64,000 bases of DNA, taken from Clostridium sp. Its GTDB lineage: Bacteria > Bacillota > Clostridia > Clostridiales > Clostridiaceae. The stretch covers positions 248,001 to 312,000 of the forward strand of contig NZ_JAGHFX010000058.1 in assembly GCF_017888565.1 (NCBI RefSeq), read 5' to 3'. How positions within the stretch are numbered: the first letter of the stretch is position 1; every line of letters starts with the position of its first letter. Below, one piece after another: positions 1-64,000 of the stretch. The notes beneath the pieces were generated by a model. That model did not search any database. It worked only from the letters and a program-made list of their open reading frames with translations, and had not been told where the DNA came from. The translations under genes and the position numbers were made by a program.

Positions 1-2
1 TA

Positions 3-959
3 GGATTAGTAATTTTAGTAGTAGTTTTAATCGGTGGAATTTTTATATTTTCTATAAGAGATAGAATATCTTTGTATGTAAGTGTATTAAAGAAATATAG
101 TGAATTCGTAGAAAACGGACCAAGCTTAACTGAAGATTTGTCATTAAAATCAATAGATTCTATAGATTATGATGATATTATATATAAAAATACTAATGGA
201 GTTCCATTAACTCTGGATATTTATGGACCGAAAAAGAGTGTTAAAGGTGGTTCACCAGTAATATTATATGTACATGGAGGCAGTTGGGTATATGGAAATA
301 ATGAAATACCAGAAGCTATATCTCCACTTTTAGATGCATTTAGAGATGAGGGTTTTACAATAATAAGCACTAGCTATGAACTTATGAATGGAGAAGAGAA
401 CTTTAGTAAGCAAATTAGCGATGTAAAAGATACTATAAGATGGATACACAAAAATAAAGATGATTTTGGATTTAATTCAGATAGAATAGGTGTTATAGGA
501 GCATCATCTGGAGCGCATTTAGCATTAATGGCTGCATATAGTGGTGAAGATGAGTTTGTTGATTCACAGGAGTTAGAAGGATATTCTTCAAATATAAAAT
601 ACTTAATAGATTTTTTTGGACCAACGGATTTAACAACTCTAGATATTGACAATGTTCAATGGGATTTAGAGCAAATAATAAATTCTGTAGGAGAAGAAAG
701 GGAAGATATTTTAAAACTTTATAGTCCAGTAAATTATGTAGATAAAAATGAGCCAAATACGTTAATAGTTCATAGTAAACAAGATAGTATAGTACCTTAT
801 GAAAATGCGGAAATATTGTATGAGGAACTTAAACAAAAAGAAAATAAAACAGAGCTTATAACTTTAGAGGGAACTAGTCATGATTTTTCTCAGATAAATA
901 TAGATGAGATTGTGTCAGTTGGTATAAAAATGCTAGAATTTATTGCAAAAAATATGTAG
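3..959 (+). CDS. Membrane-anchored alpha/beta hydrolase (esterase-like), 5' end cut by the window
   Basis: The reading frame is open from base 3, so the gene begins before the window. The in-frame TTG at 72 is not a convincing start: it lies downstream of a hydrophobic stretch (bases 3-56, rich in V, I, L and G) that looks like an N-terminal membrane anchor. The following domain has the marks of the BD-FAE/esterase branch of the alpha/beta hydrolases: an HGGSW oxyanion-hole motif, a GASSGAH nucleophile elbow, and a late TSHDF histidine. I infer a serine hydrolase tethered to the membrane, acting outside the cell on an ester or peptide. The substrate is unknown. The gene ends alone; a terminator follows at 1101. 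Confidence 0.85.
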   Translation, partial: GLVILVVVLIGGIFIFSIRDRISLYVSVLKKYSEFVENGPSLTEDLSLKSIDSIDYDDIIYKNTNGVPLTLDIYGPKKSVKGGSPVILYVHGGSWVYGNNEIPEAISPLLDAFRDEGFTIISTSYELMNGEENFSKQISDVKDTIRWIHKNKDDFGFNSDRIGVIGASSGAHLALMAAYSGEDEFVDSQELEGYSSNIKYLIDFFGPTDLTTLDIDNVQWDLEQIINSVGEEREDILKLYSPVNYVDKNEPNTLIVHSKQDSIVPYENAEILYEELKQKENKTELITLEGTSHDFSQINIDEIVSVGIKMLEFIAKNM

Positions 960-1029
960 AAGACTTCATAAATGAACATTAAATTATTTTTATCAAATTC
1001 TATTTATATAATTTATCATAAAGGATAAC

Positions 1030-1044
1030 TTATCAAAATGATAA
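1030..1044. repeat. 15-bp repeat TTATCAAAATGATAA, copy 1 of 2
   Basis: The same 15 bases recur at 1106-1120, where they form the core of the terminator hairpin. The unit is an imperfect palindrome. The first copy lacks the outer stem and the T tract, so it is probably not itself a terminator. It may be the remnant of a duplicated terminator or a binding site. Confidence 0.5.
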
Positions 1045-1100
1045 AAATATATAATTAACCTTGAAAAGCTTATAAAATGCTGGATTTAACCAAAGTGATA

Positions 1101-1136
1101 AAGGATTATCAAAATGATAATCCTTTATTTTTTTTA
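1101..1136 (+). terminator. Intrinsic terminator after the hydrolase gene
   Basis: A perfect 10-bp stem (1101-1110 with 1116-1125), loop AAAAT, is followed by a run of T. It separates the hydrolase gene from the sigma-54 promoter at 1209. Confidence 0.9.
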
Positions 1137-1208
1137 ATAAAATAAGGGGTGAAAGGGGCCTAAAACCATAATAATACTAAAATATTGCCTTAATAATTAG
1201 TGAAAAAG

Positions 1209-1225
1209 TTGGCATGAGTTTTGCT
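1209..1225 (+). promoter_or_regulatory. Sigma-54 (-24/-12) promoter of the ygeY operon
   Basis: TTGGCATGAGTTTTGCT matches the sigma-54 consensus YTGGCACN5TTGCW: GG and GC are separated by exactly 10 bases and flanked by TT and T. It lies about 75 bp before ygeY and no convincing sigma-70 promoter is seen there. Such promoters need an AAA+ enhancer-binding activator; none is encoded in this window. In E. coli the related gene set has the putative activator YgeV nearby, which agrees. Confidence 0.85.
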
Positions 1226-1298
1226 ATAAATATAATCGGTGATCTTAATAATAATATTAAAGAATTAAATATATTTAAACTATAAGGGGGAAAAGAAT

Positions 1299-2615
1299 AT
1301 GGATTTTACAAATATTAAATCACAAGCAGAGGGATATAAAGTTCAAATGACTAAGTTTTTAAGAGATTTAGTTGCTATTCCTGGAGAAAGCTGTGAAGAA
1401 AAAGGTGTTGTTAACCGTATAGCTGAAGAAATGAGAGCATTAGGATTTAATAAAGTTGAAATAGACCCACAAGGTAATGTTCTAGGATATATGGGTACAG
1501 GGGAAACATTAATAGGATTTGATGCACATATTGATACTGTTGGTATAGGAAACAGAGCAAACTGGAACTTTGATCCATATGAAGGATATGAAACTGAAAC
1601 TGAAATAGGTGGACGTGGTACTTCTGACCAACTAGGAGGAATAGTTTCAGCTGTTTATGGAGCAAAAATAATGAAAGACTTAGATCTTTTAAATGAAAAA
1701 TATACAGCATTAGTTGTTGGATCAGTTCAAGAAGAAGACTGTGATGGACTTTGCTGGGAATATATAATTAAAGAAGATAATATAAGACCAGAATTTGTAG
1801 TTTCTACAGAGCCAACAGATGGTGGAATCTATAGAGGGCAAAGAGGACGTATGGAAATTCGCGTTGATGTTCAAGGGGTTTCATGCCATGGTTCAGCTCC
1901 AGAAAGAGGAGATAATGCAATTTACAAAATGGCTGAAATATTAATGAATGTTCGTGACCTTAATGAAAATAATGCTGCTGATGATAAAGAAATCAAAGGC
2001 TTAGTAAAAATGCTAGATGAAAAATATAACCCAGAATGGAAGGAAGCTAACTTCTTAGGAAGGGGTACAGTTACAACTTCTCAAATATTCTATACTTCTC
2101 CAAGTCGTTGTGCTGTTGCTGATTCATGCTCAATTTCTTTAGATCGTCGTATGACAGCAGGTGAAACTTGGGAAAGCTGTTTAGAAGAAATTCGTGAACT
2201 TCCAGCTGTTAAAAAATATAATGCAACAGTAAGTATGTATAACTATGATAGGCCAAGCTATACAGGCTTAGTATATCCAATTGAATGTTACTTCCCAACT
2301 TGGGTAATTCCAGAAGATCATATTGTTACAAAAGCAATGGAAGAGTCATATGAAGGTCTTTACGGAACAACAAGAAGTGGGGCTACAGTAACAGAGGAAA
2401 TGAGAAAGGCTCGTCCGCTTACAGATAAATGGACATTCTCAACAAATGGTGTTTCTATAATGGGACGTAATGGAATCCCTGTAATAGGATTTGGACCTGG
2501 AGCAGAAGCAGAAGCGCATGCTCCAAATGAAAAGACTTGGAAAGAAGATTTAATTAAGTGTGCTGCTGTATATGCTGCATTACCAACAATTTACTGTACT
2601 AATAAAGAAAAATAA
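1299..2615 (+). CDS. ygeY: YgeY family M20 metallohydrolase
   Basis: This 438-residue member of the M20 di-zinc peptidase/deacylase family has the expected ligands in order: HID at 77-79, D110 in RGTSDQLGG, an EED pair near 145, an STEPTDGG motif near 170 and a late HAPNE histidine. It belongs to the YgeY group, often annotated as selenium metabolism-linked hydrolase. ATG follows the strong site AAGGGGGAAAAG. It is first in a four-gene operon with a knotted carbamoyltransferase, carbamate kinase and diaminopropionate lyase, driven by the sigma-54 promoter. I infer that it removes a carbamoyl or ureido group from a 2,3-diaminopropionate derivative. From memory, such gene sets have been linked to anaerobic uric acid breakdown. 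Confidence 0.9.
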
Positions 2616-2680
2616 TAAAATAATTTAATTTTAAATTTGAATAAATAAAAATTAAGATAATGAAGGGTAGGAATTTTAAA

Positions 2681-3874
2681 ATGGCTTTAATGGACAAATA
2701 TATTAATGAACTTAATCAATTAGATTTCTCAAAAATGCATAATGATGACTTTATGGAGACTTGGAAAAAAAGCGACGATGAATTAAAAGCTGTATTTACA
2801 GTTGCAGAAGCTTTAAGAGATTTAAGAAAAAATAATATTTCTACAAAAATATTTGATAGTGGACTTGGAATTTCTTTATTTAGAGATAATTCAACAAGAA
2901 CAAGATTCAGCTTTGCATCAGCTTGTAACCTTTTAGGATTAGAAGTTCAAGATTTAGATGAAGGAAAATCACAAGTAGCACATGGTGAAACTGTTAGAGA
3001 AACAGCAAACATGGTTTCATTTATGGCTGACGTTATAGGTATTAGAGATGATATGTATATCGGAAAAGGAAATACTTACATGAGAGAAGTATCAAAGGCT
3101 GTAAGAGAAGGATATGAAGAAGGAACTTTAGAACAAATTCCAACTTTAGTTGATTTACAATGTGATATTGACCATCCAACACAAGCTATGGCTGATGCCC
3201 TTCATTTAATTAATGAATTTGGTGGAATAGAAAACTTAAAGGGTAAAAAAGTAGCTATGACTTGGGCTTATTCTCCATCTTATGGAAAACCATTATCAGT
3301 TCCTCAAGGAATAATTGGATTATTAACAAGATTCGGTATGGATGTTGTTTTAGCTCACCCAGAAGGATATGAAGTAATGCCAGAAGTTGAAGAAATTGCT
3401 AAAGAAAATGCTAAACTTTCAGGTGGATCATTTACAAAGACTAATTCAATGGAAGAAGCATTTAAAGAAGCTGATATCGTATATCCAAAGAGCTGGGCTC
3501 CATTTGTTGCTATGGAAAAGAGAACAGATTTATATGGAAATGGCGATTTCGATGGAATCAAAGAATTAGAAAAAGAATTATTAGCACAAAATGCTGAACA
3601 TAAAGATTGGCAATGTACAGAAGAATTAATGAAGACAACTAAAGATGGAAAAGCATTATATTTACATTGCTTACCAGCAGATATTACAGGAGTTAGCTGT
3701 GAAACTGGGGAAGTTGATGCTTCAGTATTTGATAGATATAGAAAACCTCTTTATAAAGAAGCTAGCTATAAGCCATATGTTATTGCAGCAATGATTTTCT
3801 TAAGCAAAGTTAAGGATCCACAAGAAGTTTTAGCTAAATTAGAAGAAGCTAAAAAGGATCGTCAAGTTAAATAA
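2681..3874 (+). CDS. ygeW: Knotted carbamoyltransferase YgeW
   Basis: This 397-residue protein of the aspartate/ornithine carbamoyltransferase superfamily shows the carbamoyl phosphate site STRTR (71-75), a central HPTQAMADA motif and a late HCLPAD motif. Length and sequence fit YgeW, a knotted transcarbamylase, better than OTCase or ATCase. An ATG at 2660 is in frame, but the site AAGGGTAGG (2663-2671) is placed for the ATG at 2681, giving the usual family length. Next to carbamate kinase it probably runs in the catabolic direction: a ureido compound plus phosphate gives an amine plus carbamoyl phosphate. A strong hairpin follows before arcC. Confidence 0.9.
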   Translation: MALMDKYINELNQLDFSKMHNDDFMETWKKSDDELKAVFTVAEALRDLRKNNISTKIFDSGLGISLFRDNSTRTRFSFASACNLLGLEVQDLDEGKSQVAHGETVRETANMVSFMADVIGIRDDMYIGKGNTYMREVSKAVREGYEEGTLEQIPTLVDLQCDIDHPTQAMADALHLINEFGGIENLKGKKVAMTWAYSPSYGKPLSVPQGIIGLLTRFGMDVVLAHPEGYEVMPEVEEIAKENAKLSGGSFTKTNSMEEAFKEADIVYPKSWAPFVAMEKRTDLYGNGDFDGIKELEKELLAQNAEHKDWQCTEELMKTTKDGKALYLHCLPADITGVSCETGEVDASVFDRYRKPLYKEASYKPYVIAAMIFLSKVKDPQEVLAKLEEAKKDRQVK

Positions 3875-3897
3875 GCTTAACACTATATAAAATATAT

Positions 3898-3934
3898 GGG
3901 CTTTTATCCAAGGAAAATATAAGGATAAAAGCCC
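3898..3934 (+). other. Strong intra-operon hairpin between ygeW and arcC
   Basis: A perfect 12-bp stem, GGGCTTTTATCC (3898-3909) with GGATAAAAGCCC (3923-3934), has a 13-nt loop. No T tract follows, only TAAACATTC, so it is not a standard terminator. I infer an RNA processing or stability element that sets upstream and downstream message levels apart. Confidence 0.75.
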
Positions 3935-3982
3935 TAAACATTCAAATTAATCATATATTCTAAGAATTTGAGGGAGAGAATT

Positions 3983-4915
3983 ATGAAAAAGAAAATTGTA
4001 ATAGCATTGGGTGGAAATGCGTTAGGAAATAATTTAGAAGAACAAATGGGTGCAGTTAAATCAACTGCAAAGGCTATAGTAGATTTAATTGAAGAAGGAC
4101 ATGATGTTGTAATATCTCATGGAAATGGGCCACAAGTAGGTATGATAAATCTTGCTATGGATGCACTAACTAAAGCAGATCATAAATACTCATCAATCCC
4201 AATGTCTGTATGTGTTGCAATGAGCCAAGGATATGTGGGATATGATTTACAAAATGCACTTAGAGAAGAACTATTAAGCAGAAATATAAATAAATCTGTT
4301 GCTACAGTTATTACTCAAGTAGAAGTAGATAAAAATGATAAGGCATTTGAAAATCCAACAAAGCCAATAGGAAGTTTTATGACAAAGGAAGAAGCTGATG
4401 TTTTAATTTCAAAGGGAATTAATGTTGTTGAAGATGCAGGTAGAGGATATAGAAGAGTTGTAGCTTCTCCAAAACCAAAGAGTATTGTAGAAATTGAAAC
4501 TATTAAAAGCTTAGCAGATTCAGGAAGCGTTGTAATCGCTTGTGGTGGTGGTGGTATTCCAGTAATTAAAGAGGGAAACCACTTAAGAGGAGCAAGTGCT
4601 GTTATAGATAAGGATTTTGCAAGTGCTACATTAGCTAAAGAGTTAGATGCTGATTTTTTAATTATATTAACAGCTGTAGAAAAGGCTGCTATAAACTATG
4701 GTAAGGAAAATGAAGAGTGGCTAGATAAAGTTACAGTAGAAGAAATGAAGAAGTATGTTGAAGAAGGACATTTTGCTCCAGGTTCAATGAAGCCAAAGGT
4801 GGAGGCAGGTATAGAGTTTGCAGAATCTAAAGAGGGAAGACATGCACTTATTACATTGTTAGAAAAAGCTAAAGATGGAATTAAAGGAAAGACTGGAACA
4901 AGAATAATTAGATAG
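3983..4915 (+). CDS. arcC: Carbamate kinase
   Basis: This 310-residue amino acid kinase fold protein opens with KKKIVIALGGNALG, the carbamate kinase N-terminus. It also has the SHGNGPQVG motif, the ACGGGGIPV motif and the AVIDKDFAS segment typical of the family. It converts carbamoyl phosphate plus ADP to ATP, CO2 and ammonia. The ATG at 3983 is preferred over an upstream in-frame TTG at 3968 because AGGGAGAG sits just before it. In this operon it should harvest ATP from carbamoyl phosphate made by YgeW, as YqeA is thought to do in E. coli. The symbol arcC is by family; no arginine deiminase is nearby. Confidence 0.92.
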   Translation: MKKKIVIALGGNALGNNLEEQMGAVKSTAKAIVDLIEEGHDVVISHGNGPQVGMINLAMDALTKADHKYSSIPMSVCVAMSQGYVGYDLQNALREELLSRNINKSVATVITQVEVDKNDKAFENPTKPIGSFMTKEEADVLISKGINVVEDAGRGYRRVVASPKPKSIVEIETIKSLADSGSVVIACGGGGIPVIKEGNHLRGASAVIDKDFASATLAKELDADFLIILTAVEKAAINYGKENEEWLDKVTVEEMKKYVEEGHFAPGSMKPKVEAGIEFAESKEGRHALITLLEKAKDGIKGKTGTRIIR

Positions 4916-4930
4916 TTAGGGGGTTTAATA

Positions 4931-6145
4931 ATGGGAGAAAAGATATTATGGAAAGAAAATACCATGCCAAAAAGTAAAATAGATGGTGATTTGGATTTTT
5001 TAAATATGGATGAAATAAATAAAGCTAGAAACTTTCATAAGAGTTTTCCAGAATATAGTGTTACACCATTAGTTAACTTAGAAAATTTAAGTGAAAGACT
5101 AGGACTTGGAGGAATTTATTTAAAAGATGAATCATATAGATTTGGATTAAATGCTTTTAAAGTTCTAGGTGGATCTTATTCAATGGGAAAATACTTAGCA
5201 CAAAGATTAAATATGGATATAGCAGAACTACCATATGAAAAATTAACTTCAGATGAAGTGAAAGAAAAGCTTGGAGATATAACTTTCGTTACTGCAACAG
5301 ATGGAAATCATGGAAGAGGAGTTGCATGGACAGCTAATAGATTAAAACAAAAATCAGTAGTTTATATGCCAAAGGGATCTTCTTTAATAAGACTTGAAAA
5401 TATAAGAAAAGAAGGTGCTGATGCATCTATTACTGATATGAACTATGATGATGCAGTAAGATTAGCTGCTAAATATGCAGATGAGCATAATGGAGTTGTA
5501 GTTCAAGATACTGCATGGGAAGGTTATGAAGAAATTCCAGCATGGATAATGCAGGGATATGGAACTATGGGACTTGAAGCATTAGAGCAATTAAGAAATG
5601 ATTATAAAGTAAATAGACCAACTCATATTTTCTTACAAGCTGGAGTTGGATCATTAGCAGGTGGAATTCAAGGATTCTTTGCTTCAGTATTTGGTGAAGA
5701 TTGCCCAAGAACTGTAGTAGTAGAAGCTAAGGAAGCTGCATGTTATTATGAATCAGCTATAGCTAATGATGGAAAACCAAGAGCTGTTGGTGGAGATATG
5801 CCAACAATAATGGCTGGACTTGCATGCGGTGAAGTTAATATAACAGGCTTTGAAGTTTTAAAGAATTATTCTAAAGCTTTCGTATCAGCACCAAATTATG
5901 TTGCAGCAAATGGAATGAGAGTTCTAGGCAATCCACTTAATGGAGATAAGAAAGTTGTTTCTGGAGAATCAGGAGCAGTTACTTTAGGATTAGTTTATGA
6001 ATTGATGACAAATCCAGAGTATAAGGATTTAAAAGAATCAATTGGTTTAGATGAAAATTCAAGAGTCCTTTTATTTAGTACAGAAGGAGATACGGATCCA
6101 GATAAGTATAGAGAAATTGTTTGGGAAGGAAGCTATAATAGATAA
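4931..6145 (+). CDS. dpaL: Diaminopropionate ammonia-lyase (PLP)
   Basis: This 404-residue fold-type II PLP enzyme has the Schiff-base lysine K77 in GLNAFKVLGGS, a TATDGNHGRG motif, a GVGSLAGG phosphate-binding loop and a late STEGDTDP motif. These match 2,3-diaminopropionate ammonia-lyase (YgeX/DpaL), which yields pyruvate and two ammonia. ATG at 4931 follows AGGGGGT, 15 bp after arcC, so translation is probably coupled. As the last enzyme of the operon it delivers pyruvate and ammonia, turning the upstream ureido compound into carbon, nitrogen and ATP. Confidence 0.93.
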   Translation: MGEKILWKENTMPKSKIDGDLDFLNMDEINKARNFHKSFPEYSVTPLVNLENLSERLGLGGIYLKDESYRFGLNAFKVLGGSYSMGKYLAQRLNMDIAELPYEKLTSDEVKEKLGDITFVTATDGNHGRGVAWTANRLKQKSVVYMPKGSSLIRLENIRKEGADASITDMNYDDAVRLAAKYADEHNGVVVQDTAWEGYEEIPAWIMQGYGTMGLEALEQLRNDYKVNRPTHIFLQAGVGSLAGGIQGFFASVFGEDCPRTVVVEAKEAACYYESAIANDGKPRAVGGDMPTIMAGLACGEVNITGFEVLKNYSKAFVSAPNYVAANGMRVLGNPLNGDKKVVSGESGAVTLGLVYELMTNPEYKDLKESIGLDENSRVLLFSTEGDTDPDKYREIVWEGSYNR

Positions 6146-6268
6146 TTGATAGTGGATAGTGCATAATTGATAATTAAGCAGCTTTTTAGGAATTTTAGGT
6201 CTAGAAACTTAGATAGTATAAATTTGTAAAAATGAGTTGTATCAAAATAAATTTTGATATTAACCGAT

Positions 6269-6307
6269 AAAAAGGGAAGTTCTGATTAGATTCGAACTTC
6301 CCTTTTT
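6269..6307 (+). terminator. Terminator of the ygeY operon
   Basis: A 14-bp perfect stem pairs 6269-6282 with 6294-6307, and the right arm itself ends in CCCTTTTT. It lies 120 bp after dpaL. Confidence 0.88.
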
Positions 6308-6553
6308 GCGTATATATAAATAACAGAAAAAATTTCTATTTAAGTTTAAAAACGTCTTTAAGCAAGTAAAATCAATGGATTAAAAGGGAGTCGCATTTCG
6401 TGAGGCCATTTATAAAATAAGAGATTAACTTTTTAAAGGCAATAAAGCTTACTAAAATTGAATAAAGTATATATTAAATAAATTTTTGAGACTGCGCCTA
6501 TTTTATTTAAAATTATTTAAATAAAATATTAAGAACAAAAAGAGAAAAAATAC
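6308..6553. other. Non-coding stretch without recognised content
   Basis: No open frame with a ribosome binding site is visible. A locally GC-richer patch around 6386-6410 (GGGAGTCGCATTTCGTGAGG) stands out from the A+T background but matches nothing I recognise. It may be a gene remnant. Confidence 0.4.
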
Positions 6554-6582
6554 TTGAAATTGCTTCCAGTAGTATATATACT
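6554..6582 (+). promoter_or_regulatory. Sigma-A promoter of the ytr-like operon
   Basis: The -35 box is TTGAAA (6554-6559) and the -10 box is TATACT (6577-6582) with a 17-bp spacer. The -10 box lies inside the first AGTATATATACT operator. Confidence 0.7.
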
Positions 6583-6612
6583 GTATATATAGATATGAAC
6601 AGTATATATACT
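6571..6612. promoter_or_regulatory. Twin palindromic operator, probably for the YtrA-type GntR repressor
   Basis: The perfect 12-bp palindrome AGTATATATACT occurs at 6571-6582 and 6601-6612. The spacing of 30 bp is about three helical turns. The first copy covers the -10 box and the second follows the expected start of transcription. I infer autorepression by the GntR protein encoded at 8266 in this operon. Confidence 0.72.
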
Positions 6613-6635
6613 GTTGTTTATAAGGAGGTACTTTA

Positions 6636-7496
6636 ATGACTACTTTGATGGAAATAGAAAACTTAGGAAAGAAGATAGGAAGATTACATTTAAGAGGGAT
6701 TAATTTGAAAATAGAGCCTGGTTATATAGTTGGATTAGTAGGGGTAAATGGCTCAGGTAAAACAACTCTTATTAATACTATATTAAATTTATATAAGAAA
6801 GATAGTGGAAGTATAAAAATTAATGGCATTTCTATGGATGCTAATGAAAAAGATGCAAAAGATCAAATTGGTTTTGTTCTTGATGAAAATATGTTTGAGG
6901 ATAGTATTAGTGTAATTAGAAATGGTAAAATTTATGGAAGTCTTTATAGTAAGTTTGATGAAAACTTATTCCGTAAATTTTGTCAGCGTTTTGAAGTACC
7001 TCTTAAGAAGAAATTAGGTAAGTTATCTACAGGCTTAAAAGTTAGATTCCAGTTAGCATTTGCTTTATCTCATGATGCAAAGCTATTTATAATGGATGAA
7101 CCAGCAGCAGGGTTAAATCCTTTATTTAGAAAAGAACTTATTAATTGTATGCAGGAAATTGTAGAAGATGGAACTAGAAGTGTGTTATTTTCTACTCATA
7201 TTACAGAAGATCTTGATCAAGTTGGAGATTATATAGCATTACTTCATAATGGAGAAATGTTTTTCTATTTAAGTAAGGAAGAATTACAGGATAAGTATCT
7301 AATCCTTAAAGGTAGCAAAGAGCAAATTGAAAATCTTAAATTCTCTAATATTATTTATAGAGAATATGGAGAATATCATAATTGTGCTTTTATTGAAAAG
7401 GTAGAAGGCGAAGATTATTTAGATATAGAAGTTAAAATTCCAATAATAGAAGAGGTAATGTACTATTTAGAAAAAGGAGGATACTCTAAATGCTAA
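6636..7496 (+). CDS. ABC transporter ATP-binding protein (YtrB-like)
   Basis: This 286-residue ATPase has Walker A GVNGSGKT (36-43), a degenerate signature LSTGLKVRF in place of LSGGQ, and Walker B LFIMDEPAAGL. The C-terminal 70 residues form an extra domain, as in the YtrB/BcrA-like group. ATG follows TAAGGAGGT at good spacing. It is the first gene of a five-gene operon and overlaps the next, a membrane protein, by 7 bp, so the two probably form one transporter. In Bacillus, YtrA-controlled ABC systems respond to cell-wall antibiotics; a similar stress role here is inference. Confidence 0.88.
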   Translation: MTTLMEIENLGKKIGRLHLRGINLKIEPGYIVGLVGVNGSGKTTLINTILNLYKKDSGSIKINGISMDANEKDAKDQIGFVLDENMFEDSISVIRNGKIYGSLYSKFDENLFRKFCQRFEVPLKKKLGKLSTGLKVRFQLAFALSHDAKLFIMDEPAAGLNPLFRKELINCMQEIVEDGTRSVLFSTHITEDLDQVGDYIALLHNGEMFFYLSKEELQDKYLILKGSKEQIENLKFSNIIYREYGEYHNCAFIEKVEGEDYLDIEVKIPIIEEVMYYLEKGGYSKC

Positions 7497-8263
7497 AAAT
7501 TATTATAAATGATTTATTAGTAAACTTAAAAAGGTCTTGGGTAAGCGTAGTACTCAATATTATTTTATTTATTTTCTTAACTACTTATATATTAACCATT
7601 ATACTTGTTACGCAAATACCTATGGATATGCCGAAAACAAATGATACTATAGTTAAATTACTATTAGAGGACCATATATTAAGATCAATTCTTCCTGCTG
7701 TTTACGGAGTAGCATTTATTACTATGTTTGATATAACAAAAAAAATTCCATTAAGGCTCAGTAAAGCAATGTTTGTATGTGCTGCAGGCGAAAAGGAAAA
7801 AATGAAATATATGTATTTACAGTTAGCTATAAAAATTATTTTGGGATTTATGTTTATTTTTATAGCGAGTTATAGTTATATAGGAAGAATCTTTCTTAAC
7901 AAAGGTATAATACTAAATATTGTGGAGCTTGCCTTATGGTTTTTTATTATATTAGATATTAATTTAAAAATAGGTATAGGTGAACAAGGATTAAAAAAGA
8001 AAGACAAAGAAGGGTATATAATATATTCTAAAGAGGAAGAAATAGTTAATTATTATTGGATTTGTTTATTAATGATGGAGGCTATAGTTTTTTATTCATT
8101 GTCTATTCTTAATGTGCAATTGAATTTTTTAGGTGTAATAGGTTGGAGTGTAGCTCTTATAGTAAATGCGTACATTGCTTATAGTTGTATAGATCCAATT
8201 CTAAAGAAATCTCTTTCATATGAAGATGTTTATAGACAAATACCAGATACGAAAGAAGGTTAA
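7490..8263 (+). CDS. Multi-spanning ABC permease partner
   Basis: This 257-residue hydrophobic protein has about six membrane segments, including ones near residues 17-40, 62-80, 105-130, 140-155, 185-205 and 208-228. No catalytic motif is seen. It overlaps the ATPase gene by 7 bp, and a GntR regulator starts 2 bp after it. Position and topology suggest the permease of the first ABC pair, comparable in role to YtrC/YtrD. The sequence alone does not name a substrate. Confidence 0.75.
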   Translation: MLKIIINDLLVNLKRSWVSVVLNIILFIFLTTYILTIILVTQIPMDMPKTNDTIVKLLLEDHILRSILPAVYGVAFITMFDITKKIPLRLSKAMFVCAAGEKEKMKYMYLQLAIKIILGFMFIFIASYSYIGRIFLNKGIILNIVELALWFFIILDINLKIGIGEQGLKKKDKEGYIIYSKEEEIVNYYWICLLMMEAIVFYSLSILNVQLNFLGVIGWSVALIVNAYIAYSCIDPILKKSLSYEDVYRQIPDTKEG

Positions 8264-8265
8264 GA

Positions 8266-8640
8266 ATGAATATTATTTTAGATACAGAGAGTAATATTTC
8301 AATTTATGAGCAAATAGTTAAATCTATAAAAAATTCAATTATACAAGAAGAGATAATGCCAGGAGATTTATTACCATCCATTAGATCACTTGCTAGAGAT
8401 CTTCAAATAAGTGTAATTACAACAAAACGTGCATATGAGGAACTTGAAAAGGAAGGGTTAATTTATTCAGTTCAAGGTAAGGGGTTTTATGTAAAAGAAC
8501 CAAATCGTCAAAAGCTTCGAGAGGAGCAGCTTAAGGATTTTGAAAATAATTTTGAAAGTTTAATTAGCGAGGGGAAAAAATTAGAACTTACACTTGAAGA
8601 TATGCAAGATATTTTAAAGACTTTATATGAAGGGAGATAG
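8266..8640 (+). CDS. GntR family regulator, YtrA subfamily
   Basis: This 124-residue protein has a GntR-type winged helix at about residues 8-75 (SIYEQIVKSIKNSI, then PGDLLPSIRSLARDL and a GKGFYV wing). Only a short helical tail follows, the hallmark of the YtrA subfamily, which has no large effector domain. It lies inside the ABC operon, between the two transporter pairs. I infer that it represses its own operon through the AGTATATATACT palindromes at 6571-6612. The signal may reach it indirectly, as its C-terminus is too small for a classical ligand domain. Confidence 0.9.
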   Translation: MNIILDTESNISIYEQIVKSIKNSIIQEEIMPGDLLPSIRSLARDLQISVITTKRAYEELEKEGLIYSVQGKGFYVKEPNRQKLREEQLKDFENNFESLISEGKKLELTLEDMQDILKTLYEGR

Positions 8641-8645
8641 CCTTT

Positions 8646-9365
8646 ATGACAAATATTATACAATGTGAAAATATAGTAAAAAAATATAAAGATTTTTCAC
8701 TTAAATCAGTTTCTTTAACGATTAAACCAGGATATCTTACAGGGCTTATTGGAATAAATGGCGCAGGTAAAACTACACTTATTAATATTATAGCTGGATT
8801 AGATACTGACTTTGAAGGAAAAGTAAATATAAATGGAATTGATATAAAAAAGAACACTTCTGAAGCAAAACAAGAAATTGGTCTAATTTCTGAAAAACTT
8901 TCATTTTTTATGGATAAGACAGCATATGAAAATGGAGTACTTCTTGGAGAATATTTTAATAATTGGAGTATGGAAGATTATTATATATGGCTAGATAAAA
9001 TGAATATTCCTAAAGGGCAACCATTATATCAGTTTTCTAAAGGCATGAAAATGAAATTTCAAGTAAGTTTTGCTATGGCACATAGTCCAAAGTTTCTTCT
9101 TTTAGATGAACCAACAGCTGGGTTTGATCCTGTTTTTAGAAAAGATTTTTTAAATATGCTACAAGATATATTAAATCAAGATATAGGGATTCTTATGTCA
9201 ACACATATAACTAGTGATCTTGATAAGATTGCAGATTATATTATTTTACTTGATAATGGTGAAATTAAAATAAATGATACTAAAGAAGCCCTTGAAGATA
9301 ATTTTAAAAGAAAGCAATTAGAAGATTCCTTAAATAAAAAATTTCACATAAGTGATTTACTTTAA
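8646..9365 (+). CDS. ABC transporter ATP-binding protein, second copy
   Basis: This 239-residue ATPase has Walker A GINGAGKT (36-43), a signature reduced to FSKGMKMKFQ, and Walker B FLLLDEPTAGFD. It resembles the ATPase at 6636 but is shorter, lacking that protein's C-terminal extension. It starts 5 bp after the GntR gene and precedes a second small membrane protein. The pair may work as its own transporter or as part of one mixed complex with the first pair. Confidence 0.88.
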   Translation: MTNIIQCENIVKKYKDFSLKSVSLTIKPGYLTGLIGINGAGKTTLINIIAGLDTDFEGKVNINGIDIKKNTSEAKQEIGLISEKLSFFMDKTAYENGVLLGEYFNNWSMEDYYIWLDKMNIPKGQPLYQFSKGMKMKFQVSFAMAHSPKFLLLDEPTAGFDPVFRKDFLNMLQDILNQDIGILMSTHITSDLDKIADYIILLDNGEIKINDTKEALEDNFKRKQLEDSLNKKFHISDLL

Positions 9366-9383
9366 AAATAGGAGGAGAATAAA

Positions 9384-9902
9384 ATGAGCTATTTGGAAAA
9401 TGAAAAAGAAAGAATAAAGTATAATTATCAAAAACTATTACTTGGTGTATTACTATTTTTCTATTTTGTAGTTATTCAATCAGATATTTCTTCTCATAAA
9501 GTAATATGGGGTAAAGGTTTGGAGGCTAAACCAATCTCTTTTATAAATCCTATAGTAATTTTTGGAGTAATTATTCTTACGCTTTATCTTGATAGGCATC
9601 TTTTTTGGATAAAGGAGCAGGGAAAACGAGTTTTTATATTAAGAAAATATGATACTATACCATTAAGTAAAAAAGAAATGTATAGTTCAAAACTTAAAAT
9701 AATAATTAATAATTTACTAATTTTTTTGTTAGGAGATAGCATAATTTATATAGCAACTATGATGTTTAATTCTTATTCAAAAATTAACATTTGGATGAAC
9801 ATTGTAGAAATATTACAAGTTATCTTAGTATCAATAATTTTAATAGGATTTCTTTTAATAAAAAATCTTATTCAAGATAATAAAAGCAAAAGAGAGATTT
9901 AA
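9384..9902 (+). CDS. Small multi-spanning membrane protein, partner of the second ABC ATPase
   Basis: This 172-residue protein has about four hydrophobic segments (near 18-32, 50-68, 108-128 and 135-160) separated by a charged loop. ATG follows AGGAGGAG. No family motif is recognised. It is the last gene of the operon and directly follows an ABC ATPase, so a permease role is inferred. It is shorter than most permeases, so it may need a partner, possibly the protein at 7490. Confidence 0.65.
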   Translation: MSYLENEKERIKYNYQKLLLGVLLFFYFVVIQSDISSHKVIWGKGLEAKPISFINPIVIFGVIILTLYLDRHLFWIKEQGKRVFILRKYDTIPLSKKEMYSSKLKIIINNLLIFLLGDSIIYIATMMFNSYSKINIWMNIVEILQVILVSIILIGFLLIKNLIQDNKSKREI

Positions 9903-9970
9903 ATAAATCAAGTAAATATATTTAATAAATAGAAAATATTAATAATTTAAAATAAAGATTAAAGGTCAAT

Positions 9971-10031
9971 CCTCATAAAGTATAGTAGATAAAAATTGTT
10001 TAATCCACTATACTTTATGAGGAGTCTTTTT
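9971..10031 (+). terminator. Terminator of the ytr-like operon
   Basis: A 16-bp stem (9971-9986 with 10007-10022) carries a 20-nt loop and is followed by AGTCTTTTTATT. Confidence 0.88.
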
Positions 10032-10153
10032 ATTAAGTTTTTTTAAAGTGGACATAATTATAGTTAGAATAATTTTATTGAATTCATATTCAGTTCATAA
10101 AACTAAAATATTATTTAAACTATTGTAGTAAAATTTATTCTAGGAGGGAAAGT

Positions 10154-12505
10154 ATGCTATCGCTAAAAAATATAAAAAAATCATATGTAACAGGCGAATT
10201 TAAACAAGTTGCTTTAGGTGGGGTAAGCTTAAACTTTAGACAAAGTGAGTTTGTAGCAATACTTGGACCAAGTGGTTCAGGAAAAACTACTTGCCTAAAC
10301 ATCATTGGAGGATTAGATAAGTATGATAGTGGAGACTTGATTATTAATGGAAAATCCACTAGAGAATTTAAGGATTCAGATTGGGATGCTTATCGTAATA
10401 ATAGCATAGGATTTATCTTTCAAAGCTATAATTTAATAAGCCATTTAAGTATTTTAGACAATGTAGAAATGGGAATGACATTAAGTGGAGTTTCATCTGC
10501 TGAAAAGCATAAGAAGGCATTAGAATCATTAGAGAGAGTTGGACTTAAAGATCACGTTCACAAAAGACCAAATCAACTTTCAGGTGGTCAAATGCAAAGA
10601 GTTGCTATTGCAAGAGCTCTTGCAAATGATCCAGATATAATACTAGCGGATGAACCAACAGGAGCTCTTGATACAAAGACTAGTATTCAAATAATGGATC
10701 TTATAAAGGATATAGCAAAAGATAAACTAGTTATAATGGTAACTCATAATCCGGAACTTGCTAAGGAATATGCAGATAGAATAGTTGAATTTAGAGATGG
10801 TAATGTTATTTCAGACACTAATCCACTAGAATCTGAAAAAAATAATACTTCATATAGTCTCAAAAAGACAAGCATGAGTTTCTTAACAGCATTAAAGCTA
10901 TCAGGAATGAATATAAGAACTAAAAAGTGGAGAACTTTATTAACAGCATTTGCATCAAGCATTGGTATTATAGGTATAGCATTAATTTTATCACTTTCAA
11001 ATGGATTTGATAAACAAATAGATATTTTCGAAGCAGATACGTTATCAGGATTTCCAATTATGATAACTCAAAAGGCTGCTGAAGTTGATATAAATAGTAT
11101 GATGGAACATAGTAAAGAAATGAGAAAAGAGATGTCTGGAGATACTGATTCAGAAGGAAAGTATCCAGATACAAATGTAGTTTATCCATATAATACTAAA
11201 GAAAATACATTTATGCATACTAATAAGCTTACTGAAGAATATGTAGATTATGTTGAAAAAATAGATAGTAATTTACTTTCAGGAGTATCATATACTCGTT
11301 TAGTCAACATGAATCTTTTAAAGAGTGATGGTAATGTTGCAACTCCAGTAAGTGTTTCAGATTTAAATTTATCATCTTATCCAATCAAGCTAGATAATAG
11401 TACAGAAGGATATTTAGAGACATCATATGACTTACTTTCAGGTGAATATCCAAAAGAAATGACAGATTTAGTTTTAGTTGTTGATGAATATAATAAAATA
11501 GATACAACAATTTTAGATGCACTTGGAATTGATAGTAATAAAGAAGAAATTAACTTTAATGATATTGTAGGTCATGAATTAAGAGCTATATTAAATAATG
11601 ATTACTATACTAAGGTTGGAAATTACTTTACACTAGCGGGAAATCCTAGTGACATGAGTGAAATATATAATAATGAAAGAGCAATTTCGCTTAAGATTAC
11701 TGGTATCTTAAGATTAAAGAAAGATGTGACTATTCCTGTTTTATCTTCAGGCCTTGCTTATTCAGATGAATTAAGTAAATATTTCATAGAAGATGCTAAA
11801 GATTCAGAAGTAGCAAAAGCTCAACAAGCAGTTGACTATAATGTATTTACAGGGGAAAGATTTGATAAAGTAAGTGATAGACCAGATAGCGATAATCAAA
11901 ATACTAAGGAGAACATTCTTGCATCAATAGGGGCCGTTGGTACTCCATATATGATTACTTTATATCCAAAAGATTTTACAACAAAGGAAGCTGTAACTGA
12001 CTATTTAGATGATTGGAATGAAGGAAAAGAAAAAGAAGATGTAGTAATATATAATGATATGGCAAGTACATTTGTAAGTTTATCAGGTGGAATAATGGAT
12101 GCTATAACAATGGTTTTAATAGCATTTGCAGCAATATCTTTAGTAGTTTCATTAATAATGGTTGGAATTATAACTTATATTTCAGTTCTTGAAAGAACAA
12201 AAGAAATAGGAGTTTTAAGAGCATTAGGAGCTAGGAAAAAAGATATAACTCGTGTGTTTAATGCAGAAACATTTATTGTTGGAAGTTGTTCTGGTATTTT
12301 AGGAATAATAATTGCATGGCTTTTAACATTCCCAACAAATAATATATTATATAAAATAACTGACTTAAAAGGCGTGGCAGTTTTAGACCCAGTTCATGCA
12401 ATTATTTTAATAGTTATAAGCGTATGTTTAACTATGTTAGGTGGATCTATACCAGCTAAAATGGCATCTAAAAAGGATCCAGTTGAAGCATTAAGAACAG
12501 AATAA
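10154..12505 (+). CDS. MacB-type ABC transporter, ATPase fused to permease
   Basis: This 783-residue fusion has an N-terminal ATPase of the LolD/MacB type: Walker A GPSGSGKT at 38-45, signature LSGGQMQRVAIARAL, Walker B IILADEPTGALD. Next come a first membrane segment near 265-285, an outside region of some 365 residues, and three closing membrane segments in an FtsX domain that includes the typical ERTKEIGVLRALGARKKDI motif. Such proteins usually export peptides or lipoproteins, or act as mechanotransmitters. Here a response regulator and kinase follow, which suggests antimicrobial peptide sensing and resistance. ATG follows AGGAGGGAA. Confidence 0.9.
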   Translation: MLSLKNIKKSYVTGEFKQVALGGVSLNFRQSEFVAILGPSGSGKTTCLNIIGGLDKYDSGDLIINGKSTREFKDSDWDAYRNNSIGFIFQSYNLISHLSILDNVEMGMTLSGVSSAEKHKKALESLERVGLKDHVHKRPNQLSGGQMQRVAIARALANDPDIILADEPTGALDTKTSIQIMDLIKDIAKDKLVIMVTHNPELAKEYADRIVEFRDGNVISDTNPLESEKNNTSYSLKKTSMSFLTALKLSGMNIRTKKWRTLLTAFASSIGIIGIALILSLSNGFDKQIDIFEADTLSGFPIMITQKAAEVDINSMMEHSKEMRKEMSGDTDSEGKYPDTNVVYPYNTKENTFMHTNKLTEEYVDYVEKIDSNLLSGVSYTRLVNMNLLKSDGNVATPVSVSDLNLSSYPIKLDNSTEGYLETSYDLLSGEYPKEMTDLVLVVDEYNKIDTTILDALGIDSNKEEINFNDIVGHELRAILNNDYYTKVGNYFTLAGNPSDMSEIYNNERAISLKITGILRLKKDVTIPVLSSGLAYSDELSKYFIEDAKDSEVAKAQQAVDYNVFTGERFDKVSDRPDSDNQNTKENILASIGAVGTPYMITLYPKDFTTKEAVTDYLDDWNEGKEKEDVVIYNDMASTFVSLSGGIMDAITMVLIAFAAISLVVSLIMVGIITYISVLERTKEIGVLRALGARKKDITRVFNAETFIVGSCSGILGIIIAWLLTFPTNNILYKITDLKGVAVLDPVHAIILIVISVCLTMLGGSIPAKMASKKDPVEALRTE

Positions 12506-12516
12506 ATTCAAAAGTT

Positions 12517-12555
12517 ATAGGCAAATATCTATTAAGGTATTTGCCTATGTTTTTA
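12517..12555 (+). terminator. Terminator after the ABC fusion gene
   Basis: An 11-bp stem ATAGGCAAATA with TATTTGCCTAT (12517-12527 and 12538-12548) is followed by GTTTTTAAC. Read-through into the two-component genes is possible. Confidence 0.75.
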
Positions 12556-12568
12556 ACTGTACTATAAT
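12541..12568 (+). promoter_or_regulatory. Possible promoter of the two-component genes
   Basis: TTGCCT (12541-12546) and TATAAT (12563-12568) are 16 bp apart. The -35 box lies in the right arm of the terminator, an economical but not unusual arrangement. Confidence 0.5.
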
Positions 12569-12622
12569 ATTTATTTAAGAGATGATTTTTATAGTTAATA
12601 GGTAAATTTTGAGGAGAATATA

Positions 12623-13297
12623 ATGATAAACATATTAATTGTTGAAGATGATAAAAGTTTAAGAAGATTAATGGAAGTATTTTTAAAGCAAAATGGATAT
12701 GAAATATATTTAGCAGAGGATGGAGAAAAAGCAATTGAAATATTTGAAGATAAACATATTGATCTAGTAATATGTGATATTATGATGCCAAAAGTAAGTG
12801 GATATGAATTAGTAAAAGATTTACGTAATTCTAATTATGAACTCCCAATTTTAATGGTTACAGCCAAAGAAACTATAGAAGATAAGAAAAAGGGATTTCT
12901 AGTTGGGGCAGATGATTATATGGTAAAGCCAATTGATTTAGATGAGATGCTTCTTAGAATAAATGCACTTTTAAGAAGATCAAGAATATCAAATGAACAT
13001 AAGTTAGTAATTGGTGATGTAGTTTTGAATTATGATACTTTAACAATAAAAAAGGGATCAAGGGTAGTAGAGTTAGCTAAAAAAGAGTTTTATTTATTAT
13101 TTAAATTACTTAGCTACCCAAAACAAATATTTACTAGAAATCAACTTATGGAGGAAATTTGGGGGATGGATATCGAAAGTGATGAAAGAACAGTAGATGT
13201 TCATATTAAGAGAATAAGAGAAAAACTAAATGAATTTAATGAATTTAAAATTGTTACAGTAAGAGGACTTGGATATAAGGCGGAGAGAAATATATGA
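12623..13297 (+). CDS. OmpR family response regulator
   Basis: This 224-residue protein has a receiver domain with acidic pocket VEDD near residue 8, phosphoacceptor D52 in CDIMMPK, T80 and K102. A winged-helix DNA-binding domain runs from about 128 to 222 (ERTVDVHIKRIREKL). The histidine kinase gene overlaps its end by 4 bp. With the MacB-type exporter upstream it forms a probable sensing and export module, and the exporter gene is the likely target. Confidence 0.92.
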   Translation: MINILIVEDDKSLRRLMEVFLKQNGYEIYLAEDGEKAIEIFEDKHIDLVICDIMMPKVSGYELVKDLRNSNYELPILMVTAKETIEDKKKGFLVGADDYMVKPIDLDEMLLRINALLRRSRISNEHKLVIGDVVLNYDTLTIKKGSRVVELAKKEFYLLFKLLSYPKQIFTRNQLMEEIWGMDIESDERTVDVHIKRIREKLNEFNEFKIVTVRGLGYKAERNI

Positions 13298-14355
13298 AGA
13301 AGATATATAGGTACTTTAGACATACTTTGCAAGGAAAAATAATAGTATATTTTTTTACAACAATTCTTTTAAGTAATATAGTTACATTTTTTATAGTTTC
13401 TCCAATAGTAAATAGGAAATTTTCAGATAGTGAGCAATATTTAATTCCTATACTTAAAGAATTTCATGGACTAAAGTTTTTAATTTTGGGCATAAGTTTT
13501 ATAATTTGTTTAACATTATTATGTTTTATTTCTACACTAGCAGTTAAACAAATAAAGAAATTAACTAAGGCAACAAATGAAGTTGCAGAAGGAAATTTTG
13601 ATATTAAATTAGAAACAAAGGAAAAAGATGAAATAGCTCAATTGATTTTTCATTTTAATGATATGGCAAAGAAACTAAAAAATACAGCCTATATTCAAAA
13701 AGATTTTGTAAATAATATATCTCATGAATTAAAGACTCCAATTGCTTCAATTCAAGGGTTTGCTAAGATTCTTAAAAATAATAGTTTAGCTGATGAAGAA
13801 AGAGAGGAATACTTAAATATTATTATTGAAGAGTCAAAAAGGCTTGAAAATTTATCAAGTAATATTCTTAAAATATCTAAGCTAGAAAATCAAGATGTGT
13901 TAGAAAACCAAAGCAAATTTGCTTTAGATGAAAATATAAGAAGAGCTATACTTTTATTAGAAAATAAATGGATAGAAAAAAGTATTAATTTTAAATTAGA
14001 TTTGCCAACCACTTATTATTACGGTGATGAAGAATTATTTTTACAGGTTTGGACCAATATTATAGAAAATGCGATTAAATTTTCACATGAAAATGGAGAG
14101 ATTAATATTAGAATAGAAAAAAGCTTAGATTTCATAAAAGTCTATATAGAAGATAAAGGAATTGGAATGAATGAAGATATAGTAAGTCATATATTTGACA
14201 AATTTTATCAAATAGACAACTCTAGAAGTGCTCAAGGTTATGGATTAGGACTTGCAATAGCTAAAAGAATAGTTGAACTTTCTAAAGGAAGCATTTCTGT
14301 AGAAAGTGAATTAAATAAAGGAAGCACTTTTATTATAGGGTTAAGTAGGGAGTAA
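13294..14355 (+). CDS. Membrane histidine kinase
   Basis: This 353-residue kinase has two membrane segments (about 15-38 and 60-83) around a short outside loop of some 20 residues, then a HAMP linker. A HisKA domain carries phosphoacceptor H144 in NISHELKTP, and the ATPase domain has an N box (NIIENAIKFS), a DKGIGM G1 box and a GLGLAIAKRI G2 box. The loop is too short to bind a large ligand. As in BceS-type kinases, the exporter next door may act as the true sensor; this is inference. Confidence 0.9.
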   Translation: MKKIYRYFRHTLQGKIIVYFFTTILLSNIVTFFIVSPIVNRKFSDSEQYLIPILKEFHGLKFLILGISFIICLTLLCFISTLAVKQIKKLTKATNEVAEGNFDIKLETKEKDEIAQLIFHFNDMAKKLKNTAYIQKDFVNNISHELKTPIASIQGFAKILKNNSLADEEREEYLNIIIEESKRLENLSSNILKISKLENQDVLENQSKFALDENIRRAILLLENKWIEKSINFKLDLPTTYYYGDEELFLQVWTNIIENAIKFSHENGEINIRIEKSLDFIKVYIEDKGIGMNEDIVSHIFDKFYQIDNSRSAQGYGLGLAIAKRIVELSKGSISVESELNKGSTFIIGLSRE

Positions 14356-14484
14356 GAAGAGAGAACTATAAAGAACATGAAGTAGTCTAAGAATAAATTA
14401 TATATTAGTTAGAAGTAGTTATTTATTTAATTTTATAATATAATTATCTTACAAAATTAAAATAGTAAAGTAAGAGGGATATAA

Positions 14485-15333
14485 ATGAAATCTTCATTAG
14501 TAAAAGATAGAAGTGAGTTAACGAAAGCAGAGAATAAGATTTGCGATTATATAGAAGAGTATATGAATAGTAGCATATACATGACAGTTACAGAGATAGC
14601 GAATAATTGTGGTGTAGGAGAAGCAACTGTTACAAGATTTTGTAGAAAATTAGGATTTAGAAGTTTTCTAGAATTTAAAATGACAATGGCTCAAGAGTTT
14701 AAGAATAATGGATATGATAGCGAGGCTAGTAGCAAAGATGATGTGTTATCAGAAGATGATTCTTTAAGTGATGTTGTTACTAAGCTCTATGAATTAAATG
14801 TAAATTCTTTAGAGAACACTTTAAAGAAAATTGATTATACAATTATTGAAGAAGTATCAGAAGTATTAGCTAAAGCAAAAAGAATATTGTTTATAGGAGT
14901 TGGACATTCCGGGGTAATTGCAGAAGACGCATATTATAAATTTATGAAAACAGGTTTTAGCTGTAGTTGTTACAGAGATAGTCATACGCTAGTAATGATG
15001 GCATCATTAATGCAAGAAGAAGATGTTTTATTTATTATTTCTAATAGTGGAAATACAGAGGATATAAATATAGCAGCAGAAATAGCAAGAGATAATAATG
15101 CTAAAGTTATTTCTATTACTGAAAATTTATTATCTAAATTAGCAAGAGTTAGCGATTATGTTTTAAATTATACATATCAAGAATTAAAATTTGAAATGGA
15201 GTCTTTAGGAACAAAAGTATCACAAAACTTTTTAATAGATTTAATATGGAGCAATGTTATAAGGAAGAATAAAGAAAAAGCTTTAGATTCTAAGAATAAA
15301 ACTGACAAAGCAATTGAAAGATTGAATAAATAA
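14485..15333 (+). CDS. MurR/RpiR family regulator (HTH plus SIS)
   Basis: This 282-residue protein has an RpiR-type helix-turn-helix over about the first 77 residues (TVTEIANNCGVGEATVTRFCRKLG) and a SIS sugar-phosphate domain from about 125 to 260 (GVGHSGVIAED, then ISNSGNTEDI). These proteins sense phosphorylated sugars or amino sugars. It is transcribed just ahead of the catabolic cluster starting at 15680 and separated from it by a terminator and tandem promoters. I infer that it controls that cluster through the GAAA-N5-TTTC elements next to both promoters. Confidence 0.9.
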   Translation: MKSSLVKDRSELTKAENKICDYIEEYMNSSIYMTVTEIANNCGVGEATVTRFCRKLGFRSFLEFKMTMAQEFKNNGYDSEASSKDDVLSEDDSLSDVVTKLYELNVNSLENTLKKIDYTIIEEVSEVLAKAKRILFIGVGHSGVIAEDAYYKFMKTGFSCSCYRDSHTLVMMASLMQEEDVLFIISNSGNTEDINIAAEIARDNNAKVISITENLLSKLARVSDYVLNYTYQELKFEMESLGTKVSQNFLIDLIWSNVIRKNKEKALDSKNKTDKAIERLNK

Positions 15334-15334
15334 T

Positions 15335-15367
15335 GCGATGAGGAGTTTATATGCCTCATCGCTTTTC
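15335..15367 (+). terminator. Terminator of the RpiR gene
   Basis: The stem GCGATGAGG with CCTCATCGC (15335-15343 and 15354-15362) is followed by TTTTCT. It begins 2 bp after the stop codon. Confidence 0.88.
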
Positions 15368-15399
15368 TATTAACAAAGAAAAAGAATTTCAAAAAATGA

Positions 15400-15449
15400 G
15401 AAAAATAATTTCAAAAAATATTGATGAAAATGTTTAACAATGATAAGAT
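15400..15449 (+). promoter_or_regulatory. Promoter P1 with upstream GAAA-N5-TTTC element
   Basis: The -35 box TTGATG (15421-15426) and -10 box TAAGAT (15444-15449) have a 17-bp spacer. An inverted repeat GAAA-N5-TTTC (15400-15412) ends 9 bp before the -35 box. The whole block is repeated at P2 (15597-15646) with the same geometry. Confidence 0.65.
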
Positions 15450-15455
15450 TAAAGA

Positions 15456-15575
15456 AGTTAGTGTAGTATAAATAGTAAAATAATAGGGTTGTATAAAGAG
15501 ATATTGATATTAAGAATAAAACTTAGATAATAAAATTGAAAGAACTTGATTTTTAATCAAGTTCTTTTTTTTGTG
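15456..15575 (+). ncRNA. Putative short leader or small RNA from P1
   Basis: Transcription from P1 should start near 15456 and meet a strong terminator at 15540-15575, giving an RNA of about 115 nt with no ribosome binding site or open frame. It could be an attenuated leader of the catabolic operon or a separate small RNA. This is inferred from promoter and terminator only. Confidence 0.4.
15540..15575 (+). terminator. Terminator between promoters P1 and P2
   Basis: AAGAACTTGAT (15540-15550) pairs with ATCAAGTTCTT (15556-15566) and is followed by a run of T. It stands between two copies of the same promoter block and could act as an attenuator for P1 transcripts. Confidence 0.88.
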
Positions 15576-15596
15576 AAAAATATTTTCTAAAAAAAT

Positions 15597-15646
15597 GAAA
15601 AAATATTTCAAAAAGTATTGATTAATAATATTTACGGTGATAGAAT
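15597..15646 (+). promoter_or_regulatory. Promoter P2 of the RpiR-linked catabolic operon
   Basis: The -35 box TTGATT (15618-15623) and -10 box TAGAAT (15641-15646) have a 17-bp spacer. The inverted repeat GAAA-N5-TTTC at 15597-15609 again ends 9 bp before the -35 box, as at P1. It serves the gene at 15680. RpiR binding at the repeat is inferred. Confidence 0.68.
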
Positions 15647-15679
15647 TATATTAACAAAAAAAGAGGGGAAGGTTTGAAT

Positions 15680-16396
15680 ATGAACTTAATTAATGTATTG
15701 AATGAAAAAGAAATATCACTAATAGTAAGTCTTCCAGAGAATAGTGTAGAATTAGCAAAGGTAGCACTATCAGCAGGAGCAGATGTTTTAAAGATTCATA
15801 TTAATGTTGAGCATAGAGCTAGTAAAACTAGGTTTGGATCTTTAGCAGAAGAATTAGAGACAATTAAGAAAATAGTTTCTCTTTGCAAAGAGTATAACAA
15901 GCCAATTGGTATTGTAGCTGGAGGACATAATAAAATACCAATGACAGAAATTAAAGCAATAATAGATGAGGGGTTTAACTTTATATCATTATATGATAAG
16001 CATATGAATCCATTAATATTTAATGAAGACATATACAAAATGGTTGCAATAGATGATAATTATAAATTAGAATATGTCAAGGCTTATGATGAGTTGCCTA
16101 TAGATGTATTAGAATGTTCTATTATGAATCCAGACACTTATGGGGACGAGCTTACGGTAAGAGAAATATTACAATATAAATCAGTTCGTAACGCAACTTC
16201 TAAACCTATAGTGATACCTACTCAAAGAAGAATTACACCAGAACAAGCATTAATATTACAAGGAATGGGTATTAATGGAATAATGATTGGGGCAATAGTA
16301 ACTGGTAAAACAAGAGATAGTATTTATGATACTACATTAAAATTCAGAAAGACTATAGATAATTTCAATAATAAGGGGACTATAGATGAAAAATAA
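15680..16396 (+). CDS. TIM-barrel protein of unknown reaction
   Basis: This 238-residue protein has alternating strands and helices of a TIM barrel. Examples are SLPENSVELAKVALSAGAD near the start, then KPIGIVAGG, and near the end a GINGIMIGAIVTG loop like the phosphate site of NanE, HisA and related barrels. I do not recognise the exact family. The ATG at 15680 is chosen over the TTG at 15674 because AGGGGAAGG ends 7 bp before it. The next gene overlaps its end by 11 bp. It opens a catabolic operon beside an RpiR regulator, so an epimerase or aldolase acting on a phosphorylated sugar-like compound is plausible. Confidence 0.7.
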   Translation: MNLINVLNEKEISLIVSLPENSVELAKVALSAGADVLKIHINVEHRASKTRFGSLAEELETIKKIVSLCKEYNKPIGIVAGGHNKIPMTEIKAIIDEGFNFISLYDKHMNPLIFNEDIYKMVAIDDNYKLEYVKAYDELPIDVLECSIMNPDTYGDELTVREILQYKSVRNATSKPIVIPTQRRITPEQALILQGMGINGIMIGAIVTGKTRDSIYDTTLKFRKTIDNFNNKGTIDEK

Positions 16397-17903
16397 TAAA
16401 ATATTATATGTTCCACTAGATGATAGACCAGTTAATTTAGAGTTGGTTCTTCAATTAGCTAATTTAGCAGACTTAGAGATTAAAGCACCAAGCAAAAAGG
16501 ATTTAGGATGCTTTTTTGCTGAGGGAAATGTAGATTCAATAAAAGAGTGGATTAAAAGTGAAAAATGTGATGCTTTAATAATATCTTTAGATATGTTGCT
16601 ATATGGTGGATTAATAGCTTCAAGGACTGATAAAAAGTCTTTAGAAGAATCAATAAAAATATTAAACTTTTTAAAAGATTATAAAAGAATAAATAAAGAA
16701 GTGAAAATATATGCATTTTCAAATATTATGAGGTTATCTATATCAGTTTCAAATGATGAAAGTCAAATATGGTGGAGCAAAATAAATAAATATAATGAAT
16801 TGAGATATAGAGTAGAGTCATTAAATGAAGTGAATTTGAAAAATAATTTGGATAAAATAGAATCAGAAATACCAAAAGATGTTTTAAATACGTATTTAAG
16901 AACACGAGAAAGAAATCATAAAGCTAATATGGAATCAATAGAGCTTGTGAAGGATGGGATAATTGACTTTTTAATATTATCGCAAGAGGATTGCTCTAAG
17001 TATGGTATGCACTTAATAGAACATAAAAGAATCCATGAAAAAATAAATAAGTATAAATTAGAAGATAGAATATATGTTTATCCAGGTGCTGATGAGATCG
17101 GACAAATTCTTGTTAGTCGATATGTAAACGATATAAGAGAATTTAGACCTAAGGTATATGTAGATTTTGATGACAAGAAGGCAGAAGATAGTATTCCAAA
17201 GTTTGAAGATAGATCACTTAAAATTAATATAAATGAACATTTAAAAAGTACTAATGCTTTGATTATGGAGAAATATGATGAATGTGATTATATACTGGCT
17301 GTAACTACTCCTAATATTCCTTATATAGATATGGCCTCTGATACTATAGAAAACTATAATAAGAAAATGGTAATTGATAATTTTATAAGTAGAATTAAGA
17401 ACTATATAAATTTAGGTAAAAAAGTATCAATTGCAGATTTAGCCTTTTCAAATGGTGGAGATGAATATCTTATAAAAAGATTAAAAGAAGAGAATTTACT
17501 ATTAAAAGTAATAGCATATGGAGCTTGGAATACTGCTGGAAATGCAATGGGAACATCTATAGCTCATGGAAATATTATTTCAAATATAAATTCAAATGGT
17601 AATCTAGATCTAAAAAAATCATTAGAGAGCTTAAGATTTTTAATAGAGAGATATTGCGATGATTATATGTATCAAAGCAGTATTAGAAATGAAACAAATA
17701 AAGAAGTGTTAAAAGAAGGATTAAGTATTTTTAATATGAATAAAAGAGTTGAAAAAATAGATTCTTTTGTTGAGAAGTCATTAAATAAAATGGCTAATGA
17801 GTATTTTTCTAAAAGTAAAGTCAACTATTTAAGGGCTAAAGGAGAAATAGAAGAGATAATAGTAAAGGCTAAATTACCATGGAATAGAACATTTGAAGTG
17901 TAA
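16386..17903 (+). CDS. DUF4127 family protein
   Basis: This 505-residue protein opens with ILYVPLDDRPVNLE, the signature I associate with DUF4127, a family without a settled function. Other features are an SLDMLLYGGLIASR segment near 75 and an AYGAWNTAGNAMGTSIAHG segment near 380. There is no signal peptide, so it is cytoplasmic. It overlaps the TIM-barrel gene by 11 bp and has its own site, AAGGGGA. Tight coupling to the TIM-barrel protein and the FAD oxidoreductase suggests a step in the same catabolic route. Any reaction would be a guess. Confidence 0.8.
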   Translation: MKNNKILYVPLDDRPVNLELVLQLANLADLEIKAPSKKDLGCFFAEGNVDSIKEWIKSEKCDALIISLDMLLYGGLIASRTDKKSLEESIKILNFLKDYKRINKEVKIYAFSNIMRLSISVSNDESQIWWSKINKYNELRYRVESLNEVNLKNNLDKIESEIPKDVLNTYLRTRERNHKANMESIELVKDGIIDFLILSQEDCSKYGMHLIEHKRIHEKINKYKLEDRIYVYPGADEIGQILVSRYVNDIREFRPKVYVDFDDKKAEDSIPKFEDRSLKININEHLKSTNALIMEKYDECDYILAVTTPNIPYIDMASDTIENYNKKMVIDNFISRIKNYINLGKKVSIADLAFSNGGDEYLIKRLKEENLLLKVIAYGAWNTAGNAMGTSIAHGNIISNINSNGNLDLKKSLESLRFLIERYCDDYMYQSSIRNETNKEVLKEGLSIFNMNKRVEKIDSFVEKSLNKMANEYFSKSKVNYLRAKGEIEEIIVKAKLPWNRTFEV

Positions 17904-17937
17904 TGTGAGGTTAATATAAAGCTTAAGGAGGGAAGGT

Positions 17938-19296
17938 ATGAAAATTAAAGGAAGTAAAAATTGTGATATTTTGGTTATTGGTGGGGGTCCTTCAGGTATT
18001 ATAGCAGCAAAAGCAGCAGCTGCAGATGGAAATAAAGTAATTTTAATAGAAAGAGGTGGATACTTAGGTGGATGTGCAACTAAAGCTTTAGTTATTCCTC
18101 TTATGACTTTTCATGCTGGTAAAAAGCAAATAGTAATGGGATATGCAAATGAACTTATAGAAAGAATTAAACAAAATGGAGGGACAATAGGTCATATAGA
18201 AGATCCACTTGGTGTAGCATCAACAGTTACACCCATAGAAACAGAAATTTATAAGTATGTAGCTCAAGAATATTTGTTAGAAGCAGGGGTAGAAATTTTA
18301 TATCATACAGAAGCACTAGATGTAGACGTTAAGGAAAAAAATTTAAATTCAATATTTGCAAAAACTAGATCAGGTATATATGAGATAAATGCTAAATATT
18401 ATGTTGATGCCACAGGTGATGGAGAAATAGCATATCTTTCTGGAAATCAAATGGAGATAGGTAGAGAAAAAGATGGTAAGTGTCAGCCAATGACAATGAT
18501 GTTTAAGGTAAGCAATGTGAATATAGATGAATTGGTTAAATATGTTGAAGATAATAAAGAGGAGTTTGTTATAGGTAATAATATTAAAAGTCTTTTAGAT
18601 ACAAAAAGAGTTGCAATCTCAGGATTTTTTTCAAAGATAAAGGAAGCTACAAAGAATGGTGATTTTACTGTAAATAGGGATAGAGTTCTTTTTTTTGAAT
18701 TAAATAGAAGGGGCGAAGTTGCAATAAATATGAGTAGAGTTATAGATAAAATTTCAGTTAGAGATTTTGATTTGTCAGAAGCTACTATAGAAGGTAGAAG
18801 ACAGGTAATTGAAATATATAACTTTTTGAAAAAATATATACCAGGATTTAAAGATGCAATATTAGTTCAATCTGGAGACGAAATAGGGGTTAGAGAATCA
18901 AGAAGATTAGTTGGAGAGTATCAACTAACAGAAAAGGATATTGTTACAAAAAGGATATTTGAAGATACAATAGCACTTGGAAGTTGGCCTATAGATATTC
19001 ATGATCCAGATGGTAAGGAATTAGATCTTATGGAAATGAAAATTGGTGATTATTATGGAATACCATATCGAGCATTATTACCAAAAGAAATCAATAACTT
19101 AATTATAACTGGAAGAGCGATAAGTACAACACATGAAGCATTAGCATCTATGAGAGTTTCACCAATATGCATGGCTTTAGGACAAGCAGCTGGAACTGCA
19201 GCTAAGATTTGTTTTAAATTTAAAAAAGATTTTAGAGAATTAAGTTATGAGGAGCTTAAATTAGAGTTATTAAAAAGTAATCAAGTTATTGAATAA
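17938..19296 (+). CDS. FAD-dependent oxidoreductase
   Basis: This 452-residue flavoprotein has an N-terminal dinucleotide fold (ILVIGGGPSGIIAAK, residues 11-25) followed by GGYLGGCATKA near 40-50. A late ITGRAISTTHEALASMRVSP segment and a closing GQAAGTAAKI segment are typical of the FAD_oxidored family (PF12831). The cysteine in GGCATK may be redox active. ATG follows AAGGAGGGAAGG. It lies in the RpiR-linked operon between DUF4127 and a permease. I infer oxidation of an alcohol or amine group of the imported compound; electron acceptor and substrate are unknown. Confidence 0.82.
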   Translation: MKIKGSKNCDILVIGGGPSGIIAAKAAAADGNKVILIERGGYLGGCATKALVIPLMTFHAGKKQIVMGYANELIERIKQNGGTIGHIEDPLGVASTVTPIETEIYKYVAQEYLLEAGVEILYHTEALDVDVKEKNLNSIFAKTRSGIYEINAKYYVDATGDGEIAYLSGNQMEIGREKDGKCQPMTMMFKVSNVNIDELVKYVEDNKEEFVIGNNIKSLLDTKRVAISGFFSKIKEATKNGDFTVNRDRVLFFELNRRGEVAINMSRVIDKISVRDFDLSEATIEGRRQVIEIYNFLKKYIPGFKDAILVQSGDEIGVRESRRLVGEYQLTEKDIVTKRIFEDTIALGSWPIDIHDPDGKELDLMEMKIGDYYGIPYRALLPKEINNLIITGRAISTTHEALASMRVSPICMALGQAAGTAAKICFKFKKDFRELSYEELKLELLKSNQVIE

Positions 19297-19347
19297 AATA
19301 ATTTGCTTAAATATTTAATAAATTATAAATTGTAAGGAGTGTGATAA

Positions 19348-19356
19348 ATGAATTAA
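19348..19356 (+). other. Minimal start-stop frame ATG AAT TAA with a good ribosome site
   Basis: AAGGAGTGTGATAA precedes ATG AAT TAA in the 171-bp gap between the oxidoreductase and permease genes. The site looks fully functional yet encodes only two residues. It may be a remnant of a lost start or a translated minigene that tunes expression downstream. The rest of the gap shows nothing recognisable. Confidence 0.4.
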
Positions 19357-19467
19357 TATAAGACCATTTATAAGAAATTATGACATAAATAAATTTTAGC
19401 TCTAATTTTACTCAACAATAAATTATTAAAGTGCAATTATAAAATAATAGTAAAAAGGGGAATGAAA

Positions 19468-20769
19468 ATGGGAGAAGTTTTAAATATTCAAGTTATTCTT
19501 ATATTATTAGTTTTTGCTGTCTTTACAGGACTTATGATAGCGAAAAAGTTACCTACACTTTTAGCATTACCACTACTAGGCATTATAATAGCGGTAATTG
19601 CAGGAGTTCCTTTTATGACTCCAACAGAAGAAGGTGGACAAACTCTAATGGCTCATGTAATTGGAGCAGGATCATCTAGGCTTGCTGGAACAATGATGGC
19701 GGCTATTTTCGGGGCTATGTTTGCAAAAGTTATTCAAAAACAAGGTGTATCAAATACTATAATTAGAAAAGCAGCAGAACTTGCTGGGGATAAGCCTTTG
19801 GCTATTGCTTTTATTTTAACAGCAGCTTGTGCAATAGTATTTTCAGCTTTAGGAGGAGCAGGAGCGGTAATAATGGTTGCAACGATAGTGATACCGCTTA
19901 TGTTATCAGCAGGAATAAAGCCAAAGGTTGCAGCAGGATCATTTCTTATGGGGTTAGGACTTGGCGGATTATTTAATGTTGCTAATTATCAATTTTATGT
20001 TGATGTAATAGGAATGGATATGGAGCTTGTAAAGTCAACTTCATTAGTGTTAGGTTTAATATCTATTATAGTGACAGCAGCGTATATATTAATTAACGTA
20101 AGAAGTAAGAGTGTGAGAAGTACGTGGGCAATGCCAAATAGTAATTTTGAAACAAAGACCCATGATGATGTAAATATATTTGCATTAATATCACCATTAC
20201 TTCCAATATTATTAGTATTCTTCTTTAAATTTAGTGCTGAACTTTCATTATTAATTTCAGTAGTGTATACAATTCTAGTAACTAAGCCATCACAAATAAT
20301 TCAAATAACAACAAGTTCACTTGTTGAAGGAATACAAGACGTAGCGGGAGTTATTGGATTAATGATTGGAATAGGTATATTATTAAATGGTGTATCAGCA
20401 AATGCGACAATAGCATTAATGCAACCACTTATAGGAGCTATATTACCAACTACTCCAATACCATATATTATAATATTTACTATAGCATCACCACTTGCAT
20501 TATATAGAGGACCTCTTAATTTATATGGATTGGGTTCAGGTATTGGAAATGTTATGATGGCAGCAGGAACATTAAGTCCAGCAGCTATAGGTATGGCTTT
20601 AAGATCTACAGGCGTAGTACAAGGAATATCAGATCCTACAAATACTCATAATGTAATCGTTGCAGATTTTGCAAAAGTTGATGTTAACTCAGTATTAAAA
20701 TCTACACTTCCATATACTGTGATAATAACATGCTTATCATTAATCTATACAGCTTTAATGATCTTTTAA
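19468..20769 (+). CDS. Permease of the GntP/citrate-transporter (ion transporter) type
   Basis: This 433-residue, very hydrophobic protein has about eleven or twelve membrane segments. Small-residue loops such as GAGSSRLAGTMMAAIFGAMF and SALGGAGAVIMVATIVIP recall GntP and CitMHS family carriers of organic acids. ATG at 19468 is favoured over 19462 because AAGGGG would sit only one base from the latter. Its place between the FAD oxidoreductase and the HyuA-like gene makes it the likely importer of the cluster's substrate. A carboxylated compound such as a sugar acid or lactam acid is an inference. Confidence 0.78.
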   Translation: MGEVLNIQVILILLVFAVFTGLMIAKKLPTLLALPLLGIIIAVIAGVPFMTPTEEGGQTLMAHVIGAGSSRLAGTMMAAIFGAMFAKVIQKQGVSNTIIRKAAELAGDKPLAIAFILTAACAIVFSALGGAGAVIMVATIVIPLMLSAGIKPKVAAGSFLMGLGLGGLFNVANYQFYVDVIGMDMELVKSTSLVLGLISIIVTAAYILINVRSKSVRSTWAMPNSNFETKTHDDVNIFALISPLLPILLVFFFKFSAELSLLISVVYTILVTKPSQIIQITTSSLVEGIQDVAGVIGLMIGIGILLNGVSANATIALMQPLIGAILPTTPIPYIIIFTIASPLALYRGPLNLYGLGSGIGNVMMAAGTLSPAAIGMALRSTGVVQGISDPTNTHNVIVADFAKVDVNSVLKSTLPYTVIITCLSLIYTALMIF

Positions 20770-20803
20770 TATTATATAAATAATATATGCTTTTTAAAAA
20801 TAT

Positions 20804-20827
20804 AAAGGTGCGTATATGCGCACCTTT
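20804..20827 (+). terminator. Hairpin between permease and HyuA-like genes (weak or partial terminator)
   Basis: A 9-bp perfect stem AAAGGTGCG with CGCACCTTT (20804-20812 and 20819-20827) is followed by AATGATAAATA, a poor T tract. It may only reduce read-through. Confidence 0.5.
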
Positions 20828-20856
20828 AATGATAAATACATCAGGAGGGAAATATA

Positions 20857-23004
20857 ATGGGTAAGGTAAGGATTGGAATAGATGTTGGTGGAACATTCAC
20901 AGACGCTGTAGTAATAGATAATAATACTTATGAAGTAATAGGAAAAGCTAAAATACCTACAACTCATCATGAAGTAGAAGGAGTTGCAAAAGGAGTAATA
21001 GAAGTTATAAAAAAAGTTCTAGAAGAAAATAAAATTTCTCCTAATGATGTAGTTTTTATAGCTCATGGAACAACTCAAGCAACTAATGCATTATTAGAAG
21101 GTGATGTTGCGAAGGTTGGAATTATTGGAATGGGAAAAGGAATGGAAGGAGAAAGAGCTAAAAATGAGACTAAAGTTGATAATATAGAACTTTCAGTAGG
21201 AAAATATTTGTACACAGAACATAGATATATAGATTCAGGAAAAATATCACAAAGTTCTATAGGGGAGGCTATAAAAGAACTTAAAAATGCTGGGGCAGAA
21301 GTGATTGTAGCATCAGAAAGCTATTCAGTTGATAATCCGGAAAATGAAAAAATTGTTATAGATGAAGCTTTAAGTAGTGGAATATATGCAACTGGAGGAT
21401 ATGAAATATCACAATTATATGGATTAAGAGCAAGAACGAGAACTGCAGTGGTAAATGGAGCATTAATTCCTAAAATGATGGAAACGGCAAATATGACTGA
21501 AACTTCAGTAAAAAATGCAAATATAAAAAAGCCACTTATGATAATGAGGTGTGATGGCGGAGTAATGACTATTGACGAGGTTAGAAAAAGACCAATTCTA
21601 ACGATGCTATCAGGTTTAGCAGCTGGTGTGGCTGGGGCATTAATGTATGAAAAAGTTTCAGATGGAATATTTTTTGAAGTTGGAGGAACTTCCACTGATA
21701 TATCTGTAATAAAAGATGGAAAAGTAATGATTAAGAATTCTCAAGTTGGTGGACATAAGCTTTATTTGAAATCTTTAGATGTTAGAACACTTGGTGTTGC
21801 AGGCGGAAGTATGATTGTTGTTGAAAATAATAAAATAGTAGATGTAGGACCTAGAAGTGCACATATTGCAGAAAAAGAATATGAAATATTTGCAGGTACA
21901 AATGAAATATCAAATCCGAGATTAAGCTATATATCTCCAAGGCCAGAGGATAAGTGTAATTATGTGGCTATTGAATGTGATGAAGGAAAAAGTTTTGCTT
22001 TAACTTTAGCAGGTGCAGCAAATATTTTAGGGTATGTACCTGAAAATGATTATGCAAGAGGAAATATAGAAGCTGGGAGAAAAGTTTGGGAAGTAATGGC
22101 AAAAGAGGTTAATATGTCTATAGAAGAGGCTGCAAAGACTGTTATGGATATAGCTATAGGTAAAGTAAAGAAAATAGTTGATGAATTAATAACAGAGTAT
22201 AAATTAAATAAATCTATAATAACACTTGTCGGTGGTGGTGGTTCAGCTTCTATAGTTACGCCATATCTTTCAGAAGTTATGAATGTAAAATATAATATAG
22301 CTAAGAATGCAGCATATATTTCTACAATAGGGGTTGCGTTAGCATTAGTTAGGGAGCAAATAGAAAGAAGTGTTATAAATCCTACAGAGCAAGATATAAA
22401 AAAAATAAGAATGGATGTATTTGAAGCTGTTGTAAAATCAGGAGCAAATCCTGACACAGTAGAAATTACTGTAGATGTAGATGCTAAAAAGAATATATTA
22501 AGAGCATCAGCAACTGGGGCAACAGAGCTTAGAACTAAAGAACTTGGTGCTGAAAAGAAGTCAAAGGAGGAACTTATAAATGTAGTATGCGATTCAACAG
22601 GGGTATCTAAAGAAAATGTTAAGCTCATTGGAGAAACAGGGAGATGGAGCATTTTTAAGTGTATTGAAACTACGAAAAAGCTATTTGGATTAATATCAAG
22701 TAAAAAAGAAAAAATAAGAATTCTTGATGAAGATGGTGTTATAAGATTACAAAAAGATAAAGGCAAATTACTATTCTGCACAAAAAAAGAGCTATATAAA
22801 ACTTATAATAGTTTTATAGATGAAAATACACTATTCACAGATGCAGGAGCTCAGCTTCCAAAGATATATGTAGTATTTAAACAAAAGCTTATAGATCTAT
22901 CAGGAGTTATTAGTAAAGATCAGCTATTGACATTAACAAATCTTGAAATAGAACTTTTAGATGAAGATACAAAGATTGGAATATTGGCAACTCAAGAAAT
23001 TTAG
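20857..23004 (+). CDS. HyuA-like hydantoinase/oxoprolinase family protein
   Basis: This 715-residue protein opens with RIGIDVGGTFTDAVV, the N-terminal ATP-binding motif of the hydantoinase A/oxoprolinase family, and continues with AHGTTQATNALLEGDVAKVG and FFEVGGTSTDISVI. These enzymes open lactam or hydantoin rings, or carboxylate substrates, with ATP. The usual HyuB partner is absent. Instead the last 200 or so residues form an extension, beginning near EVTVDVDAKKNILRA, that I do not recognise. ATG follows CAGGAGGG. It is likely the energy-consuming step of the unknown pathway. It could also be an acetone carboxylase-like subunit, which I judge less likely. Confidence 0.82.
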   Translation: MGKVRIGIDVGGTFTDAVVIDNNTYEVIGKAKIPTTHHEVEGVAKGVIEVIKKVLEENKISPNDVVFIAHGTTQATNALLEGDVAKVGIIGMGKGMEGERAKNETKVDNIELSVGKYLYTEHRYIDSGKISQSSIGEAIKELKNAGAEVIVASESYSVDNPENEKIVIDEALSSGIYATGGYEISQLYGLRARTRTAVVNGALIPKMMETANMTETSVKNANIKKPLMIMRCDGGVMTIDEVRKRPILTMLSGLAAGVAGALMYEKVSDGIFFEVGGTSTDISVIKDGKVMIKNSQVGGHKLYLKSLDVRTLGVAGGSMIVVENNKIVDVGPRSAHIAEKEYEIFAGTNEISNPRLSYISPRPEDKCNYVAIECDEGKSFALTLAGAANILGYVPENDYARGNIEAGRKVWEVMAKEVNMSIEEAAKTVMDIAIGKVKKIVDELITEYKLNKSIITLVGGGGSASIVTPYLSEVMNVKYNIAKNAAYISTIGVALALVREQIERSVINPTEQDIKKIRMDVFEAVVKSGANPDTVEITVDVDAKKNILRASATGATELRTKELGAEKKSKEELINVVCDSTGVSKENVKLIGETGRWSIFKCIETTKKLFGLISSKKEKIRILDEDGVIRLQKDKGKLLFCTKKELYKTYNSFIDENTLFTDAGAQLPKIYVVFKQKLIDLSGVISKDQLLTLTNLEIELLDEDTKIGILATQEI

Positions 23005-23014
23005 GAGTGATTAT

Positions 23015-23653
23015 ATGAAAAACTTATATTTTTTGACTGATGAAGTATTAGCGTTATTAGAACTTAAAGAGGATAGTTTATTTCATAAGATACCTAAAGA
23101 AAAGATAAAGTATTATATTAATGAAGCTAATAGAATAGGAAAAAATATTGCAAGTAAATATAGAGATGAAGAGATAGAATCACTTTTAAAGAGTAATGAA
23201 GTGAATGTATTAATAAAGGATAGATCTCAATCTAAAAGTTTAGATATTAGAGGAGAAATAACGTTTGACAAAAAGGAAAAACAAATAATAATCTATAAAA
23301 ACTCTATAGATCAAATAATAGGAACATTAAAAAAGTATGGATTTAATATATCAAAGCAGGAAGTATATAATATTCATTTAGCTCATGAATTCTATCATTT
23401 TCTAGAGTTTAAAAATGAAGAAAATACTAATTATTTATTAGATGAGATAGATATAAATTTTTTAGGGCCAATTAAAAGAAAAGCAACAATACTAAAAACA
23501 AGAGAAATAGCAGCACATGCTTTTTGTAAGGAATTATTAAATTTAAAATTTCATCCTAAAATATTAGACTATATATATTTAATAGAAAATAAAGAAATTA
23601 ACTTAGAGGAATTTAAAGATTATGTACATCAATTAAAATTAATGTATATATAA
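23015..23653 (+). CDS. Putative zinc metalloprotein with HExxH motif
   Basis: This 212-residue protein has HEFYH at 124-128 and a downstream TREIAAHAFCKELL segment. That segment's glutamate (164) and spacing resemble the third ligand helix of ImmA/IrrE-like and other gluzincin peptidases. No signal peptide or membrane segment is seen. The ATG at 23015, 10 bp after the HyuA-like gene and behind TTAGGAGTG, is better than the in-frame position inside that gene at 22961. It is the last gene of the cluster. It may be a peptidase acting on a regulator or a hydrolase of the pathway; I cannot tell which. Confidence 0.7.
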   Translation: MKNLYFLTDEVLALLELKEDSLFHKIPKEKIKYYINEANRIGKNIASKYRDEEIESLLKSNEVNVLIKDRSQSKSLDIRGEITFDKKEKQIIIYKNSIDQIIGTLKKYGFNISKQEVYNIHLAHEFYHFLEFKNEENTNYLLDEIDINFLGPIKRKATILKTREIAAHAFCKELLNLKFHPKILDYIYLIENKEINLEEFKDYVHQLKLMYI

Positions 23654-23733
23654 TAAGGAGTCTTTTTTATTCATTATAGACAGAGTATCTTATTAGGTAT
23701 AAAGTAAGGTTTATCTTATATAAAATTTTATAT

Positions 23734-23770
23734 ATAAGAAAATATAGGAGGCTATACACTAGTCTCCTAT
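23734..23770 (-). terminator. Terminator of the threonine aldolase gene
   Basis: On the minus strand a 10-bp stem with one GU pair, ATAGGAGACT with AGCCTCCTAT, is followed by ATTTTCTTAT. On the plus strand no T tract follows. Confidence 0.65.
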
Positions 23771-23801
23771 GCTCATAGAGTTATTAAAAAATATATATGA
23801 T

Positions 23802-24842
23802 TTATAATTTAAGTAAAAAAGTTTTCAATGTATTAACTATTTTTGATATGTCTTCTTTAGTAACCCAGTAATGAGTTACAAATCTCATTTGACCATTTTC
23901 AACATCATTAATCTTAATATTATTTTCTAAAAAGTATTTTACTAATGATTTAGTGTCTATACTAGAATCTTTGAAACTGAAGAATACCATATTTATTTTA
24001 ACATTATCTAAATTAACATTAAGCTCTGGTATTTTGTTTAATTCATGTGCTAATATTTTAGCATTTTCATGGTCTTCTTTTAATCTTTTAGACATATCAT
24101 TTAGTGCAACGATACCTGCAGCGGCAAGGAAGCCAGCTTGTCTTAGTCCACCACCCATAAGCTTTCTCTTTTTCCTAGCTTTAGCTATAAAATCTTTACT
24201 TCCAGATAAAATTGAGCCAACAGGGGCACATAATCCTTTTGATAAGCAAAACATAACTGAATCACAATATTTAGTAATTTCTTTTACATCAACTCCAAGG
24301 GATGTAGAGGCATTAAATATTCTTGCACCATCTAAATGAACAGGTAGATTATATTTTTTAGCTATATTGAATACTTCCTTCATATTTTCAATAGTAAGTA
24401 CATTACCACTTGAGTGAGCATTTTCAATACAAATTAAAGATGTAGAAGGAAAGTGTATATCATCATCTTCAAAACGAATTCTTTTTTCTAGATCTTTAGA
24501 AGTTATAATACCATTTGGTGACTCTATAGTTCTTAATTGTACACCAGCAATTACAGAGCTTGCCCCAACTTCATGAGCAACTATATGATTAGAATCAGCT
24601 ATAATTACTTCGCTACCTCTTTTGCAATGAGTAAATAAAGCAAGTTGATTACCAAAAGTACCACTTGGAACAAAAAGAGCAGCTTCTTTGCCAACTATTT
24701 CTGCTGCAATAGCTTCAAGCTTTATAACTGTAGGATCATCCCCATAAACGTCATCACCTACTTCAGCATTAAACATAGCTTCTTTCATAAAATCTGGTTG
24801 GTTAGTTACAGTATCACTTCTTAAATCTACAAAATTTTTCAA
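23802..24842 (-). CDS. ltaE: Low-specificity L-threonine aldolase
   Basis: This 346-residue fold-type I PLP enzyme begins NFVDLRSDTVT and carries GDDVYGDDP, HLDGARIFNA and the lysine motif FCLSKGLCAPVGS, all typical of threonine aldolase. It splits threonine or allo-threonine into glycine and acetaldehyde. The start is a TTG at 24842 on the minus strand. GAGGTG ends 6 bp before it, and a GTG at 24851 is part of that site. It stands alone, divergent from the membrane protein gene at 24973, and has its own terminator. Confidence 0.92.
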   Translation of the reverse strand: MKNFVDLRSDTVTNQPDFMKEAMFNAEVGDDVYGDDPTVIKLEAIAAEIVGKEAALFVPSGTFGNQLALFTHCKRGSEVIIADSNHIVAHEVGASSVIAGVQLRTIESPNGIITSKDLEKRIRFEDDDIHFPSTSLICIENAHSSGNVLTIENMKEVFNIAKKYNLPVHLDGARIFNASTSLGVDVKEITKYCDSVMFCLSKGLCAPVGSILSGSKDFIAKARKKRKLMGGGLRQAGFLAAAGIVALNDMSKRLKEDHENAKILAHELNKIPELNVNLDNVKINMVFFSFKDSSIDTKSLVKYFLENNIKINDVENGQMRFVTHYWVTKEDISKIVNTLKTFLLKL

Positions 24843-24972
24843 TAAAAACACCTCGTTTACATAAATTTATAACAATTATTAACACTATTATAATATAATA
24901 GAAGTAGATAATAAAACTAATTTATAAATAATATAGATATTATTTATTTTAAAGCAATAAGGAGTTGTTGTT

Positions 24973-25869
24973 ATGGGATCAGAAAAAAGAAGCCTAGAGA
25001 ACATGAGAATATTTGGAGCTTTCGGATTAGTTTTAGGATTTATAGGAAACCTATCGTATTATCTAAAATATAAAGGAATTAGTATTTCATTTTTCAATAG
25101 TATAGATATAGATTCTATAAGTATAATGATGATATTTTCTATAGTTGCATTAGGAGTTTTTTCAATAAATAATATTAGGCTAAATATAGATGAGAATATT
25201 ATTATAGAAGTTAAAAGAAAAACTATTATTTTTAAGATACTATGTATATTATTTGCCATATATGCAGTAATTGTAACTCTAATATTTAAAGATCCAGTAT
25301 TGTCTAGAATAGAAATATTGATTGAAATAATTTTAATTTTAATATATATAATTGAAAGAAAGATAAGATTATTGCAAGTTACTGATAGGCAACTAAAATG
25401 GAAGAGAGATTATGAATATCCGGGAAGCTACAACAAGGAAAGTAATATATTTTGGAGAATGAAGTCTAAGTTTTCACCACATATAAAAGTCAAATGGAAA
25501 GACAGAGTTAATAGGATTAGATGGATAAAGTTATTATTAATAATATTTTTATTATCAGGATATTTTAATAAAGAATTTTATATATTTTTAATAATATTTA
25601 TTTCAGATTTTATATACTTTCTTGAAGTTTTATTTGGACTATATACAAAAACTAGTGGAATATGTACAGGTATTATAGAAACTACAAAAGGATCTACTAA
25701 AATACCAGTTTATAAAATATATATTACTGATTATGAAAATGAATATGAAATAACATTCAGTGTGAGAGATTATTGTTATATTGCAGAGAGAGATGAAGTA
25801 GTTGTAGTTCATAGTATGATAACAAAGAGAGTAATAGAAATTCAAGGAATAAGAATGAATTTTTTATAA
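24973..25869 (+). CDS. Six-span membrane protein of unknown function
   Basis: This 298-residue protein has hydrophobic segments near 12-31, 50-67, 85-105, 112-128, 186-200 and 203-225. A charged loop (130-185) contains several W and R residues. A 70-residue C-terminal tail, starting at SGICTGIIETTKG, looks like a small beta domain and loosely recalls DUF3592. ATG follows AAGGAGTTG. It is a single gene, divergent from ltaE. I do not recognise a family or function. Confidence 0.7.
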   Translation: MGSEKRSLENMRIFGAFGLVLGFIGNLSYYLKYKGISISFFNSIDIDSISIMMIFSIVALGVFSINNIRLNIDENIIIEVKRKTIIFKILCILFAIYAVIVTLIFKDPVLSRIEILIEIILILIYIIERKIRLLQVTDRQLKWKRDYEYPGSYNKESNIFWRMKSKFSPHIKVKWKDRVNRIRWIKLLLIIFLLSGYFNKEFYIFLIIFISDFIYFLEVLFGLYTKTSGICTGIIETTKGSTKIPVYKIYITDYENEYEITFSVRDYCYIAERDEVVVVHSMITKRVIEIQGIRMNFL

Positions 25870-26035
25870 AATAGTAAAATGGGTTATTATAAATTAATTA
25901 TTAAAAAATTTTTTTGAAATTAATTTATGATAGCCTTTTCATTTGGGGTTTGAAAATAGAAGTTAATTTAGATATATGTTATCATGTTAATTATGTAATA
26001 CATACGCAAATGATGGAAAGGGATAGGTGAAGAAA

Positions 26036-26809
26036 ATGAAAACTAATTATCATACACATAATTATAGATGTAACCATGCTATTGGAACAATAGAAGATTA
26101 TGTAGAAGAAGCAATAAAAGAAGGTTATGACGAAATAGGGATATCAGACCATCTACCTCATCCAGGTAAAAATATAGATAATAGAAATAGAATGGCATAT
26201 GAGGATTTAAAAGTTTATTTTAAAGAAATAGATGATGCTAAAGAAAAATATGGGGATAAGATATCAGTAAAGAAAGCAGTAGAATGTGAATATTTTGAAG
26301 ATTATCATTGGTTATATGATGAATTTAAAGAGAAATATAAAGTTGACTATTTATTATTAGGGGTGCATTTTTTCCCTTATAAAGGTGAATGGCTTTATGT
26401 AGGTGGAATTAAATTAACGCCAGAAATTTTAGAATGCTATATAGATTATGTAATAAAGTCTATGGAAAGTGGATATTTTGCATATATAGCTCATCCAGAT
26501 TTGTTTGCAGTATCATATAGAAATTGGGATGAGCACTCAATTAAAGCATCAAGAAGAATTTTAGAAGCAGCAGAAAGATTAAATATGCCTCTTGAAATTA
26601 ACATAAATGGATTCAAAAGAGGGAAAGTTAAATATAACTTAGGTGAAAGATATTTTTATCCTGTTGAAGAATTTTGGAATTTATCAAAAGAATATAATGT
26701 TAGAAGAATACTTGGGGTAGATGCACATGAGCCTGAAGATTTAAGACTTAGGTTTAGAGGTGAAGAGTTTGTAAAAAAATTAAATCTAGAAATAATAGAT
26801 AAAATATAA
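26036..26809 (+). CDS. PHP family phosphatase (histidinol-phosphatase type)
   Basis: This 257-residue PHP-domain protein begins with the metal motif YHTHNYRCNHA, has SDHLPHPG near 40, a VECEYF glutamate, HFFPYKGEW, an AHPDLF histidine and a final GVDAHEPEDL aspartate-histidine pair. These are the ligands of HisJ-like histidinol-phosphatases. The ATG at 26036 is chosen over a GTG at 26027, which is part of the AGGTG ribosome site. No other histidine genes are near, so the true substrate may be another phosphate ester. Confidence 0.85.
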   Translation: MKTNYHTHNYRCNHAIGTIEDYVEEAIKEGYDEIGISDHLPHPGKNIDNRNRMAYEDLKVYFKEIDDAKEKYGDKISVKKAVECEYFEDYHWLYDEFKEKYKVDYLLLGVHFFPYKGEWLYVGGIKLTPEILECYIDYVIKSMESGYFAYIAHPDLFAVSYRNWDEHSIKASRRILEAAERLNMPLEININGFKRGKVKYNLGERYFYPVEEFWNLSKEYNVRRILGVDAHEPEDLRLRFRGEEFVKKLNLEIIDKI

Positions 26810-26822
26810 AACAAATTAAGAT

Positions 26823-26861
26823 GTAACAAATGTTACCGAAAATGATGTGACCATATGTTAC
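26823..26861 (+). promoter_or_regulatory. Two GTAAC/GTTAC inverted-repeat boxes, Crp/Fnr (HcpR-like) type
   Basis: Box 1 is GTAACAAATGTTAC (26823-26836) and box 2 is GTGACCATATGTTAC (26847-26861), about two helical turns apart. They recall sites reported for the Crp/Fnr family nitrosative stress regulator HcpR, as far as I remember. They precede the unit coding for the unknown protein, hemerythrin and DUF1858, whose content fits nitric oxide or iron-centre stress. Confidence 0.6.
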
Positions 26862-26904
26862 ACTATCATTATAAAATTAATGATAGATATTGGAGGAAAA
26901 AGAA

Positions 26905-27540
26905 ATGAGCTTATATTTAGGAAAAATTCACTATTGGTTATTTAATAAAATAGTTTGGTTTGAAGGCCTTGAAGAAGAAATAATTACTTTAGCAAAAAAT
27001 GAAGGTTTAGATATAGAAAATTTATCAAAAGAAATAAATAATAAATATGGAGAAAAATTACCTAATCTTCCTCTTGAAGAAATGATAGATACATCAAATA
27101 TTCATGGATGGTTACAAGAAAAGATTCATTCTGCTGAAGGAAGACTTGCAACATGGACTGGTAAGCTGTTAGAAAAAGAAAACGCAACTTCTAAATTAGA
27201 AGCTTTATATATGAATCAAGGTATAAAAGCTGCAAAGGAAGCAAAAGAAGAAAGAAAGCCTGTAAGTAATGCAGTTGAAATATTTAATGCAGTAAATGAT
27301 TATATATTAGATGGAATGCCTTGTGATAGAGTAAATGAAGTTATTTCACAAGATGAAAATAAAGTTGTTTGGAAGAGAAGAATTTGTGTTCATAAAGATA
27401 TATGGGATGCTGCATACGGAGATGTAAATTATTTTTATACTTTAAGAAACTTATGGATAAAGGCTTTTGTTAATGAAGTTAACAAAGATTTTAATTATAA
27501 TGTATGTGAAAATGATGAGTTTTCAATAGAAAGAGTATAG
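26905..27540 (+). CDS. Unknown protein linked to the hemerythrin gene
   Basis: This 211-residue soluble protein is rich in aromatic residues (YWLFNKIVWFEG near 10, IHGWLQEKIHSAEGRLATWTG near 70). It has a C-terminal part with single H and C residues (RRICVHKDIWDAAYGDVNYF). I recognise no family. The ATG at 26905 follows TTGGAGG. It begins a three-gene unit 11 bp ahead of a hemerythrin gene and behind two Crp/Fnr-type boxes, so a role in nitric oxide or iron-centre stress is an inference from context only. Confidence 0.68.
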   Translation: MSLYLGKIHYWLFNKIVWFEGLEEEIITLAKNEGLDIENLSKEINNKYGEKLPNLPLEEMIDTSNIHGWLQEKIHSAEGRLATWTGKLLEKENATSKLEALYMNQGIKAAKEAKEERKPVSNAVEIFNAVNDYILDGMPCDRVNEVISQDENKVVWKRRICVHKDIWDAAYGDVNYFYTLRNLWIKAFVNEVNKDFNYNVCENDEFSIERV

Positions 27541-27551
27541 GGGATGAAAAA

Positions 27552-28103
27552 ATGAATGCAATAGAATTAATGATGGATGAGCATAAGAATATTAAAGAGA
27601 TGTTAAAAGTAGTTAGAAAAGCTTGTTTTTCTGTTTTAGAAGGCAAAGAAGTTAACTATGAAGATTTCTATAAGATGATACATTTTATAAGAAACTATGC
27701 AGATTCTCATCATCATAAAAAAGAAGAAATTATGCTATTTAATAGGATGGTTGATGAAATTGGTGAAACAGCAGAAAAGGTAGTTAAATATGGAATGCTA
27801 GTAGAACATGATCTTGGAAGACTATACGTAACTAATTTAAATGAGGCATTAGAAGCCTTAAAGAATGGAAATGCCGAAGCTAAATTAGACGTAATAGCTA
27901 ATGCAGTTTCTTATACAAATCTTCTGGAAAGACATATACATAAAGAAGATAATGTAATTTATAAGTTCGCACAAAGAGAATTAAAAAAAGAAACTATAGA
28001 TGTAATTAATGAGGAATGTGTAGGCTTTGAAGATGAAAATAATAGTATTAAGTATGAAAATTTAGCTATACTTAAAGAATTAAAGATAAAATATTGCATT
28101 TAG
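27552..28103 (+). CDS. Hemerythrin HHE domain protein
   Basis: This 183-residue protein carries the spaced metal ligands of an HHE hemerythrin: DEHKNI near 10, HHHKKEE near 55, EHDLGR near 93 and ERHIHKED near 132. It should bind a di-iron centre. In ScdA/YtfE (repair of iron centres) such a domain is fused to a short cysteine-containing N-terminal domain. Here the matching small domain is the separate gene at 28167. I infer repair or protection of iron-sulfur proteins under nitric oxide or oxygen stress. Confidence 0.88.
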   Translation: MNAIELMMDEHKNIKEMLKVVRKACFSVLEGKEVNYEDFYKMIHFIRNYADSHHHKKEEIMLFNRMVDEIGETAEKVVKYGMLVEHDLGRLYVTNLNEALEALKNGNAEAKLDVIANAVSYTNLLERHIHKEDNVIYKFAQRELKKETIDVINEECVGFEDENNSIKYENLAILKELKIKYCI

Positions 28104-28166
28104 TAGTTAAGATAAATTACAATTAATTTGATATTAAATTAAAAAAAATTAAGGATAGGTGATATT

Positions 28167-28349
28167 ATGATAACTAAGGACATGACTATTGGAGAAGTTA
28201 TAAAGGTAAAGGAAAATGCACCACAAATTTTAATGGATTTTGGTATGGGATGCGTGGGTTGTCCATCAGCTCAAGCAGAAACAATAGAAGATGCAGCAAA
28301 GGTACATGGATTAGAGTTAGAATCATTGCTTGAAGCATTGAATAGATAA
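28167..28349 (+). CDS. DUF1858 protein (ScdA N-terminal domain-like)
   Basis: This 60-residue protein begins ITKDMTIGEVIKVKENAP and contains DFGMGCVGCPSA, with the paired cysteines typical of DUF1858. In RIC/ScdA proteins a similar domain precedes the hemerythrin domain. Here it is a free protein encoded 63 bp after the hemerythrin gene. ATG follows AAGGATAGGTG. I infer that the two proteins work together. Confidence 0.88.
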   Translation: MITKDMTIGEVIKVKENAPQILMDFGMGCVGCPSAQAETIEDAAKVHGLELESLLEALNR

Positions 28350-28390
28350 ATTGGTTAAAGTAATTAGAATAAATGAATATATATGAATAT

Positions 28391-28457
28391 ACACTGAATT
28401 TAATTAAGCTCAAGGACGTAAAATCCTTTTACTTAATTAAATTCAGTGTTTTTTTTA
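28391..28457 (+). terminator. Terminator of the hemerythrin unit
   Basis: A perfect 18-bp stem (28391-28408 with 28432-28449) is followed by eight T. It is among the strongest hairpins in the window. Confidence 0.93.
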
Positions 28458-28479
28458 TAAAAACATGTATTGGTTTTAA

Positions 28480-28521
28480 GTAAAGGTTGATGAATAGCAA
28501 GATTTATATATCAACTTTTAC
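28480..28521 (+). other. Isolated hairpin in the 28.5 kb gap
   Basis: GTAAAGGTTGAT pairs with ATCAACTTTTAC (12 bp, one GU pair) and is followed by ATTTTGAT. It lies after the strong terminator and far ahead of the sigma-K promoter at 28650. It could be a back-up terminator; the rest of the gap to 28649 shows nothing recognisable. Confidence 0.45.
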
Positions 28522-28649
28522 ATTTTGATAGAATTAGAATAATGAATAAAATTATGAATATACAGTTTTATTTATAGAAAAGACTAATTTTTTTATTTTA
28601 TACACAAATTTGGGTAAAAAAAAGTTACATTATACGACTTTTTAATAGC

Positions 28650-28675
28650 ACCACTTTTATATTCCAACATAACAT
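28650..28675 (+). promoter_or_regulatory. Sigma-K type promoter
   Basis: AC (28650-28651), a 16-bp spacer and CATAACAT (28668-28675) match the mother-cell sigma-K consensus AC-N16-CATAnnnTA in all but the last position. The paralogous gene at 35277-36047 has the same element in the same place, which supports the call. Confidence 0.75.
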
Positions 28676-28735
28676 GTATTATAAATAAATATTAAATTAA
28701 TTTAGAGTATCGTAGTTTTAAGGAAAGGAGAATTT

Positions 28736-29497
28736 ATGTCCATTAACTTCAAAAAATTCGTGCCACGTCCAGGCCTTGTTAATAAACAAGGGCGTTTACC
28801 AGATCCATCGGAGTTAGTTTGCATAGAAGTACCTAAGGTATTTGATCAATGCTTAATAAAGAGATGTCTTGTATATGGCGAAGGTCCTGATACAAATACG
28901 ACAGATAGTGAGTTAAGAAGTGATCCACTAATTGAGCCTAAGAGATATATTTCTAGCAGGGATTTCAGTGTAACATTAACTTCAATAGATAAAATACCTG
29001 TTAAAGGCAACCCTAATTTCAAAAAAATAATTCTTAATTACGTTATCTCTTTTTATTCTGATTATATTGATGACAATGGTGTAAATAGAAGTGAATTCTA
29101 TGAAATCCACAGAACAGATATAATTGGTAAATTCTATTGCCCTGATTCTATAGCTCAAATTTCAGCAACTACTGAACCAGAACAATGTGAAGGTGAGGAT
29201 AGTAATATTATAAAACTTGAAATGGTAGCAGAGGCACTAGATGGTCAGATAGTTGAGGATGAAGAAGGAAACGAAGTTCTAGATATAACTTTAGGTTACT
29301 ATATAGTTGTAAAATGTGAACTTATTGTACAATTATTAATACCTGCTTATGATTATTGTCCAGTTCCTAGAGAAGCATGTGAAGAAGAACCTGAAGAAGA
29401 TCCATGTGAAAGATTTGATAGATCACCAGTTCCTAAGTTCTATCCAGACCAAAATTTAGAGCCATTATTCCCAGAAAGTGATGAGCCTGAGAGGTAA
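28736..29497 (+). CDS. Probable spore surface protein, copy 1
   Basis: This 253-residue protein is acidic, has no signal peptide, and contains scattered cysteines (CLIKRCLVY near 37, YDYCPVP near 210) and an acidic proline-rich tail. It is very similar over nearly its whole length to the protein encoded on the other strand at 35277-36047. I do not recognise a named domain. A sigma-K promoter about 60 bp upstream and the neighbouring DUF4489 genes point to late mother-cell expression. I therefore infer a spore coat or exosporium protein. ATG follows AAGGAAAGGAG. Confidence 0.72.
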   Translation: MSINFKKFVPRPGLVNKQGRLPDPSELVCIEVPKVFDQCLIKRCLVYGEGPDTNTTDSELRSDPLIEPKRYISSRDFSVTLTSIDKIPVKGNPNFKKIILNYVISFYSDYIDDNGVNRSEFYEIHRTDIIGKFYCPDSIAQISATTEPEQCEGEDSNIIKLEMVAEALDGQIVEDEEGNEVLDITLGYYIVVKCELIVQLLIPAYDYCPVPREACEEEPEEDPCERFDRSPVPKFYPDQNLEPLFPESDEPER

Positions 29498-29718
29498 AGT
29501 AATTATCAAAATTTAGGTTACTACAAAAGCAGTTTTACAAATGTTAATTATAAATATTAATGATGGATAGATATTAATTATACTTTAATAGTAATATGAT
29601 ATTAATTCAGTACAATATTTGTGATGAAAATAATATTAAAACTAAAAACTAACTGATACTAAATTAATAAAGAAAGATAATTTTATAAAAGATAGATATG
29701 AAAGGGAGGATTCAATTT

Positions 29719-30312
29719 ATGAATTCAATGTCTAGAAGATATCAAGAACAATATAGAAGAGATTGTGAAAAAGATTATAGAAAAGATTATGAAAAAGATT
29801 ATGAAAAAGAAGAAAAATGCCCAACTATTATAAAATGTGGATGTCCTTCTTCTACTGCATTACCAGTTATAGGTGCAGTAACAGCGACTATAACACTTGC
29901 ATCACTTACTGTAGATACTTCTTGCATCTGTGATCCAGTTGTTAAACTAGATTTTTCAAGTGCTTTTACTGCATTAGCTGCTGTTACTATAGGTGGAATA
30001 AGTGTACAAATATTTAAGCAATGTAGAAATCAAATAACTCCAGTTCCAGTAGGACCAGTATATCCTGTACTTGGAGGATTAGCAGCTGTGGTACTTCCAG
30101 GAGCTATTTTCACTTCATTTTCTATTTGTGATAGTGACTCTTGTGATAATGATTGTTGCACTTATACAGCAGTTGCAACAATTGTTGGACCTCTTGCAGC
30201 TACAGTTGGAGCATCATTTACTAATTCAAATTTAATTGCAACTATAACTTGTAAATCAAATGCTTGTGCTAGAAAATGTCATAAAAAGTGTGACGAAAAA
30301 TATTACTATTAA
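29719..30312 (+). CDS. DUF4489 cysteine-rich protein, paralogue 1
   Basis: This 197-residue protein has a charged N-terminus built on repeats of KDYE/KDYR, then the DUF4489 core. The core has CPTIIKCGCPSS near 34, TSCICDPVVKLDF, FKQCRNQITPVPVG, a CDSDSCDNDCC cluster and a C-terminal CKSNACARKCHKKC. A hydrophobic, G/A/V-rich stretch is likely beta structure, not membrane. The ATG at 29719 is chosen because AAGGGAGGA follows the earlier in-frame ATG at 29698. It is the first of three tandem paralogues. The many cysteines suggest disulfide cross-linking in a spore layer, an inference. Confidence 0.8.
   Translation: MNSMSRRYQEQYRRDCEKDYRKDYEKDYEKEEKCPTIIKCGCPSSTALPVIGAVTATITLASLTVDTSCICDPVVKLDFSSAFTALAAVTIGGISVQIFKQCRNQITPVPVGPVYPVLGGLAAVVLPGAIFTSFSICDSDSCDNDCCTYTAVATIVGPLAATVGASFTNSNLIATITCKSNACARKCHKKCDEKYYY
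29761..29808 (+). repeat. Four 12-bp tandem repeats inside the first DUF4489 gene
   Basis: The unit GATTATGAAAAA (with small changes) is repeated four times and encodes D-Y/C-E/R-K. The number of units could vary between strains. The two other paralogues lack it. Confidence 0.7.
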
Positions 30313-30385
30313 TCTTATAAAAAGGTAAAGTAAGTAATATAGGTTTATATAAAGAATATAAGCTAAAAGTATAAATTAATATAAG

Positions 30386-30420
30386 TCCCGGATTTGGATT
30401 TACCATACCGGGATTTATTT
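30386..30420 (+). terminator. Terminator-like hairpin after DUF4489 paralogue 1
   Basis: TCCCGG (30386-30391) pairs with CCGGGA (30408-30413) with an inner TGG/CCA pair, followed by TTTATTTATATT. A close copy follows paralogue 2 at 31140. Confidence 0.65.
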
Positions 30421-30501
30421 ATATTAAAATTATTATAGATAATACAATATTAATTAAATTTCTTTATTAATAGATGAAAAGAGAAAGGAAGTAAAAAATT
30501 A

Positions 30502-31065
30502 ATGGATTCAATATCAAGGGGATATCATGATCATGATTTATTTGAAAGAAGTCATGAGATAGATAATTATAAAAGAGAAGATACGTGTCCAACTATTATA
30601 AAGTGTAGTTGTCCTACTTCTACAATCCTTCCTATAGGTGCTTTAGTCGGAACTACTTTCACACTTGCATCGCTGACTTTAGACACTTCTTGTTTATGTG
30701 ATCCAATCGTTAAGTTGGAATTTGCAAGTAATATTGTTACTCCTATTGCTGCCATAGGAGCATTTTCTGTAAGAGTGTTTAAGCAATGTAGAGGGCAGAT
30801 AACACCTGTGCCAATTGGTTCTGAATGGTTATTTTCAGTAGGAGAAATAGAAATAGGAGTAGAAGGAGCTAGCACTTTATCATTTTTTATTTGTGATAAT
30901 AATTTATGTAGTGACGACTGTTGTACTTATACAGTAGTTGCAACAGTTACTACAATTATAGCACTTGGAACTATAAATATTAACAATGCTACACTTGGGG
31001 CTATAGCAACATGTAATTCGAATAAATGTAAAAAATATTGTCGTAGAAATTGTCATTGTGAGTGA
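30502..31065 (+). CDS. DUF4489 cysteine-rich protein, paralogue 2
   Basis: This 187-residue protein has the same cysteine pattern as its neighbour at 29719: CPTIIKCSCPTS near 30, TSCLCDPIVKLEF, FKQCRGQITPVP, CDNNLCSDDCC and a tail CNSNKCKKYCRRNCHC. Its N-terminus, HDHDLFERSHEIDNYKRED, is charged but not repetitive. ATG follows GAAAGGAAG. Each of the three genes is separated by its own hairpin, so they may be transcribed one by one. A structural role in the spore surface is inferred from cysteine content and neighbours. Confidence 0.8.
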   Translation: MDSISRGYHDHDLFERSHEIDNYKREDTCPTIIKCSCPTSTILPIGALVGTTFTLASLTLDTSCLCDPIVKLEFASNIVTPIAAIGAFSVRVFKQCRGQITPVPIGSEWLFSVGEIEIGVEGASTLSFFICDNNLCSDDCCTYTVVATVTTIIALGTININNATLGAIATCNSNKCKKYCRRNCHCE

Positions 31066-31139
31066 GATTAATAATATAAAAAATAAATTAATGCAGTTGT
31101 AAGCTAGAAAATTAAACTAGAAATATAATTTTAAATGAG

Positions 31140-31175
31140 TCCTGGAGGTGGATTTTCCACGCCGGGATTTATTTA
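31140..31175 (+). terminator. Terminator-like hairpin after DUF4489 paralogue 2
   Basis: TCCTGG (31140-31145) pairs with CCGGGA (31162-31167), with one GU pair, followed by TTTATTTATATT. The downstream sequence up to about 31214 repeats the block after paralogue 1 with few changes. The rest of the 350-bp gap before 31416 holds no convincing gene. Confidence 0.65.
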
Positions 31176-31415
31176 TATTAAGTTTATTATAGATAAGGCA
31201 AACTATATTAATTAGTAATACATATCTATAAGAAGAAAGTATTAAAGTTATGAACTTAATATTTTGTATATATAATAATCAGTTTGGAGTGAACGGTGAA
31301 ATATATAATTATAAAAAACAAAGTCCATGTCAAAGCTACAGAAGAAAATGGAATAAGAAGATAGGGCTGTATCTTTATAAGATGAAACTTAAAAAAGAAA
31401 TTAGGGGGCCGGGAT

Positions 31416-31946
31416 ATGAATTCAAATTTGAGGAAACATTATGGTCATTTTAATGATGCTAAAAAAGAAAAGAATGAAAAATATTGTAATCCTATTATAA
31501 AATGTAGTTGTCCAAGGTCGGTTATTATACCAGAAGATACTGAAGCAAATACTATTTTTGCAATTACTTCAATTGAGGTAGATACTTATGGCTTATGTAA
31601 TCCAAGAGCTAAATTAAATTTTACTAGCAATATAGTTTTTAGAAACTTTTTTGGGAATTTAAGTATAAGGGTATTTAAACAATGTAGAAATCAATTAACA
31701 AGAGTTCCAGTAGGGTCAGAATGGACTATTATTTTAGGTAGAGAAGTTGCTGGAATAACAGGAGCTAGAGTTATTTCATTCTTTGTTTGTGATCAAGATT
31801 TATGTGAAGAAGATTGTTGTTTTTATACTGTTGAGGTAAGAGTTAATTCAATAATTCCTGTTGCTACTATTGCTTTCAATAATTCATCACTTGATGCTAC
31901 TATATATTGTGATAATAGCTGTTATATTAATTATGAAAGAGTATAA
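31416..31946 (+). CDS. DUF4489 cysteine-rich protein, paralogue 3 (divergent)
   Basis: This 176-residue paralogue keeps CNPIIKCSCPRS near 24, FKQCRNQLTRVPVG and CDQDLCEEDCCFYT. It has lost one cysteine of the second motif (YGLCNPRAKLNF) and the cysteine-rich tail, ending CDNSCYINYERV. It is therefore the most diverged of the three. ATG follows AGGGGGCCGGG. It may be a structural subunit with fewer cross-links or a copy in decay. Confidence 0.75.
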   Translation: MNSNLRKHYGHFNDAKKEKNEKYCNPIIKCSCPRSVIIPEDTEANTIFAITSIEVDTYGLCNPRAKLNFTSNIVFRNFFGNLSIRVFKQCRNQLTRVPVGSEWTIILGREVAGITGARVISFFVCDQDLCEEDCCFYTVEVRVNSIIPVATIAFNNSSLDATIYCDNSCYINYERV

Positions 31947-31968
31947 AAATATAAAATAATAATTAAAT

Positions 31969-32008
31969 AAATCTCTAGATGAATTTTTATCTGGAGATTT
32001 ATTTAATT
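31969..32008 (+). terminator. Terminator after DUF4489 paralogue 3
   Basis: AAATCTCTAGAT (31969-31980) pairs with ATCTGGAGATTT (31989-32000) with one GU pair, followed by ATTTAATT. Confidence 0.7.
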
Positions 32009-32091
32009 AAGTAAAAAGGCTGAAATTATAATAAGAACTAAAATTTAATAGGATTAATATAATGTATTAAATAATAAAAAGGGAGTGTAAA

Positions 32092-33231
32092 ATGATTTAT
32101 TTAGATAATGCAGCTACATCATTTCCAAAACCAACTAAAGTTTATGAAGAAGTCTTAAATTGCATGAAAAGCTATTGTGCTAATCCAGGTAGAGCCTCTC
32201 ATGATATGGCAATTAAATCAGCACTGAAAATTATGGAAACAAGAAATCTAATTTGTGAATTATTCAATATAAAAAATCAATTTAATTTGATCTTTACCAG
32301 TAATGCAACCGAAGCATTAAATATAGCTATTAAGGGAGTTTTAAAAAATGGAGATCATGTTATTAGTACGGTTATAGAACATAATTCTGTTTTAAGACCT
32401 CTTAATTCAATGGAAAAGCAAGGGGTAGAAATAACTTTAGTAGGTGCAGATAAAGCTGGATATGTAAATCCTTTAGATATTAAAAATGAAATTAAAAAGA
32501 ATACTAAAATAATAATAATTAATCATATTTCTAATGTATTAGGAAGTATTCAAGATATTATATCTATAGGGAAGATAGCAAGAGAAAAAGGAGTTATATT
32601 TATGGTAGATGCATCTCAAAGTGCTGGAGTTATACCAATTGATGTAGAAAGTTCATATATAGATTTATTGGCATTTTCCGGTCATAAAGGGTTGCTTGGA
32701 CCTCAAGGAACAGGAGGATTATTTATAAGAGATGGAATAAAAATAAATAATTTTAAGGAAGGAGGTACAGGTAGTAATTCACATTATATGAATCAGCCAG
32801 ATTTTATGCCAGATAAGTTTGAAAGTGGAACTTTAAATACTCCAGGTATTGCAGGATTATGTGAAGGGGTAAAATTTATAAAAAGAGTTGGGATACAGAG
32901 CATTAAAAAAGCAGAAGATGAATTAATAAAATATTTTTTTGAAGAGATAAAAAAACTTTCTTATATAAAGGTATATGGAAGTGATTCTCTAAATGAAAGA
33001 AGTGGAGTAATTTCTTTTAATATAGATGGAATTGATGCATCTATTGTTGGTGAAGAATTAAATGAATATGGAATTGCTGTTAGGACAGGGTATCATTGTA
33101 CTCCTTTAATACATGATATTATAGGAACAGAATATGCCGGAACAGTTAGGGTAAGTCCTGGATGTTTTAATATTCTTCAAGATATAGATGAATTATTAGA
33201 AGCTATAAGAAAGATATATAAGTCACGATAA
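32092..33231 (+). CDS. Cysteine desulfurase family protein
   Basis: This 379-residue class V aminotransferase begins YLDNAATSFPKP, has HVISTVIEHNSVLRP, the PLP lysine in FSGHKGLLGPQGTGG, and the active cysteine in RTGYHCTPL. It belongs to the SufS/CsdA-like cysteine desulfurase or selenocysteine lyase group, which frees sulfur or selenium as an enzyme-bound persulfide or selenide. No IscU or SufU follows, so it is not the main Fe-S assembly operon. Its place among spore-type genes, with a DUF3343 protein nearby, suggests a special sulfur or selenium donor in sporulation; this is inference. Confidence 0.88.
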   Translation: MIYLDNAATSFPKPTKVYEEVLNCMKSYCANPGRASHDMAIKSALKIMETRNLICELFNIKNQFNLIFTSNATEALNIAIKGVLKNGDHVISTVIEHNSVLRPLNSMEKQGVEITLVGADKAGYVNPLDIKNEIKKNTKIIIINHISNVLGSIQDIISIGKIAREKGVIFMVDASQSAGVIPIDVESSYIDLLAFSGHKGLLGPQGTGGLFIRDGIKINNFKEGGTGSNSHYMNQPDFMPDKFESGTLNTPGIAGLCEGVKFIKRVGIQSIKKAEDELIKYFFEEIKKLSYIKVYGSDSLNERSGVISFNIDGIDASIVGEELNEYGIAVRTGYHCTPLIHDIIGTEYAGTVRVSPGCFNILQDIDELLEAIRKIYKSR

Positions 33232-33287
33232 AAATAATCTAATACATATATTATTATATATGTAAAAAACATTAGGATGTGAAAGTT

Positions 33288-35015
33288 ATGGAATCTTGCA
33301 ATAACTCAAAGCATATTGATCAAATTGATAATCCTAGCGATGACGAAAGATACAATATGCTTGAATATGTACTAAAGAATCAAAAAAGAGCAAATGATAT
33401 AAATAATATTATTGAATTAATGAGTCCACCTACAGATATAACTAATATATGTCCAAGTGGTTATGCAAAAGATGTAAAAGTGGCGGTAATTGGTGCAGGA
33501 GAAGCAGGCTTAGCTGCTGCATTTGAATTAAGGAAGATAGGATGTGATATCACATTATTTGAAGCTACCCAGAGAATTGGAGGAAAAGTTTACACCTATT
33601 ATTTTGATAGAAAAAATAGAAAATATGGTGAACTTGGAGAAATTAGCATACCAGTATCACATTATACCACATGGCATTATATTAATCTTTTCAACCTTGA
33701 AACAAAACCTTTTGTAAATAATAATAATAATTCTTTATTATATATTAGAGGAGAAAAGGCATTAAATGATCAGAGGGGGAAACAAGTATTTAAAAATATA
33801 CATCCAAAGTTTGATTTATCAAACAGTGATAAAAAGAAGTTAAAAGAACAAGCAGATAAAGAATTTCATAAGGTGTATTTGGAAGCTTTGACACCTAAAG
33901 AAAGAAGAGAATTATTAGAAGTTAAGGATAAGTACTGTGAAAAAATAGAAAAAATAGATAAATTAAGTTATAGGAAAGCATATGAAAATGCTGGATTTAG
34001 CGAAGAGGCAATATCAATGCTAGGATATCTTGATGGAAGTAAGCAATTTTTTCAAATTGGTCTTATGGAAATATTACAAAAATATTATACAGTAGATTCA
34101 GAATTTAATTATTATATTAAGGATGGAATGATAAACTTACCTCTGTCTTTATATGGAGCTTTATTTGATAAAAATGAAAAGATATTTAATGGAATTGATA
34201 AAGATAAGTTAGGAAGGGTAAAAGTAAAAATTGGAACACCAGTGGAGGGCATATATAGCTCAGAAACAGAAAGTAGAATTACTCTTAAATATACACAAGG
34301 AGAAATGAATAAGGAAAGTATAGAAGAATTTGATTATATAATATGTACAATACCTTTTCAAAGTTTAAGGAGAATGGATATAAAGCCTAGCTTTAGTTCA
34401 AGAAAAATACGTGCAATAAATGAAATGAATTATGAAACATCAGAAAAAATATATTTTTATCTGAAAGAAAGATTTTGGGAAATGGGAGGTAAATCAAAAG
34501 GAATAGTAGGAGGAAGGACATTTACCGACATTCCTCTAGTCTCTATTTACTATCCATCAGATCACTCAGAACCTTTAAGTGATAAGATTGGTAGCTATAT
34601 ACTAAAAGCAGGTACAAGTCCTAAGGAGCCAGGAGTACTACTTGTAAGTTATAGTTGGGGTAAGGAAGCTATGTTACTTGGAAGTGAAAATACAGAATTA
34701 CAAATTAGTGATGCTATAAGATATATAGAAAAGATTCATGATCTTCCACAACATTATATTGATGATAATTTAATTGACTATAAGTCATTGATTTGGTCTG
34801 ATGTCCAATATATATGGGGATCAGGGGCATTATCAAAACCGGAAGATAAAGTATTATTTTCTTATGGAGCAAAAATGCCAGAAATGAATAATAGAGTATT
34901 TTTTGCTGGGGAGCATATATCTCAAAAACATGGAACTCAACAAGGTTCTCTTCAAAGCGGGATGATTGCTGCTAATGAAGTTGCAGAACAAATAATGGTA
35001 AATAATAAAATATAG
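33288..35015 (+). CDS. FAD-dependent amine oxidase family protein
   Basis: This 575-residue flavoprotein has a dinucleotide fold near residue 65 (VAVIGAGEAGLAAAFELRK) with an LFEATQRIGGKV second motif, and a C-terminal FFAGEHISQKHGTQQGSL segment. These are typical of flavin monoamine oxidase and tryptophan monooxygenase-like proteins. The ATG at 33288 is preferred over GTG at 33279, which is part of the AGGATGTG site. It uses oxygen in known relatives, odd for an anaerobe. A role in late sporulation, for example making aldehydes for cross-linking of spore layers, is speculative. Confidence 0.85.
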   Translation: MESCNNSKHIDQIDNPSDDERYNMLEYVLKNQKRANDINNIIELMSPPTDITNICPSGYAKDVKVAVIGAGEAGLAAAFELRKIGCDITLFEATQRIGGKVYTYYFDRKNRKYGELGEISIPVSHYTTWHYINLFNLETKPFVNNNNNSLLYIRGEKALNDQRGKQVFKNIHPKFDLSNSDKKKLKEQADKEFHKVYLEALTPKERRELLEVKDKYCEKIEKIDKLSYRKAYENAGFSEEAISMLGYLDGSKQFFQIGLMEILQKYYTVDSEFNYYIKDGMINLPLSLYGALFDKNEKIFNGIDKDKLGRVKVKIGTPVEGIYSSETESRITLKYTQGEMNKESIEEFDYIICTIPFQSLRRMDIKPSFSSRKIRAINEMNYETSEKIYFYLKERFWEMGGKSKGIVGGRTFTDIPLVSIYYPSDHSEPLSDKIGSYILKAGTSPKEPGVLLVSYSWGKEAMLLGSENTELQISDAIRYIEKIHDLPQHYIDDNLIDYKSLIWSDVQYIWGSGALSKPEDKVLFSYGAKMPEMNNRVFFAGEHISQKHGTQQGSLQSGMIAANEVAEQIMVNNKI

Positions 35016-35045
35016 CTTTTAGATAAATTAATATTTATCATAAAA

Positions 35046-35083
35046 AAATAATGACCTACACAAAAGTTGTAGGTCATTATTTG
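35046..35083. terminator. Terminator after the amine oxidase gene
   Basis: A 15-bp stem (35046-35060 with 35068-35082) contains ATGACCTACA and its complement. Its ends are A-rich on the left and T-rich on the right, so it could work in both directions. Confidence 0.85.
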
Positions 35084-35276
35084 TATTACAAAAAATTCAA
35101 TATAAATTTATTTATTAAGTACTTTTATTAAAGTATATAAATATTGTAAAAGGTGATGATAGATAAAATTAAATAAATTCATAAATACTTAAATACTTAA
35201 ACTGTCATCACCATTTATAACTACTAAATTTAGTAGACATACTAAATACTTTTAGTTATAGCTAAGAGAATAATTT

Positions 35277-36047
35277 TTATTCATCAACATCATCATCGTC
35301 GTCATCATCATCATAACAGTCAGGGAATAGAGGTTCTAAGTTTTGATCAGGATAGAACTTAGGAATTGGAGCCTTATCAAAAATTTCGCATGGATCTTCA
35401 TCTGGTTCATCCTCACAAACAACTTTAGGAACAGGACAATAATCATATGCAGGAATTAGTAGTTGTACAAGAAGTTCGCATTTTACTACAATATAGTAGC
35501 CTAAAGTGATATCTAAAACTTCATCCCCGTTTTTATCTTTAAGTATTTCACCATGTAGTGCTTCTGCAACCATTTCAAGTCTTATGATGTTAGAATCTTC
35601 TTCTAGGTCAGTACTAGCTGAAATTTGAGAAATTGAATCAGGACAATAGAATTTTCCAATCACATCTGTTCTATTAATCTCATAAAATTCACTCTTAGTT
35701 TTGCCATCACAATCAAGATAATCAGCGTAGAAAGAAATCATGTATTTAAGCACTACTTTTTTAAACCCACGTTTACCTTTAATTGGTATCTTTTCCACTG
35801 AAAGAAGTGTTATATTGAAGTCTCTACTAGAAATATATCGTTTAGGATCAACTAGTGGATCACTTCTTAATTCACAATCAGTTGTATTTGTGTCTGGACC
35901 TCCACAATATACAAGGCATCTTTTAATTAAACATTGATCAAATACCTTAGGTACTTCAATACAAACTAACTCCGCAGGATCAGGTAGACGTCCTTGCTTG
36001 TTTACTAGGCCTGGACGTGGTACGAATTTTTTGAAGTTAATGGACAT
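35277..36047 (-). CDS. Probable spore surface protein, copy 2, with poly-aspartate tail
   Basis: This 256-residue protein is a close paralogue of the one at 28736, in inverse orientation 6 kb away. The two share MSINFKKFVPRPGLVNKQGR at the start and most of the rest. It differs in its end, a run of eight aspartates, which may bind calcium or other cations. The start is the ATG at 36047 behind AAAAGGAGG, not the upstream in-frame codon. A sigma-K promoter at 36102-36127 matches that of copy 1. I infer a mother-cell made spore surface protein. Confidence 0.74.
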   Translation of the reverse strand: MSINFKKFVPRPGLVNKQGRLPDPAELVCIEVPKVFDQCLIKRCLVYCGGPDTNTTDCELRSDPLVDPKRYISSRDFNITLLSVEKIPIKGKRGFKKVVLKYMISFYADYLDCDGKTKSEFYEINRTDVIGKFYCPDSISQISASTDLEEDSNIIRLEMVAEALHGEILKDKNGDEVLDITLGYYIVVKCELLVQLLIPAYDYCPVPKVVCEDEPDEDPCEIFDKAPIPKFYPDQNLEPLFPDCYDDDDDDDDVDE

Positions 36048-36101
36048 ATAATATCCTCCTTTTAAAATAATAAAAAACATAAATTTATTTACTCACATTA
36101 C

Positions 36102-36127
36102 ATGATATGTAGGAAGATAAAAGAGGT
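36102..36127 (-). promoter_or_regulatory. Sigma-K type promoter (minus strand)
   Basis: On the minus strand AC (36127-36126), a 16-bp spacer and CATATCAT (36109-36102) match AC-N16-CATAnnnT. The element and its distance to the start codon mirror the one at 28650. Confidence 0.75.
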
Positions 36128-36341
36128 GATATTAAAAAATATATATAAAATAAATTTTTTACTCCATAAAATTGCATAATATTTGTTTATTTTAAATATA
36201 ATTTTATAAATGATTTATTTAAAAGGGAAAATAAACGAATTGAGTAGTTATATATTATAATTAATAGTTTTAGTATTAATATATGAAATATTAACAGATT
36301 AAGAAACTTTATATTAGAATTCTATAAATGGGAGGGCGAAT

Positions 36342-38141
36342 ATGAGAGGTGTATATCCATGGATATATTCAGATTATAAAGAAAGCTTATGGAAATTTTC
36401 ATTAAATAATAATAAAGAATTGAGTTACAGAATTATGTATAAAGAAGGGAAGTGGACTAAGGAAATTACAATTGATACAGACGTACTTGGATTTGCTGTT
36501 TATATTGATGAAAATGAAGGGATACATTTAGTATATAGCAATGATAAAGGTGAACTAAAATATTGTACAATGAAGAATAAATTGTGGGTAGGAAAAATAA
36601 TTTACAAATTAGATAATAAAGATTTTGAAATAGAAAATTTGAAAGTTGAAATTATAGGATCTAATATGCACATCTTCTATTTATTAGTTGGTAATGATGG
36701 AAGTGATCATGGGGTTTTAATGCATTGCGTATGGAATGGACGGGAAACCAATATTAATAGATTATCAGATATTATTTTAATTTCTAATTTAAAGGAGTAT
36801 TACTCTATAAATGTAAATTATAGAGGTAATATTTATGTATTCTTCCTTTCAGATGAAGGGGATGAGATATCTTTAAATTATTGTAATTTAGAAAATAATA
36901 GGTGGATACAATCAAAAAGGCTTTATGGAATTCAAGGAGAAGATATAAAAATTGAAGTTGCTATTGATAAGAGTGACATCCATATATTAAATAAGTCTAG
37001 AGAAGGTTTAATATATTCTTTAGATCATGTTTTTATAGATGCTATTGGAAATGTGAAGGACTTTAAGATATATGAAAGCAAAAATAGTTTATTAGAACCT
37101 TTATTATTTACTGAAAGTAATAAGTTATGTTCTTGTTGGTTAGAAGATGATAAGATTTTTTATTCAACTTTTAATAATGATAAATGGATAGGGCCAGCTT
37201 ATTTTGATAGAGGAAATAATGATAAATTAGAAAAATATAACGCCTTTATTTGTACAGATAATGACAGCAATATTAAAGGAAAAAAGGTTTATGGAACTGA
37301 TAACTTAGATATAAAGATATATGACCCAAGTGAATTTTTAATTACTATGAAAGATTCATTAAGATACGATAGAAATAAGTATGAAGGAAATTCTAATTCT
37401 GGAAATGACTTAGTTGAAAGATTGAATGCGGAATTATCTCGAGAAAAAGTAGAAAATAATAACTTAATGAATAGAATAGCACATCTAAATTTAAGGTTGC
37501 AAAAAAATCAAAAATTTATGGAAGAGTACGAGCAACAAGTTGCTAGAGCAATAGATCAAAAAAGGAAGGCAGAAGAAAATTGCAATGTATTTTTAGAACT
37601 ACAAAAAAAGATTCAAAATGATCTTGAAAATACAAATATTCAGTTATTAGAAATTAAGGAATCAAAAGAAGAACTTGAAAAAAGTGTGAAAGCTTATGAG
37701 GATGAAATTATATCACTTAAAAATCAATTAGATTTAGCAAATGATAAGATTTATAAATTATCATTAGAGCTTCAAGAAGCAAATAAAAAAAATCAAGAAG
37801 AAAAAGAGTCTAAGATAATAGTAGAAAATAATTTGAAAGAAATTCTAAAGGAAAACGCCTCACTTATGATAGAAATAACATTAGTAAATGAAGAAAATAA
37901 AAAATTAATCTCTGAATTAGTAGATAAAAATAAGCAGCTAATAGAAGGAAAAGAATATAATGTTCAAATAGAAAATCAATCAAAATATCTGGAGGAAGAA
38001 AACCTATTAATAAAAGAAGAATCTAGGTTAATAACTGAAGAAAATAAGAAATTAAAAGCGGAATTAGATTTAGAAAGAAATCAGTCAGTTATGGAAAGGT
38101 TATTAAGAAGAAAAACTAGTAGTGGACAAAATAATTTTTAA
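36342..38141 (+). CDS. Propeller-like and coiled-coil protein, probably sporulation-linked
   Basis: This 599-residue protein has two parts. Residues 1 to about 340 carry a repeat with the core N-x-W (EGKWTKEITI, NKLWVGKIIY, NNRWIQSKRLY, NDKWIGPAYF) spaced like the blades of a beta propeller. From about 355 to 590 there is a long coiled coil rich in E, K, N and L. There is no signal peptide. The protein at 40054 has similar W repeats (GHWKYKTLFY), so the two are likely related. Between two sigma-K controlled units, a scaffold for spore layers is my inference. ATG follows GGGAGGGCG. Confidence 0.7.
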   Translation: MRGVYPWIYSDYKESLWKFSLNNNKELSYRIMYKEGKWTKEITIDTDVLGFAVYIDENEGIHLVYSNDKGELKYCTMKNKLWVGKIIYKLDNKDFEIENLKVEIIGSNMHIFYLLVGNDGSDHGVLMHCVWNGRETNINRLSDIILISNLKEYYSINVNYRGNIYVFFLSDEGDEISLNYCNLENNRWIQSKRLYGIQGEDIKIEVAIDKSDIHILNKSREGLIYSLDHVFIDAIGNVKDFKIYESKNSLLEPLLFTESNKLCSCWLEDDKIFYSTFNNDKWIGPAYFDRGNNDKLEKYNAFICTDNDSNIKGKKVYGTDNLDIKIYDPSEFLITMKDSLRYDRNKYEGNSNSGNDLVERLNAELSREKVENNNLMNRIAHLNLRLQKNQKFMEEYEQQVARAIDQKRKAEENCNVFLELQKKIQNDLENTNIQLLEIKESKEELEKSVKAYEDEIISLKNQLDLANDKIYKLSLELQEANKKNQEEKESKIIVENNLKEILKENASLMIEITLVNEENKKLISELVDKNKQLIEGKEYNVQIENQSKYLEEENLLIKEESRLITEENKKLKAELDLERNQSVMERLLRRKTSSGQNNF

Positions 38142-38168
38142 AAATATGGTGAAAATTAACAGAAAGTA

Positions 38169-38195
38169 ACTTAGTATATTTTAGAGCATACAATA
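38169..38195 (+). promoter_or_regulatory. Sigma-K type promoter of the DUF3343-propeller unit
   Basis: AC (38169-38170), a 16-bp spacer and CATACAATA (38187-38195) match AC-N16-CATAnnnTA perfectly. The -10 also fits sigma-E (CATACAnT), so either mother-cell factor is possible. It lies about 50 bp before the DUF3343 gene. Confidence 0.78.
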
Positions 38196-38238
38196 GAGGG
38201 AAAATAGATTAAAAGGTAGGAATTTAGAGGAGAAGATT

Positions 38239-38508
38239 ATGAGGTTAGGAGACTATGATTATGTAATGGCATTTACATCTCATTATAGAGCTGTATATAT
38301 GTATGATAGATTAACTCAAAAGAAAATAGAGGTGAAATTAGTTACGGCACCAAATAAGACTAATATTAGCTGTACACAAGCATTAAAGTTTAAAGAAAAG
38401 GATAAAGAAGAAATACAAAGAGAACTGGCTAAAAATAATATATATCCAACTGCAGTATTTAAGATAATAAAAGAAGGAAAGAAAGAAACTTATGAGCTAA
38501 TTGAATAA
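38239..38508 (+). CDS. DUF3343 protein (putative Se/S carrier-like)
   Basis: This 89-residue protein fits DUF3343, a family annotated as putative selenium/sulfur carriers: an FTSHYRAVYMYDRL start, a TAPNKTNISCTQALKF segment with the single conserved cysteine, and a short C-terminal helix. It starts behind GAGGAGAAG, next to a perfect sigma-K/E promoter. A cysteine desulfurase at 32092 could load its cysteine. Mother-cell control of such a carrier is unexpected and hints at sulfur chemistry on the spore surface. Confidence 0.82.
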   Translation: MRLGDYDYVMAFTSHYRAVYMYDRLTQKKIEVKLVTAPNKTNISCTQALKFKEKDKEEIQRELAKNNIYPTAVFKIIKEGKKETYELIE

Positions 38509-38568
38509 AGATAAAGAAACCTTATGTAGCTATTGTATTAAATAATTAAAAGGGGGGAGTGGGAATCC

Positions 38569-40026
38569 GTGGCTAATGTAAGAAGAAATACTATCTATTA
38601 TATATCTAACTTAAGTACTAATAAGGTGTCTATAATTGATGGAGATAGTTATAGTGTTATAAACGAGATTGAAGTTGGTCCTAGACCTCAAGATATCGTT
38701 GTTGATGAAAAAAATAATGTTTATATTGCAACAGATAGAAATAGTAAAGTTACAATTATTGAGCATTTATATAACACTAATAAAACTTGGCATATGCCTA
38801 ATAATGGAAATATAAAAGTGGATTCCATTTCTCATAAAATTTATGTTTGTAATACAGAAGAGGTATGTATTTATAATCTAAGTAATGGAGAAATACTTGG
38901 AAGAATAACAGGATTTATTGCTGCAGATAGCATGGAGCTTAGTAAGAGTAGAAAAAAATTATTTGTACTTGATATTTTTCAAAATGAAATAAAAGCTTAC
39001 GATACTACAAATTTTAATTTAATTAAAGTTTATAAGGAAGTTGGAAATACTCCAAATTATATATTTATGGAGGAAAGTGAACGATATTTATATATTTCAA
39101 ATAAAGGATCAAATAGAGGTGCTTATACTGGAAATGTATATATATTAGATCTTGAAACTGAAAGTATTTCATATATAGATTTGCAACAAGGATCAAGTAT
39201 TACGTGTTTAGATGGAAGTGGAAATTTTTTATATGCAGCAAATAATGGATTACATAGAATTGAAGTTATAGACATAATAAATAAAAAATGTATAGCAAGT
39301 ATTAGTACAACTTTGCCAGACTTACAAAGGATCAGATTATCTCCTGATAAAAAAGTACTTTTGGTAACAAGTAAAAATAAAGAAGGAAAAGGAGTACTTG
39401 ATAGAATAGATGTTTCTAATAATGTTATTTTAGATACTTTTACCTTTGATGAGAAGAATATAGTCCCATATGATATAGGAATTATTATAGAAAATAATGA
39501 AATAGAAGAAAAATTTTATCTTTCTATCAATTCAAATGACAAATGGAAACAAGAAAAAGGAAACACTATATTAGCAAAAAAAGTTTTATCGACCTATAAA
39601 GAAAAAGTGAATTTTCCACAAGTATGTGTGGAAATATCATTAAAAGACAATGAGATTTTAAGTATAGAAGATATGATTTTTGAAAATTGTAATGTTATAG
39701 AAGAAAGTAAAAGCAGAAAAATTTTAGAGAGTAGAGAGAAGTATTTAATACTAGAATATGATTTTCATATTCCATACTATATAAAATGTAAAAATCAAAA
39801 TGAAGAAAAATATATAATTGAAGGAAAGCTTAAAGGTAAACAAAAAGCTAAATTATATATTTCAGATTATAGAGAAGGTAACGGAATGGAATATGTAGTA
39901 AAATCATTAACTAAGTTAATAAGTTCCCCAATAAAGAAAGACAATGTTATTAAGTTTGATGTTAGCTCTATAATCTCAACCCATGCAATTATAGAGGAAT
40001 TGGTATTTATACCATTTTGTAAGTAG
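38569..40026 (+). CDS. YVTN-type beta-propeller protein
   Basis: This 485-residue protein starts at a GTG behind AAGGGGGGAGTGGG. About the first 300 residues are repeats of the YVTN/NHL propeller type (YYISNLSTNKVSIIDGDS, KNNVYIATDRNSKVTIIE, KKLFVLDIFQNEIKAYD, NFLYAANNGLHRIEVID). The last 150 residues form a separate domain rich in strands, near KKVLSTYKEKVNFPQVC. No signal peptide is seen. It follows the DUF3343 gene in a sigma-K/E driven unit. I infer a structural or docking protein of the spore, with function otherwise unknown. Confidence 0.78.
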   Translation: MANVRRNTIYYISNLSTNKVSIIDGDSYSVINEIEVGPRPQDIVVDEKNNVYIATDRNSKVTIIEHLYNTNKTWHMPNNGNIKVDSISHKIYVCNTEEVCIYNLSNGEILGRITGFIAADSMELSKSRKKLFVLDIFQNEIKAYDTTNFNLIKVYKEVGNTPNYIFMEESERYLYISNKGSNRGAYTGNVYILDLETESISYIDLQQGSSITCLDGSGNFLYAANNGLHRIEVIDIINKKCIASISTTLPDLQRIRLSPDKKVLLVTSKNKEGKGVLDRIDVSNNVILDTFTFDEKNIVPYDIGIIIENNEIEEKFYLSINSNDKWKQEKGNTILAKKVLSTYKEKVNFPQVCVEISLKDNEILSIEDMIFENCNVIEESKSRKILESREKYLILEYDFHIPYYIKCKNQNEEKYIIEGKLKGKQKAKLYISDYREGNGMEYVVKSLTKLISSPIKKDNVIKFDVSSIISTHAIIEELVFIPFCK

Positions 40027-40053
40027 TGTAAGGAATTTAGGGGGATATTAAGC

Positions 40054-41226
40054 ATGAATGATAAAAAATATGATTATTTTTTAGTAAAAAATAAAAAGAA
40101 AAACTTACTAATATTTTCATACGACATCGAATTAGGTATATATTATCAAATGATCATAAATGGTAAACTGACAGAAAAGAAAATTGTTTACAAAGAGAGT
40201 TTTGAAAGCTTTTATGTCATGGAAGACTTTGATGGAAATATAAAAATATTTTGTCAGGATATCTGTGGAGATATTATTTTATGTACATTAGATGGAGGTC
40301 ATTGGAAGTATAAAACGCTCTTTTATATGAAATATAATAAAATAATGCCAATTGAAGTAAAAGCTTTTTTTTCTAGAAAAGTGATACATCTCTTATATAA
40401 TATGATAAATGAAAATAATGATGTAGAAATGATAATACATCAACCCTATAAAGAGATAAATAATTTGGAACCATCAGAGGCACTTATCAATATAGATTGC
40501 TATTCAAATTTATCCTATTATATTTCTCAAAGTAATAAATCTTGCGTAATTTTAATAAATACTATGTCATATGGTATATATAAATTGAGTTCAAGGGTAT
40601 TTAATATATCTAAAGATCTTTGGGAAAAGGAAATGGTTATATATATATCTAGAATGCCTTACAAAGATTTTTCTTTTTGTGTAGTAGAAGATAGAAGTCA
40701 TTATCTTATTGTTACTGAAGAAAATAATATTAATGTATTAATTTATCAATATAAAGATATATTAACTGATAAACAAATGGAGTTACAAAAAAACTTAATA
40801 TTATTTGAAGATAAAGAAGTTGATTCTTGTGTAATACTAACCTTAGATAATGTATTATGGGCATTATGGATAAGTAACAAAAAGTTATATGGATGTTTTT
40901 CTAAAAATAATGGACAAGACTTTAGTAATCCAGTAATATACAAAATTTTTGATAATATAATACCTACTAAAGCACATTATAAAGAGTTTGTAGATAAAGA
41001 AAAAATACATATAGAAAATGAAATATATATTATTAATAATAATAGTGAAGTACACTTATTTTTACATGAACTATTAGAAGCTCAAGTAGCTTTAGATATA
41101 GATAACAATAAGAAATATATGGATTTTGAGGATATAGTTTATGAAAATATAGATATAAATCATAAGGATATAGAAGATGAATATAAAAGCAGTAAGGAAA
41201 AGTTCTCAATAAAAATAGATTTTTAA
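40054..41226 (+). CDS. Second W-repeat propeller-like protein
   Basis: This 390-residue protein begins 27 bp after the YVTN propeller gene. It carries the spaced repeats GKLTEKKIVYKES, GHWKYKTLFYMK and DLWEKEMVIYIS, which recall the first 340 residues of the protein at 36342, without that protein's coiled coil. It ends in a charged tail rich in D, E and K. I recognise no named family. As part of the sigma-K/E driven unit it is probably expressed in the mother cell and may share a partner with the protein at 36342. Confidence 0.7.
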   Translation: MNDKKYDYFLVKNKKKNLLIFSYDIELGIYYQMIINGKLTEKKIVYKESFESFYVMEDFDGNIKIFCQDICGDIILCTLDGGHWKYKTLFYMKYNKIMPIEVKAFFSRKVIHLLYNMINENNDVEMIIHQPYKEINNLEPSEALINIDCYSNLSYYISQSNKSCVILINTMSYGIYKLSSRVFNISKDLWEKEMVIYISRMPYKDFSFCVVEDRSHYLIVTEENNINVLIYQYKDILTDKQMELQKNLILFEDKEVDSCVILTLDNVLWALWISNKKLYGCFSKNNGQDFSNPVIYKIFDNIIPTKAHYKEFVDKEKIHIENEIYIINNNSEVHLFLHELLEAQVALDIDNNKKYMDFEDIVYENIDINHKDIEDEYKSSKEKFSIKIDF

Positions 41227-41322
41227 CAAAAAATAGTAGGAAATTGTAACAATATTTATACTTAATGAATATAGTATTAAATTGAAGAACTTAATATAGA
41301 AAATAAAAAAGGAGGGAATTAA

Positions 41323-43002
41323 TTGGAATACAATATTTTAATTGGTGGAAGTGCTGGACAAGGTCTTGATACATTAAGTGATTTTTTAGAAAGGTCAATA
41401 AAGAAATTTGGATTCTATGTTTTTTCAAATAAAGATTATATGTCAAGAGTTAGGGGAGGCCATAACTTTATACAAATAAGATTTGGAGAAAATAAAATAT
41501 ATTCACATAAAAATGAATTAGATTTAATACTTGCTCTAGATGAAAATGCAATTTCATATCACAAAGATAGATTAAAGGATGACGGGATTATTATAGCAGA
41601 TAAAAGTATAAAGAATGAAGATAAAAAAATTATAAAATTACCTCTTATAGAAACTGCTAAAGGATTAAGTTTATCAAAGGCCTTTACATCAGTAGCAGCA
41701 GGAGTAATATTAAAGTATTTTTCAATGGGCTTAGAAAATATAGATAAATATTTTAGTAGTAAGCTTTCAGAAGATATAAGGAATAAAAATATAAAAGCAG
41801 TTAAATTGGGATATGATTTAATTGAATCAAAGCATAAAATGCAAGGAAATGATTTAAGTAATAATATATTAATAAATGGTAATAATGCTATTGCATTAGG
41901 AGCTATTGCAGGAGGATTAGATTTTTATTCTGCATATCCAATGACACCAGCAACTAGTATAATGACTTATTTAGCTAAAAAGCAAGTAGAAACAGGGATG
42001 GTTGTTGATCAAGCAGAAGATGAGATAGCTGCTATAAATTTTGCTGTTGGAGCATCATATGCAGGAGCGAGAGCTATGACAGGAAGTTCTGGTGGCGGAG
42101 TTTCATTAATGGTAGAAGCATTTGGTCTTGCAGGTATAACAGAAACGCCAATAGTTATAGTAGATTCACAAAGACCAGGTCCAGCTACAGGATTGCCAAC
42201 AAGAACAGAGCAAAGTGATTTAAGCTTTTTATTAACAGCATCACAAGGGGAATTTCCAAGAATATTAATAAGTGTTAGGAATGCGGAAGATGCATTTTAT
42301 AAAACTGTTAAAGCATTGAATTTAGCAGATAAATATCAAACTGTTGTAATCTTATTAACAGATCAATATTTAGCGGATTCAAATATAACAATTCCGAAAT
42401 ATAATTTAAATAATATTGAAATAGAAAGATATATTTCAAATGGAGAAGAACTAAAAGAAGCTGAGGAATATAAGAGATATAAGGTAACTCAAAGTGGAAT
42501 ATCTCCTAGAATGATTCCAGGTAATTCTAAGAATCAAGTAGTTTTAGTAGATAGTGATGAACATACTGAAGAAGCACATATAACAGAAGAAGCAGATGTT
42601 AGAAATGCTCAAATGGAAAAAAGAATGAAAAAGTTAGAGCTTATTAAAAATGATATGGAAGAGCCAGAATTTATAGGTAAAGAGGATTTAGAAATCTTAT
42701 TATTAGGATTTGGATCAACTTATGGAGCATTAAAAGATGCAGTTGAAGAATTAAATAGTCAAGGTAAAAAAGTTAGTGCTTTAAGTTTTGGAGATATATA
42801 TCCATTACCACAAGAAAGTTTAAGAAAGTATGCAAAGCAAGCTAAAAAAATAATAAATGTTGAGCAAAACTTTACAGGGCAATTAGGTAAGCTAATAACT
42901 CAAGAAACAGGAATATTAATGACTAATAGTATATTAAAGTATGATGGAAGACAAATATGCGGAAATGATATAGTAGCTAAGTTAAGAAAGGAGGAGTTTT
43001 AA
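41323..43002 (+). CDS. korA: 2-oxoacid:ferredoxin oxidoreductase, fused gamma-alpha subunit
   Basis: This 559-residue subunit starts at a TTG behind AAGGAGGG. Residues 1 to about 185 are the gamma domain (NILIGGSAGQGLDTLSDFL, SRVRGGHNF). From about 195 follows the alpha (PFOR N-terminal) domain, with GNNAIALGAIAGGLDFYSAY and the YPMTPATSIM motif. It closes with LGFGSTYGALKDAVEEL and VEQNFTGQLGKL. With KorB it oxidises a 2-oxoacid, most likely 2-oxoglutarate, to acyl-CoA with ferredoxin. The fusion is the common bacterial KorA form. No ferredoxin-like delta subunit is encoded here. Confidence 0.9.
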   Translation: MEYNILIGGSAGQGLDTLSDFLERSIKKFGFYVFSNKDYMSRVRGGHNFIQIRFGENKIYSHKNELDLILALDENAISYHKDRLKDDGIIIADKSIKNEDKKIIKLPLIETAKGLSLSKAFTSVAAGVILKYFSMGLENIDKYFSSKLSEDIRNKNIKAVKLGYDLIESKHKMQGNDLSNNILINGNNAIALGAIAGGLDFYSAYPMTPATSIMTYLAKKQVETGMVVDQAEDEIAAINFAVGASYAGARAMTGSSGGGVSLMVEAFGLAGITETPIVIVDSQRPGPATGLPTRTEQSDLSFLLTASQGEFPRILISVRNAEDAFYKTVKALNLADKYQTVVILLTDQYLADSNITIPKYNLNNIEIERYISNGEELKEAEEYKRYKVTQSGISPRMIPGNSKNQVVLVDSDEHTEEAHITEEADVRNAQMEKRMKKLELIKNDMEEPEFIGKEDLEILLLGFGSTYGALKDAVEELNSQGKKVSALSFGDIYPLPQESLRKYAKQAKKIINVEQNFTGQLGKLITQETGILMTNSILKYDGRQICGNDIVAKLRKEEF

Positions 43003-43871
43003 TGTTAGATTTAAATTTGTATAAGAGTAACGATGAAATTGCTTGGTGTCCAGGTTGTGGAAACTTTGGTATATTAGCAGCTTTGAAAGAAACTTTAGCA
43101 GAACTTGAATTAAAACCAGAAGATGTAGTTATAGTATCAGGAATTGGGCAAGCAGCTAAAACTCCTCATTATTTAAAGGCAAATGGATTTAATGGACTTC
43201 ATGGTAGGGCATTACCACCAGCGCAAGCTATAAAAATGGTAAATAAGAATCTTAATGTTATTATAAATAGTGGTGATGGAGACTCATACGGTGAAGGAGG
43301 AAATCATTTTATTCATAATATAAGAAGAAATATAGATATGGTACATCTTGTTCACGATAATCAAATTTATGGATTAACAAAGGGACAGGGATCACCAACA
43401 ACTGCAAAAGGTCAGATTACTTCTATGCAATTTGAAGGTGTATATTTAGAACCAATAAATCCATTAGCATTAGCTATTAGTGCTGGAGCAACATTTGTAG
43501 CAAGGAGTTTTTCAGCAGATAAGGAACATTTAAAATCAATGATAAAGGCAGCTATGAATCATAAAGGATATGCATTAGTAGATATAATGCAGCCGTGTGT
43601 TGTATTTAATAAAGTAAATACATTTAAATGGTATAAAGATAGGGTATATAAATTAGATGATAGCTATGACCCAACTAATAAAATGGAAGCACTTAAAAAA
43701 GTAGAGGAATTTGGTGATGAAGGAATTCCAATAGGTATAATATATAAAGATGATAGTAAAGAAACCTATCATGAAGTACATCCAGTATTAAAAAGTGGAG
43801 TTAATTTAATAGATAGAAAATGGGATGTTCAAGATACAGAAAAGCTTATAGATGAGTTTTTATATAATTAA
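43002..43871 (+). CDS. korB: 2-oxoacid:ferredoxin oxidoreductase, beta subunit
   Basis: This 289-residue TPP-binding subunit begins with the cluster motif WCPGCGNFG (C16, C19). It has the GDGDSYGEGGNHFIHNIRRN thiamine diphosphate and metal motif, and DNQIYGLTKGQGSPTT. Its start codon overlaps the korA stop by one base (TAATG), so translation is coupled. It forms the catalytic partner of KorA and carries the iron-sulfur cluster that passes electrons to ferredoxin. Confidence 0.92.
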   Translation: MLDLNLYKSNDEIAWCPGCGNFGILAALKETLAELELKPEDVVIVSGIGQAAKTPHYLKANGFNGLHGRALPPAQAIKMVNKNLNVIINSGDGDSYGEGGNHFIHNIRRNIDMVHLVHDNQIYGLTKGQGSPTTAKGQITSMQFEGVYLEPINPLALAISAGATFVARSFSADKEHLKSMIKAAMNHKGYALVDIMQPCVVFNKVNTFKWYKDRVYKLDDSYDPTNKMEALKKVEEFGDEGIPIGIIYKDDSKETYHEVHPVLKSGVNLIDRKWDVQDTEKLIDEFLYN

Positions 43872-43903
43872 AAGATAAGAGTTATAAATTAATTCTAAAA
43901 ATA

Positions 43904-43948
43904 GGCTGTCGCAGAAAGTTATTTAATTGTGCGACAGCTTCTTTTTTA
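43904..43948. terminator. Bidirectional terminator between korB and mnmH
   Basis: GCTGTCGCA (43904-43912) pairs with TGCGACAGC (43930-43938). T runs follow on both strands (TTCTTTTTT on plus, CTATTTTT on minus), serving two converging genes. Confidence 0.9.
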
Positions 43949-43954
43949 TGTAAA

Positions 43955-45061
43955 TTATTTTAAGGTTTTAAAAAATTCTGTGACTTCTTTAGAGTTTCCT
44001 CTAAAAATAATTTTATCTTTTATTTTTTCTAAAGAATATTTATAAAGAGGATCATAGTATTCTTTAAGGAACACTTCTATCCAGCTTTTATGTAAATCAA
44101 CACTATTAGTAGATAACTGATTTTTATATGCTAAATTAAGTTCATCTAGAACTACTTTGAATCTATCTCCACCAAGCTTTTTCTTAACTCTGTCCATGCT
44201 TGAATATATGTAATTAAACCATTCATTTAATCCAAGCTCTTCACCAAATTTATTAATATATTCTATTTGAGAATCTATAACATATTCTTTTAATGTATTT
44301 TCTACACGCTCTTCTAGGGAAGAGTCTAAAAACACTACGCTTCCATTATGAAAATAGTTAAAAAAGTCTTGAGGGATAAAGTTCTTTCCGATGTTTTTTC
44401 CTTCATCTTCAAAAATAATATGCTTAAATCCCTTTTCTTTACACTTAATTAAAGAATAAGCTAAATTATTTTCAAAGTTAATTTGTGTAGGCTGAGGATT
44501 GGCATGGGAACCAAAGGAGGATCCTCTATGATTAGCTATTCCTTCTAAGTCTATTGAATTTTCTATTGTTTTCAAAATTATAGTTTTTCCAGATCCTGTG
44601 AAGCCTGTTAAAACAATAGGCTTATAATTTTGATTTTCTATAGATAATGCACTAATAAGATAATTACGAAAGGCTTTATATCCACCTTCTAGTCTATAAA
44701 TCTCTCTGCCCAAAGCATCTGTAATCCATTCTTGAGCAATCCTTGAACGTGATCCACCTCTAAAGCAGTATAACATAGTAGAAGGATTAGTCTTTATAAA
44801 TTTGATCCAAGAGTTTAATCTATCCTCTTTTACTTTTCCTGATACTAATTTATATCCAAGCTTTGTAGCTTCCTCATTTCCTTTTTCTTTATAGCAAATT
44901 CCTATAATATGCCTTTCTTCATTATTTAAAATTGGTGAGTTGAAAGAATTTAAAAATGCTCCTTTTTCATATTCTATAGGTGCTCGTACATCTATAAGTG
45001 GTATATCTTCTAATACTATTTTTTTAAAGTCATTTATTACTGGATATTTCATATTAATCAT
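43955..45061 (-). CDS. mnmH: tRNA 2-selenouridine synthase
   Basis: This 368-residue protein has an N-terminal rhodanese domain with catalytic C99 in YCFRGGSRSRIAQEW and a P-loop GFTGSGKT at 153-160, the MnmH (SelU) arrangement. It replaces sulfur by selenium in 2-thiouridine at the wobble position of certain tRNAs, using selenophosphate. ATG follows AAAGGAAAG. Its presence means the organism makes selenophosphate, so selD should exist elsewhere. It is divergent from the rhodanese gene at 45310. Confidence 0.92.
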   Translation of the reverse strand: MINMKYPVINDFKKIVLEDIPLIDVRAPIEYEKGAFLNSFNSPILNNEERHIIGICYKEKGNEEATKLGYKLVSGKVKEDRLNSWIKFIKTNPSTMLYCFRGGSRSRIAQEWITDALGREIYRLEGGYKAFRNYLISALSIENQNYKPIVLTGFTGSGKTIILKTIENSIDLEGIANHRGSSFGSHANPQPTQINFENNLAYSLIKCKEKGFKHIIFEDEGKNIGKNFIPQDFFNYFHNGSVVFLDSSLEERVENTLKEYVIDSQIEYINKFGEELGLNEWFNYIYSSMDRVKKKLGGDRFKVVLDELNLAYKNQLSTNSVDLHKSWIEVFLKEYYDPLYKYSLEKIKDKIIFRGNSKEVTEFFKTLK

Positions 45062-45228
45062 AATTCTTTCCTTTTATTTTTGATATTTATTAATTATTTC
45101 TATTTTTGGTAGGCTTTATTCAATATTATAAAATTTTATGTATATAAATTGCAATAAAGATTTTAAATTTAATAAATATTGTTTAAAGTGAAAATAATAA
45201 ATAATGTGATTATTTATAAATTAAGTTG

Positions 45229-45280
45229 TGTGACATAGTCACATAAAAAATAATTTTTATATTGTAGAATAGTCACATAA
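45229..45280 (+). promoter_or_regulatory. Palindrome TGTGACATAGTCACA plus repeated half site
   Basis: TGTGAC-N3-GTCACA (45229-45243) is a perfect inverted repeat. The ten bases AGTCACATAA occur at 45237-45246 and again at 45271-45280, 34 bp apart, just before the rhodanese gene. They frame a likely -10 region (TATATTGTAGAAT). A dimeric regulator of the Crp/Fnr type is plausible; none is encoded next to it. Confidence 0.6.
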
Positions 45281-45309
45281 TTAAATTTAGTGGTAGGAGT
45301 GAATGTAGG

Positions 45310-45630
45310 ATGTTTGGTTTATTTAATAAAAATTCAGGGAAAGTTATAAATGTAAATGATATTGATAATTTAATAGGGAAAATAGAGTTAATTGATATAA
45401 GGGAACCATATGAATATAAAAGCGGAAGTATAAAAAGTGCAAAAAATATTCCAATGGGAGATCTTCTAAGTAATCCAGAAAAGTATTTAAAAAAGGATGA
45501 AGAATATCACATAGTTTGTCAATCTGGGGGAAGAAGCTCAACAGCATGTAATAAGTTAAGAAATCTTGGGTTTGATGTAGTTAATGTTGCTGGTGGAGTT
45601 GGATCTTATGCGGGAAGCAAGAGAAAATAG
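45310..45630 (+). CDS. Single-domain rhodanese
   Basis: This 106-residue rhodanese has the CH2A motif IDIREPYEYKSGSI and the catalytic loop CQSGGRSS with C70. It transfers sulfane sulfur between thiols. It lies ahead of a CoA-disulfide reductase carrying a second rhodanese domain, so the pair likely handles per- or polysulfides. A regulatory palindrome precedes it. The start is an ATG preceded closely by TAGGAGTG. Confidence 0.87.
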   Translation: MFGLFNKNSGKVINVNDIDNLIGKIELIDIREPYEYKSGSIKSAKNIPMGDLLSNPEKYLKKDEEYHIVCQSGGRSSTACNKLRNLGFDVVNVAGGVGSYAGSKRK

Positions 45631-45671
45631 TAGATACTATCGCATAATGAGAAAATGAAAGAATTATGGAG

Positions 45672-45693
45672 AAACTCTTATAGGAGTTTTTGA
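45672..45693 (+). terminator. Weak hairpin after the rhodanese gene
   Basis: AAACTC (45672-45677) pairs with GAGTTT (45684-45689), followed by TTG. The short stem may give partial termination ahead of the reductase gene. Confidence 0.45.
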
Positions 45694-45747
45694 AATTAAA
45701 TTATTTTTACTAATTTGGCTGTAAAGTAACAAGCAGGAGGGGTTTAT

Positions 45748-47448
45748 ATGAAGAAAAAGATATTAATAGTTGGTGGAGTAGCTGGAGGAGCTTCAGCTGC
45801 AGCAAGATTAAGAAGATTAAGTGAAGAAGATGAAATAATAATGTTTGAAAAAGGTCCTCATGTATCATTTTCAAATTGTGCATTACCATATCACTTAAGT
45901 GGAATTATTGATGAAGCTGATAAACTTGTTTTAATGAGTCCAGAAAAATTTAAAGCTCAATATAATATAGAAGCTAAAGTAAACAGTGAAGTAATATCAA
46001 TAGATAGAAAAAGTAAAGAACTTGAAATAAAAAATACTCAAACAGGCGAAATTTATAGAGAAAATTATGATAAATTAATTTTATCACCAGGAGCAAAGCC
46101 AATAGTACCTAATATTCCTGGTATTGAAAAAGTTAATATGTTTACTATAAGAAATGTTATAGATATAGATAAATTAAATAAATTCGTTAAGGAATTAAAT
46201 ATAAAGGAAGTAGCAGTAATTGGTGGTGGATATATAGGAGTTGAAGCAGCTGAAAATTTAAAAGAAGCTGGATATGAAGTTTCTTTAATAGAAGCTATGG
46301 ATCAAATATTAAAGCCGTTTGATTATGATATGGTTCAAATACTACATAAAGAAATCTTTGATAATGGAATTAATCTAGTTGTTGGAGATAAGGTTTCAAG
46401 TTTTGAAAAAGATAAAGTAGTATTATCATCAGGTAAAAAGGTTAATGCAAAGGCAGTGGTTATGGCAATAGGTGTTTCACCAGAAGTATCATTAGCAAAA
46501 GAAGCAGGAATAGAAATTGGTGAGACAGGAGCTATTAAAGTTGATAAGAATTATAAAACTAATGATGATGATATTTATGCAGTAGGAGATGCAATTGAAG
46601 TATATAATGCATTAACACATTCTATGACAAAATTATCTCTTGCAGGTCCAGCGTTAAAAGAAGCTAGATCAGTAGCAGATCATATAAATGGTAGAAGAGG
46701 AATAAATAATGGTTATATTGGATCTTCAGCAATAAAGGTATTTGATTATAATGCTGCTGCAACAGGATTAAATGAATCCTTAATTAAGGTTTTAAATATG
46801 AATATAAAGTATGATATTGTAAGACTTATAACTAATGATAAAGTTGGAGTAATGCCTGATGCATCACCAGTTCATTTTAAACTTATATATGAAGTTCCTA
46901 CAGGAAAGGTATTAGGAGCACAAGCAATAGGAAAAGGTGAGGTTGCTAAGAGAGTTGATATAATAGCGACTGTTATAAAACTTGGAGGAACTATTGAGGA
47001 CTTAAAAGACCTAGAACTATGTTATGCACCACCGTATAGTACAGCAAAAGATGTTGTTAATTATGCTGGATATATAGCATCAAATTTATTAAATGGAGAT
47101 TTTAGGCAGGTTAATGTTGATAAGGTAAGAAAGCTAGTTGAAAGTGGAGCTTATATAATAGATGTAAGAGAAATTAGAGAGTATGAAAATGGGCATATAA
47201 AAGGTGCTAAGAATATTCCACTTAGTCAACTTAGAGAAAGAATAAATGAAGTACCAGAGGATAGACCAGTTTACTTACATTGTAGGACAGGTCAAAGAAG
47301 TTATAATGCAGCATTAGCATTACAAAATTTAGGTTATAGAAATGTTCATAATGTGACAGGAAGCTTCCTTGGACTATCATTTTATGAATATTTTAATGAT
47401 AAAACAACTGAAAGAGAAAGTATAGTTACACAATATAATTTTAAATAA
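45748..47448 (+). CDS. CoA-disulfide reductase with C-terminal rhodanese domain
   Basis: This 566-residue flavoprotein has FAD and NAD(P)H folds (KKILIVGGVAGGASAAAR at the start, VAVIGGGYIGVEAAENL near 150), the redox cysteine C44 in FSNCALPYH, and from about 465 a rhodanese domain with LHCRTGQRSYNAA. This is the CoADR-RHD architecture, which reduces CoA disulfide, CoA persulfide or polysulfide with NADH. ATG follows GCAGGAGGGG. Together with the rhodanese upstream it forms a reactive sulfur unit. Related NADH oxidases lack the rhodanese domain. Confidence 0.92.
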   Translation: MKKKILIVGGVAGGASAAARLRRLSEEDEIIMFEKGPHVSFSNCALPYHLSGIIDEADKLVLMSPEKFKAQYNIEAKVNSEVISIDRKSKELEIKNTQTGEIYRENYDKLILSPGAKPIVPNIPGIEKVNMFTIRNVIDIDKLNKFVKELNIKEVAVIGGGYIGVEAAENLKEAGYEVSLIEAMDQILKPFDYDMVQILHKEIFDNGINLVVGDKVSSFEKDKVVLSSGKKVNAKAVVMAIGVSPEVSLAKEAGIEIGETGAIKVDKNYKTNDDDIYAVGDAIEVYNALTHSMTKLSLAGPALKEARSVADHINGRRGINNGYIGSSAIKVFDYNAAATGLNESLIKVLNMNIKYDIVRLITNDKVGVMPDASPVHFKLIYEVPTGKVLGAQAIGKGEVAKRVDIIATVIKLGGTIEDLKDLELCYAPPYSTAKDVVNYAGYIASNLLNGDFRQVNVDKVRKLVESGAYIIDVREIREYENGHIKGAKNIPLSQLRERINEVPEDRPVYLHCRTGQRSYNAALALQNLGYRNVHNVTGSFLGLSFYEYFNDKTTERESIVTQYNFK

Positions 47449-47452
47449 CGCA

Positions 47453-47490
47453 AAAGACTTCAAGAAAATTATCTTGAAGTCTTTATCTAT
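47453..47490 (+). terminator. Terminator after the CoA-disulfide reductase gene
   Basis: AAAGACTTCAAG (47453-47464) pairs with CTTGAAGTCTTT (47473-47484), 12 bp perfect, followed by ATCTATT. Confidence 0.82.
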
Positions 47491-47715
47491 TAGTAGGGTT
47501 TAGTAGATAAAGGGATAAATCACATAGTTATTTTGTGTATTTAATATAAACTTATACATATAATATTTAAAAGTTATATAAAGTTTTTATTTAAATGTGT
47601 TAAAATATAGAGTATGAGATAAAATATGTAAAAATTATTTGTTGTAATTTACTTTTATAGTAGTATATTTTATTTGAATAAGTAAAAAAACAATATAAGA
47701 ATGGAGAGTGAAGCT

Positions 47716-48933
47716 ATGAAAAGAGTAGAAGAAAGATTTTTAGAATATGTAAAAATAAATACAAAATCAGATGAAACAACTAGAGTAACTCCAAGTACAA
47801 AGGGACAATTAAATTTAGCAGAAAAGTTATGTAATGAGCTAAAAGAAATAGGGTTAAAAGATGCAAAGATAAGTGAGCATGGATATGTTTATGCAACACT
47901 AGAAAAAAATTGTAATAAGGACTTACCAGTTATAGGTTTTATAGCTCATATGGATACAGCTCCAGATTATAGTGGAGAAAATGTAAATCCTAAAATTATA
48001 GAAAACTATGATGGTGAAGACATTAAGCTAAATGATTCAGTAGTATTATCTCCAAAATTTTCACCTGAATTAAAACAATATGTAGGAAAAACATTAATTA
48101 CTACAGATGGAACTACACTTTTAGGTGCTGATGATAAAGCAGGGCTTGCAGAAATTATGACTGCTATGGAATACTTAGTAAACCATCCAGAGATTGAACA
48201 TGGAACTATAAAAGTAGGTTTTACACCTGATGAGGAAATCGGAGAAGGTGCAGATCATTTTGATGTTGAAGAATTTGGTGCAGATTTTGCTTATACAATG
48301 GATGGGGGAAGAATTGGAGAACTTGAATATGAAAACTTTAATGCTGCAGGAGTAAAAGTTCAAATAAAAGGAGTTAATGTTCATCCAGGTTATGCTAAAA
48401 ATAAGATGTTAAATTCAATAATGGTTGCTAACGAGTTTATAAATAGTCTTCCTTTAGATGAAGTTCCAGAAAAAACTGATAAATATGAAGGTTTTTCACA
48501 TCTTACAGACATAGAAGGAACTGTTGAAAATACATCATTAAATTATATTGTAAGAGATTTCTTTGCAGATTCTTTTGAAGCAAGAAAAGAAAAGTTTAAA
48601 GCTATAGAAAAAGAATTAAATGACAAATATGGAGAAGGAACTGTAGTTGTAAATATAAAGGATCAATATAAGAATATGAAAGAAAAAATTGAGCCTGTTA
48701 TGCATATAGTAGAAAATGCAAAAGAAGCAATGATAGAAGCTGATGTGGTTCCAAATGTTAGACCTATAAGAGGAGGAACTGATGGGGCAAGACTTTCATT
48801 TATGGGATTACCAACTCCAAATATATTTGCGGGTGGTGAAAACTTCCATGGAAAGTATGAGTATGTGCCAATAGAATCTATGGAAAAAGCTGTTGAAGTT
48901 ATAATTAATATAATAAAAAGATATAGCAAATAA
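47716..48933 (+). CDS. pepT: Peptidase T (tripeptidase)
   Basis: This 405-residue M20 family aminotripeptidase has HMDTAPDYSG with the first zinc ligand, TTDGTTLLGADDKAG with the bridging aspartate, FTPDEEIGEGADHF with the catalytic glutamates, and a late GGENFHGKYEYVP histidine. This is the PepT pattern. It removes the N-terminal residue of tripeptides in the cytoplasm. The ATG at 47716 is chosen because GGAGAG lies right after the in-frame ATG at 47701. It stands alone. Confidence 0.93.
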   Translation: MKRVEERFLEYVKINTKSDETTRVTPSTKGQLNLAEKLCNELKEIGLKDAKISEHGYVYATLEKNCNKDLPVIGFIAHMDTAPDYSGENVNPKIIENYDGEDIKLNDSVVLSPKFSPELKQYVGKTLITTDGTTLLGADDKAGLAEIMTAMEYLVNHPEIEHGTIKVGFTPDEEIGEGADHFDVEEFGADFAYTMDGGRIGELEYENFNAAGVKVQIKGVNVHPGYAKNKMLNSIMVANEFINSLPLDEVPEKTDKYEGFSHLTDIEGTVENTSLNYIVRDFFADSFEARKEKFKAIEKELNDKYGEGTVVVNIKDQYKNMKEKIEPVMHIVENAKEAMIEADVVPNVRPIRGGTDGARLSFMGLPTPNIFAGGENFHGKYEYVPIESMEKAVEVIINIIKRYSK

Positions 48934-49045
48934 TTAAGATTTAGAAGCTGAAATTTTAAGTATTATTAAAGATAAAAATATAATAATTAAGTTTTTAATA
49001 GTAAATTAAAAGTATAGTTACTGAATAATAAAAATAAATAAAAAC

Positions 49046-49087
49046 AAAAATTACTACAAGTTTTTAATTCTTGTAGTAATTTTTTAT
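49046..49087. terminator. Bidirectional terminator between pepT and the flotillin gene
   Basis: A 15-bp stem, AAAAATTACTACAAG and its complement (49046-49060 and about 49070-49085), has A and T ends. The flotillin gene stops just 4 bp to the right. Confidence 0.88.
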
Positions 49088-49090
49088 AAG

Positions 49091-50557
49091 TTACTCTATT
49101 ATATTAGTTATATTTTCTTCTGTATCTTTCGGATTAATGTTTGTAGAGTTAGATATTGGATTAGATTGTTTATTAACAAAGCTATTTATCACGTTTGCTA
49201 AGTCTACCCCTGTTATATCTTTTAATACTTCAAAGCCATTAGCAGTAACATCAGTAACAATTTTAGCAACTTTTGATGCTCCTTGAGATCCACCATTATC
49301 TATAACGGTTAATTTATCTATTTGTTCTAATGGACTTGCAACTTCTTTCATTACATCTGGTAATCTATTCACTACCATTTCAACTATTGCAGCTTCTCCA
49401 TATTTAGCCATAGCCTCAGCCAATCTATCTTTTGCTTCAGCTTCTGCAATACCTTTGGCCTTAATGGCATCAGCTTCAGCTAACCCCTTTGCTCTTATGG
49501 CTTCTGCATCTGCTTGAGCTTGTATTTTTTTAGCATCAGCTTCAGCTATTGCTCTAACTCTTATAGCCTCAGCTTCAGCTTCGGCTTGTCTAATTGCTTG
49601 GATTTTATTAGCTTCTGCAGCAACTTCAACTTCATACTTTTTAGCATCAGCAGATTTCTTTACTTCGGCTATTAATTTCTTTTCAACAACTAGAGCTTCT
49701 TTTTCAGCAAGTTCAGCTTGCTGTTCAGCTAAGATTGAGTTGTTTTCAACTTCTTGTAATCTATAGGCTACGTCAGCATTTGCTTTTGCTTTATCTTGTT
49801 CAGCTCTAAATGCTTCTAGTTTAATTTTTTTATCTCTTTCACTTTGAGCAATTTCAGCTTCAGCTTCTAGTTTTGCTTTTTGGCCTTCTCTTGTTGCACT
49901 AGCAGTTTTAATTTCTGTATCTCTCTTTCTTTCAGCTTCAGCTATATCAGCTTCTGATTTAGCAGCTGCTATTTGTGGTTTAGCTCTATTTTCTAAATAA
50001 CCACCTTGAGTACTTATTTTTAAAATTGTATAGGATATTAAGACTAGACCCATTGATCCCAATTCATTTCTTATATCATCTTCAATTCGTTGTTCAAATG
50101 AAGCTCTATCTTCATTTATTTGTTCAACAGTTAATGTAGAAATAATACCTCTTAACTTACCTTCTAATATTTGTTCAACTATAGTTTTTATTACATTTAC
50201 TGTATTTTTTTCTCCACCACTACAAAATTGTTCTACTGCTTTTAATACGTTTTCGCTATCATTTTTAACTTTTACAACTGCGGTACCAACTATATTAACA
50301 AATATACCTTGTTTAGCAGGTGCTTCACTTACATCTGTTGTCATTGATATGTTTTCTAGTGAAATAGTTGAAGATGTTTCTAGTACGGGAATCATTAATC
50401 CCCCTCTTCCAAGTAAAACTCTTTTTCGAAGACCTGTAATTACCATTGCTTTATCAGCAGGTACTCTTCTCCAAAAAGATAGAAATACTATTAAAACAAT
50501 AATCACAATAATTATTATTGGAAGAGCATTTAATAGTTTTTCAAGAAAAATATCCAT
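49091..50557 (-). CDS. floT: Flotillin-like SPFH protein
   Basis: This 488-residue protein has an N-terminal membrane segment (about 12-30), an SPFH/Band 7 domain (about 30-190, with VNIVGTAVVKVKN), a long coiled coil with repeated A-E-A and AEADAIKAKG motifs (about 195-390), and a C-terminal tail. This matches bacterial flotillin (FloT/YuaG), which organises membrane microdomains. The usual NfeD-like partner is not next to it. ATG follows AAAGGGGGAAA. The C-terminus, rich in N, S and P, is probably disordered. Confidence 0.88.
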   Translation of the reverse strand: MDIFLEKLLNALPIIIIVIIVLIVFLSFWRRVPADKAMVITGLRKRVLLGRGGLMIPVLETSSTISLENISMTTDVSEAPAKQGIFVNIVGTAVVKVKNDSENVLKAVEQFCSGGEKNTVNVIKTIVEQILEGKLRGIISTLTVEQINEDRASFEQRIEDDIRNELGSMGLVLISYTILKISTQGGYLENRAKPQIAAAKSEADIAEAERKRDTEIKTASATREGQKAKLEAEAEIAQSERDKKIKLEAFRAEQDKAKANADVAYRLQEVENNSILAEQQAELAEKEALVVEKKLIAEVKKSADAKKYEVEVAAEANKIQAIRQAEAEAEAIRVRAIAEADAKKIQAQADAEAIRAKGLAEADAIKAKGIAEAEAKDRLAEAMAKYGEAAIVEMVVNRLPDVMKEVASPLEQIDKLTVIDNGGSQGASKVAKIVTDVTANGFEVLKDITGVDLANVINSFVNKQSNPISNSTNINPKDTEENITNIIE

Positions 50558-50859
50558 TATTATTTCCCCCTTTATAAATTCAAAATATATCTACATTTAT
50601 ATTTTATCATAAAAATTTAAAAAATATGAAATATTTAGAAAAATAAGGTTAAAACATTTATATTGATAATACATTTTATGGTATAATAGGTACAAAATGT
50701 TGAAAAATATAAAATCGAATTAAAATTAATTGTATGAAATATACGAATTAAAATAAAGACCATATATTTTAATAAGACTAAATTTATTAACAATTTAAGT
50801 TTTTATATAAATTATTGATTAAACTACATTAATAATATAATTAAGGAGGAATTAAAAAG
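50558..50859. other. Intergenic region between flotillin and small membrane protein genes
   Basis: This gap of 302 bp is extremely AT rich. TATAAT-like boxes are present (for example GGTATAATAGG near 50682), but I find no convincing -35 partner, hairpin or open frame. Promoters for the two divergent genes must lie here. Confidence 0.45.
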
Positions 50860-51210
50860 TTGGAACAGAAATTAAAAAAAAGTTTGTTAATATTGTTAAT
50901 AGTTTTATTTGTTCCATTATCTTATCTTAAATTTTATACTGTACATTTATATTATAAGGAAAAGTCAAGTGTAGAAATTATTAAAACTAAGAAGATAAAT
51001 TTTATAAATAACTTTTATTGTTATGATAAAAAAGAAAACTTGAATTTTTATAAATATTCTAAAGATGATATTATATATGAAGATAAAAGAGGAGGATTAT
51101 TTGATACTACATATGCATATTTAATATTAATATGGTGGGGGATAGTACTTTCTATTATAGTAATTATTTTTATAAAAATAGAGAGTAAATTAATAACAAT
51201 AAATACATAA
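50860..51210 (+). CDS. Small two-span membrane protein, unknown
   Basis: This 116-residue protein starts at a TTG 9 bp after AAGGAGGA. A first hydrophobic segment lies at about 8-24 and a second at about 83-106, with an outside loop of some 55 polar residues rich in K, Y and D. No family is recognised. It opens a run of four short membrane protein genes (50860-52113), each with its own ribosome site, that may be one unit. Confidence 0.6.
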   Translation: MEQKLKKSLLILLIVLFVPLSYLKFYTVHLYYKEKSSVEIIKTKKINFINNFYCYDKKENLNFYKYSKDDIIYEDKRGGLFDTTYAYLILIWWGIVLSIIVIIFIKIESKLITINT

Positions 51211-51306
51211 CTCTATAAAAATTAATGATTTTGCAAAATAGTATGTAGTTAAAATTTAACTTAAAAAATAAAGAACTATTAGTAGTAGTTTTAGGGAGAA
51301 ATTATT

Positions 51307-51588
51307 ATGAAAAAGGAGATACTTTATATTATTTTAGCTATTATTATTTCAATAAATATATGGATTTTACTATTGCTATTGAATAAGTCTTATTTATTAG
51401 ATAAATTAAATGTATATTTAATATGGGTGTCTTCAATTTTATTGGGTTTAATAGCATTTATCATATCAAGAAAATATAAGATAAATAAAAAAATTGATAT
51501 AGTTATATTAACTATAACTATTTTTTCTTTCATAATATTAATATATATAGGTGTAATTTTAGGAGTGATATCATCTGTATATTATTAA
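51307..51588 (+). CDS. Small three-span membrane protein, unknown
   Basis: This 93-residue protein is almost wholly hydrophobic, with segments near 3-25, 32-52 and 64-88 joined by short lysine-rich turns. ATG follows TTTAGGGAGAAA. It resembles small clostridial membrane proteins of unknown role. Neighbouring small genes suggest a shared function such as toxin immunity or stress, but nothing in the sequence proves it. Confidence 0.6.
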   Translation: MKKEILYIILAIIISINIWILLLLLNKSYLLDKLNVYLIWVSSILLGLIAFIISRKYKINKKIDIVILTITIFSFIILIYIGVILGVISSVYY

Positions 51589-51615
51589 AAGTATTTTACA
51601 CTAAGGAGGGGTACA

Positions 51616-51789
51616 ATGGTAGGAATTATAGCTTTAATTCCTATAATATTATTTTTTATAATATTATATTTTACTATACGGTTAGTAGTGAGGCATGCTA
51701 TAAAAGATAGCTTTGAGGAGTTTAATAATTCTATAAAAAAATCAGTTAAAGCGGGAATTAATGAAAATGAATGGATAAAAAAGCAATAA
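51616..51789 (+). CDS. 57-residue membrane protein, easily missed
   Basis: An ATG behind AAGGAGGGGTACA starts a frame of 57 codons ending in TAA at 51787. The product has one membrane segment (about residues 3-25: GIIALIPIILFFIILYF), then a basic stretch and an amphipathic tail (KDSFEEFNNSIKKSVK). The excellent ribosome site and the membrane helix followed by a charged tail argue that it is real. It sits between two other small membrane protein genes. Confidence 0.65.
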   Translation: MVGIIALIPIILFFIILYFTIRLVVRHAIKDSFEEFNNSIKKSVKAGINENEWIKKQ

Positions 51790-51924
51790 AAATTACAGGA
51801 TTATTTAGTAAGGAGTTTTCTAAAATATTTGATAAAAAAATCTCTTAAGAAGTTTATAAAACTGTGGCAAAAAAATATATATTGAATATAAGTAGAAGAA
51901 AATGCTATATTTTAGGAGAGGATT

Positions 51925-52113
51925 ATGATAAATATTTTAGTATTAGTAGCATTAATTTTGGGATTTATATTAATTAAATGTGGAAGAAAAAGTATGAAGA
52001 AGTTAATTACTTACTTAGGCTTAATAATAGTAATTGCTTCTGCCATTTATATAATGCAAGAGTTTTTCAGTAATCTTATATATGATGTTACTAGTGTGCT
52101 AGAAGAAATTTAA
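51925..52113 (+). CDS. 62-residue two-span membrane protein, unknown
   Basis: This protein has two hydrophobic segments (about 3-17 and 28-45) with a basic loop GRKSMKKL between them. ATG follows TTTAGGAGAGG. The 135 bp before it hold no further gene, although a lysine-rich segment near 51810-51870 might be the trace of one. It is the last of the small membrane genes before the acetyltransferase. Confidence 0.58.
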   Translation: MINILVLVALILGFILIKCGRKSMKKLITYLGLIIVIASAIYIMQEFFSNLIYDVTSVLEEI

Positions 52114-52160
52114 GTAGTATTTATAATAAATTGAATCAAATTATAGGAGGTAGGTAGGGT

Positions 52161-52685
52161 ATGAAGATAGACTTACGATTGTTAGATATATCAGATAAAG
52201 AGGAGTATTGGAAGCTAGGATTTGAAAATCCAGATAAAGAAATGTTTTATTATACTGGAACTACAAAATATCCTACAAAAGAAGAAATAGATGTATTTAT
52301 TCAAAAATCAATAAGTAGCAAAGAAAGAAGGCATTTCTTAATATGTAATAATGATACAATTATTGGGGAAGTTGTACTTATGGATATAGATGATGATTAT
52401 AAATCATGTAGTTTTAGAATAGCAATATTTAATAAAAATAACTTTAATAAGGGGATTGGACTAAAAGCTACTAATAAAGCTTTACAGATTGCATTTACAG
52501 AATTAAATTTACATAGAGTTGAATTAGAAGTTTATGATTATAACCCACGTGCAAAGGCTATGTATGAAAAGGTAGGATTTAATTTAGAAGGAACAAAAAG
52601 AGATGCTATTTATATAAATAATGAATTTCATGATGTGTATATTATGAGTATATTAGAAAAAGAATTTAGAGATATTTATAATTAA
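52161..52685 (+). CDS. GNAT acetyltransferase, RimJ/RimL-like
   Basis: This 174-residue protein has the GNAT fold: an EVVLMDID strand near 70, the acetyl-CoA loop in NNFNKGIGLKATNKALQIAF near 98-117, and LHRVELEVYDYNPRAKAMYEKVGF, the RimJ/RimL-type fourth motif. It acetylates an amino group, perhaps of a peptide, polyamine or antibiotic. ATG follows GGAGGTAGG. Substrate is unknown. Confidence 0.85.
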   Translation: MKIDLRLLDISDKEEYWKLGFENPDKEMFYYTGTTKYPTKEEIDVFIQKSISSKERRHFLICNNDTIIGEVVLMDIDDDYKSCSFRIAIFNKNNFNKGIGLKATNKALQIAFTELNLHRVELEVYDYNPRAKAMYEKVGFNLEGTKRDAIYINNEFHDVYIMSILEKEFRDIYN

Positions 52686-52729
52686 TATTTTTTTTATTAT
52701 AAATTATTGAACTTATAGAGGTGTGTAAA

Positions 52730-53518
52730 TTGAAAAAGATTGAAGTGTTTCTAACAAAATTAAGTAAATTTATTGATTTAATTAAAGCTAAGAATATGGT
52801 TATTTTTAAACAGAAAACTTATAAAGGTAAACAATATAATATTAATTATGTTTTTGAAGAAAATAAAAATTCAAAGGATCTATTAATAATATTTACAGCA
52901 TGTACAAAAGTTGGGCAAAAAGCAAGATATAATTATGTTAAAACTGTGGAAGATTTTAAGTGTAATAAGCTTTTCATTTTAGATGATTTTGGCTTTGACT
53001 CTAGAGGCGCATACTATTTAGGAAAAAATAAAGATTTTGCAATAGAAAAGGATGTGAATTCTTTAATAAATGAGATAACAAAGGAAGTAGAAGCAAAAAA
53101 AGTTATTTTTATGGGATCTAGTAAAGGTGGATATTCGGCTTTATATTTCGGATTGCATAGAAAAGATAGTATAATTATTGCGGGAGCACCGCAGTATAGG
53201 TTAGGTAGTTATTTAAATTTACCAGGACATAAGAAAATTCTTGAATATATAATGGGAGATACTAGCATAGAATCTATAGAAATTTTAGATAGCTTAATGC
53301 AAAATGTTATAGAATCTAATAAGGAAAATAATAGTTCTATATATCTTCACTATTCAAATAATGAAGAAACTTATGAGTCAGATATAAAGCCTTTAATTGA
53401 GGAAATAAATAAATATAATTTTAATAAATATTATGATGTACATGACTATGAAAATCATGCAGATTTAACAAGGTATTTTCCGAGTTTTGTTAAAGATATA
53501 CTTAAAAAGTATTTATAA
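52730..53518 (+). CDS. Alpha/beta hydrolase fold protein
   Basis: This 262-residue protein has a nucleophile elbow FMGSSKGGYSALYFGL near 130-145, a strand with LLIIFTAC near 50, and a late HDYENHADLTRYF histidine. This fits an alpha/beta hydrolase related to Asp2 or acyl esterase-like proteins. It starts at a TTG 6 bp after GAGGTG; the earlier in-frame GTG at 52721 is part of that site. No signal peptide is seen. It is followed by signal peptidase I after 38 bp, possibly in one unit. Confidence 0.7.
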   Translation: MKKIEVFLTKLSKFIDLIKAKNMVIFKQKTYKGKQYNINYVFEENKNSKDLLIIFTACTKVGQKARYNYVKTVEDFKCNKLFILDDFGFDSRGAYYLGKNKDFAIEKDVNSLINEITKEVEAKKVIFMGSSKGGYSALYFGLHRKDSIIIAGAPQYRLGSYLNLPGHKKILEYIMGDTSIESIEILDSLMQNVIESNKENNSSIYLHYSNNEETYESDIKPLIEEINKYNFNKYYDVHDYENHADLTRYFPSFVKDILKKYL

Positions 53519-53556
53519 ATACTCTGAGAGTAGGTTGTATTGAGGAGGATATTAAC

Positions 53557-54153
53557 TTGAATAATAAAAATATCATAAAGGAAATTAGAGGCGGAATTTT
53601 AACTATATTAGGAAGTATAATATTAGTAGCATTAGTAAATACAGAAGTATTAGCTAGTGCTAAAGTCCAGCAAGAATCAATGGAGAACACATTATATAAT
53701 GATGAAAAACTTATAGTTGATAAAATTAGCTACAATTTTACTACAGCTAAAAGAGGAGATATTATAATATTTTTTGATAATGAAGAGAAAGGTACTGTGT
53801 TTGAAGAAATTTATAAATATTTAAAAGAAATAGCTTCAATATCATATAATACTGACACTAGAACTAGACTAGTTAAAAGAGTAATAGGTGTTCCAGGAGA
53901 TGAAATAGATATAAAGGATGGGTATGTATATTTAAATGGTAATATGCTAGAGGAAACCTATGTTAAGGGTAATACATATATAAGAGATATGGATTTTCCA
54001 ATTAAGGTAGAAGAAGATACTTTATTTGTGCTTGGAGATAATAGAGAAAAAAGCAGAGATAGTAGGGATTTTGGACTTATTAACATTAATCAAGTTGAAG
54101 GAAAAGCAGTGTTTAGGTTATCACCATTTAGTAAATTTGGAGTTATAGAATAA
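53557..54153 (+). CDS. lepB: Signal peptidase I
   Basis: This 198-residue protease starts at a TTG behind GAGGAGGAT. It has one N-terminal membrane anchor (about 13-32), the catalytic serine S41 in QQESMENTL, the general base K107 in RLVKRVIGVPGDE, and the conserved GDNREKSRDSRDFG box. It cleaves signal peptides of exported proteins outside the membrane. The anchor is unusually close to the serine, as in other short Gram-positive enzymes. Confidence 0.93.
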   Translation: MNNKNIIKEIRGGILTILGSIILVALVNTEVLASAKVQQESMENTLYNDEKLIVDKISYNFTTAKRGDIIIFFDNEEKGTVFEEIYKYLKEIASISYNTDTRTRLVKRVIGVPGDEIDIKDGYVYLNGNMLEETYVKGNTYIRDMDFPIKVEEDTLFVLGDNREKSRDSRDFGLININQVEGKAVFRLSPFSKFGVIE

Positions 54154-54209
54154 AATTAGGATATATATTAAATTTAAAGATATTTTTGAACTAAATAATT
54201 AATCTTAGG

Positions 54210-54243
54210 AAGTGGATAGTATATTATATTATTCACTTTTTAA
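54210..54243 (+). terminator. Terminator of lepB
   Basis: AAGTGGATAGT (54210-54220) pairs with ATTATTCACTT (54228-54238), with two GU pairs, followed by TTTAATT. The remaining 200 bp to 54449 show no gene or clear signal. Confidence 0.72.
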
Positions 54244-54449
54244 TTATTACGAATATATTATAATTGCCAAAGTATGTTTTAGTTATAAACACATTTAGTT
54301 ATAATTAAAAGGACTATAGGTATTTAGACAATCTTAGTAGTATCATCAAAATTTATAAATTAATAAAATATTCAATAATAAAGTTAGAGTTGATGATAAA
54401 TTATTTTAAAATATACATTTAAAAATAAAATTAAAGGATGTGATATAAG

Positions 54450-55241
54450 TTGGATACACAAATTATAATTGTTTTAGTATTAAACTTTATAATTTCATTA
54501 ATTGGAACATTAGCATATTCAGTTAGATTAGTAGGGGTTAGAACAGGAAAAATAGCTGTTACATTTGCAGTATTTAATGTATTAATGCTTGTTTCAAGAA
54601 CTGCACTAACATTCCAAACTCCTTTATTAACAAAATTTGTAGAAAGCGATCCAAGTAGTGGAGCTTTACTTAATATATTTAATTTAATAATTATAATTTC
54701 AGGTATAGCATCTATAGTGGGAGCCTTTTTAATACCAACATTTCAGCAAATGTTTAGTAAGGCTGTAAATCACTTTTCAATAGAAAGGTCAATTCCTAGA
54801 CTTATTATACATAGTTTTTCAAAAAGTGGTGTGAAATATATGAGAGATAGTATAGCAATTCCCGTAAAAGAAAGTTTAACAAGTATAAATTATAGAAGAC
54901 TTCCTAAAAAAATATTATTTTATAATTTTATTTCTGTAGCTATTATTACGGCAGGAGCCTTTGCACCAATATATGCAGCAAGCATAGCTCCAGACCTTAG
55001 AATGACTTGTTTATCTTTATCACCAGTAATTAATGGAACAGCAACAATACTGACATCAATTTTTATTGATCCTTATTTATCTATTATGACTGATGATGTA
55101 GTAGATGGTAAATGTAGTGAAGAAGATTTTAGGGCTTGTGTTATAGCTATGGTAGGAAGTAAAGTGGTAGGTACTTTTATGGCATTGATACTATTTATAC
55201 CAGCGTCATATTTGATTGCTTTTATAGCTAATTTTATATAA
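54450..55241 (+). CDS. amj: Lipid II flippase Amj
   Basis: This 263-residue protein has about six membrane segments and begins with NFIISLIGTLAYSVRLVGVRTGKIAVTF-type sequence that I associate with Amj (YdaH), the alternate lipid II flippase of Bacillus that backs up MurJ. Later features are EYMRDS-like (KYMRDSIAIP) and SPVINGTATILTS segments. It starts at a TTG behind AAAGGATGTG. It would flip the peptidoglycan precursor across the membrane. It stands alone, with its own terminator. Confidence 0.85.
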   Translation: MDTQIIIVLVLNFIISLIGTLAYSVRLVGVRTGKIAVTFAVFNVLMLVSRTALTFQTPLLTKFVESDPSSGALLNIFNLIIIISGIASIVGAFLIPTFQQMFSKAVNHFSIERSIPRLIIHSFSKSGVKYMRDSIAIPVKESLTSINYRRLPKKILFYNFISVAIITAGAFAPIYAASIAPDLRMTCLSLSPVINGTATILTSIFIDPYLSIMTDDVVDGKCSEEDFRACVIAMVGSKVVGTFMALILFIPASYLIAFIANFI

Positions 55242-55289
55242 TTAATATATTAAGGTGTAAAATGAAAATTACATTTAAAGCAATAAAGC

Positions 55290-55330
55290 AAAATAAGAAA
55301 GATAGGTGCTAATCTTTCTTATTTTACTTT
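55290..55330 (+). terminator. Terminator of amj
   Basis: AAAATAAGAAAGAT (55290-55303) pairs with ATCTTTCTTATTTT (55312-55325), 14 bp perfect, followed by ACTTTATC. Confidence 0.85.
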
Positions 55331-55350
55331 ATCATTAAATAATATTTTTA

Positions 55351-55539
55351 TTAAATTTGTTTTTCAAATATTAATTCAAAATGAGTAGCAGATTCATAAA
55401 CACAAGTTGGGTGGGTAAGGATTTGTACTAGCCGCCATCTTTATTTTGCATGCACAGTTATTATTTCGTGATAGTCTTGGCTGGGTTTTGATTCTATAAA
55501 ACCTTTTAATTCTAGTCTTATAAATTTGTACTCATACAT
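55351..55539 (-). pseudogene. DUF4177 gene broken by a nonsense codon
   Basis: On the minus strand, ATG at 55539 follows GGAGGTTAGTTT and encodes MYEYKFIRLELKGFIESKPS, then DYHEIITVHAK. Next come an in-frame TAA at 55443-55441 and RWRLVQILTHPT, ending with HFELIFEKQI and a stop at 55351. The 62 residues match the DUF4177 pattern, in which the sequence at the break is normally HAKEGWRLVQI. Two G changes in adjacent codons (glutamate to stop, glycine to arginine) explain it. No frameshift is needed. The function of the family is unknown. Confidence 0.8.
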
Positions 55540-55559
55540 ATAAACTAACCTCCATAAAT

Positions 55560-56039
55560 ATGCTTTAATTTATTTTAATTATTTTATATCCCGTTAGGTA
55601 TATTAATTGTTGTTAATAAAAAAGTAAATTAAGAAATTGTTAAAGAAATTAGATACTAGAAAGATAGCATTTATACAAGAATATCTAGGGGAAAGAAGAA
55701 AATTAGGAATAAAGTAGGGGATAAAAATGAGTAATAAAGAAGTGTTTTAAATTTAAAATGCTATTGAATATTCAAAGGAATTAGCAGTATAAATATAACA
55801 ACATTTAGTATTATATTAATAATTATAATATTTTATTATTTTCACAAAGTTATATAAAATAACTAAATAAATAACCTTATATGATATAATACGATATAAC
55901 TTATACTATAGTAATTTGTAGAGTATATTTCAAATTCTATATGATATATATAAATTAATATATAGACTTTAGTTTGCAAATTTTCTTTTAAATATTAATG
56001 TTCTTTATTTAAGTAATATAAATCTAGGAGGATGATGTT
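55560..56039. other. Decayed stretch with short gene remnants
   Basis: These 480 bp hold no intact gene. A coding-like run of 26 codons at 55637-55717 reads LKKLDTRKIAFIQEYLGERRKLGIK, in a frame without a ribosome site. From 55728 the sequence reads MSNKEVF, two stops close together, then NAIEYSKELAV, which looks like a broken start of a small protein. Together with the DUF4177 pseudogene this marks a site of gene loss. Confidence 0.5.
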
Positions 56040-56564
56040 ATGAGTAGAAAAGTTGTATTATATATTGCTGTAAGTTTAGATGGATATATAGCACGAGAAA
56101 ATGGAGATGTAGATTGGTTAGTTGGTGATGGAAGTAATCCAAATGTTAATAATGGATATGAAAAATTTTATAGTAATATTGATACAGTAATTATGGGAAA
56201 GTCAACTTATGATCAAGTTATAGGATGGGGAGAATATCCATATAAAGATGCTAAAGGTTATGTTTATACTAGAAAGAATATAGAAAAAAATCAATATGTG
56301 GAATTCATAAATGAAGATCCTAAAAAACTTATTAAGAGGCTAAAGGAAAGAGAAGGTAAAGATATATGGGTTGTAGGTGGAGCTGAAATAGTAGACTTAT
56401 TTTTAAAAGTTGATTTAATAGATGAATATATTATTGCTACTATACCTACTATCTTAGGAAATGGAATTCCTTTATTTAAAAAAAACACCCCAGAAATAAA
56501 ATTGAAGCTAATGGAAAGCTCTATTTTCGATGGAATAGTTCAAAATCATTATATAAAAAAATAA
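56040..56564 (+). CDS. Dihydrofolate reductase/RibD C-terminal family protein
   Basis: This 174-residue protein begins VVLYIAVSLDGYIARENGDVDW, has TVIMGKSTYDQVIGWG near 50 and IWVVGGAEIVDLFLK near 115, and ends with the HYIKK tail of the family. This is the YwjB/RibD-C type of DHFR-fold reductase, not the main FolA. It should bind NADPH and reduce a pteridine- or flavin-like compound. ATG follows TAGGAGGATGAT. It stands alone in a region of decay. Confidence 0.88.
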   Translation: MSRKVVLYIAVSLDGYIARENGDVDWLVGDGSNPNVNNGYEKFYSNIDTVIMGKSTYDQVIGWGEYPYKDAKGYVYTRKNIEKNQYVEFINEDPKKLIKRLKEREGKDIWVVGGAEIVDLFLKVDLIDEYIIATIPTILGNGIPLFKKNTPEIKLKLMESSIFDGIVQNHYIKK

Positions 56565-56909
56565 TGACATATATATTATTTTAATCTTTTATGTATATAT
56601 AGATGGACCTAACTTTAAATATTTATATGATGAGAGGAAAGTTGAAATTTTATATAAAAAATTATTGGAGCATATGATAAAAAGCTAAATAGTATTTATG
56701 TCGCTTGTTTTTAATAAAAATTATAATTATTCTATAAATTTTAGAGGAATACTGATAATTAAAAAATAAGAAAGATAACTATATATGCTGGTGATCAAGG
56801 GAAAGCAAAGGAGTGTTGGAGAAGTGATTAAAATTCCATACAGTTTTATGTTTACTTCCTTTGATGAGGATGGAAATCATTATCTAGTTAGAGAGGATTA
56901 ATTAATATA
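56565..56909 (+). other. Intergenic region with two possible gene remnants
   Basis: No intact gene with a ribosome site is seen. A frame ending at 56688 reads like a protein C-terminus (DGPNFKYLYDERKVEILYKK, then LLEHMIKS and stop). A 38-codon frame at 56785-56901 (GEVIKIPYSFMFTSFDEDG, then NHYLVRED and stop) also looks coding but lacks a ribosome site. Both are probably leftovers. Confidence 0.4.
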
Positions 56910-56960
56910 AATAGGATTCTATTAAATTTATATAGATTTAGTAGAACCCTATTTATATTT
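56910..56960 (+). terminator. Terminator-like hairpin ahead of the cupin gene
   Basis: An 18-bp near-perfect stem (56910-56927 with about 56936-56953) has one mismatch and one GU pair and is followed by TATATTTAG. It would end transcripts of the remnant region. Confidence 0.6.
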
Positions 56961-57084
56961 AGAAATAATTAGAAATAAATAGGTTTCATTAAATACTTTA
57001 TTATTAGACCTGTAAATAAAGTGAATAAATGCAATATTTAGAAAATTAGTATATAATATTAATAAATAAAGGGAGGGATTTAAA

Positions 57085-57567
57085 ATGAAAAATGCAGAAT
57101 ATTACATAAAAAATCTAGAAATGCTACCACATGTAGAAGGTGGATACTTCAAAGAATCATTTTTATCTGAAGAGAAGGTAAGAGAAAAGAAAAATTTGTG
57201 GAGTAGTATATATTTTCTTTTAAGAACAGGCGAAGTATCAAATTTTCATAGATTAAAATCTGATGAATTATGGTATTACCATGATGGAGAAGCACTTACA
57301 ATTTATATGATAAGTCCACAGGGGGAACTTATAAGTAAGCAACTTGGTATAAATATAGAAAGTGGAGAAATTCCACAAGTCTTAGTACCAAAAGGATATA
57401 TATTTGGTTCAGCCATGAATAATGAGGGCTTTTCTTTAGTTGGATGTATGGTTGCTCCAGCATTTGAATATGAAGAGTTTGAATTATTTGAAAGGGAATA
57501 TCTTTTAAAACTATATCCAGAGCATAAGGATGTGATAATAAAACTTACTAGAGAGAAGAATAATTAG
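57085..57567 (+). CDS. DUF985 cupin protein
   Basis: This 160-residue protein matches the DUF985 cupins: MLPHVEGGYFKESF near 13, SSIYFLLRTGEVSNFHRLKSDELWYYHDGEAL-type cupin core near 40-70, VLVPKGYIFGSAM near 100 and LVGCMVAPAFEYEEFELF near 117. The core includes FHRLKSDELW with the usual histidine and glutamate. Family members are single-domain cupins of unclear enzymatic role. ATG follows AGGGAGGG. It stands alone. Confidence 0.9.
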   Translation: MKNAEYYIKNLEMLPHVEGGYFKESFLSEEKVREKKNLWSSIYFLLRTGEVSNFHRLKSDELWYYHDGEALTIYMISPQGELISKQLGINIESGEIPQVLVPKGYIFGSAMNNEGFSLVGCMVAPAFEYEEFELFEREYLLKLYPEHKDVIIKLTREKNN

Positions 57568-57659
57568 TTTAAATAATTTAGCATCTATATATATGAATAA
57601 AATGTAATCATGTGATATAATATTTTCCGGGGTTTACGAAATTTGGAGAAGTGAGAAGT

Positions 57660-58166
57660 ATGAGTAATAAAAAACTCGTTTATTTTATTGGACCTATAAT
57701 TATAGTATCTGGAATAGTAATAACGATAAATAGATTTCTAGACAAGTTTTATTTTGAAAATAATGAAAACTGTATATATAATGATAATTCAAAGATAGTA
57801 TCAATAAATGATAATCACTCTTATTTAGAAAAAAAGGGTATAAATGAAAATTCCAGTACAGATATAACTTTCAAGTTTACAGGAATGGATACTATTTGGC
57901 AGGTTATGTCAGGCAATGACACAGAAATTACTATAAAATACAGTTCTAATATTGAATCAGGAAAGTTTAAAGTAGTTTTGATAGATCCAAATAACAATAT
58001 TATAAATATTTTAGAGCAGACTCAATTAGGAGAAGGTAAATATACTATAAAGAAAGGGACTAGTAGAATAAAAATAGTTGGAAGTGAAACAACTGGGAAT
58101 TTAGAAATGGATATAAGTATAAGGGAAGATGAAAATAGAGTAGATATAGTGCCTATAAATAGGTAA
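57660..58166 (+). CDS. Membrane-anchored protein of unknown function
   Basis: This 168-residue protein has one N-terminal membrane segment (about 5-24, FIGPIIIVSGIVITI) and an outside part that looks all-beta, with a GMDTIWQVMSGNDTEITIKY stretch near 80 and EQTQLGEGKYTIKKGTSRIK near 120. No lipobox cysteine is seen at a cleavage site. The ATG at 57660 is chosen over a GTG at 57651 that is part of the GGAGAAGTGAG site. I recognise no family. Confidence 0.65.
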   Translation: MSNKKLVYFIGPIIIVSGIVITINRFLDKFYFENNENCIYNDNSKIVSINDNHSYLEKKGINENSSTDITFKFTGMDTIWQVMSGNDTEITIKYSSNIESGKFKVVLIDPNNNIINILEQTQLGEGKYTIKKGTSRIKIVGSETTGNLEMDISIREDENRVDIVPINR

Positions 58167-58193
58167 GTAAAATAATTATAATAAATAATTTAA

Positions 58194-58235
58194 AAGGCAA
58201 AATGTTAGGTTAAACTAGCATTTTGCCTTCAGCTT
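58194..58235. terminator. Bidirectional terminator between the anchored protein gene and lysC
   Basis: A 15-bp stem with one GU pair (58194-58208 with 58215-58229), AAGGCAAAATGTTAG and its partner, lies between converging genes. T-rich flanks are modest on both sides. Confidence 0.7.
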
Positions 58236-58241
58236 TATAAT

Positions 58242-59552
58242 TTAAATAAATGCTTTATAAATTGAGTTAATTCCCTTTTCAAAATCGTCATTTTCTATTC
58301 CTATAAGGATATTAATTTCACTAGAACCTTGATCAATCATTCTTATATTAATATTAGAATCACATAAAGATGAAAAGATTTTAGCTGCAATTCCTTTGTT
58401 TGAAGACATTCCATTGCCAACTGTCGCAATAAGAGCCATATTAGGATGTACTACAATTGAATCTGGATTGCATACTCTTTTAATTTCATCAACTAAAATA
58501 TCTATTTTATTATTAAGCTGTGAATCTGATATAACAACACAAACAGTATCTATACCAGAAGGCATGTTTTCAAAGGAAATACAGTTTTGTTCTAGGATTG
58601 ATAGAACCTTTCTGCAAAATCCAAGCTCCGAATTCATCATTGCTTTTTCAATAGAAATTACTGTAAAATCTTTTTTACCAGCAATTCCCTTTATAGGATT
58701 ATTATAATCAGGTTCCATATCCTTGACAATCAGTGTTCCTGGATCTGATGGAATATTAGTATTTTTTATATTAATGGGTATCCCAGCGTTTTTTACAGGA
58801 AAAACAGATTCTTCATGCAAGACAGATGCTCCCATATAAGAAAGTTCTCTTAATTCCCTATAAGTAATTTTACTGATTTGCATGGGATTTTTGACTATTT
58901 TAGGATCAGCCATTAAGAAGCCAGATACGTCTGTCCAATTTTCATACAAATCAGCATTTATGCTTGCAGCAACTAAGGAACCTGTAATATCAGAGCCTCC
59001 TCTAGAAAACGTAACTATATTCCCAAGAGGATCACATCCATAAAACCCTGGAATTACAGCTTTTTCATAATTAGAAAGTGTATTTTTTAATGCTTTATAT
59101 GTAGCTTCGGTATCTAAGCTTCCATACTTATTAAATATAATGACATCTTTAGCATCTATAAACTTAAAATCTAAATAATTTGCAAGAATAATACCATTTA
59201 GATATTCGCCCCTACTTGCAGCATATTCTTTAGATGCTCCATTTTCTATATCCTTTTTTATTTCATTTAAATAATTGTCTATATCTAATGAAAGGTCAAG
59301 CTCATAGACTATAGCTTTATATCTATTAGATATTAGATTAAATACATCATCTAGTGGAATACTAGATTCAATGTGTGCTTGACAAAGATATAAAAGGTCT
59401 GTAATTTTAAAATCTTTGGAGTTCCTCTTTCCTGGTGCAGAAGGTATAACAAACTTTCTTCTATTATCAGATAAAAGAATATCCTTTACCTTTTTAAATT
59501 GATTACCATCAGCCAGAGAACTTCCCCCAAACTTAGAAACTATAATACTCAT
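58242..59552 (-). CDS. lysC: Aspartate kinase
   Basis: This 436-residue enzyme begins IIVSKFGGSSLAD (lysine and GGSS motif of the amino acid kinase fold), has TFSRGGSDITGSL near 185, and ends with two ACT domains (about 300-436, with VGNGMSSNKGIAAKIF). It phosphorylates aspartate, the first step to lysine, threonine, methionine and diaminopimelate. ATG follows AAGGGGGC. It is a single gene with only about 140 bp before the divergent gene and shows no lysine riboswitch, so control is probably allosteric or by another isoenzyme. Confidence 0.92.
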   Translation of the reverse strand: MSIIVSKFGGSSLADGNQFKKVKDILLSDNRRKFVIPSAPGKRNSKDFKITDLLYLCQAHIESSIPLDDVFNLISNRYKAIVYELDLSLDIDNYLNEIKKDIENGASKEYAASRGEYLNGIILANYLDFKFIDAKDVIIFNKYGSLDTEATYKALKNTLSNYEKAVIPGFYGCDPLGNIVTFSRGGSDITGSLVAASINADLYENWTDVSGFLMADPKIVKNPMQISKITYRELRELSYMGASVLHEESVFPVKNAGIPINIKNTNIPSDPGTLIVKDMEPDYNNPIKGIAGKKDFTVISIEKAMMNSELGFCRKVLSILEQNCISFENMPSGIDTVCVVISDSQLNNKIDILVDEIKRVCNPDSIVVHPNMALIATVGNGMSSNKGIAAKIFSSLCDSNINIRMIDQGSSEINILIGIENDDFEKGINSIYKAFI

Positions 59553-59691
59553 ATTTTGCCCCCTTATAAAAAGTATTTACTATATATTAACAGTAATTTA
59601 AAAAAATCTCAAATTAAAAATTATTAAATTATCAGAGTATGTTTATTTTTTTTAGGAATAATAAAATTATAAAATATAAGTAGGTGAAAAT

Positions 59692-60606
59692 ATGAAAAAG
59701 AAATTTATAATTATATATTGTATAGTACTTTTATTTGCCTTAATAGAATATAAACCACAAGCAATGGTTATGGAAGACAGTACATACATAAATAATGCTA
59801 AACGAGATTTATTAGTTTTAATGCTAGCTTATCCAGAAGAAATAAAAGATATAGAAGTATCTGAAGATGAACAAATATATTTGGTATTAAGTAACAATAA
59901 AAAGATTTTGTATGATGATAAAAAAGAAAAAAGTAAAGATATGAAAACAGCAAATGCTGATTTGCAAGATACGCTAGAGGATATATATCCATTAGAGAGT
60001 ATAAGTATGGTTGTAGATGGAATTGATCCTGGTAGAGGTAGAGCATATTCTTTTCTTAACAGTATTTATGGAAGTAATCAAAATCAAATAGAAAAGAATT
60101 TATCTTCTTTTTCAACATCTTGTGGTAATGTAATGTTCAATAAAAATGCTAAAGCAGGTGAATCTTTAAAGAAAGCTTTAAATGAGGCAAGAGAAATAGC
60201 TAAAACAGATAATAAAATCAATAGTTACATTTTCCCTATAAGCGGAGGGTATAATTATAGGGTTATACAAGATACTGGAAGGCTTAGTCCACATGCTTAT
60301 GGAATAGCTATAGATTTAAGTAGAAATGATGCAGATTATTGGAAATGGGTTGATAAAACTAAAGGAAGCAAGAGAATAGAAGGCTATCCTAAGGAATTAG
60401 TTAGAGTATTTGAAGAAAATGGCTTTGTATGGGGAGGAAAATGGGAGCATTTTGATATTTTACATTTTGAGTACAGACCAGAAATAATATTAAAAAGTAA
60501 ATATTTTGGTGAATCAATAAAGAAAAATAACGATAAATGGTATGAAGGTGTACCTATAAATGATGAAACACAAAATAAAATAAATTTCATTGATGAGAAA
60601 TTATGA
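59692..60606 (+). CDS. M15 family D,D- or L,D-peptidase, exported
   Basis: This 304-residue protein has an N-terminal signal sequence or anchor (about 3-19) and a C-terminal M15 peptidase domain. Zinc ligands appear in SPHAYGIAIDLSRNDADYWK (H and D) and WGGKWEHFDILHFEYRPE (late H). The part between (20-120) is acidic and without known motif. Such enzymes cut peptidoglycan peptides or phage-type cross-bridges. A start behind AGTAGGTG is used. No sporulation promoter that I would defend is present. Confidence 0.85.
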   Translation: MKKKFIIIYCIVLLFALIEYKPQAMVMEDSTYINNAKRDLLVLMLAYPEEIKDIEVSEDEQIYLVLSNNKKILYDDKKEKSKDMKTANADLQDTLEDIYPLESISMVVDGIDPGRGRAYSFLNSIYGSNQNQIEKNLSSFSTSCGNVMFNKNAKAGESLKKALNEAREIAKTDNKINSYIFPISGGYNYRVIQDTGRLSPHAYGIAIDLSRNDADYWKWVDKTKGSKRIEGYPKELVRVFEENGFVWGGKWEHFDILHFEYRPEIILKSKYFGESIKKNNDKWYEGVPINDETQNKINFIDEKL

Positions 60607-60614
60607 ATTTGAAG

Positions 60615-60656
60615 CTATGCTATATAAACATTAATGTTTAAATAGCATAGTTTTTA
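60615..60656 (+). terminator. Terminator of the M15 peptidase gene
   Basis: CTATGCTAT (60615-60623) pairs with ATAGCATAG (60642-60650), with an inner palindrome TAAACATTAATGTTTA, followed by TTTTTAAA. The remaining 295 bp up to nrdD contain a TATAAT (60875-60880) but no clear NrdR boxes or genes. Confidence 0.85.
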
Positions 60657-60951
60657 AATTTTTGTTTTCATATAAAATGTTAATCATAGTATTAATGGTA
60701 TCTAGAGGGGAATATTTTAAAATTATTGAATATATAAAGTGTAAAATTATATGTTAATTAAAAAAATATCAATTATATCCATAAAACAAAGGTAAGTTTG
60801 AGATAAGTGAAAATTTATAGGAATTGTTTAAGAAAACGAGAAGTTGTAAAAATGCAATGAAAAATGTTTTATTGTATAATTAAAAAATGAGTTTCTAAAA
60901 GAAGATAAATATAAAAGTTTTAAAACTTTTAAAGGGGAGTAGATGGGCTAA

Positions 60952-63072
60952 ATGAAAGTTATTAAAAGAGATGGAAGTATAGTTGAATTTGATAAGGTGA
61001 AAATAAGAGATGCGATTTCTAAAGCAATGAAAAATGGAAGTGGCATTTATTTAGCAGATATAGCAAAGCTTATAGCAAATGATGCTGAGAAATATTTTTC
61101 AAAACAAGGGGATACTCCAACTATACATAAAATCGAATCTTATGTTTACGATAGACTTGTTCACTATGGACAAATCGTAACAGCTAAGTCCTATGAAGGA
61201 TATAGAGCAGTACAAGAATTTAAGAGAAACACAAATACAACAGATGAAAGTATTCTAAGTCTTTTAAATAAAACTAATGAAGATGTTATAAAGGAGAATT
61301 CAAATAAAAATTCAGTTATAGCAGCAACACAAAGAGATTTAATTGCTGGAGAAGTTTCTAAAGATATATCTAGAAGAAGACTTATTCCAACCCATATAGT
61401 TCAAGCACACGATGAAGGAGTAATACATTGGCATGATATGGATTATACTCTTTCGAATATATTTAATTGTTGTTTAATTAATTTGGAAGATATGCTAAAT
61501 AATGGAACAGTTATAAATGATAAGCTTGTAGAAACGCCTAAATCTTTTAGTACAGCATGTACTGTTACTACTCAAATAATGGCTCAAGTTGCAAGTAATC
61601 AGTATGGTGGACAAAGTATAACAATAAGACATCTTGCTAAATTTTTACGAGTAACTGAAGAAAAAACTTATAAGATTTATTTAGAAAAATATAATAATGA
61701 AGAACTTGCAAGAGAATTAGCTAAAGATATGAAGCTTAAGGAGCTAAGAGACGGAGTTCAAACTATAAGATATCAATTATCAACATTACAAACTACAAAT
61801 GGTCAAGCTCCATTTAGTACAATTTACCTAGAGATTGAGGAAGGTAACGAGTATGAAGAAGAAATGGCCTTAATTTGTGAAGAAATGATAAAACAAAGAT
61901 TAGAAGGTATGAAAAATTATAAGGGGCAAGAAATAGGAGAAGCTTTCCCAAAACTTGTTTATCTATTAGATGATCACAATTGCCTTGAAGGTGGCAAATA
62001 TGATTATATAACTAAATTAGCTGCAAAATGTACAGCAAGAAGATTAGTTCCAGACTATCAATCAGCAAAGATGATGAGAATGAATTATGAAGGAAATACT
62101 TTTCCACCAATGGGATGTAGATCACATCTTTCACCATGGAAGGATGCAGACGGTAATTATAAATGGTATGGAAGATTCAATCAAGGGGTAGTTAGTTTAA
62201 ACTTACCTCAAATAGGTATAATTGCTGATGGAGATATGGAATTATTCTGGGATATGTTAAATCAAAGATTAGAGCTTTGTAAAGAATCTCTTTTAACAAG
62301 GCATAATATGCTTCTTGGAACACTTTCAGATGTTTCTCCTATACATTGGCAGCATGGTGCAATAGCAAGGTTAGAAAAAGAAGAAAAAATAGATAAGCTA
62401 TTAAAAGATGGATATTCAACATTGTCATTAGGTTATGTAGGAATACATGAAATGGTTCAATCAATGCTTGGAGCAAGTCATACAAGTGAAGAGGGAGAAA
62501 AATTTGCTTTAGCTGTAATGAATCATATGAATGAAGCATGCCAAAAGTGGAAAGAAGAAACTGGGTTAGGATTTAGTTTATATGGTACTCCAGCAGAAAA
62601 TTTAATATACAGATTTTGTAAGCTGGATAGAAACAGATTTGGAGTTATTCCTAATGTAACAGATAAGTTATATTATACTAATTCCTATCATGTTCATGTT
62701 TGCGAAGAAATAGATGCGTTTAGTAAATTAAAATTTGAATCTCAATTTCATAACATAAGCTTAGGGGGATGTATTTCTTATATAGAAGTTCCTGATATGA
62801 GCAAAAACTTAGATGCAATTGAGCAAATTATAAACTTTATATATCATAATATACAGTATGCAGAAATAAATACTAAACCAGATATCTGTTATAAGTGTGG
62901 ATATACTGGTGAGATTAAATTAGATGATAATTTAGAATGGTTCTGTCCATCCTGCGGAAATAAAGAAGAAACGGAAATGCAAGTAATGAGAAGAACATGC
63001 GGTTATATAGGAACTAATTATTGGAATAAAGGTAGAACTGCTGAAATTGGGGATAGAGTATTACATTTATAA
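60952..63072 (+). CDS. nrdD: Anaerobic ribonucleoside-triphosphate reductase
   Basis: This 706-residue class III enzyme has an N-terminal ATP cone (VIKRDGSIVEFDKVKIRDAI, residues 3-22), the catalytic barrel with NIFNCCLINLEDML near 172, a zinc site CYKCGYTG and FCPSCGN near 645-670, and the C-terminal glycyl radical loop RRTCGYIGTNYW near 685. It makes deoxynucleotides without oxygen, using formate in known relatives. The NrdG activase gene follows 14 bp later. Its start lies some 12 bp after AAGGGGAG, a longer than usual spacing. Confidence 0.95.
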   Translation: MKVIKRDGSIVEFDKVKIRDAISKAMKNGSGIYLADIAKLIANDAEKYFSKQGDTPTIHKIESYVYDRLVHYGQIVTAKSYEGYRAVQEFKRNTNTTDESILSLLNKTNEDVIKENSNKNSVIAATQRDLIAGEVSKDISRRRLIPTHIVQAHDEGVIHWHDMDYTLSNIFNCCLINLEDMLNNGTVINDKLVETPKSFSTACTVTTQIMAQVASNQYGGQSITIRHLAKFLRVTEEKTYKIYLEKYNNEELARELAKDMKLKELRDGVQTIRYQLSTLQTTNGQAPFSTIYLEIEEGNEYEEEMALICEEMIKQRLEGMKNYKGQEIGEAFPKLVYLLDDHNCLEGGKYDYITKLAAKCTARRLVPDYQSAKMMRMNYEGNTFPPMGCRSHLSPWKDADGNYKWYGRFNQGVVSLNLPQIGIIADGDMELFWDMLNQRLELCKESLLTRHNMLLGTLSDVSPIHWQHGAIARLEKEEKIDKLLKDGYSTLSLGYVGIHEMVQSMLGASHTSEEGEKFALAVMNHMNEACQKWKEETGLGFSLYGTPAENLIYRFCKLDRNRFGVIPNVTDKLYYTNSYHVHVCEEIDAFSKLKFESQFHNISLGGCISYIEVPDMSKNLDAIEQIINFIYHNIQYAEINTKPDICYKCGYTGEIKLDDNLEWFCPSCGNKEETEMQVMRRTCGYIGTNYWNKGRTAEIGDRVLHL

Positions 63073-63086
63073 GGAAGGTTTTTTAA

Positions 63087-63587
63087 ATGAATTATTCTAA
63101 AATAAGAGAATTTGATGTTAGTAATGGACCAGGTATAAGAACTACATTATTTGTGAGTGGATGTACTAATAATTGTGAGGGGTGTTTTAATAAAGATTTA
63201 CAAGATTTCAATTATGGTGATAAATGGACAAAGGAAACAGAAGAAGAATTTATAAGGTATGTTAAAAATCCTAATGTAAAGGGAGTTAATATTTTAGGTG
63301 GAGAACCTATGGATCAAATACATGACAAGGACTTGTTTAATTTATTAAGAAGAATAAAAAAAGAAACTAAAAAAAATATTTGGTTGTGGTCAGGATATTT
63401 ATATGAAAATATAATAAAAAATGAAGATAGAGCATCTATATTGTCTTTAGTAGATGTGCTTATTGATGGTAGATTTGAAATGGATAAAAGAAATATATCT
63501 TTAAAATATAGAGGATCAGCTAATCAAAGGGTAATAGATGTTTCAAAAAGCCTTGAAAAAAATGAAATAGTAGAGATGAAATTATAA
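63087..63587 (+). CDS. nrdG: NrdG, anaerobic reductase activating protein
   Basis: This 166-residue radical SAM enzyme has the cluster motif SGCTNNCEGCFN (CxxxCxxC) near 30, a VNILGGEPM motif near 70 and WLWSGYLYE near 98. It installs the glycyl radical on NrdD. It is translated 14 bp after nrdD behind AAGGAAGG, so the two form one operon, closed by a strong terminator. Confidence 0.95.
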   Translation: MNYSKIREFDVSNGPGIRTTLFVSGCTNNCEGCFNKDLQDFNYGDKWTKETEEEFIRYVKNPNVKGVNILGGEPMDQIHDKDLFNLLRRIKKETKKNIWLWSGYLYENIIKNEDRASILSLVDVLIDGRFEMDKRNISLKYRGSANQRVIDVSKSLEKNEIVEMKL

Positions 63588-63603
63588 GTATTAATATTAA
63601 AGA

Positions 63604-63642
63604 AGCGCTTAGTAAGTAAATTACTTACTAAGTGCTTTTCTT
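63604..63642 (+). terminator. Terminator of nrdDG
   Basis: A 16-bp stem with one GU pair (63604-63619 with 63621-63636) and almost no loop, AGCGCTTAGTAAGTAA and its partner, is followed by TTTCTTATTTTC. Confidence 0.85.
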
Positions 63643-63660
63643 ATTTTCTATAAAGTATTT

Positions 63661-63730
63661 TGACAATTATTATAAAGTTTTGACAATATTAAAGGAATAT
63701 TTTGACTGTAATGAGATTATAATGGATAAT
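63661..63730 (+). promoter_or_regulatory. Chemoreceptor promoter with three TTTTGAC repeats
   Basis: The -35 box TTGACT (63702-63707) and -10 box GATAAT (63725-63730) have a 17-bp spacer. TTTTGAC occurs three times, with TGAC beginning at 63661, 63681 and 63703, about two helical turns apart. The outer two may be binding sites for a regulator or spare -35 boxes. Confidence 0.6.
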
Positions 63731-63769
63731 TAAATTGTATATAATTTTAATTATAAGCGGGGTGGATAT

Positions 63770-64000
63770 ATGATTAAAAATTTAAAAGTTAGAGTAAAAA
63801 TATTTATCCTAACAACGACTTTAACTTTAATGATGCTTATTATAGGGGGGATAGGAATATTCCAACTTAATAAAGCTGATGATAGAATGCAAAAGATGTA
63901 TAATGAAAATTTTTCATCTGTATTGAGCTTGAATAATAGCATAAATGAAGAACGTAGTATTGAAACAAGTATTTATAAAATTATTTTAAATGTTGGTGAT
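63770..64000 (+). CDS. Methyl-accepting chemotaxis protein, 3' end cut by the window
   Basis: An ATG behind GGGGTGG begins a frame that stays open for 77 codons to the window edge. It reads MIKNLKVRVKIFILTTTLTL, with a membrane segment at about 10-32, then a helical region DDRMQKMYNENFSSVLSLNN with the look of the 4HB_MCP sensor domain. This is the usual N-terminus of a clostridial chemoreceptor. The signalling domain lies outside the window, so the call rests on the start alone. Confidence 0.75.
   Translation, partial: MIKNLKVRVKIFILTTTLTLMMLIIGGIGIFQLNKADDRMQKMYNENFSSVLSLNNSINEERSIETSIYKIILNVGD

Follow-up and report, generated by a model that had tools for sequence, protein, structure and literature searches.

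Our results reveal, within the analyzed window (64,000 nucleotides of a Clostridium sp. contig), a real gene cluster that is probably an undescribed catabolic operon. Specifically, seven plus-strand genes at 14485-23653 encode an RpiR regulator, a TIM barrel, a DUF4127 protein, a PF12831 flavoprotein, a permease, a HyuA-like ATPase, and an HExxH protein, confirming the gene set and place named in the original prediction, whose author knew of no described route with this set; literature searches likewise listed no description of it. We put the probability at roughly one half that this is an accessory, inducible operon by which the cell takes up and catabolizes a small anionic derivative of a carbohydrate, the best candidates being a sugar acid and an N-acetylated amino-sugar acid. 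The genes and the elements between them are as follows:

14485..15333, + strand, RpiR/MurR-type regulator with HTH_6 and SIS domains (Pfam)
15378..15412, first tandem palindrome, GAAA-N5-TTTC-N9-GAAA-N5-TTTC, putative RpiR operator
15457..15510, apparent deletion scar, where locus L037 has a secreted-protein gene and an LRR gene (about 3.5 kb)
15538..15568, + strand, intrinsic-terminator-like hairpin, with a counterpart after the LRR gene in L037
15575..15609, second tandem palindrome, including GAAAAATATTTTC, putative RpiR operator of the operon
15680..16396, + strand, TIM-barrel protein of phosphate-binding-barrel fold, from a family without a Pfam entry (relatives' starts, structure model, fold comparison)
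16386..17903, + strand, DUF4127 (PF13552) protein without an N-terminal extension (Pfam E 3.7e-143)
17938..19296, + strand, FAD-dependent oxidoreductase (PF12831) of a TIM-linked subgroup (Pfam, tree)
19462..20769, + strand, permease, distantly DcuC-like (weak NCBIfam DcuC match)
20803..20828, inverted repeat between permease and hyuA, with a perfect 10-bp stem and no + strand T-run after it
20857..23004, + strand, stand-alone HyuA-like ATPase, with no Pfam domain in C-terminal residues about 502-715
23015..23653, + strand, HExxH...E putative metalloprotein (alternative ORF start 22961)

Gene starts and the control region

With corrected starts, the spacings from TIM through DUF4127, flavoprotein, permease, and hyuA to the HExxH gene are -11, 34, 165, 87, and 10 bp. 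The most probable start of the TIM gene is ATG 15680, judging from close relatives that begin MNLI, and that of the HExxH gene is ATG 23015, after AGGAG, where its copies in loci L036 and L038 also start, so that an overlap with hyuA is not required. The original prediction placed the structural genes behind one control region, which stands only in part: the 346-bp gap between RpiR and TIM holds two promoter- or operator-like copies with the terminator-like hairpin between them, and the inverted repeat at 20803-20828 lies further downstream.

In its exact form, the tandem palindrome occurs at only two places in the 4.26-Mb genome, both in the RpiR-TIM gap and each within one copy of a repeat (D1; 15378-15451 versus 15575-15648, 74%). 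The GAAAAATATTTTC in the second copy is the motif published for the C. perfringens nan promoter (PMC4509764). Among relatives, L037 has two operator-like sites and L038 one that is near-exact. The C. sartagoforme locus, L036, which encodes an RpiR 52% identical to that of the window, has two degenerate copies, with 2 and 3 mismatches (three matches arise in 2 of 100 shuffles); a 2-mismatch copy precedes hyuA, which is separately placed there, and no operator-like copy was found in front of the L036 secreted-protein gene. RpiR is probably the cluster's own switch that senses a sugar phosphate, and the SIS ligand is plausibly a phosphorylated pathway intermediate, by analogy with NanR.

Both flanks of the scar align with L037 at 76-77%, and in L037 they lie 3.5 kb apart. 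By this comparison, two genes for secreted proteins, one of them the LRR gene, appear to have gone from the window, whereas relatives retain them in the RpiR-TIM gap. The first palindrome is probably what is left of their promoter region, and the hairpin, with its counterpart in L037, is probably a remnant of the lost LRR gene.

Linkage and module exchange

The cluster is modular, and distant bacteria have its parts in various combinations. Among relatives, the TIM protein is patchy, matching in 5 of 147 genomes, including the window's own, with one of these five matches weak (E 4e-4, 29%) and left uncounted. Across 26 TIM loci (with the window's own locus, genome G506, and the weak match left aside), the flavoprotein lies in the TIM cluster in 23, and the other three run into contig ends; the script's count was 24, and since the flavoprotein hits in L058 are remote paralogues that do not lie near TIM, 23 is the proper figure. 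The permease and HyuA always come together, in 18 of the 26 loci, while a CUT1 sugar ABC importer occurs in seven of the remaining eight and never together with the permease. None of the TIM, flavoprotein, DUF4127, permease, HyuA, or HExxH proteins was found in 20 control stretches, which were hand-placed in ten of the same genomes rather than drawn at random. These counts used cut-offs of 60 bits (38 bits for HExxH), ORFs by a longest-ORF rule, and a tblastn check, and L065 and L105 are near-copies among the loci. Hence the reading of the genes as a conserved unit was borne out, as was clustering in other genomes, the test that the original prediction had proposed for itself.

The company that these genes keep elsewhere (NagZ-type GH3, GH84, NanE, ROK, KDG-type kinase, KDPG aldolase, and HPS/PHI) points to sugar-acid or amino-sugar catabolism. 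For example, L146 has the permease-HyuA-HExxH module with KDPG aldolase, a KDG-type kinase, HPS, and PHI, and lacks TIM, and L109 has a KDG-type kinase, ALDH, RraA-like, and PALP genes as neighbors. The regulators recognized beside the clusters are mostly of sugar types (RpiR, ROK, and LacI), the exceptions, on reading by eye, being a GntR-like gene in L107 and a two-component pair in L108; no regulator was recognized beside the clusters of L109 and L110.

Proteins of the cluster

Three of the proteins, TIM, the permease, and HExxH, have no Pfam match at 1e-3 in a profile search. The structure model of the TIM protein (pLDDT 94.9) is closest in fold to TrpA, HPS, ThiE, and IGPS, all of them phosphate-binding barrels, placing the protein in that class. 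The flavoprotein matches PF12831 (FAD_oxidored) over its full length (406 bits, profile 1-416 of 416). In the flavoprotein tree, the TIM-linked members (22 of 33 rows) fall on one side of a branch with support of 88/94, which is less than the tree tool counts as firm; none of 500 shuffles scored as low.

DUF4127, for which to our knowledge no reaction has been assigned, likewise matches over its full length (478 bits, profile 1-486 of 489) and has at least 881 relatives at E<=0.001, and its structure model found no clear fold match in the PDB. It was not seen in 13 of the 26 TIM loci. We also read DUF4127 neighborhoods at 37 places hand-chosen from the search list, of which four have TIM; no related flavoprotein was seen in 21 of the other 33 (among which L062 is the same place as L102). 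DUF4127 is thus not a fixed partner. At other loci, NagZ-signature GH3, GH84, GH20, NamZ, NanE, ROK, and RpiR genes adjoin DUF4127 or variants of the cluster. Read by eye, some DUF4127 loci also adjoin wall- or S-layer-like genes.

Members of the DcuC family are anion carriers, and the acid import that was predicted gains some support from the distant likeness of the permease to them: DcuC-type matches occur in 4 of 11 permease members at E<=1, all weak (best 5e-6). The window permease itself scores 31.7 bits against NCBIfam DcuC, under the cut-off of 100, and no PF03606 match at E<=1 is listed for it. By eye, ribose-type ABC genes also lie upstream at the L097 and L107 permease loci. In the HExxH protein, H142, E143, H146, E149, and E182 are invariant across 10 sequences.

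Proposed function and alternatives

From this gene content, we infer a route in which RpiR would act on the tandem palindromes in response to a phosphorylated intermediate held by its SIS domain. The DcuC-like permease would import an anion, and the stand-alone HyuA-type ATPase would activate it with ATP, most likely by phosphorylating it, as other actin-fold kinases do with their substrates. The flavoprotein may then oxidize a hydroxyl to a keto group, after which the phosphate-binding TIM barrel would cleave or rearrange the oxidized (phospho)sugar toward central metabolism. DUF4127 may work on a conjugated or oligomeric form, because it is optional here and occurs elsewhere with hexosaminidases, and the HExxH protein is presumably part of the permease-HyuA module. 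More tentatively, the chemistry itself might be new, with HyuA phosphorylating an imported sugar acid or amino-sugar acid as the entry step or to open its ring, the flavoprotein-TIM pair performing oxidation and C-C or C-N cleavage in an undescribed way, and DUF4127 as a new-fold enzyme that releases the substrate from its conjugated form.

Two of the known systems closest to this one concern sugar acids and amino sugars. In the 2-keto-3-deoxygluconate/uronate pathway (KdgT, KdgK, Eda), the likeness is through L146, where KdgT genes also lie further on from the module, whereas the window cluster has none of KdgK, KDPG aldolase, or KdgT, and has TIM and the flavoprotein in their place. The DUF4127 amino-sugar loci L040-L044 (RpiR, NanE, ROK, CUT1 ABC, and, in two, GH84) share DUF4127, a PF12831 flavoprotein, and RpiR with the window, but they have an ABC importer and glycosidases, lack HyuA and the permease, and carry flavoproteins that fall outside the TIM-linked group.

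The same amino-sugar neighbors (NagZ-type GH3, NamZ, GH84, NanE, ROK, and RpiR beside DUF4127) could instead reflect salvage of cell-wall amino sugars, such as muropeptides, the spore-cortex muramic delta-lactam, or a ManNAc-rich wall polymer, with HyuA opening or phosphorylating a muramyl acid; MurNAc is a carboxylate and would suit an anion carrier. We regard this as rather unlikely, since Pfam found no MurQ-, AnmK-, or hexosaminidase-type matches among the cluster's proteins, sugar-acid genes adjoin the permease-HyuA module, and TIM relatives at 61% include Oceanotoga, which is not a spore former. The original prediction favored ring opening or carboxylation driven by ATP; the opening of a ring by HyuA would mean use of a lactam, hydantoin, or 5-oxoproline. 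HyuA does share its domains with 5-oxoprolinase, N-methylhydantoinase, caprolactamase, and acetone/acetophenone carboxylase, scoring far above cut-off for PF05378 (Hydant_A_N, 100 bits) and PF01968 (Hydantoinase_A, 239 bits), and the sequences nearest to it in the PDB are those of N-methylhydantoinase and 5-oxoprolinase. The hydantoinase, oxoprolinase, and acetone/acetophenone carboxylase enzymes, however, need a HyuB half, and HyuB (PF02538) was not found in 17 of the 18 genomes carrying this HyuA, the window's among them; in the single exception, it adjoins another HyuA. The described reactions are therefore unlikely, and the predicted step is not supported. This HyuA also differs from those enzymes in its linkage to sugar genes and in a C-terminal region lacking any Pfam domain. 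With recognized regulators and neighbors mostly of sugar types, we think it unlikely that such a ring is the substrate.

A role in wall-polymer remodeling or metabolite repair, and not in carbon supply, with the relatives' secreted and LRR proteins as main effectors, would fit the placement of those genes, which have an operator-like region on either side in L037 and lie in the gap between rpiR and TIM in L036, as well as the LPXTG or FIVAR domains of some DUF4127 proteins. Such a secreted gene was not seen in 22 of the 26 TIM loci (some of them truncated where the contig stops), and the genes that are swapped around the core include those for transport and sugar pathways, making this quite improbable. 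Very unlikely, in our view, is a side operon for sialic acid in which a NanR-like RpiR is the regulator and TIM substitutes for NanE. The C. perfringens nan locus shares an RpiR-type regulator, the GAAAAATATTTTC promoter element included in one operator-like copy (PMC4509764), and a permease and phosphate-barrel protein within one operon, and the TIM profile aligns to NanE with 94% probability (E 1.5e-7). Yet NanA, NanK, and a canonical NanE are absent from the window cluster, which has DUF4127, the flavoprotein, HyuA, and HExxH; no NanA-like match was found there, and the genome has NanE elsewhere, in two genes that exceed the Pfam cut-off. Matches to NanE (PF04131) at E<=1 occur in 10 of 38 TIM family members (best 1.3e-4), the window's TIM reaches 12.1 bits where the cut-off is 27, and NanE GIVKRN aligns to GIVAGG in TIM, which thereby lacks the catalytic third-strand Lys of NanE.

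An operon for uptake and catabolism of a sugar acid or amino-sugar acid remains our preferred reading. Around the fixed TIM-flavoprotein pair, permease-HyuA-HExxH is swapped for CUT1 ABC, which in some loci comes with NagZ-type GH3. These exchanges restrict the substrate to the chemistry of sugar acids or amino sugars, making a small substrate screen realistic. The cluster offers a testable genetic context for DUF4127, for a family of TIM-barrel proteins that Pfam does not cover, and for HyuB-less HyuA-like ATPases. If the new chemistry suggested above is real, the permease-HyuA-HExxH block would work as a portable cassette for uptake and activation, joined to one downstream pathway or another.

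Gene order and control region

Seven open reading frames, all on the forward strand, make up the operon, in this order:

14485-23653, forward strand: RpiR regulator, TIM-barrel protein (TIM), DUF4127 protein, PF12831 flavoprotein, permease, stand-alone HyuA-like ATPase (HyuA), HExxH protein
20803-20828: inverted repeat in the permease-hyuA gap, its 10-bp stem perfect and, on the forward strand, not followed by a T-run
23802-24851, reverse strand, convergent: GntG/low-specificity threonine aldolase gene, above NCBIfam cut-offs, the first gene past the operon

The preferred starts of TIM and HExxH are 15680 and 23015. Elsewhere in the window, four forward-strand genes at 1299-6145, by eye a YgeY-like peptidase, a YgeW-like carbamoyltransferase, a carbamate kinase and a diaminopropionate ammonia-lyase, resemble part of an anaerobic purine/urate degradation cluster.

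The 346-bp gap between rpiR and TIM holds operator-like sites. Specifically, a 74-bp repeat occurs twice (spacing 197 bp, identity 74%), each copy with two GAAA-N5-TTTC palindromes whose starts lie 22 bp apart. Across the whole genome, this tandem pattern is exact only at these two places; eight further places match with two mismatches, and a reversed control pattern matched at eight places. Among related stretches of other genomes, L037 has two exact copies (two reached in 0/200 shuffles) and L038 one copy with one mismatch (one reached in 4/200). In L036, hyuA is found upstream of rpiR and is directly preceded by a copy that has two mismatches; a copy with three precedes TIM, and none was found before the secreted-protein gene of this locus; taken alone, L036 is weak, as three matches were reached in 2/100 shuffles. 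The second window copy of the repeat contains GAAAAATATTTTC, an element that it has in common with Clostridium perfringens nan promoters; according to PMC4509764, NanR of that species binds nanE and nanI promoter fragments, and the element is proposed as a possible NanR site.

Further, L037 carries a secreted-protein gene and a leucine-rich-repeat (LRR) gene between two control regions of the tandem-palindrome type, and L036 carries the same two genes between rpiR and TIM. The left side of the window gap aligns to the rpiR end and first promoter region of L037 (76%), and the right side to its LRR gene end, terminator and TIM promoter region (77%). Because these counterparts lie 3.5 kb apart in L037, both genes seem to have been deleted in the lineage of the window, apparently leaving a spare promoter region and terminator behind. 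The secreted family, which lacks a Pfam domain of known role, also adjoins the cluster in L049 and L101, giving four of 26 TIM loci, all with DUF4127:

L036:6324-7790, secreted-family member
L037:14660-16111, secreted-family member
L049:13341-14693, secreted-family member
L101:13183-15198, secreted-family member

Tepidanaerobacter and some actinobacteria, Nonomuraea among them, encode relatives of this secreted family, with no precomputed Pfam domain.

A probable TIM-flavoprotein core with exchangeable modules

We scanned 26 fetched loci with TIM relatives by tblastn. The flavoprotein shares the cluster in 23, and the other three (L058, L094, L095) each meet a contig end inside hyuA. Permease and HyuA occur in the same 18 loci, and HExxH in 12 of those; three of the remaining six are cut by contig ends, and tblastn showed no HExxH in L109-L111. 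DUF4127 is present in 13/26. Transport is exchanged as a module: CUT1 ABC genes occur in seven loci, never together with the permease, and the eighth locus without a permease, L103, is a contig of only 10 kb. Two permease loci, L097 and L107, have ribose-type ABC genes upstream (by eye). Ten of these genomes also supplied 20 control stretches, each 20 kb long, in which TIM, flavoprotein, DUF4127, permease, HyuA and HExxH were all absent and CUT1 occurred once. In a tree of 33 flavoproteins, the 22 TIM-linked members all fall on one side of one branch (support 88/94, less than the tree tool counts as firm; 0/500 shuffles as low), and both kinds co-occur in three genomes (G211, G213, G372). Given this linkage, the control stretches and the tree grouping, the TIM-flavoprotein pair is most likely a co-inherited core.

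DUF4127 itself occurs in 63 of 398 genomes of a phylum sample. Counted apart from the TIM loci, 33 hand-picked DUF4127 neighbourhoods (one, L062, duplicating a TIM locus) held a related flavoprotein in 12, RpiR in 9, ROK in 9, NanE in 7 and CUT1 genes in 10; genes named by Pfam at DUF4127 loci include GH84, GH20, GHL10-DUF4985, GNAT, AXE1 and NamZ. At L039:11918-15170, a DUF4127-flavoprotein locus has ADP-ribosylglycohydrolase, Gfo/Idh/MocA and xylose-isomerase-like barrel genes. DUF4127 adjoins S-layer-homology genes in L047 and L068 and an LCP-type gene in L047 (all by eye), and a NamZ gene in L059; from these neighbours, part of the family may have a wall-polymer role.

Substrate class and novelty

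Sugar-type genes accompany the variants. GH3 genes with KHFPGHGDT, the signature of NagZ, occur in the TIM-ABC loci L065, L104 and L105, the first scoring just under the NCBIfam beta-N-acetylhexosaminidase cut-off (197.7 vs 207). In L109, the permease-HyuA module adjoins a KDG-type kinase (best model a KHG/KDPG aldolase/sugar kinase fusion, below that model's cut-off), an aldehyde dehydrogenase, an RraA-like aldolase and a PALP enzyme. One locus lacks both TIM and flavoprotein:

L146:6376-14164, permease-HyuA-HExxH module with KDPG aldolase, a KDG-type kinase, HPS and PHI as neighbours

Its KDPG aldolase, HPS and PHI each exceed an NCBIfam cut-off and its kinase falls below; a xylose-isomerase-like barrel and, farther along, KdgT are also present. 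This locus is possibly a key to the operon's substrate. The recognised regulators adjoining TIM clusters are of RpiR, ROK or LacI type; by eye, a GntR-like gene accompanies the cluster of L107 and a two-component pair that of L108, and none was recognised beside the clusters of L109 and L110.

The lactam-type chemistry entertained for HyuA in the original prediction is disfavoured, most strongly because HyuB, the partner half of the described hydantoinase, oxoprolinase and carboxylase enzymes, is absent from 17 of the 18 genomes with this HyuA. We infer sugar-acid or amino-sugar chemistry instead, chiefly because genes of this kind, and regulators mostly of sugar types, adjoin the independent variants; each reaction, and the role of a ligand of the SIS domain, is likewise inferred. 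What the analysis shows directly is the linkage of the genes, the exchange of modules, the operator-like sites, the loss of genes compared with L037 and the absence of HyuB. The prediction that this gene set follows no described route is supported, in that searches of the open-licence literature listed no description of the set. We rate the region as a probable catabolic operon that joins a familiar control logic to enzymes for whose combination no route is described.
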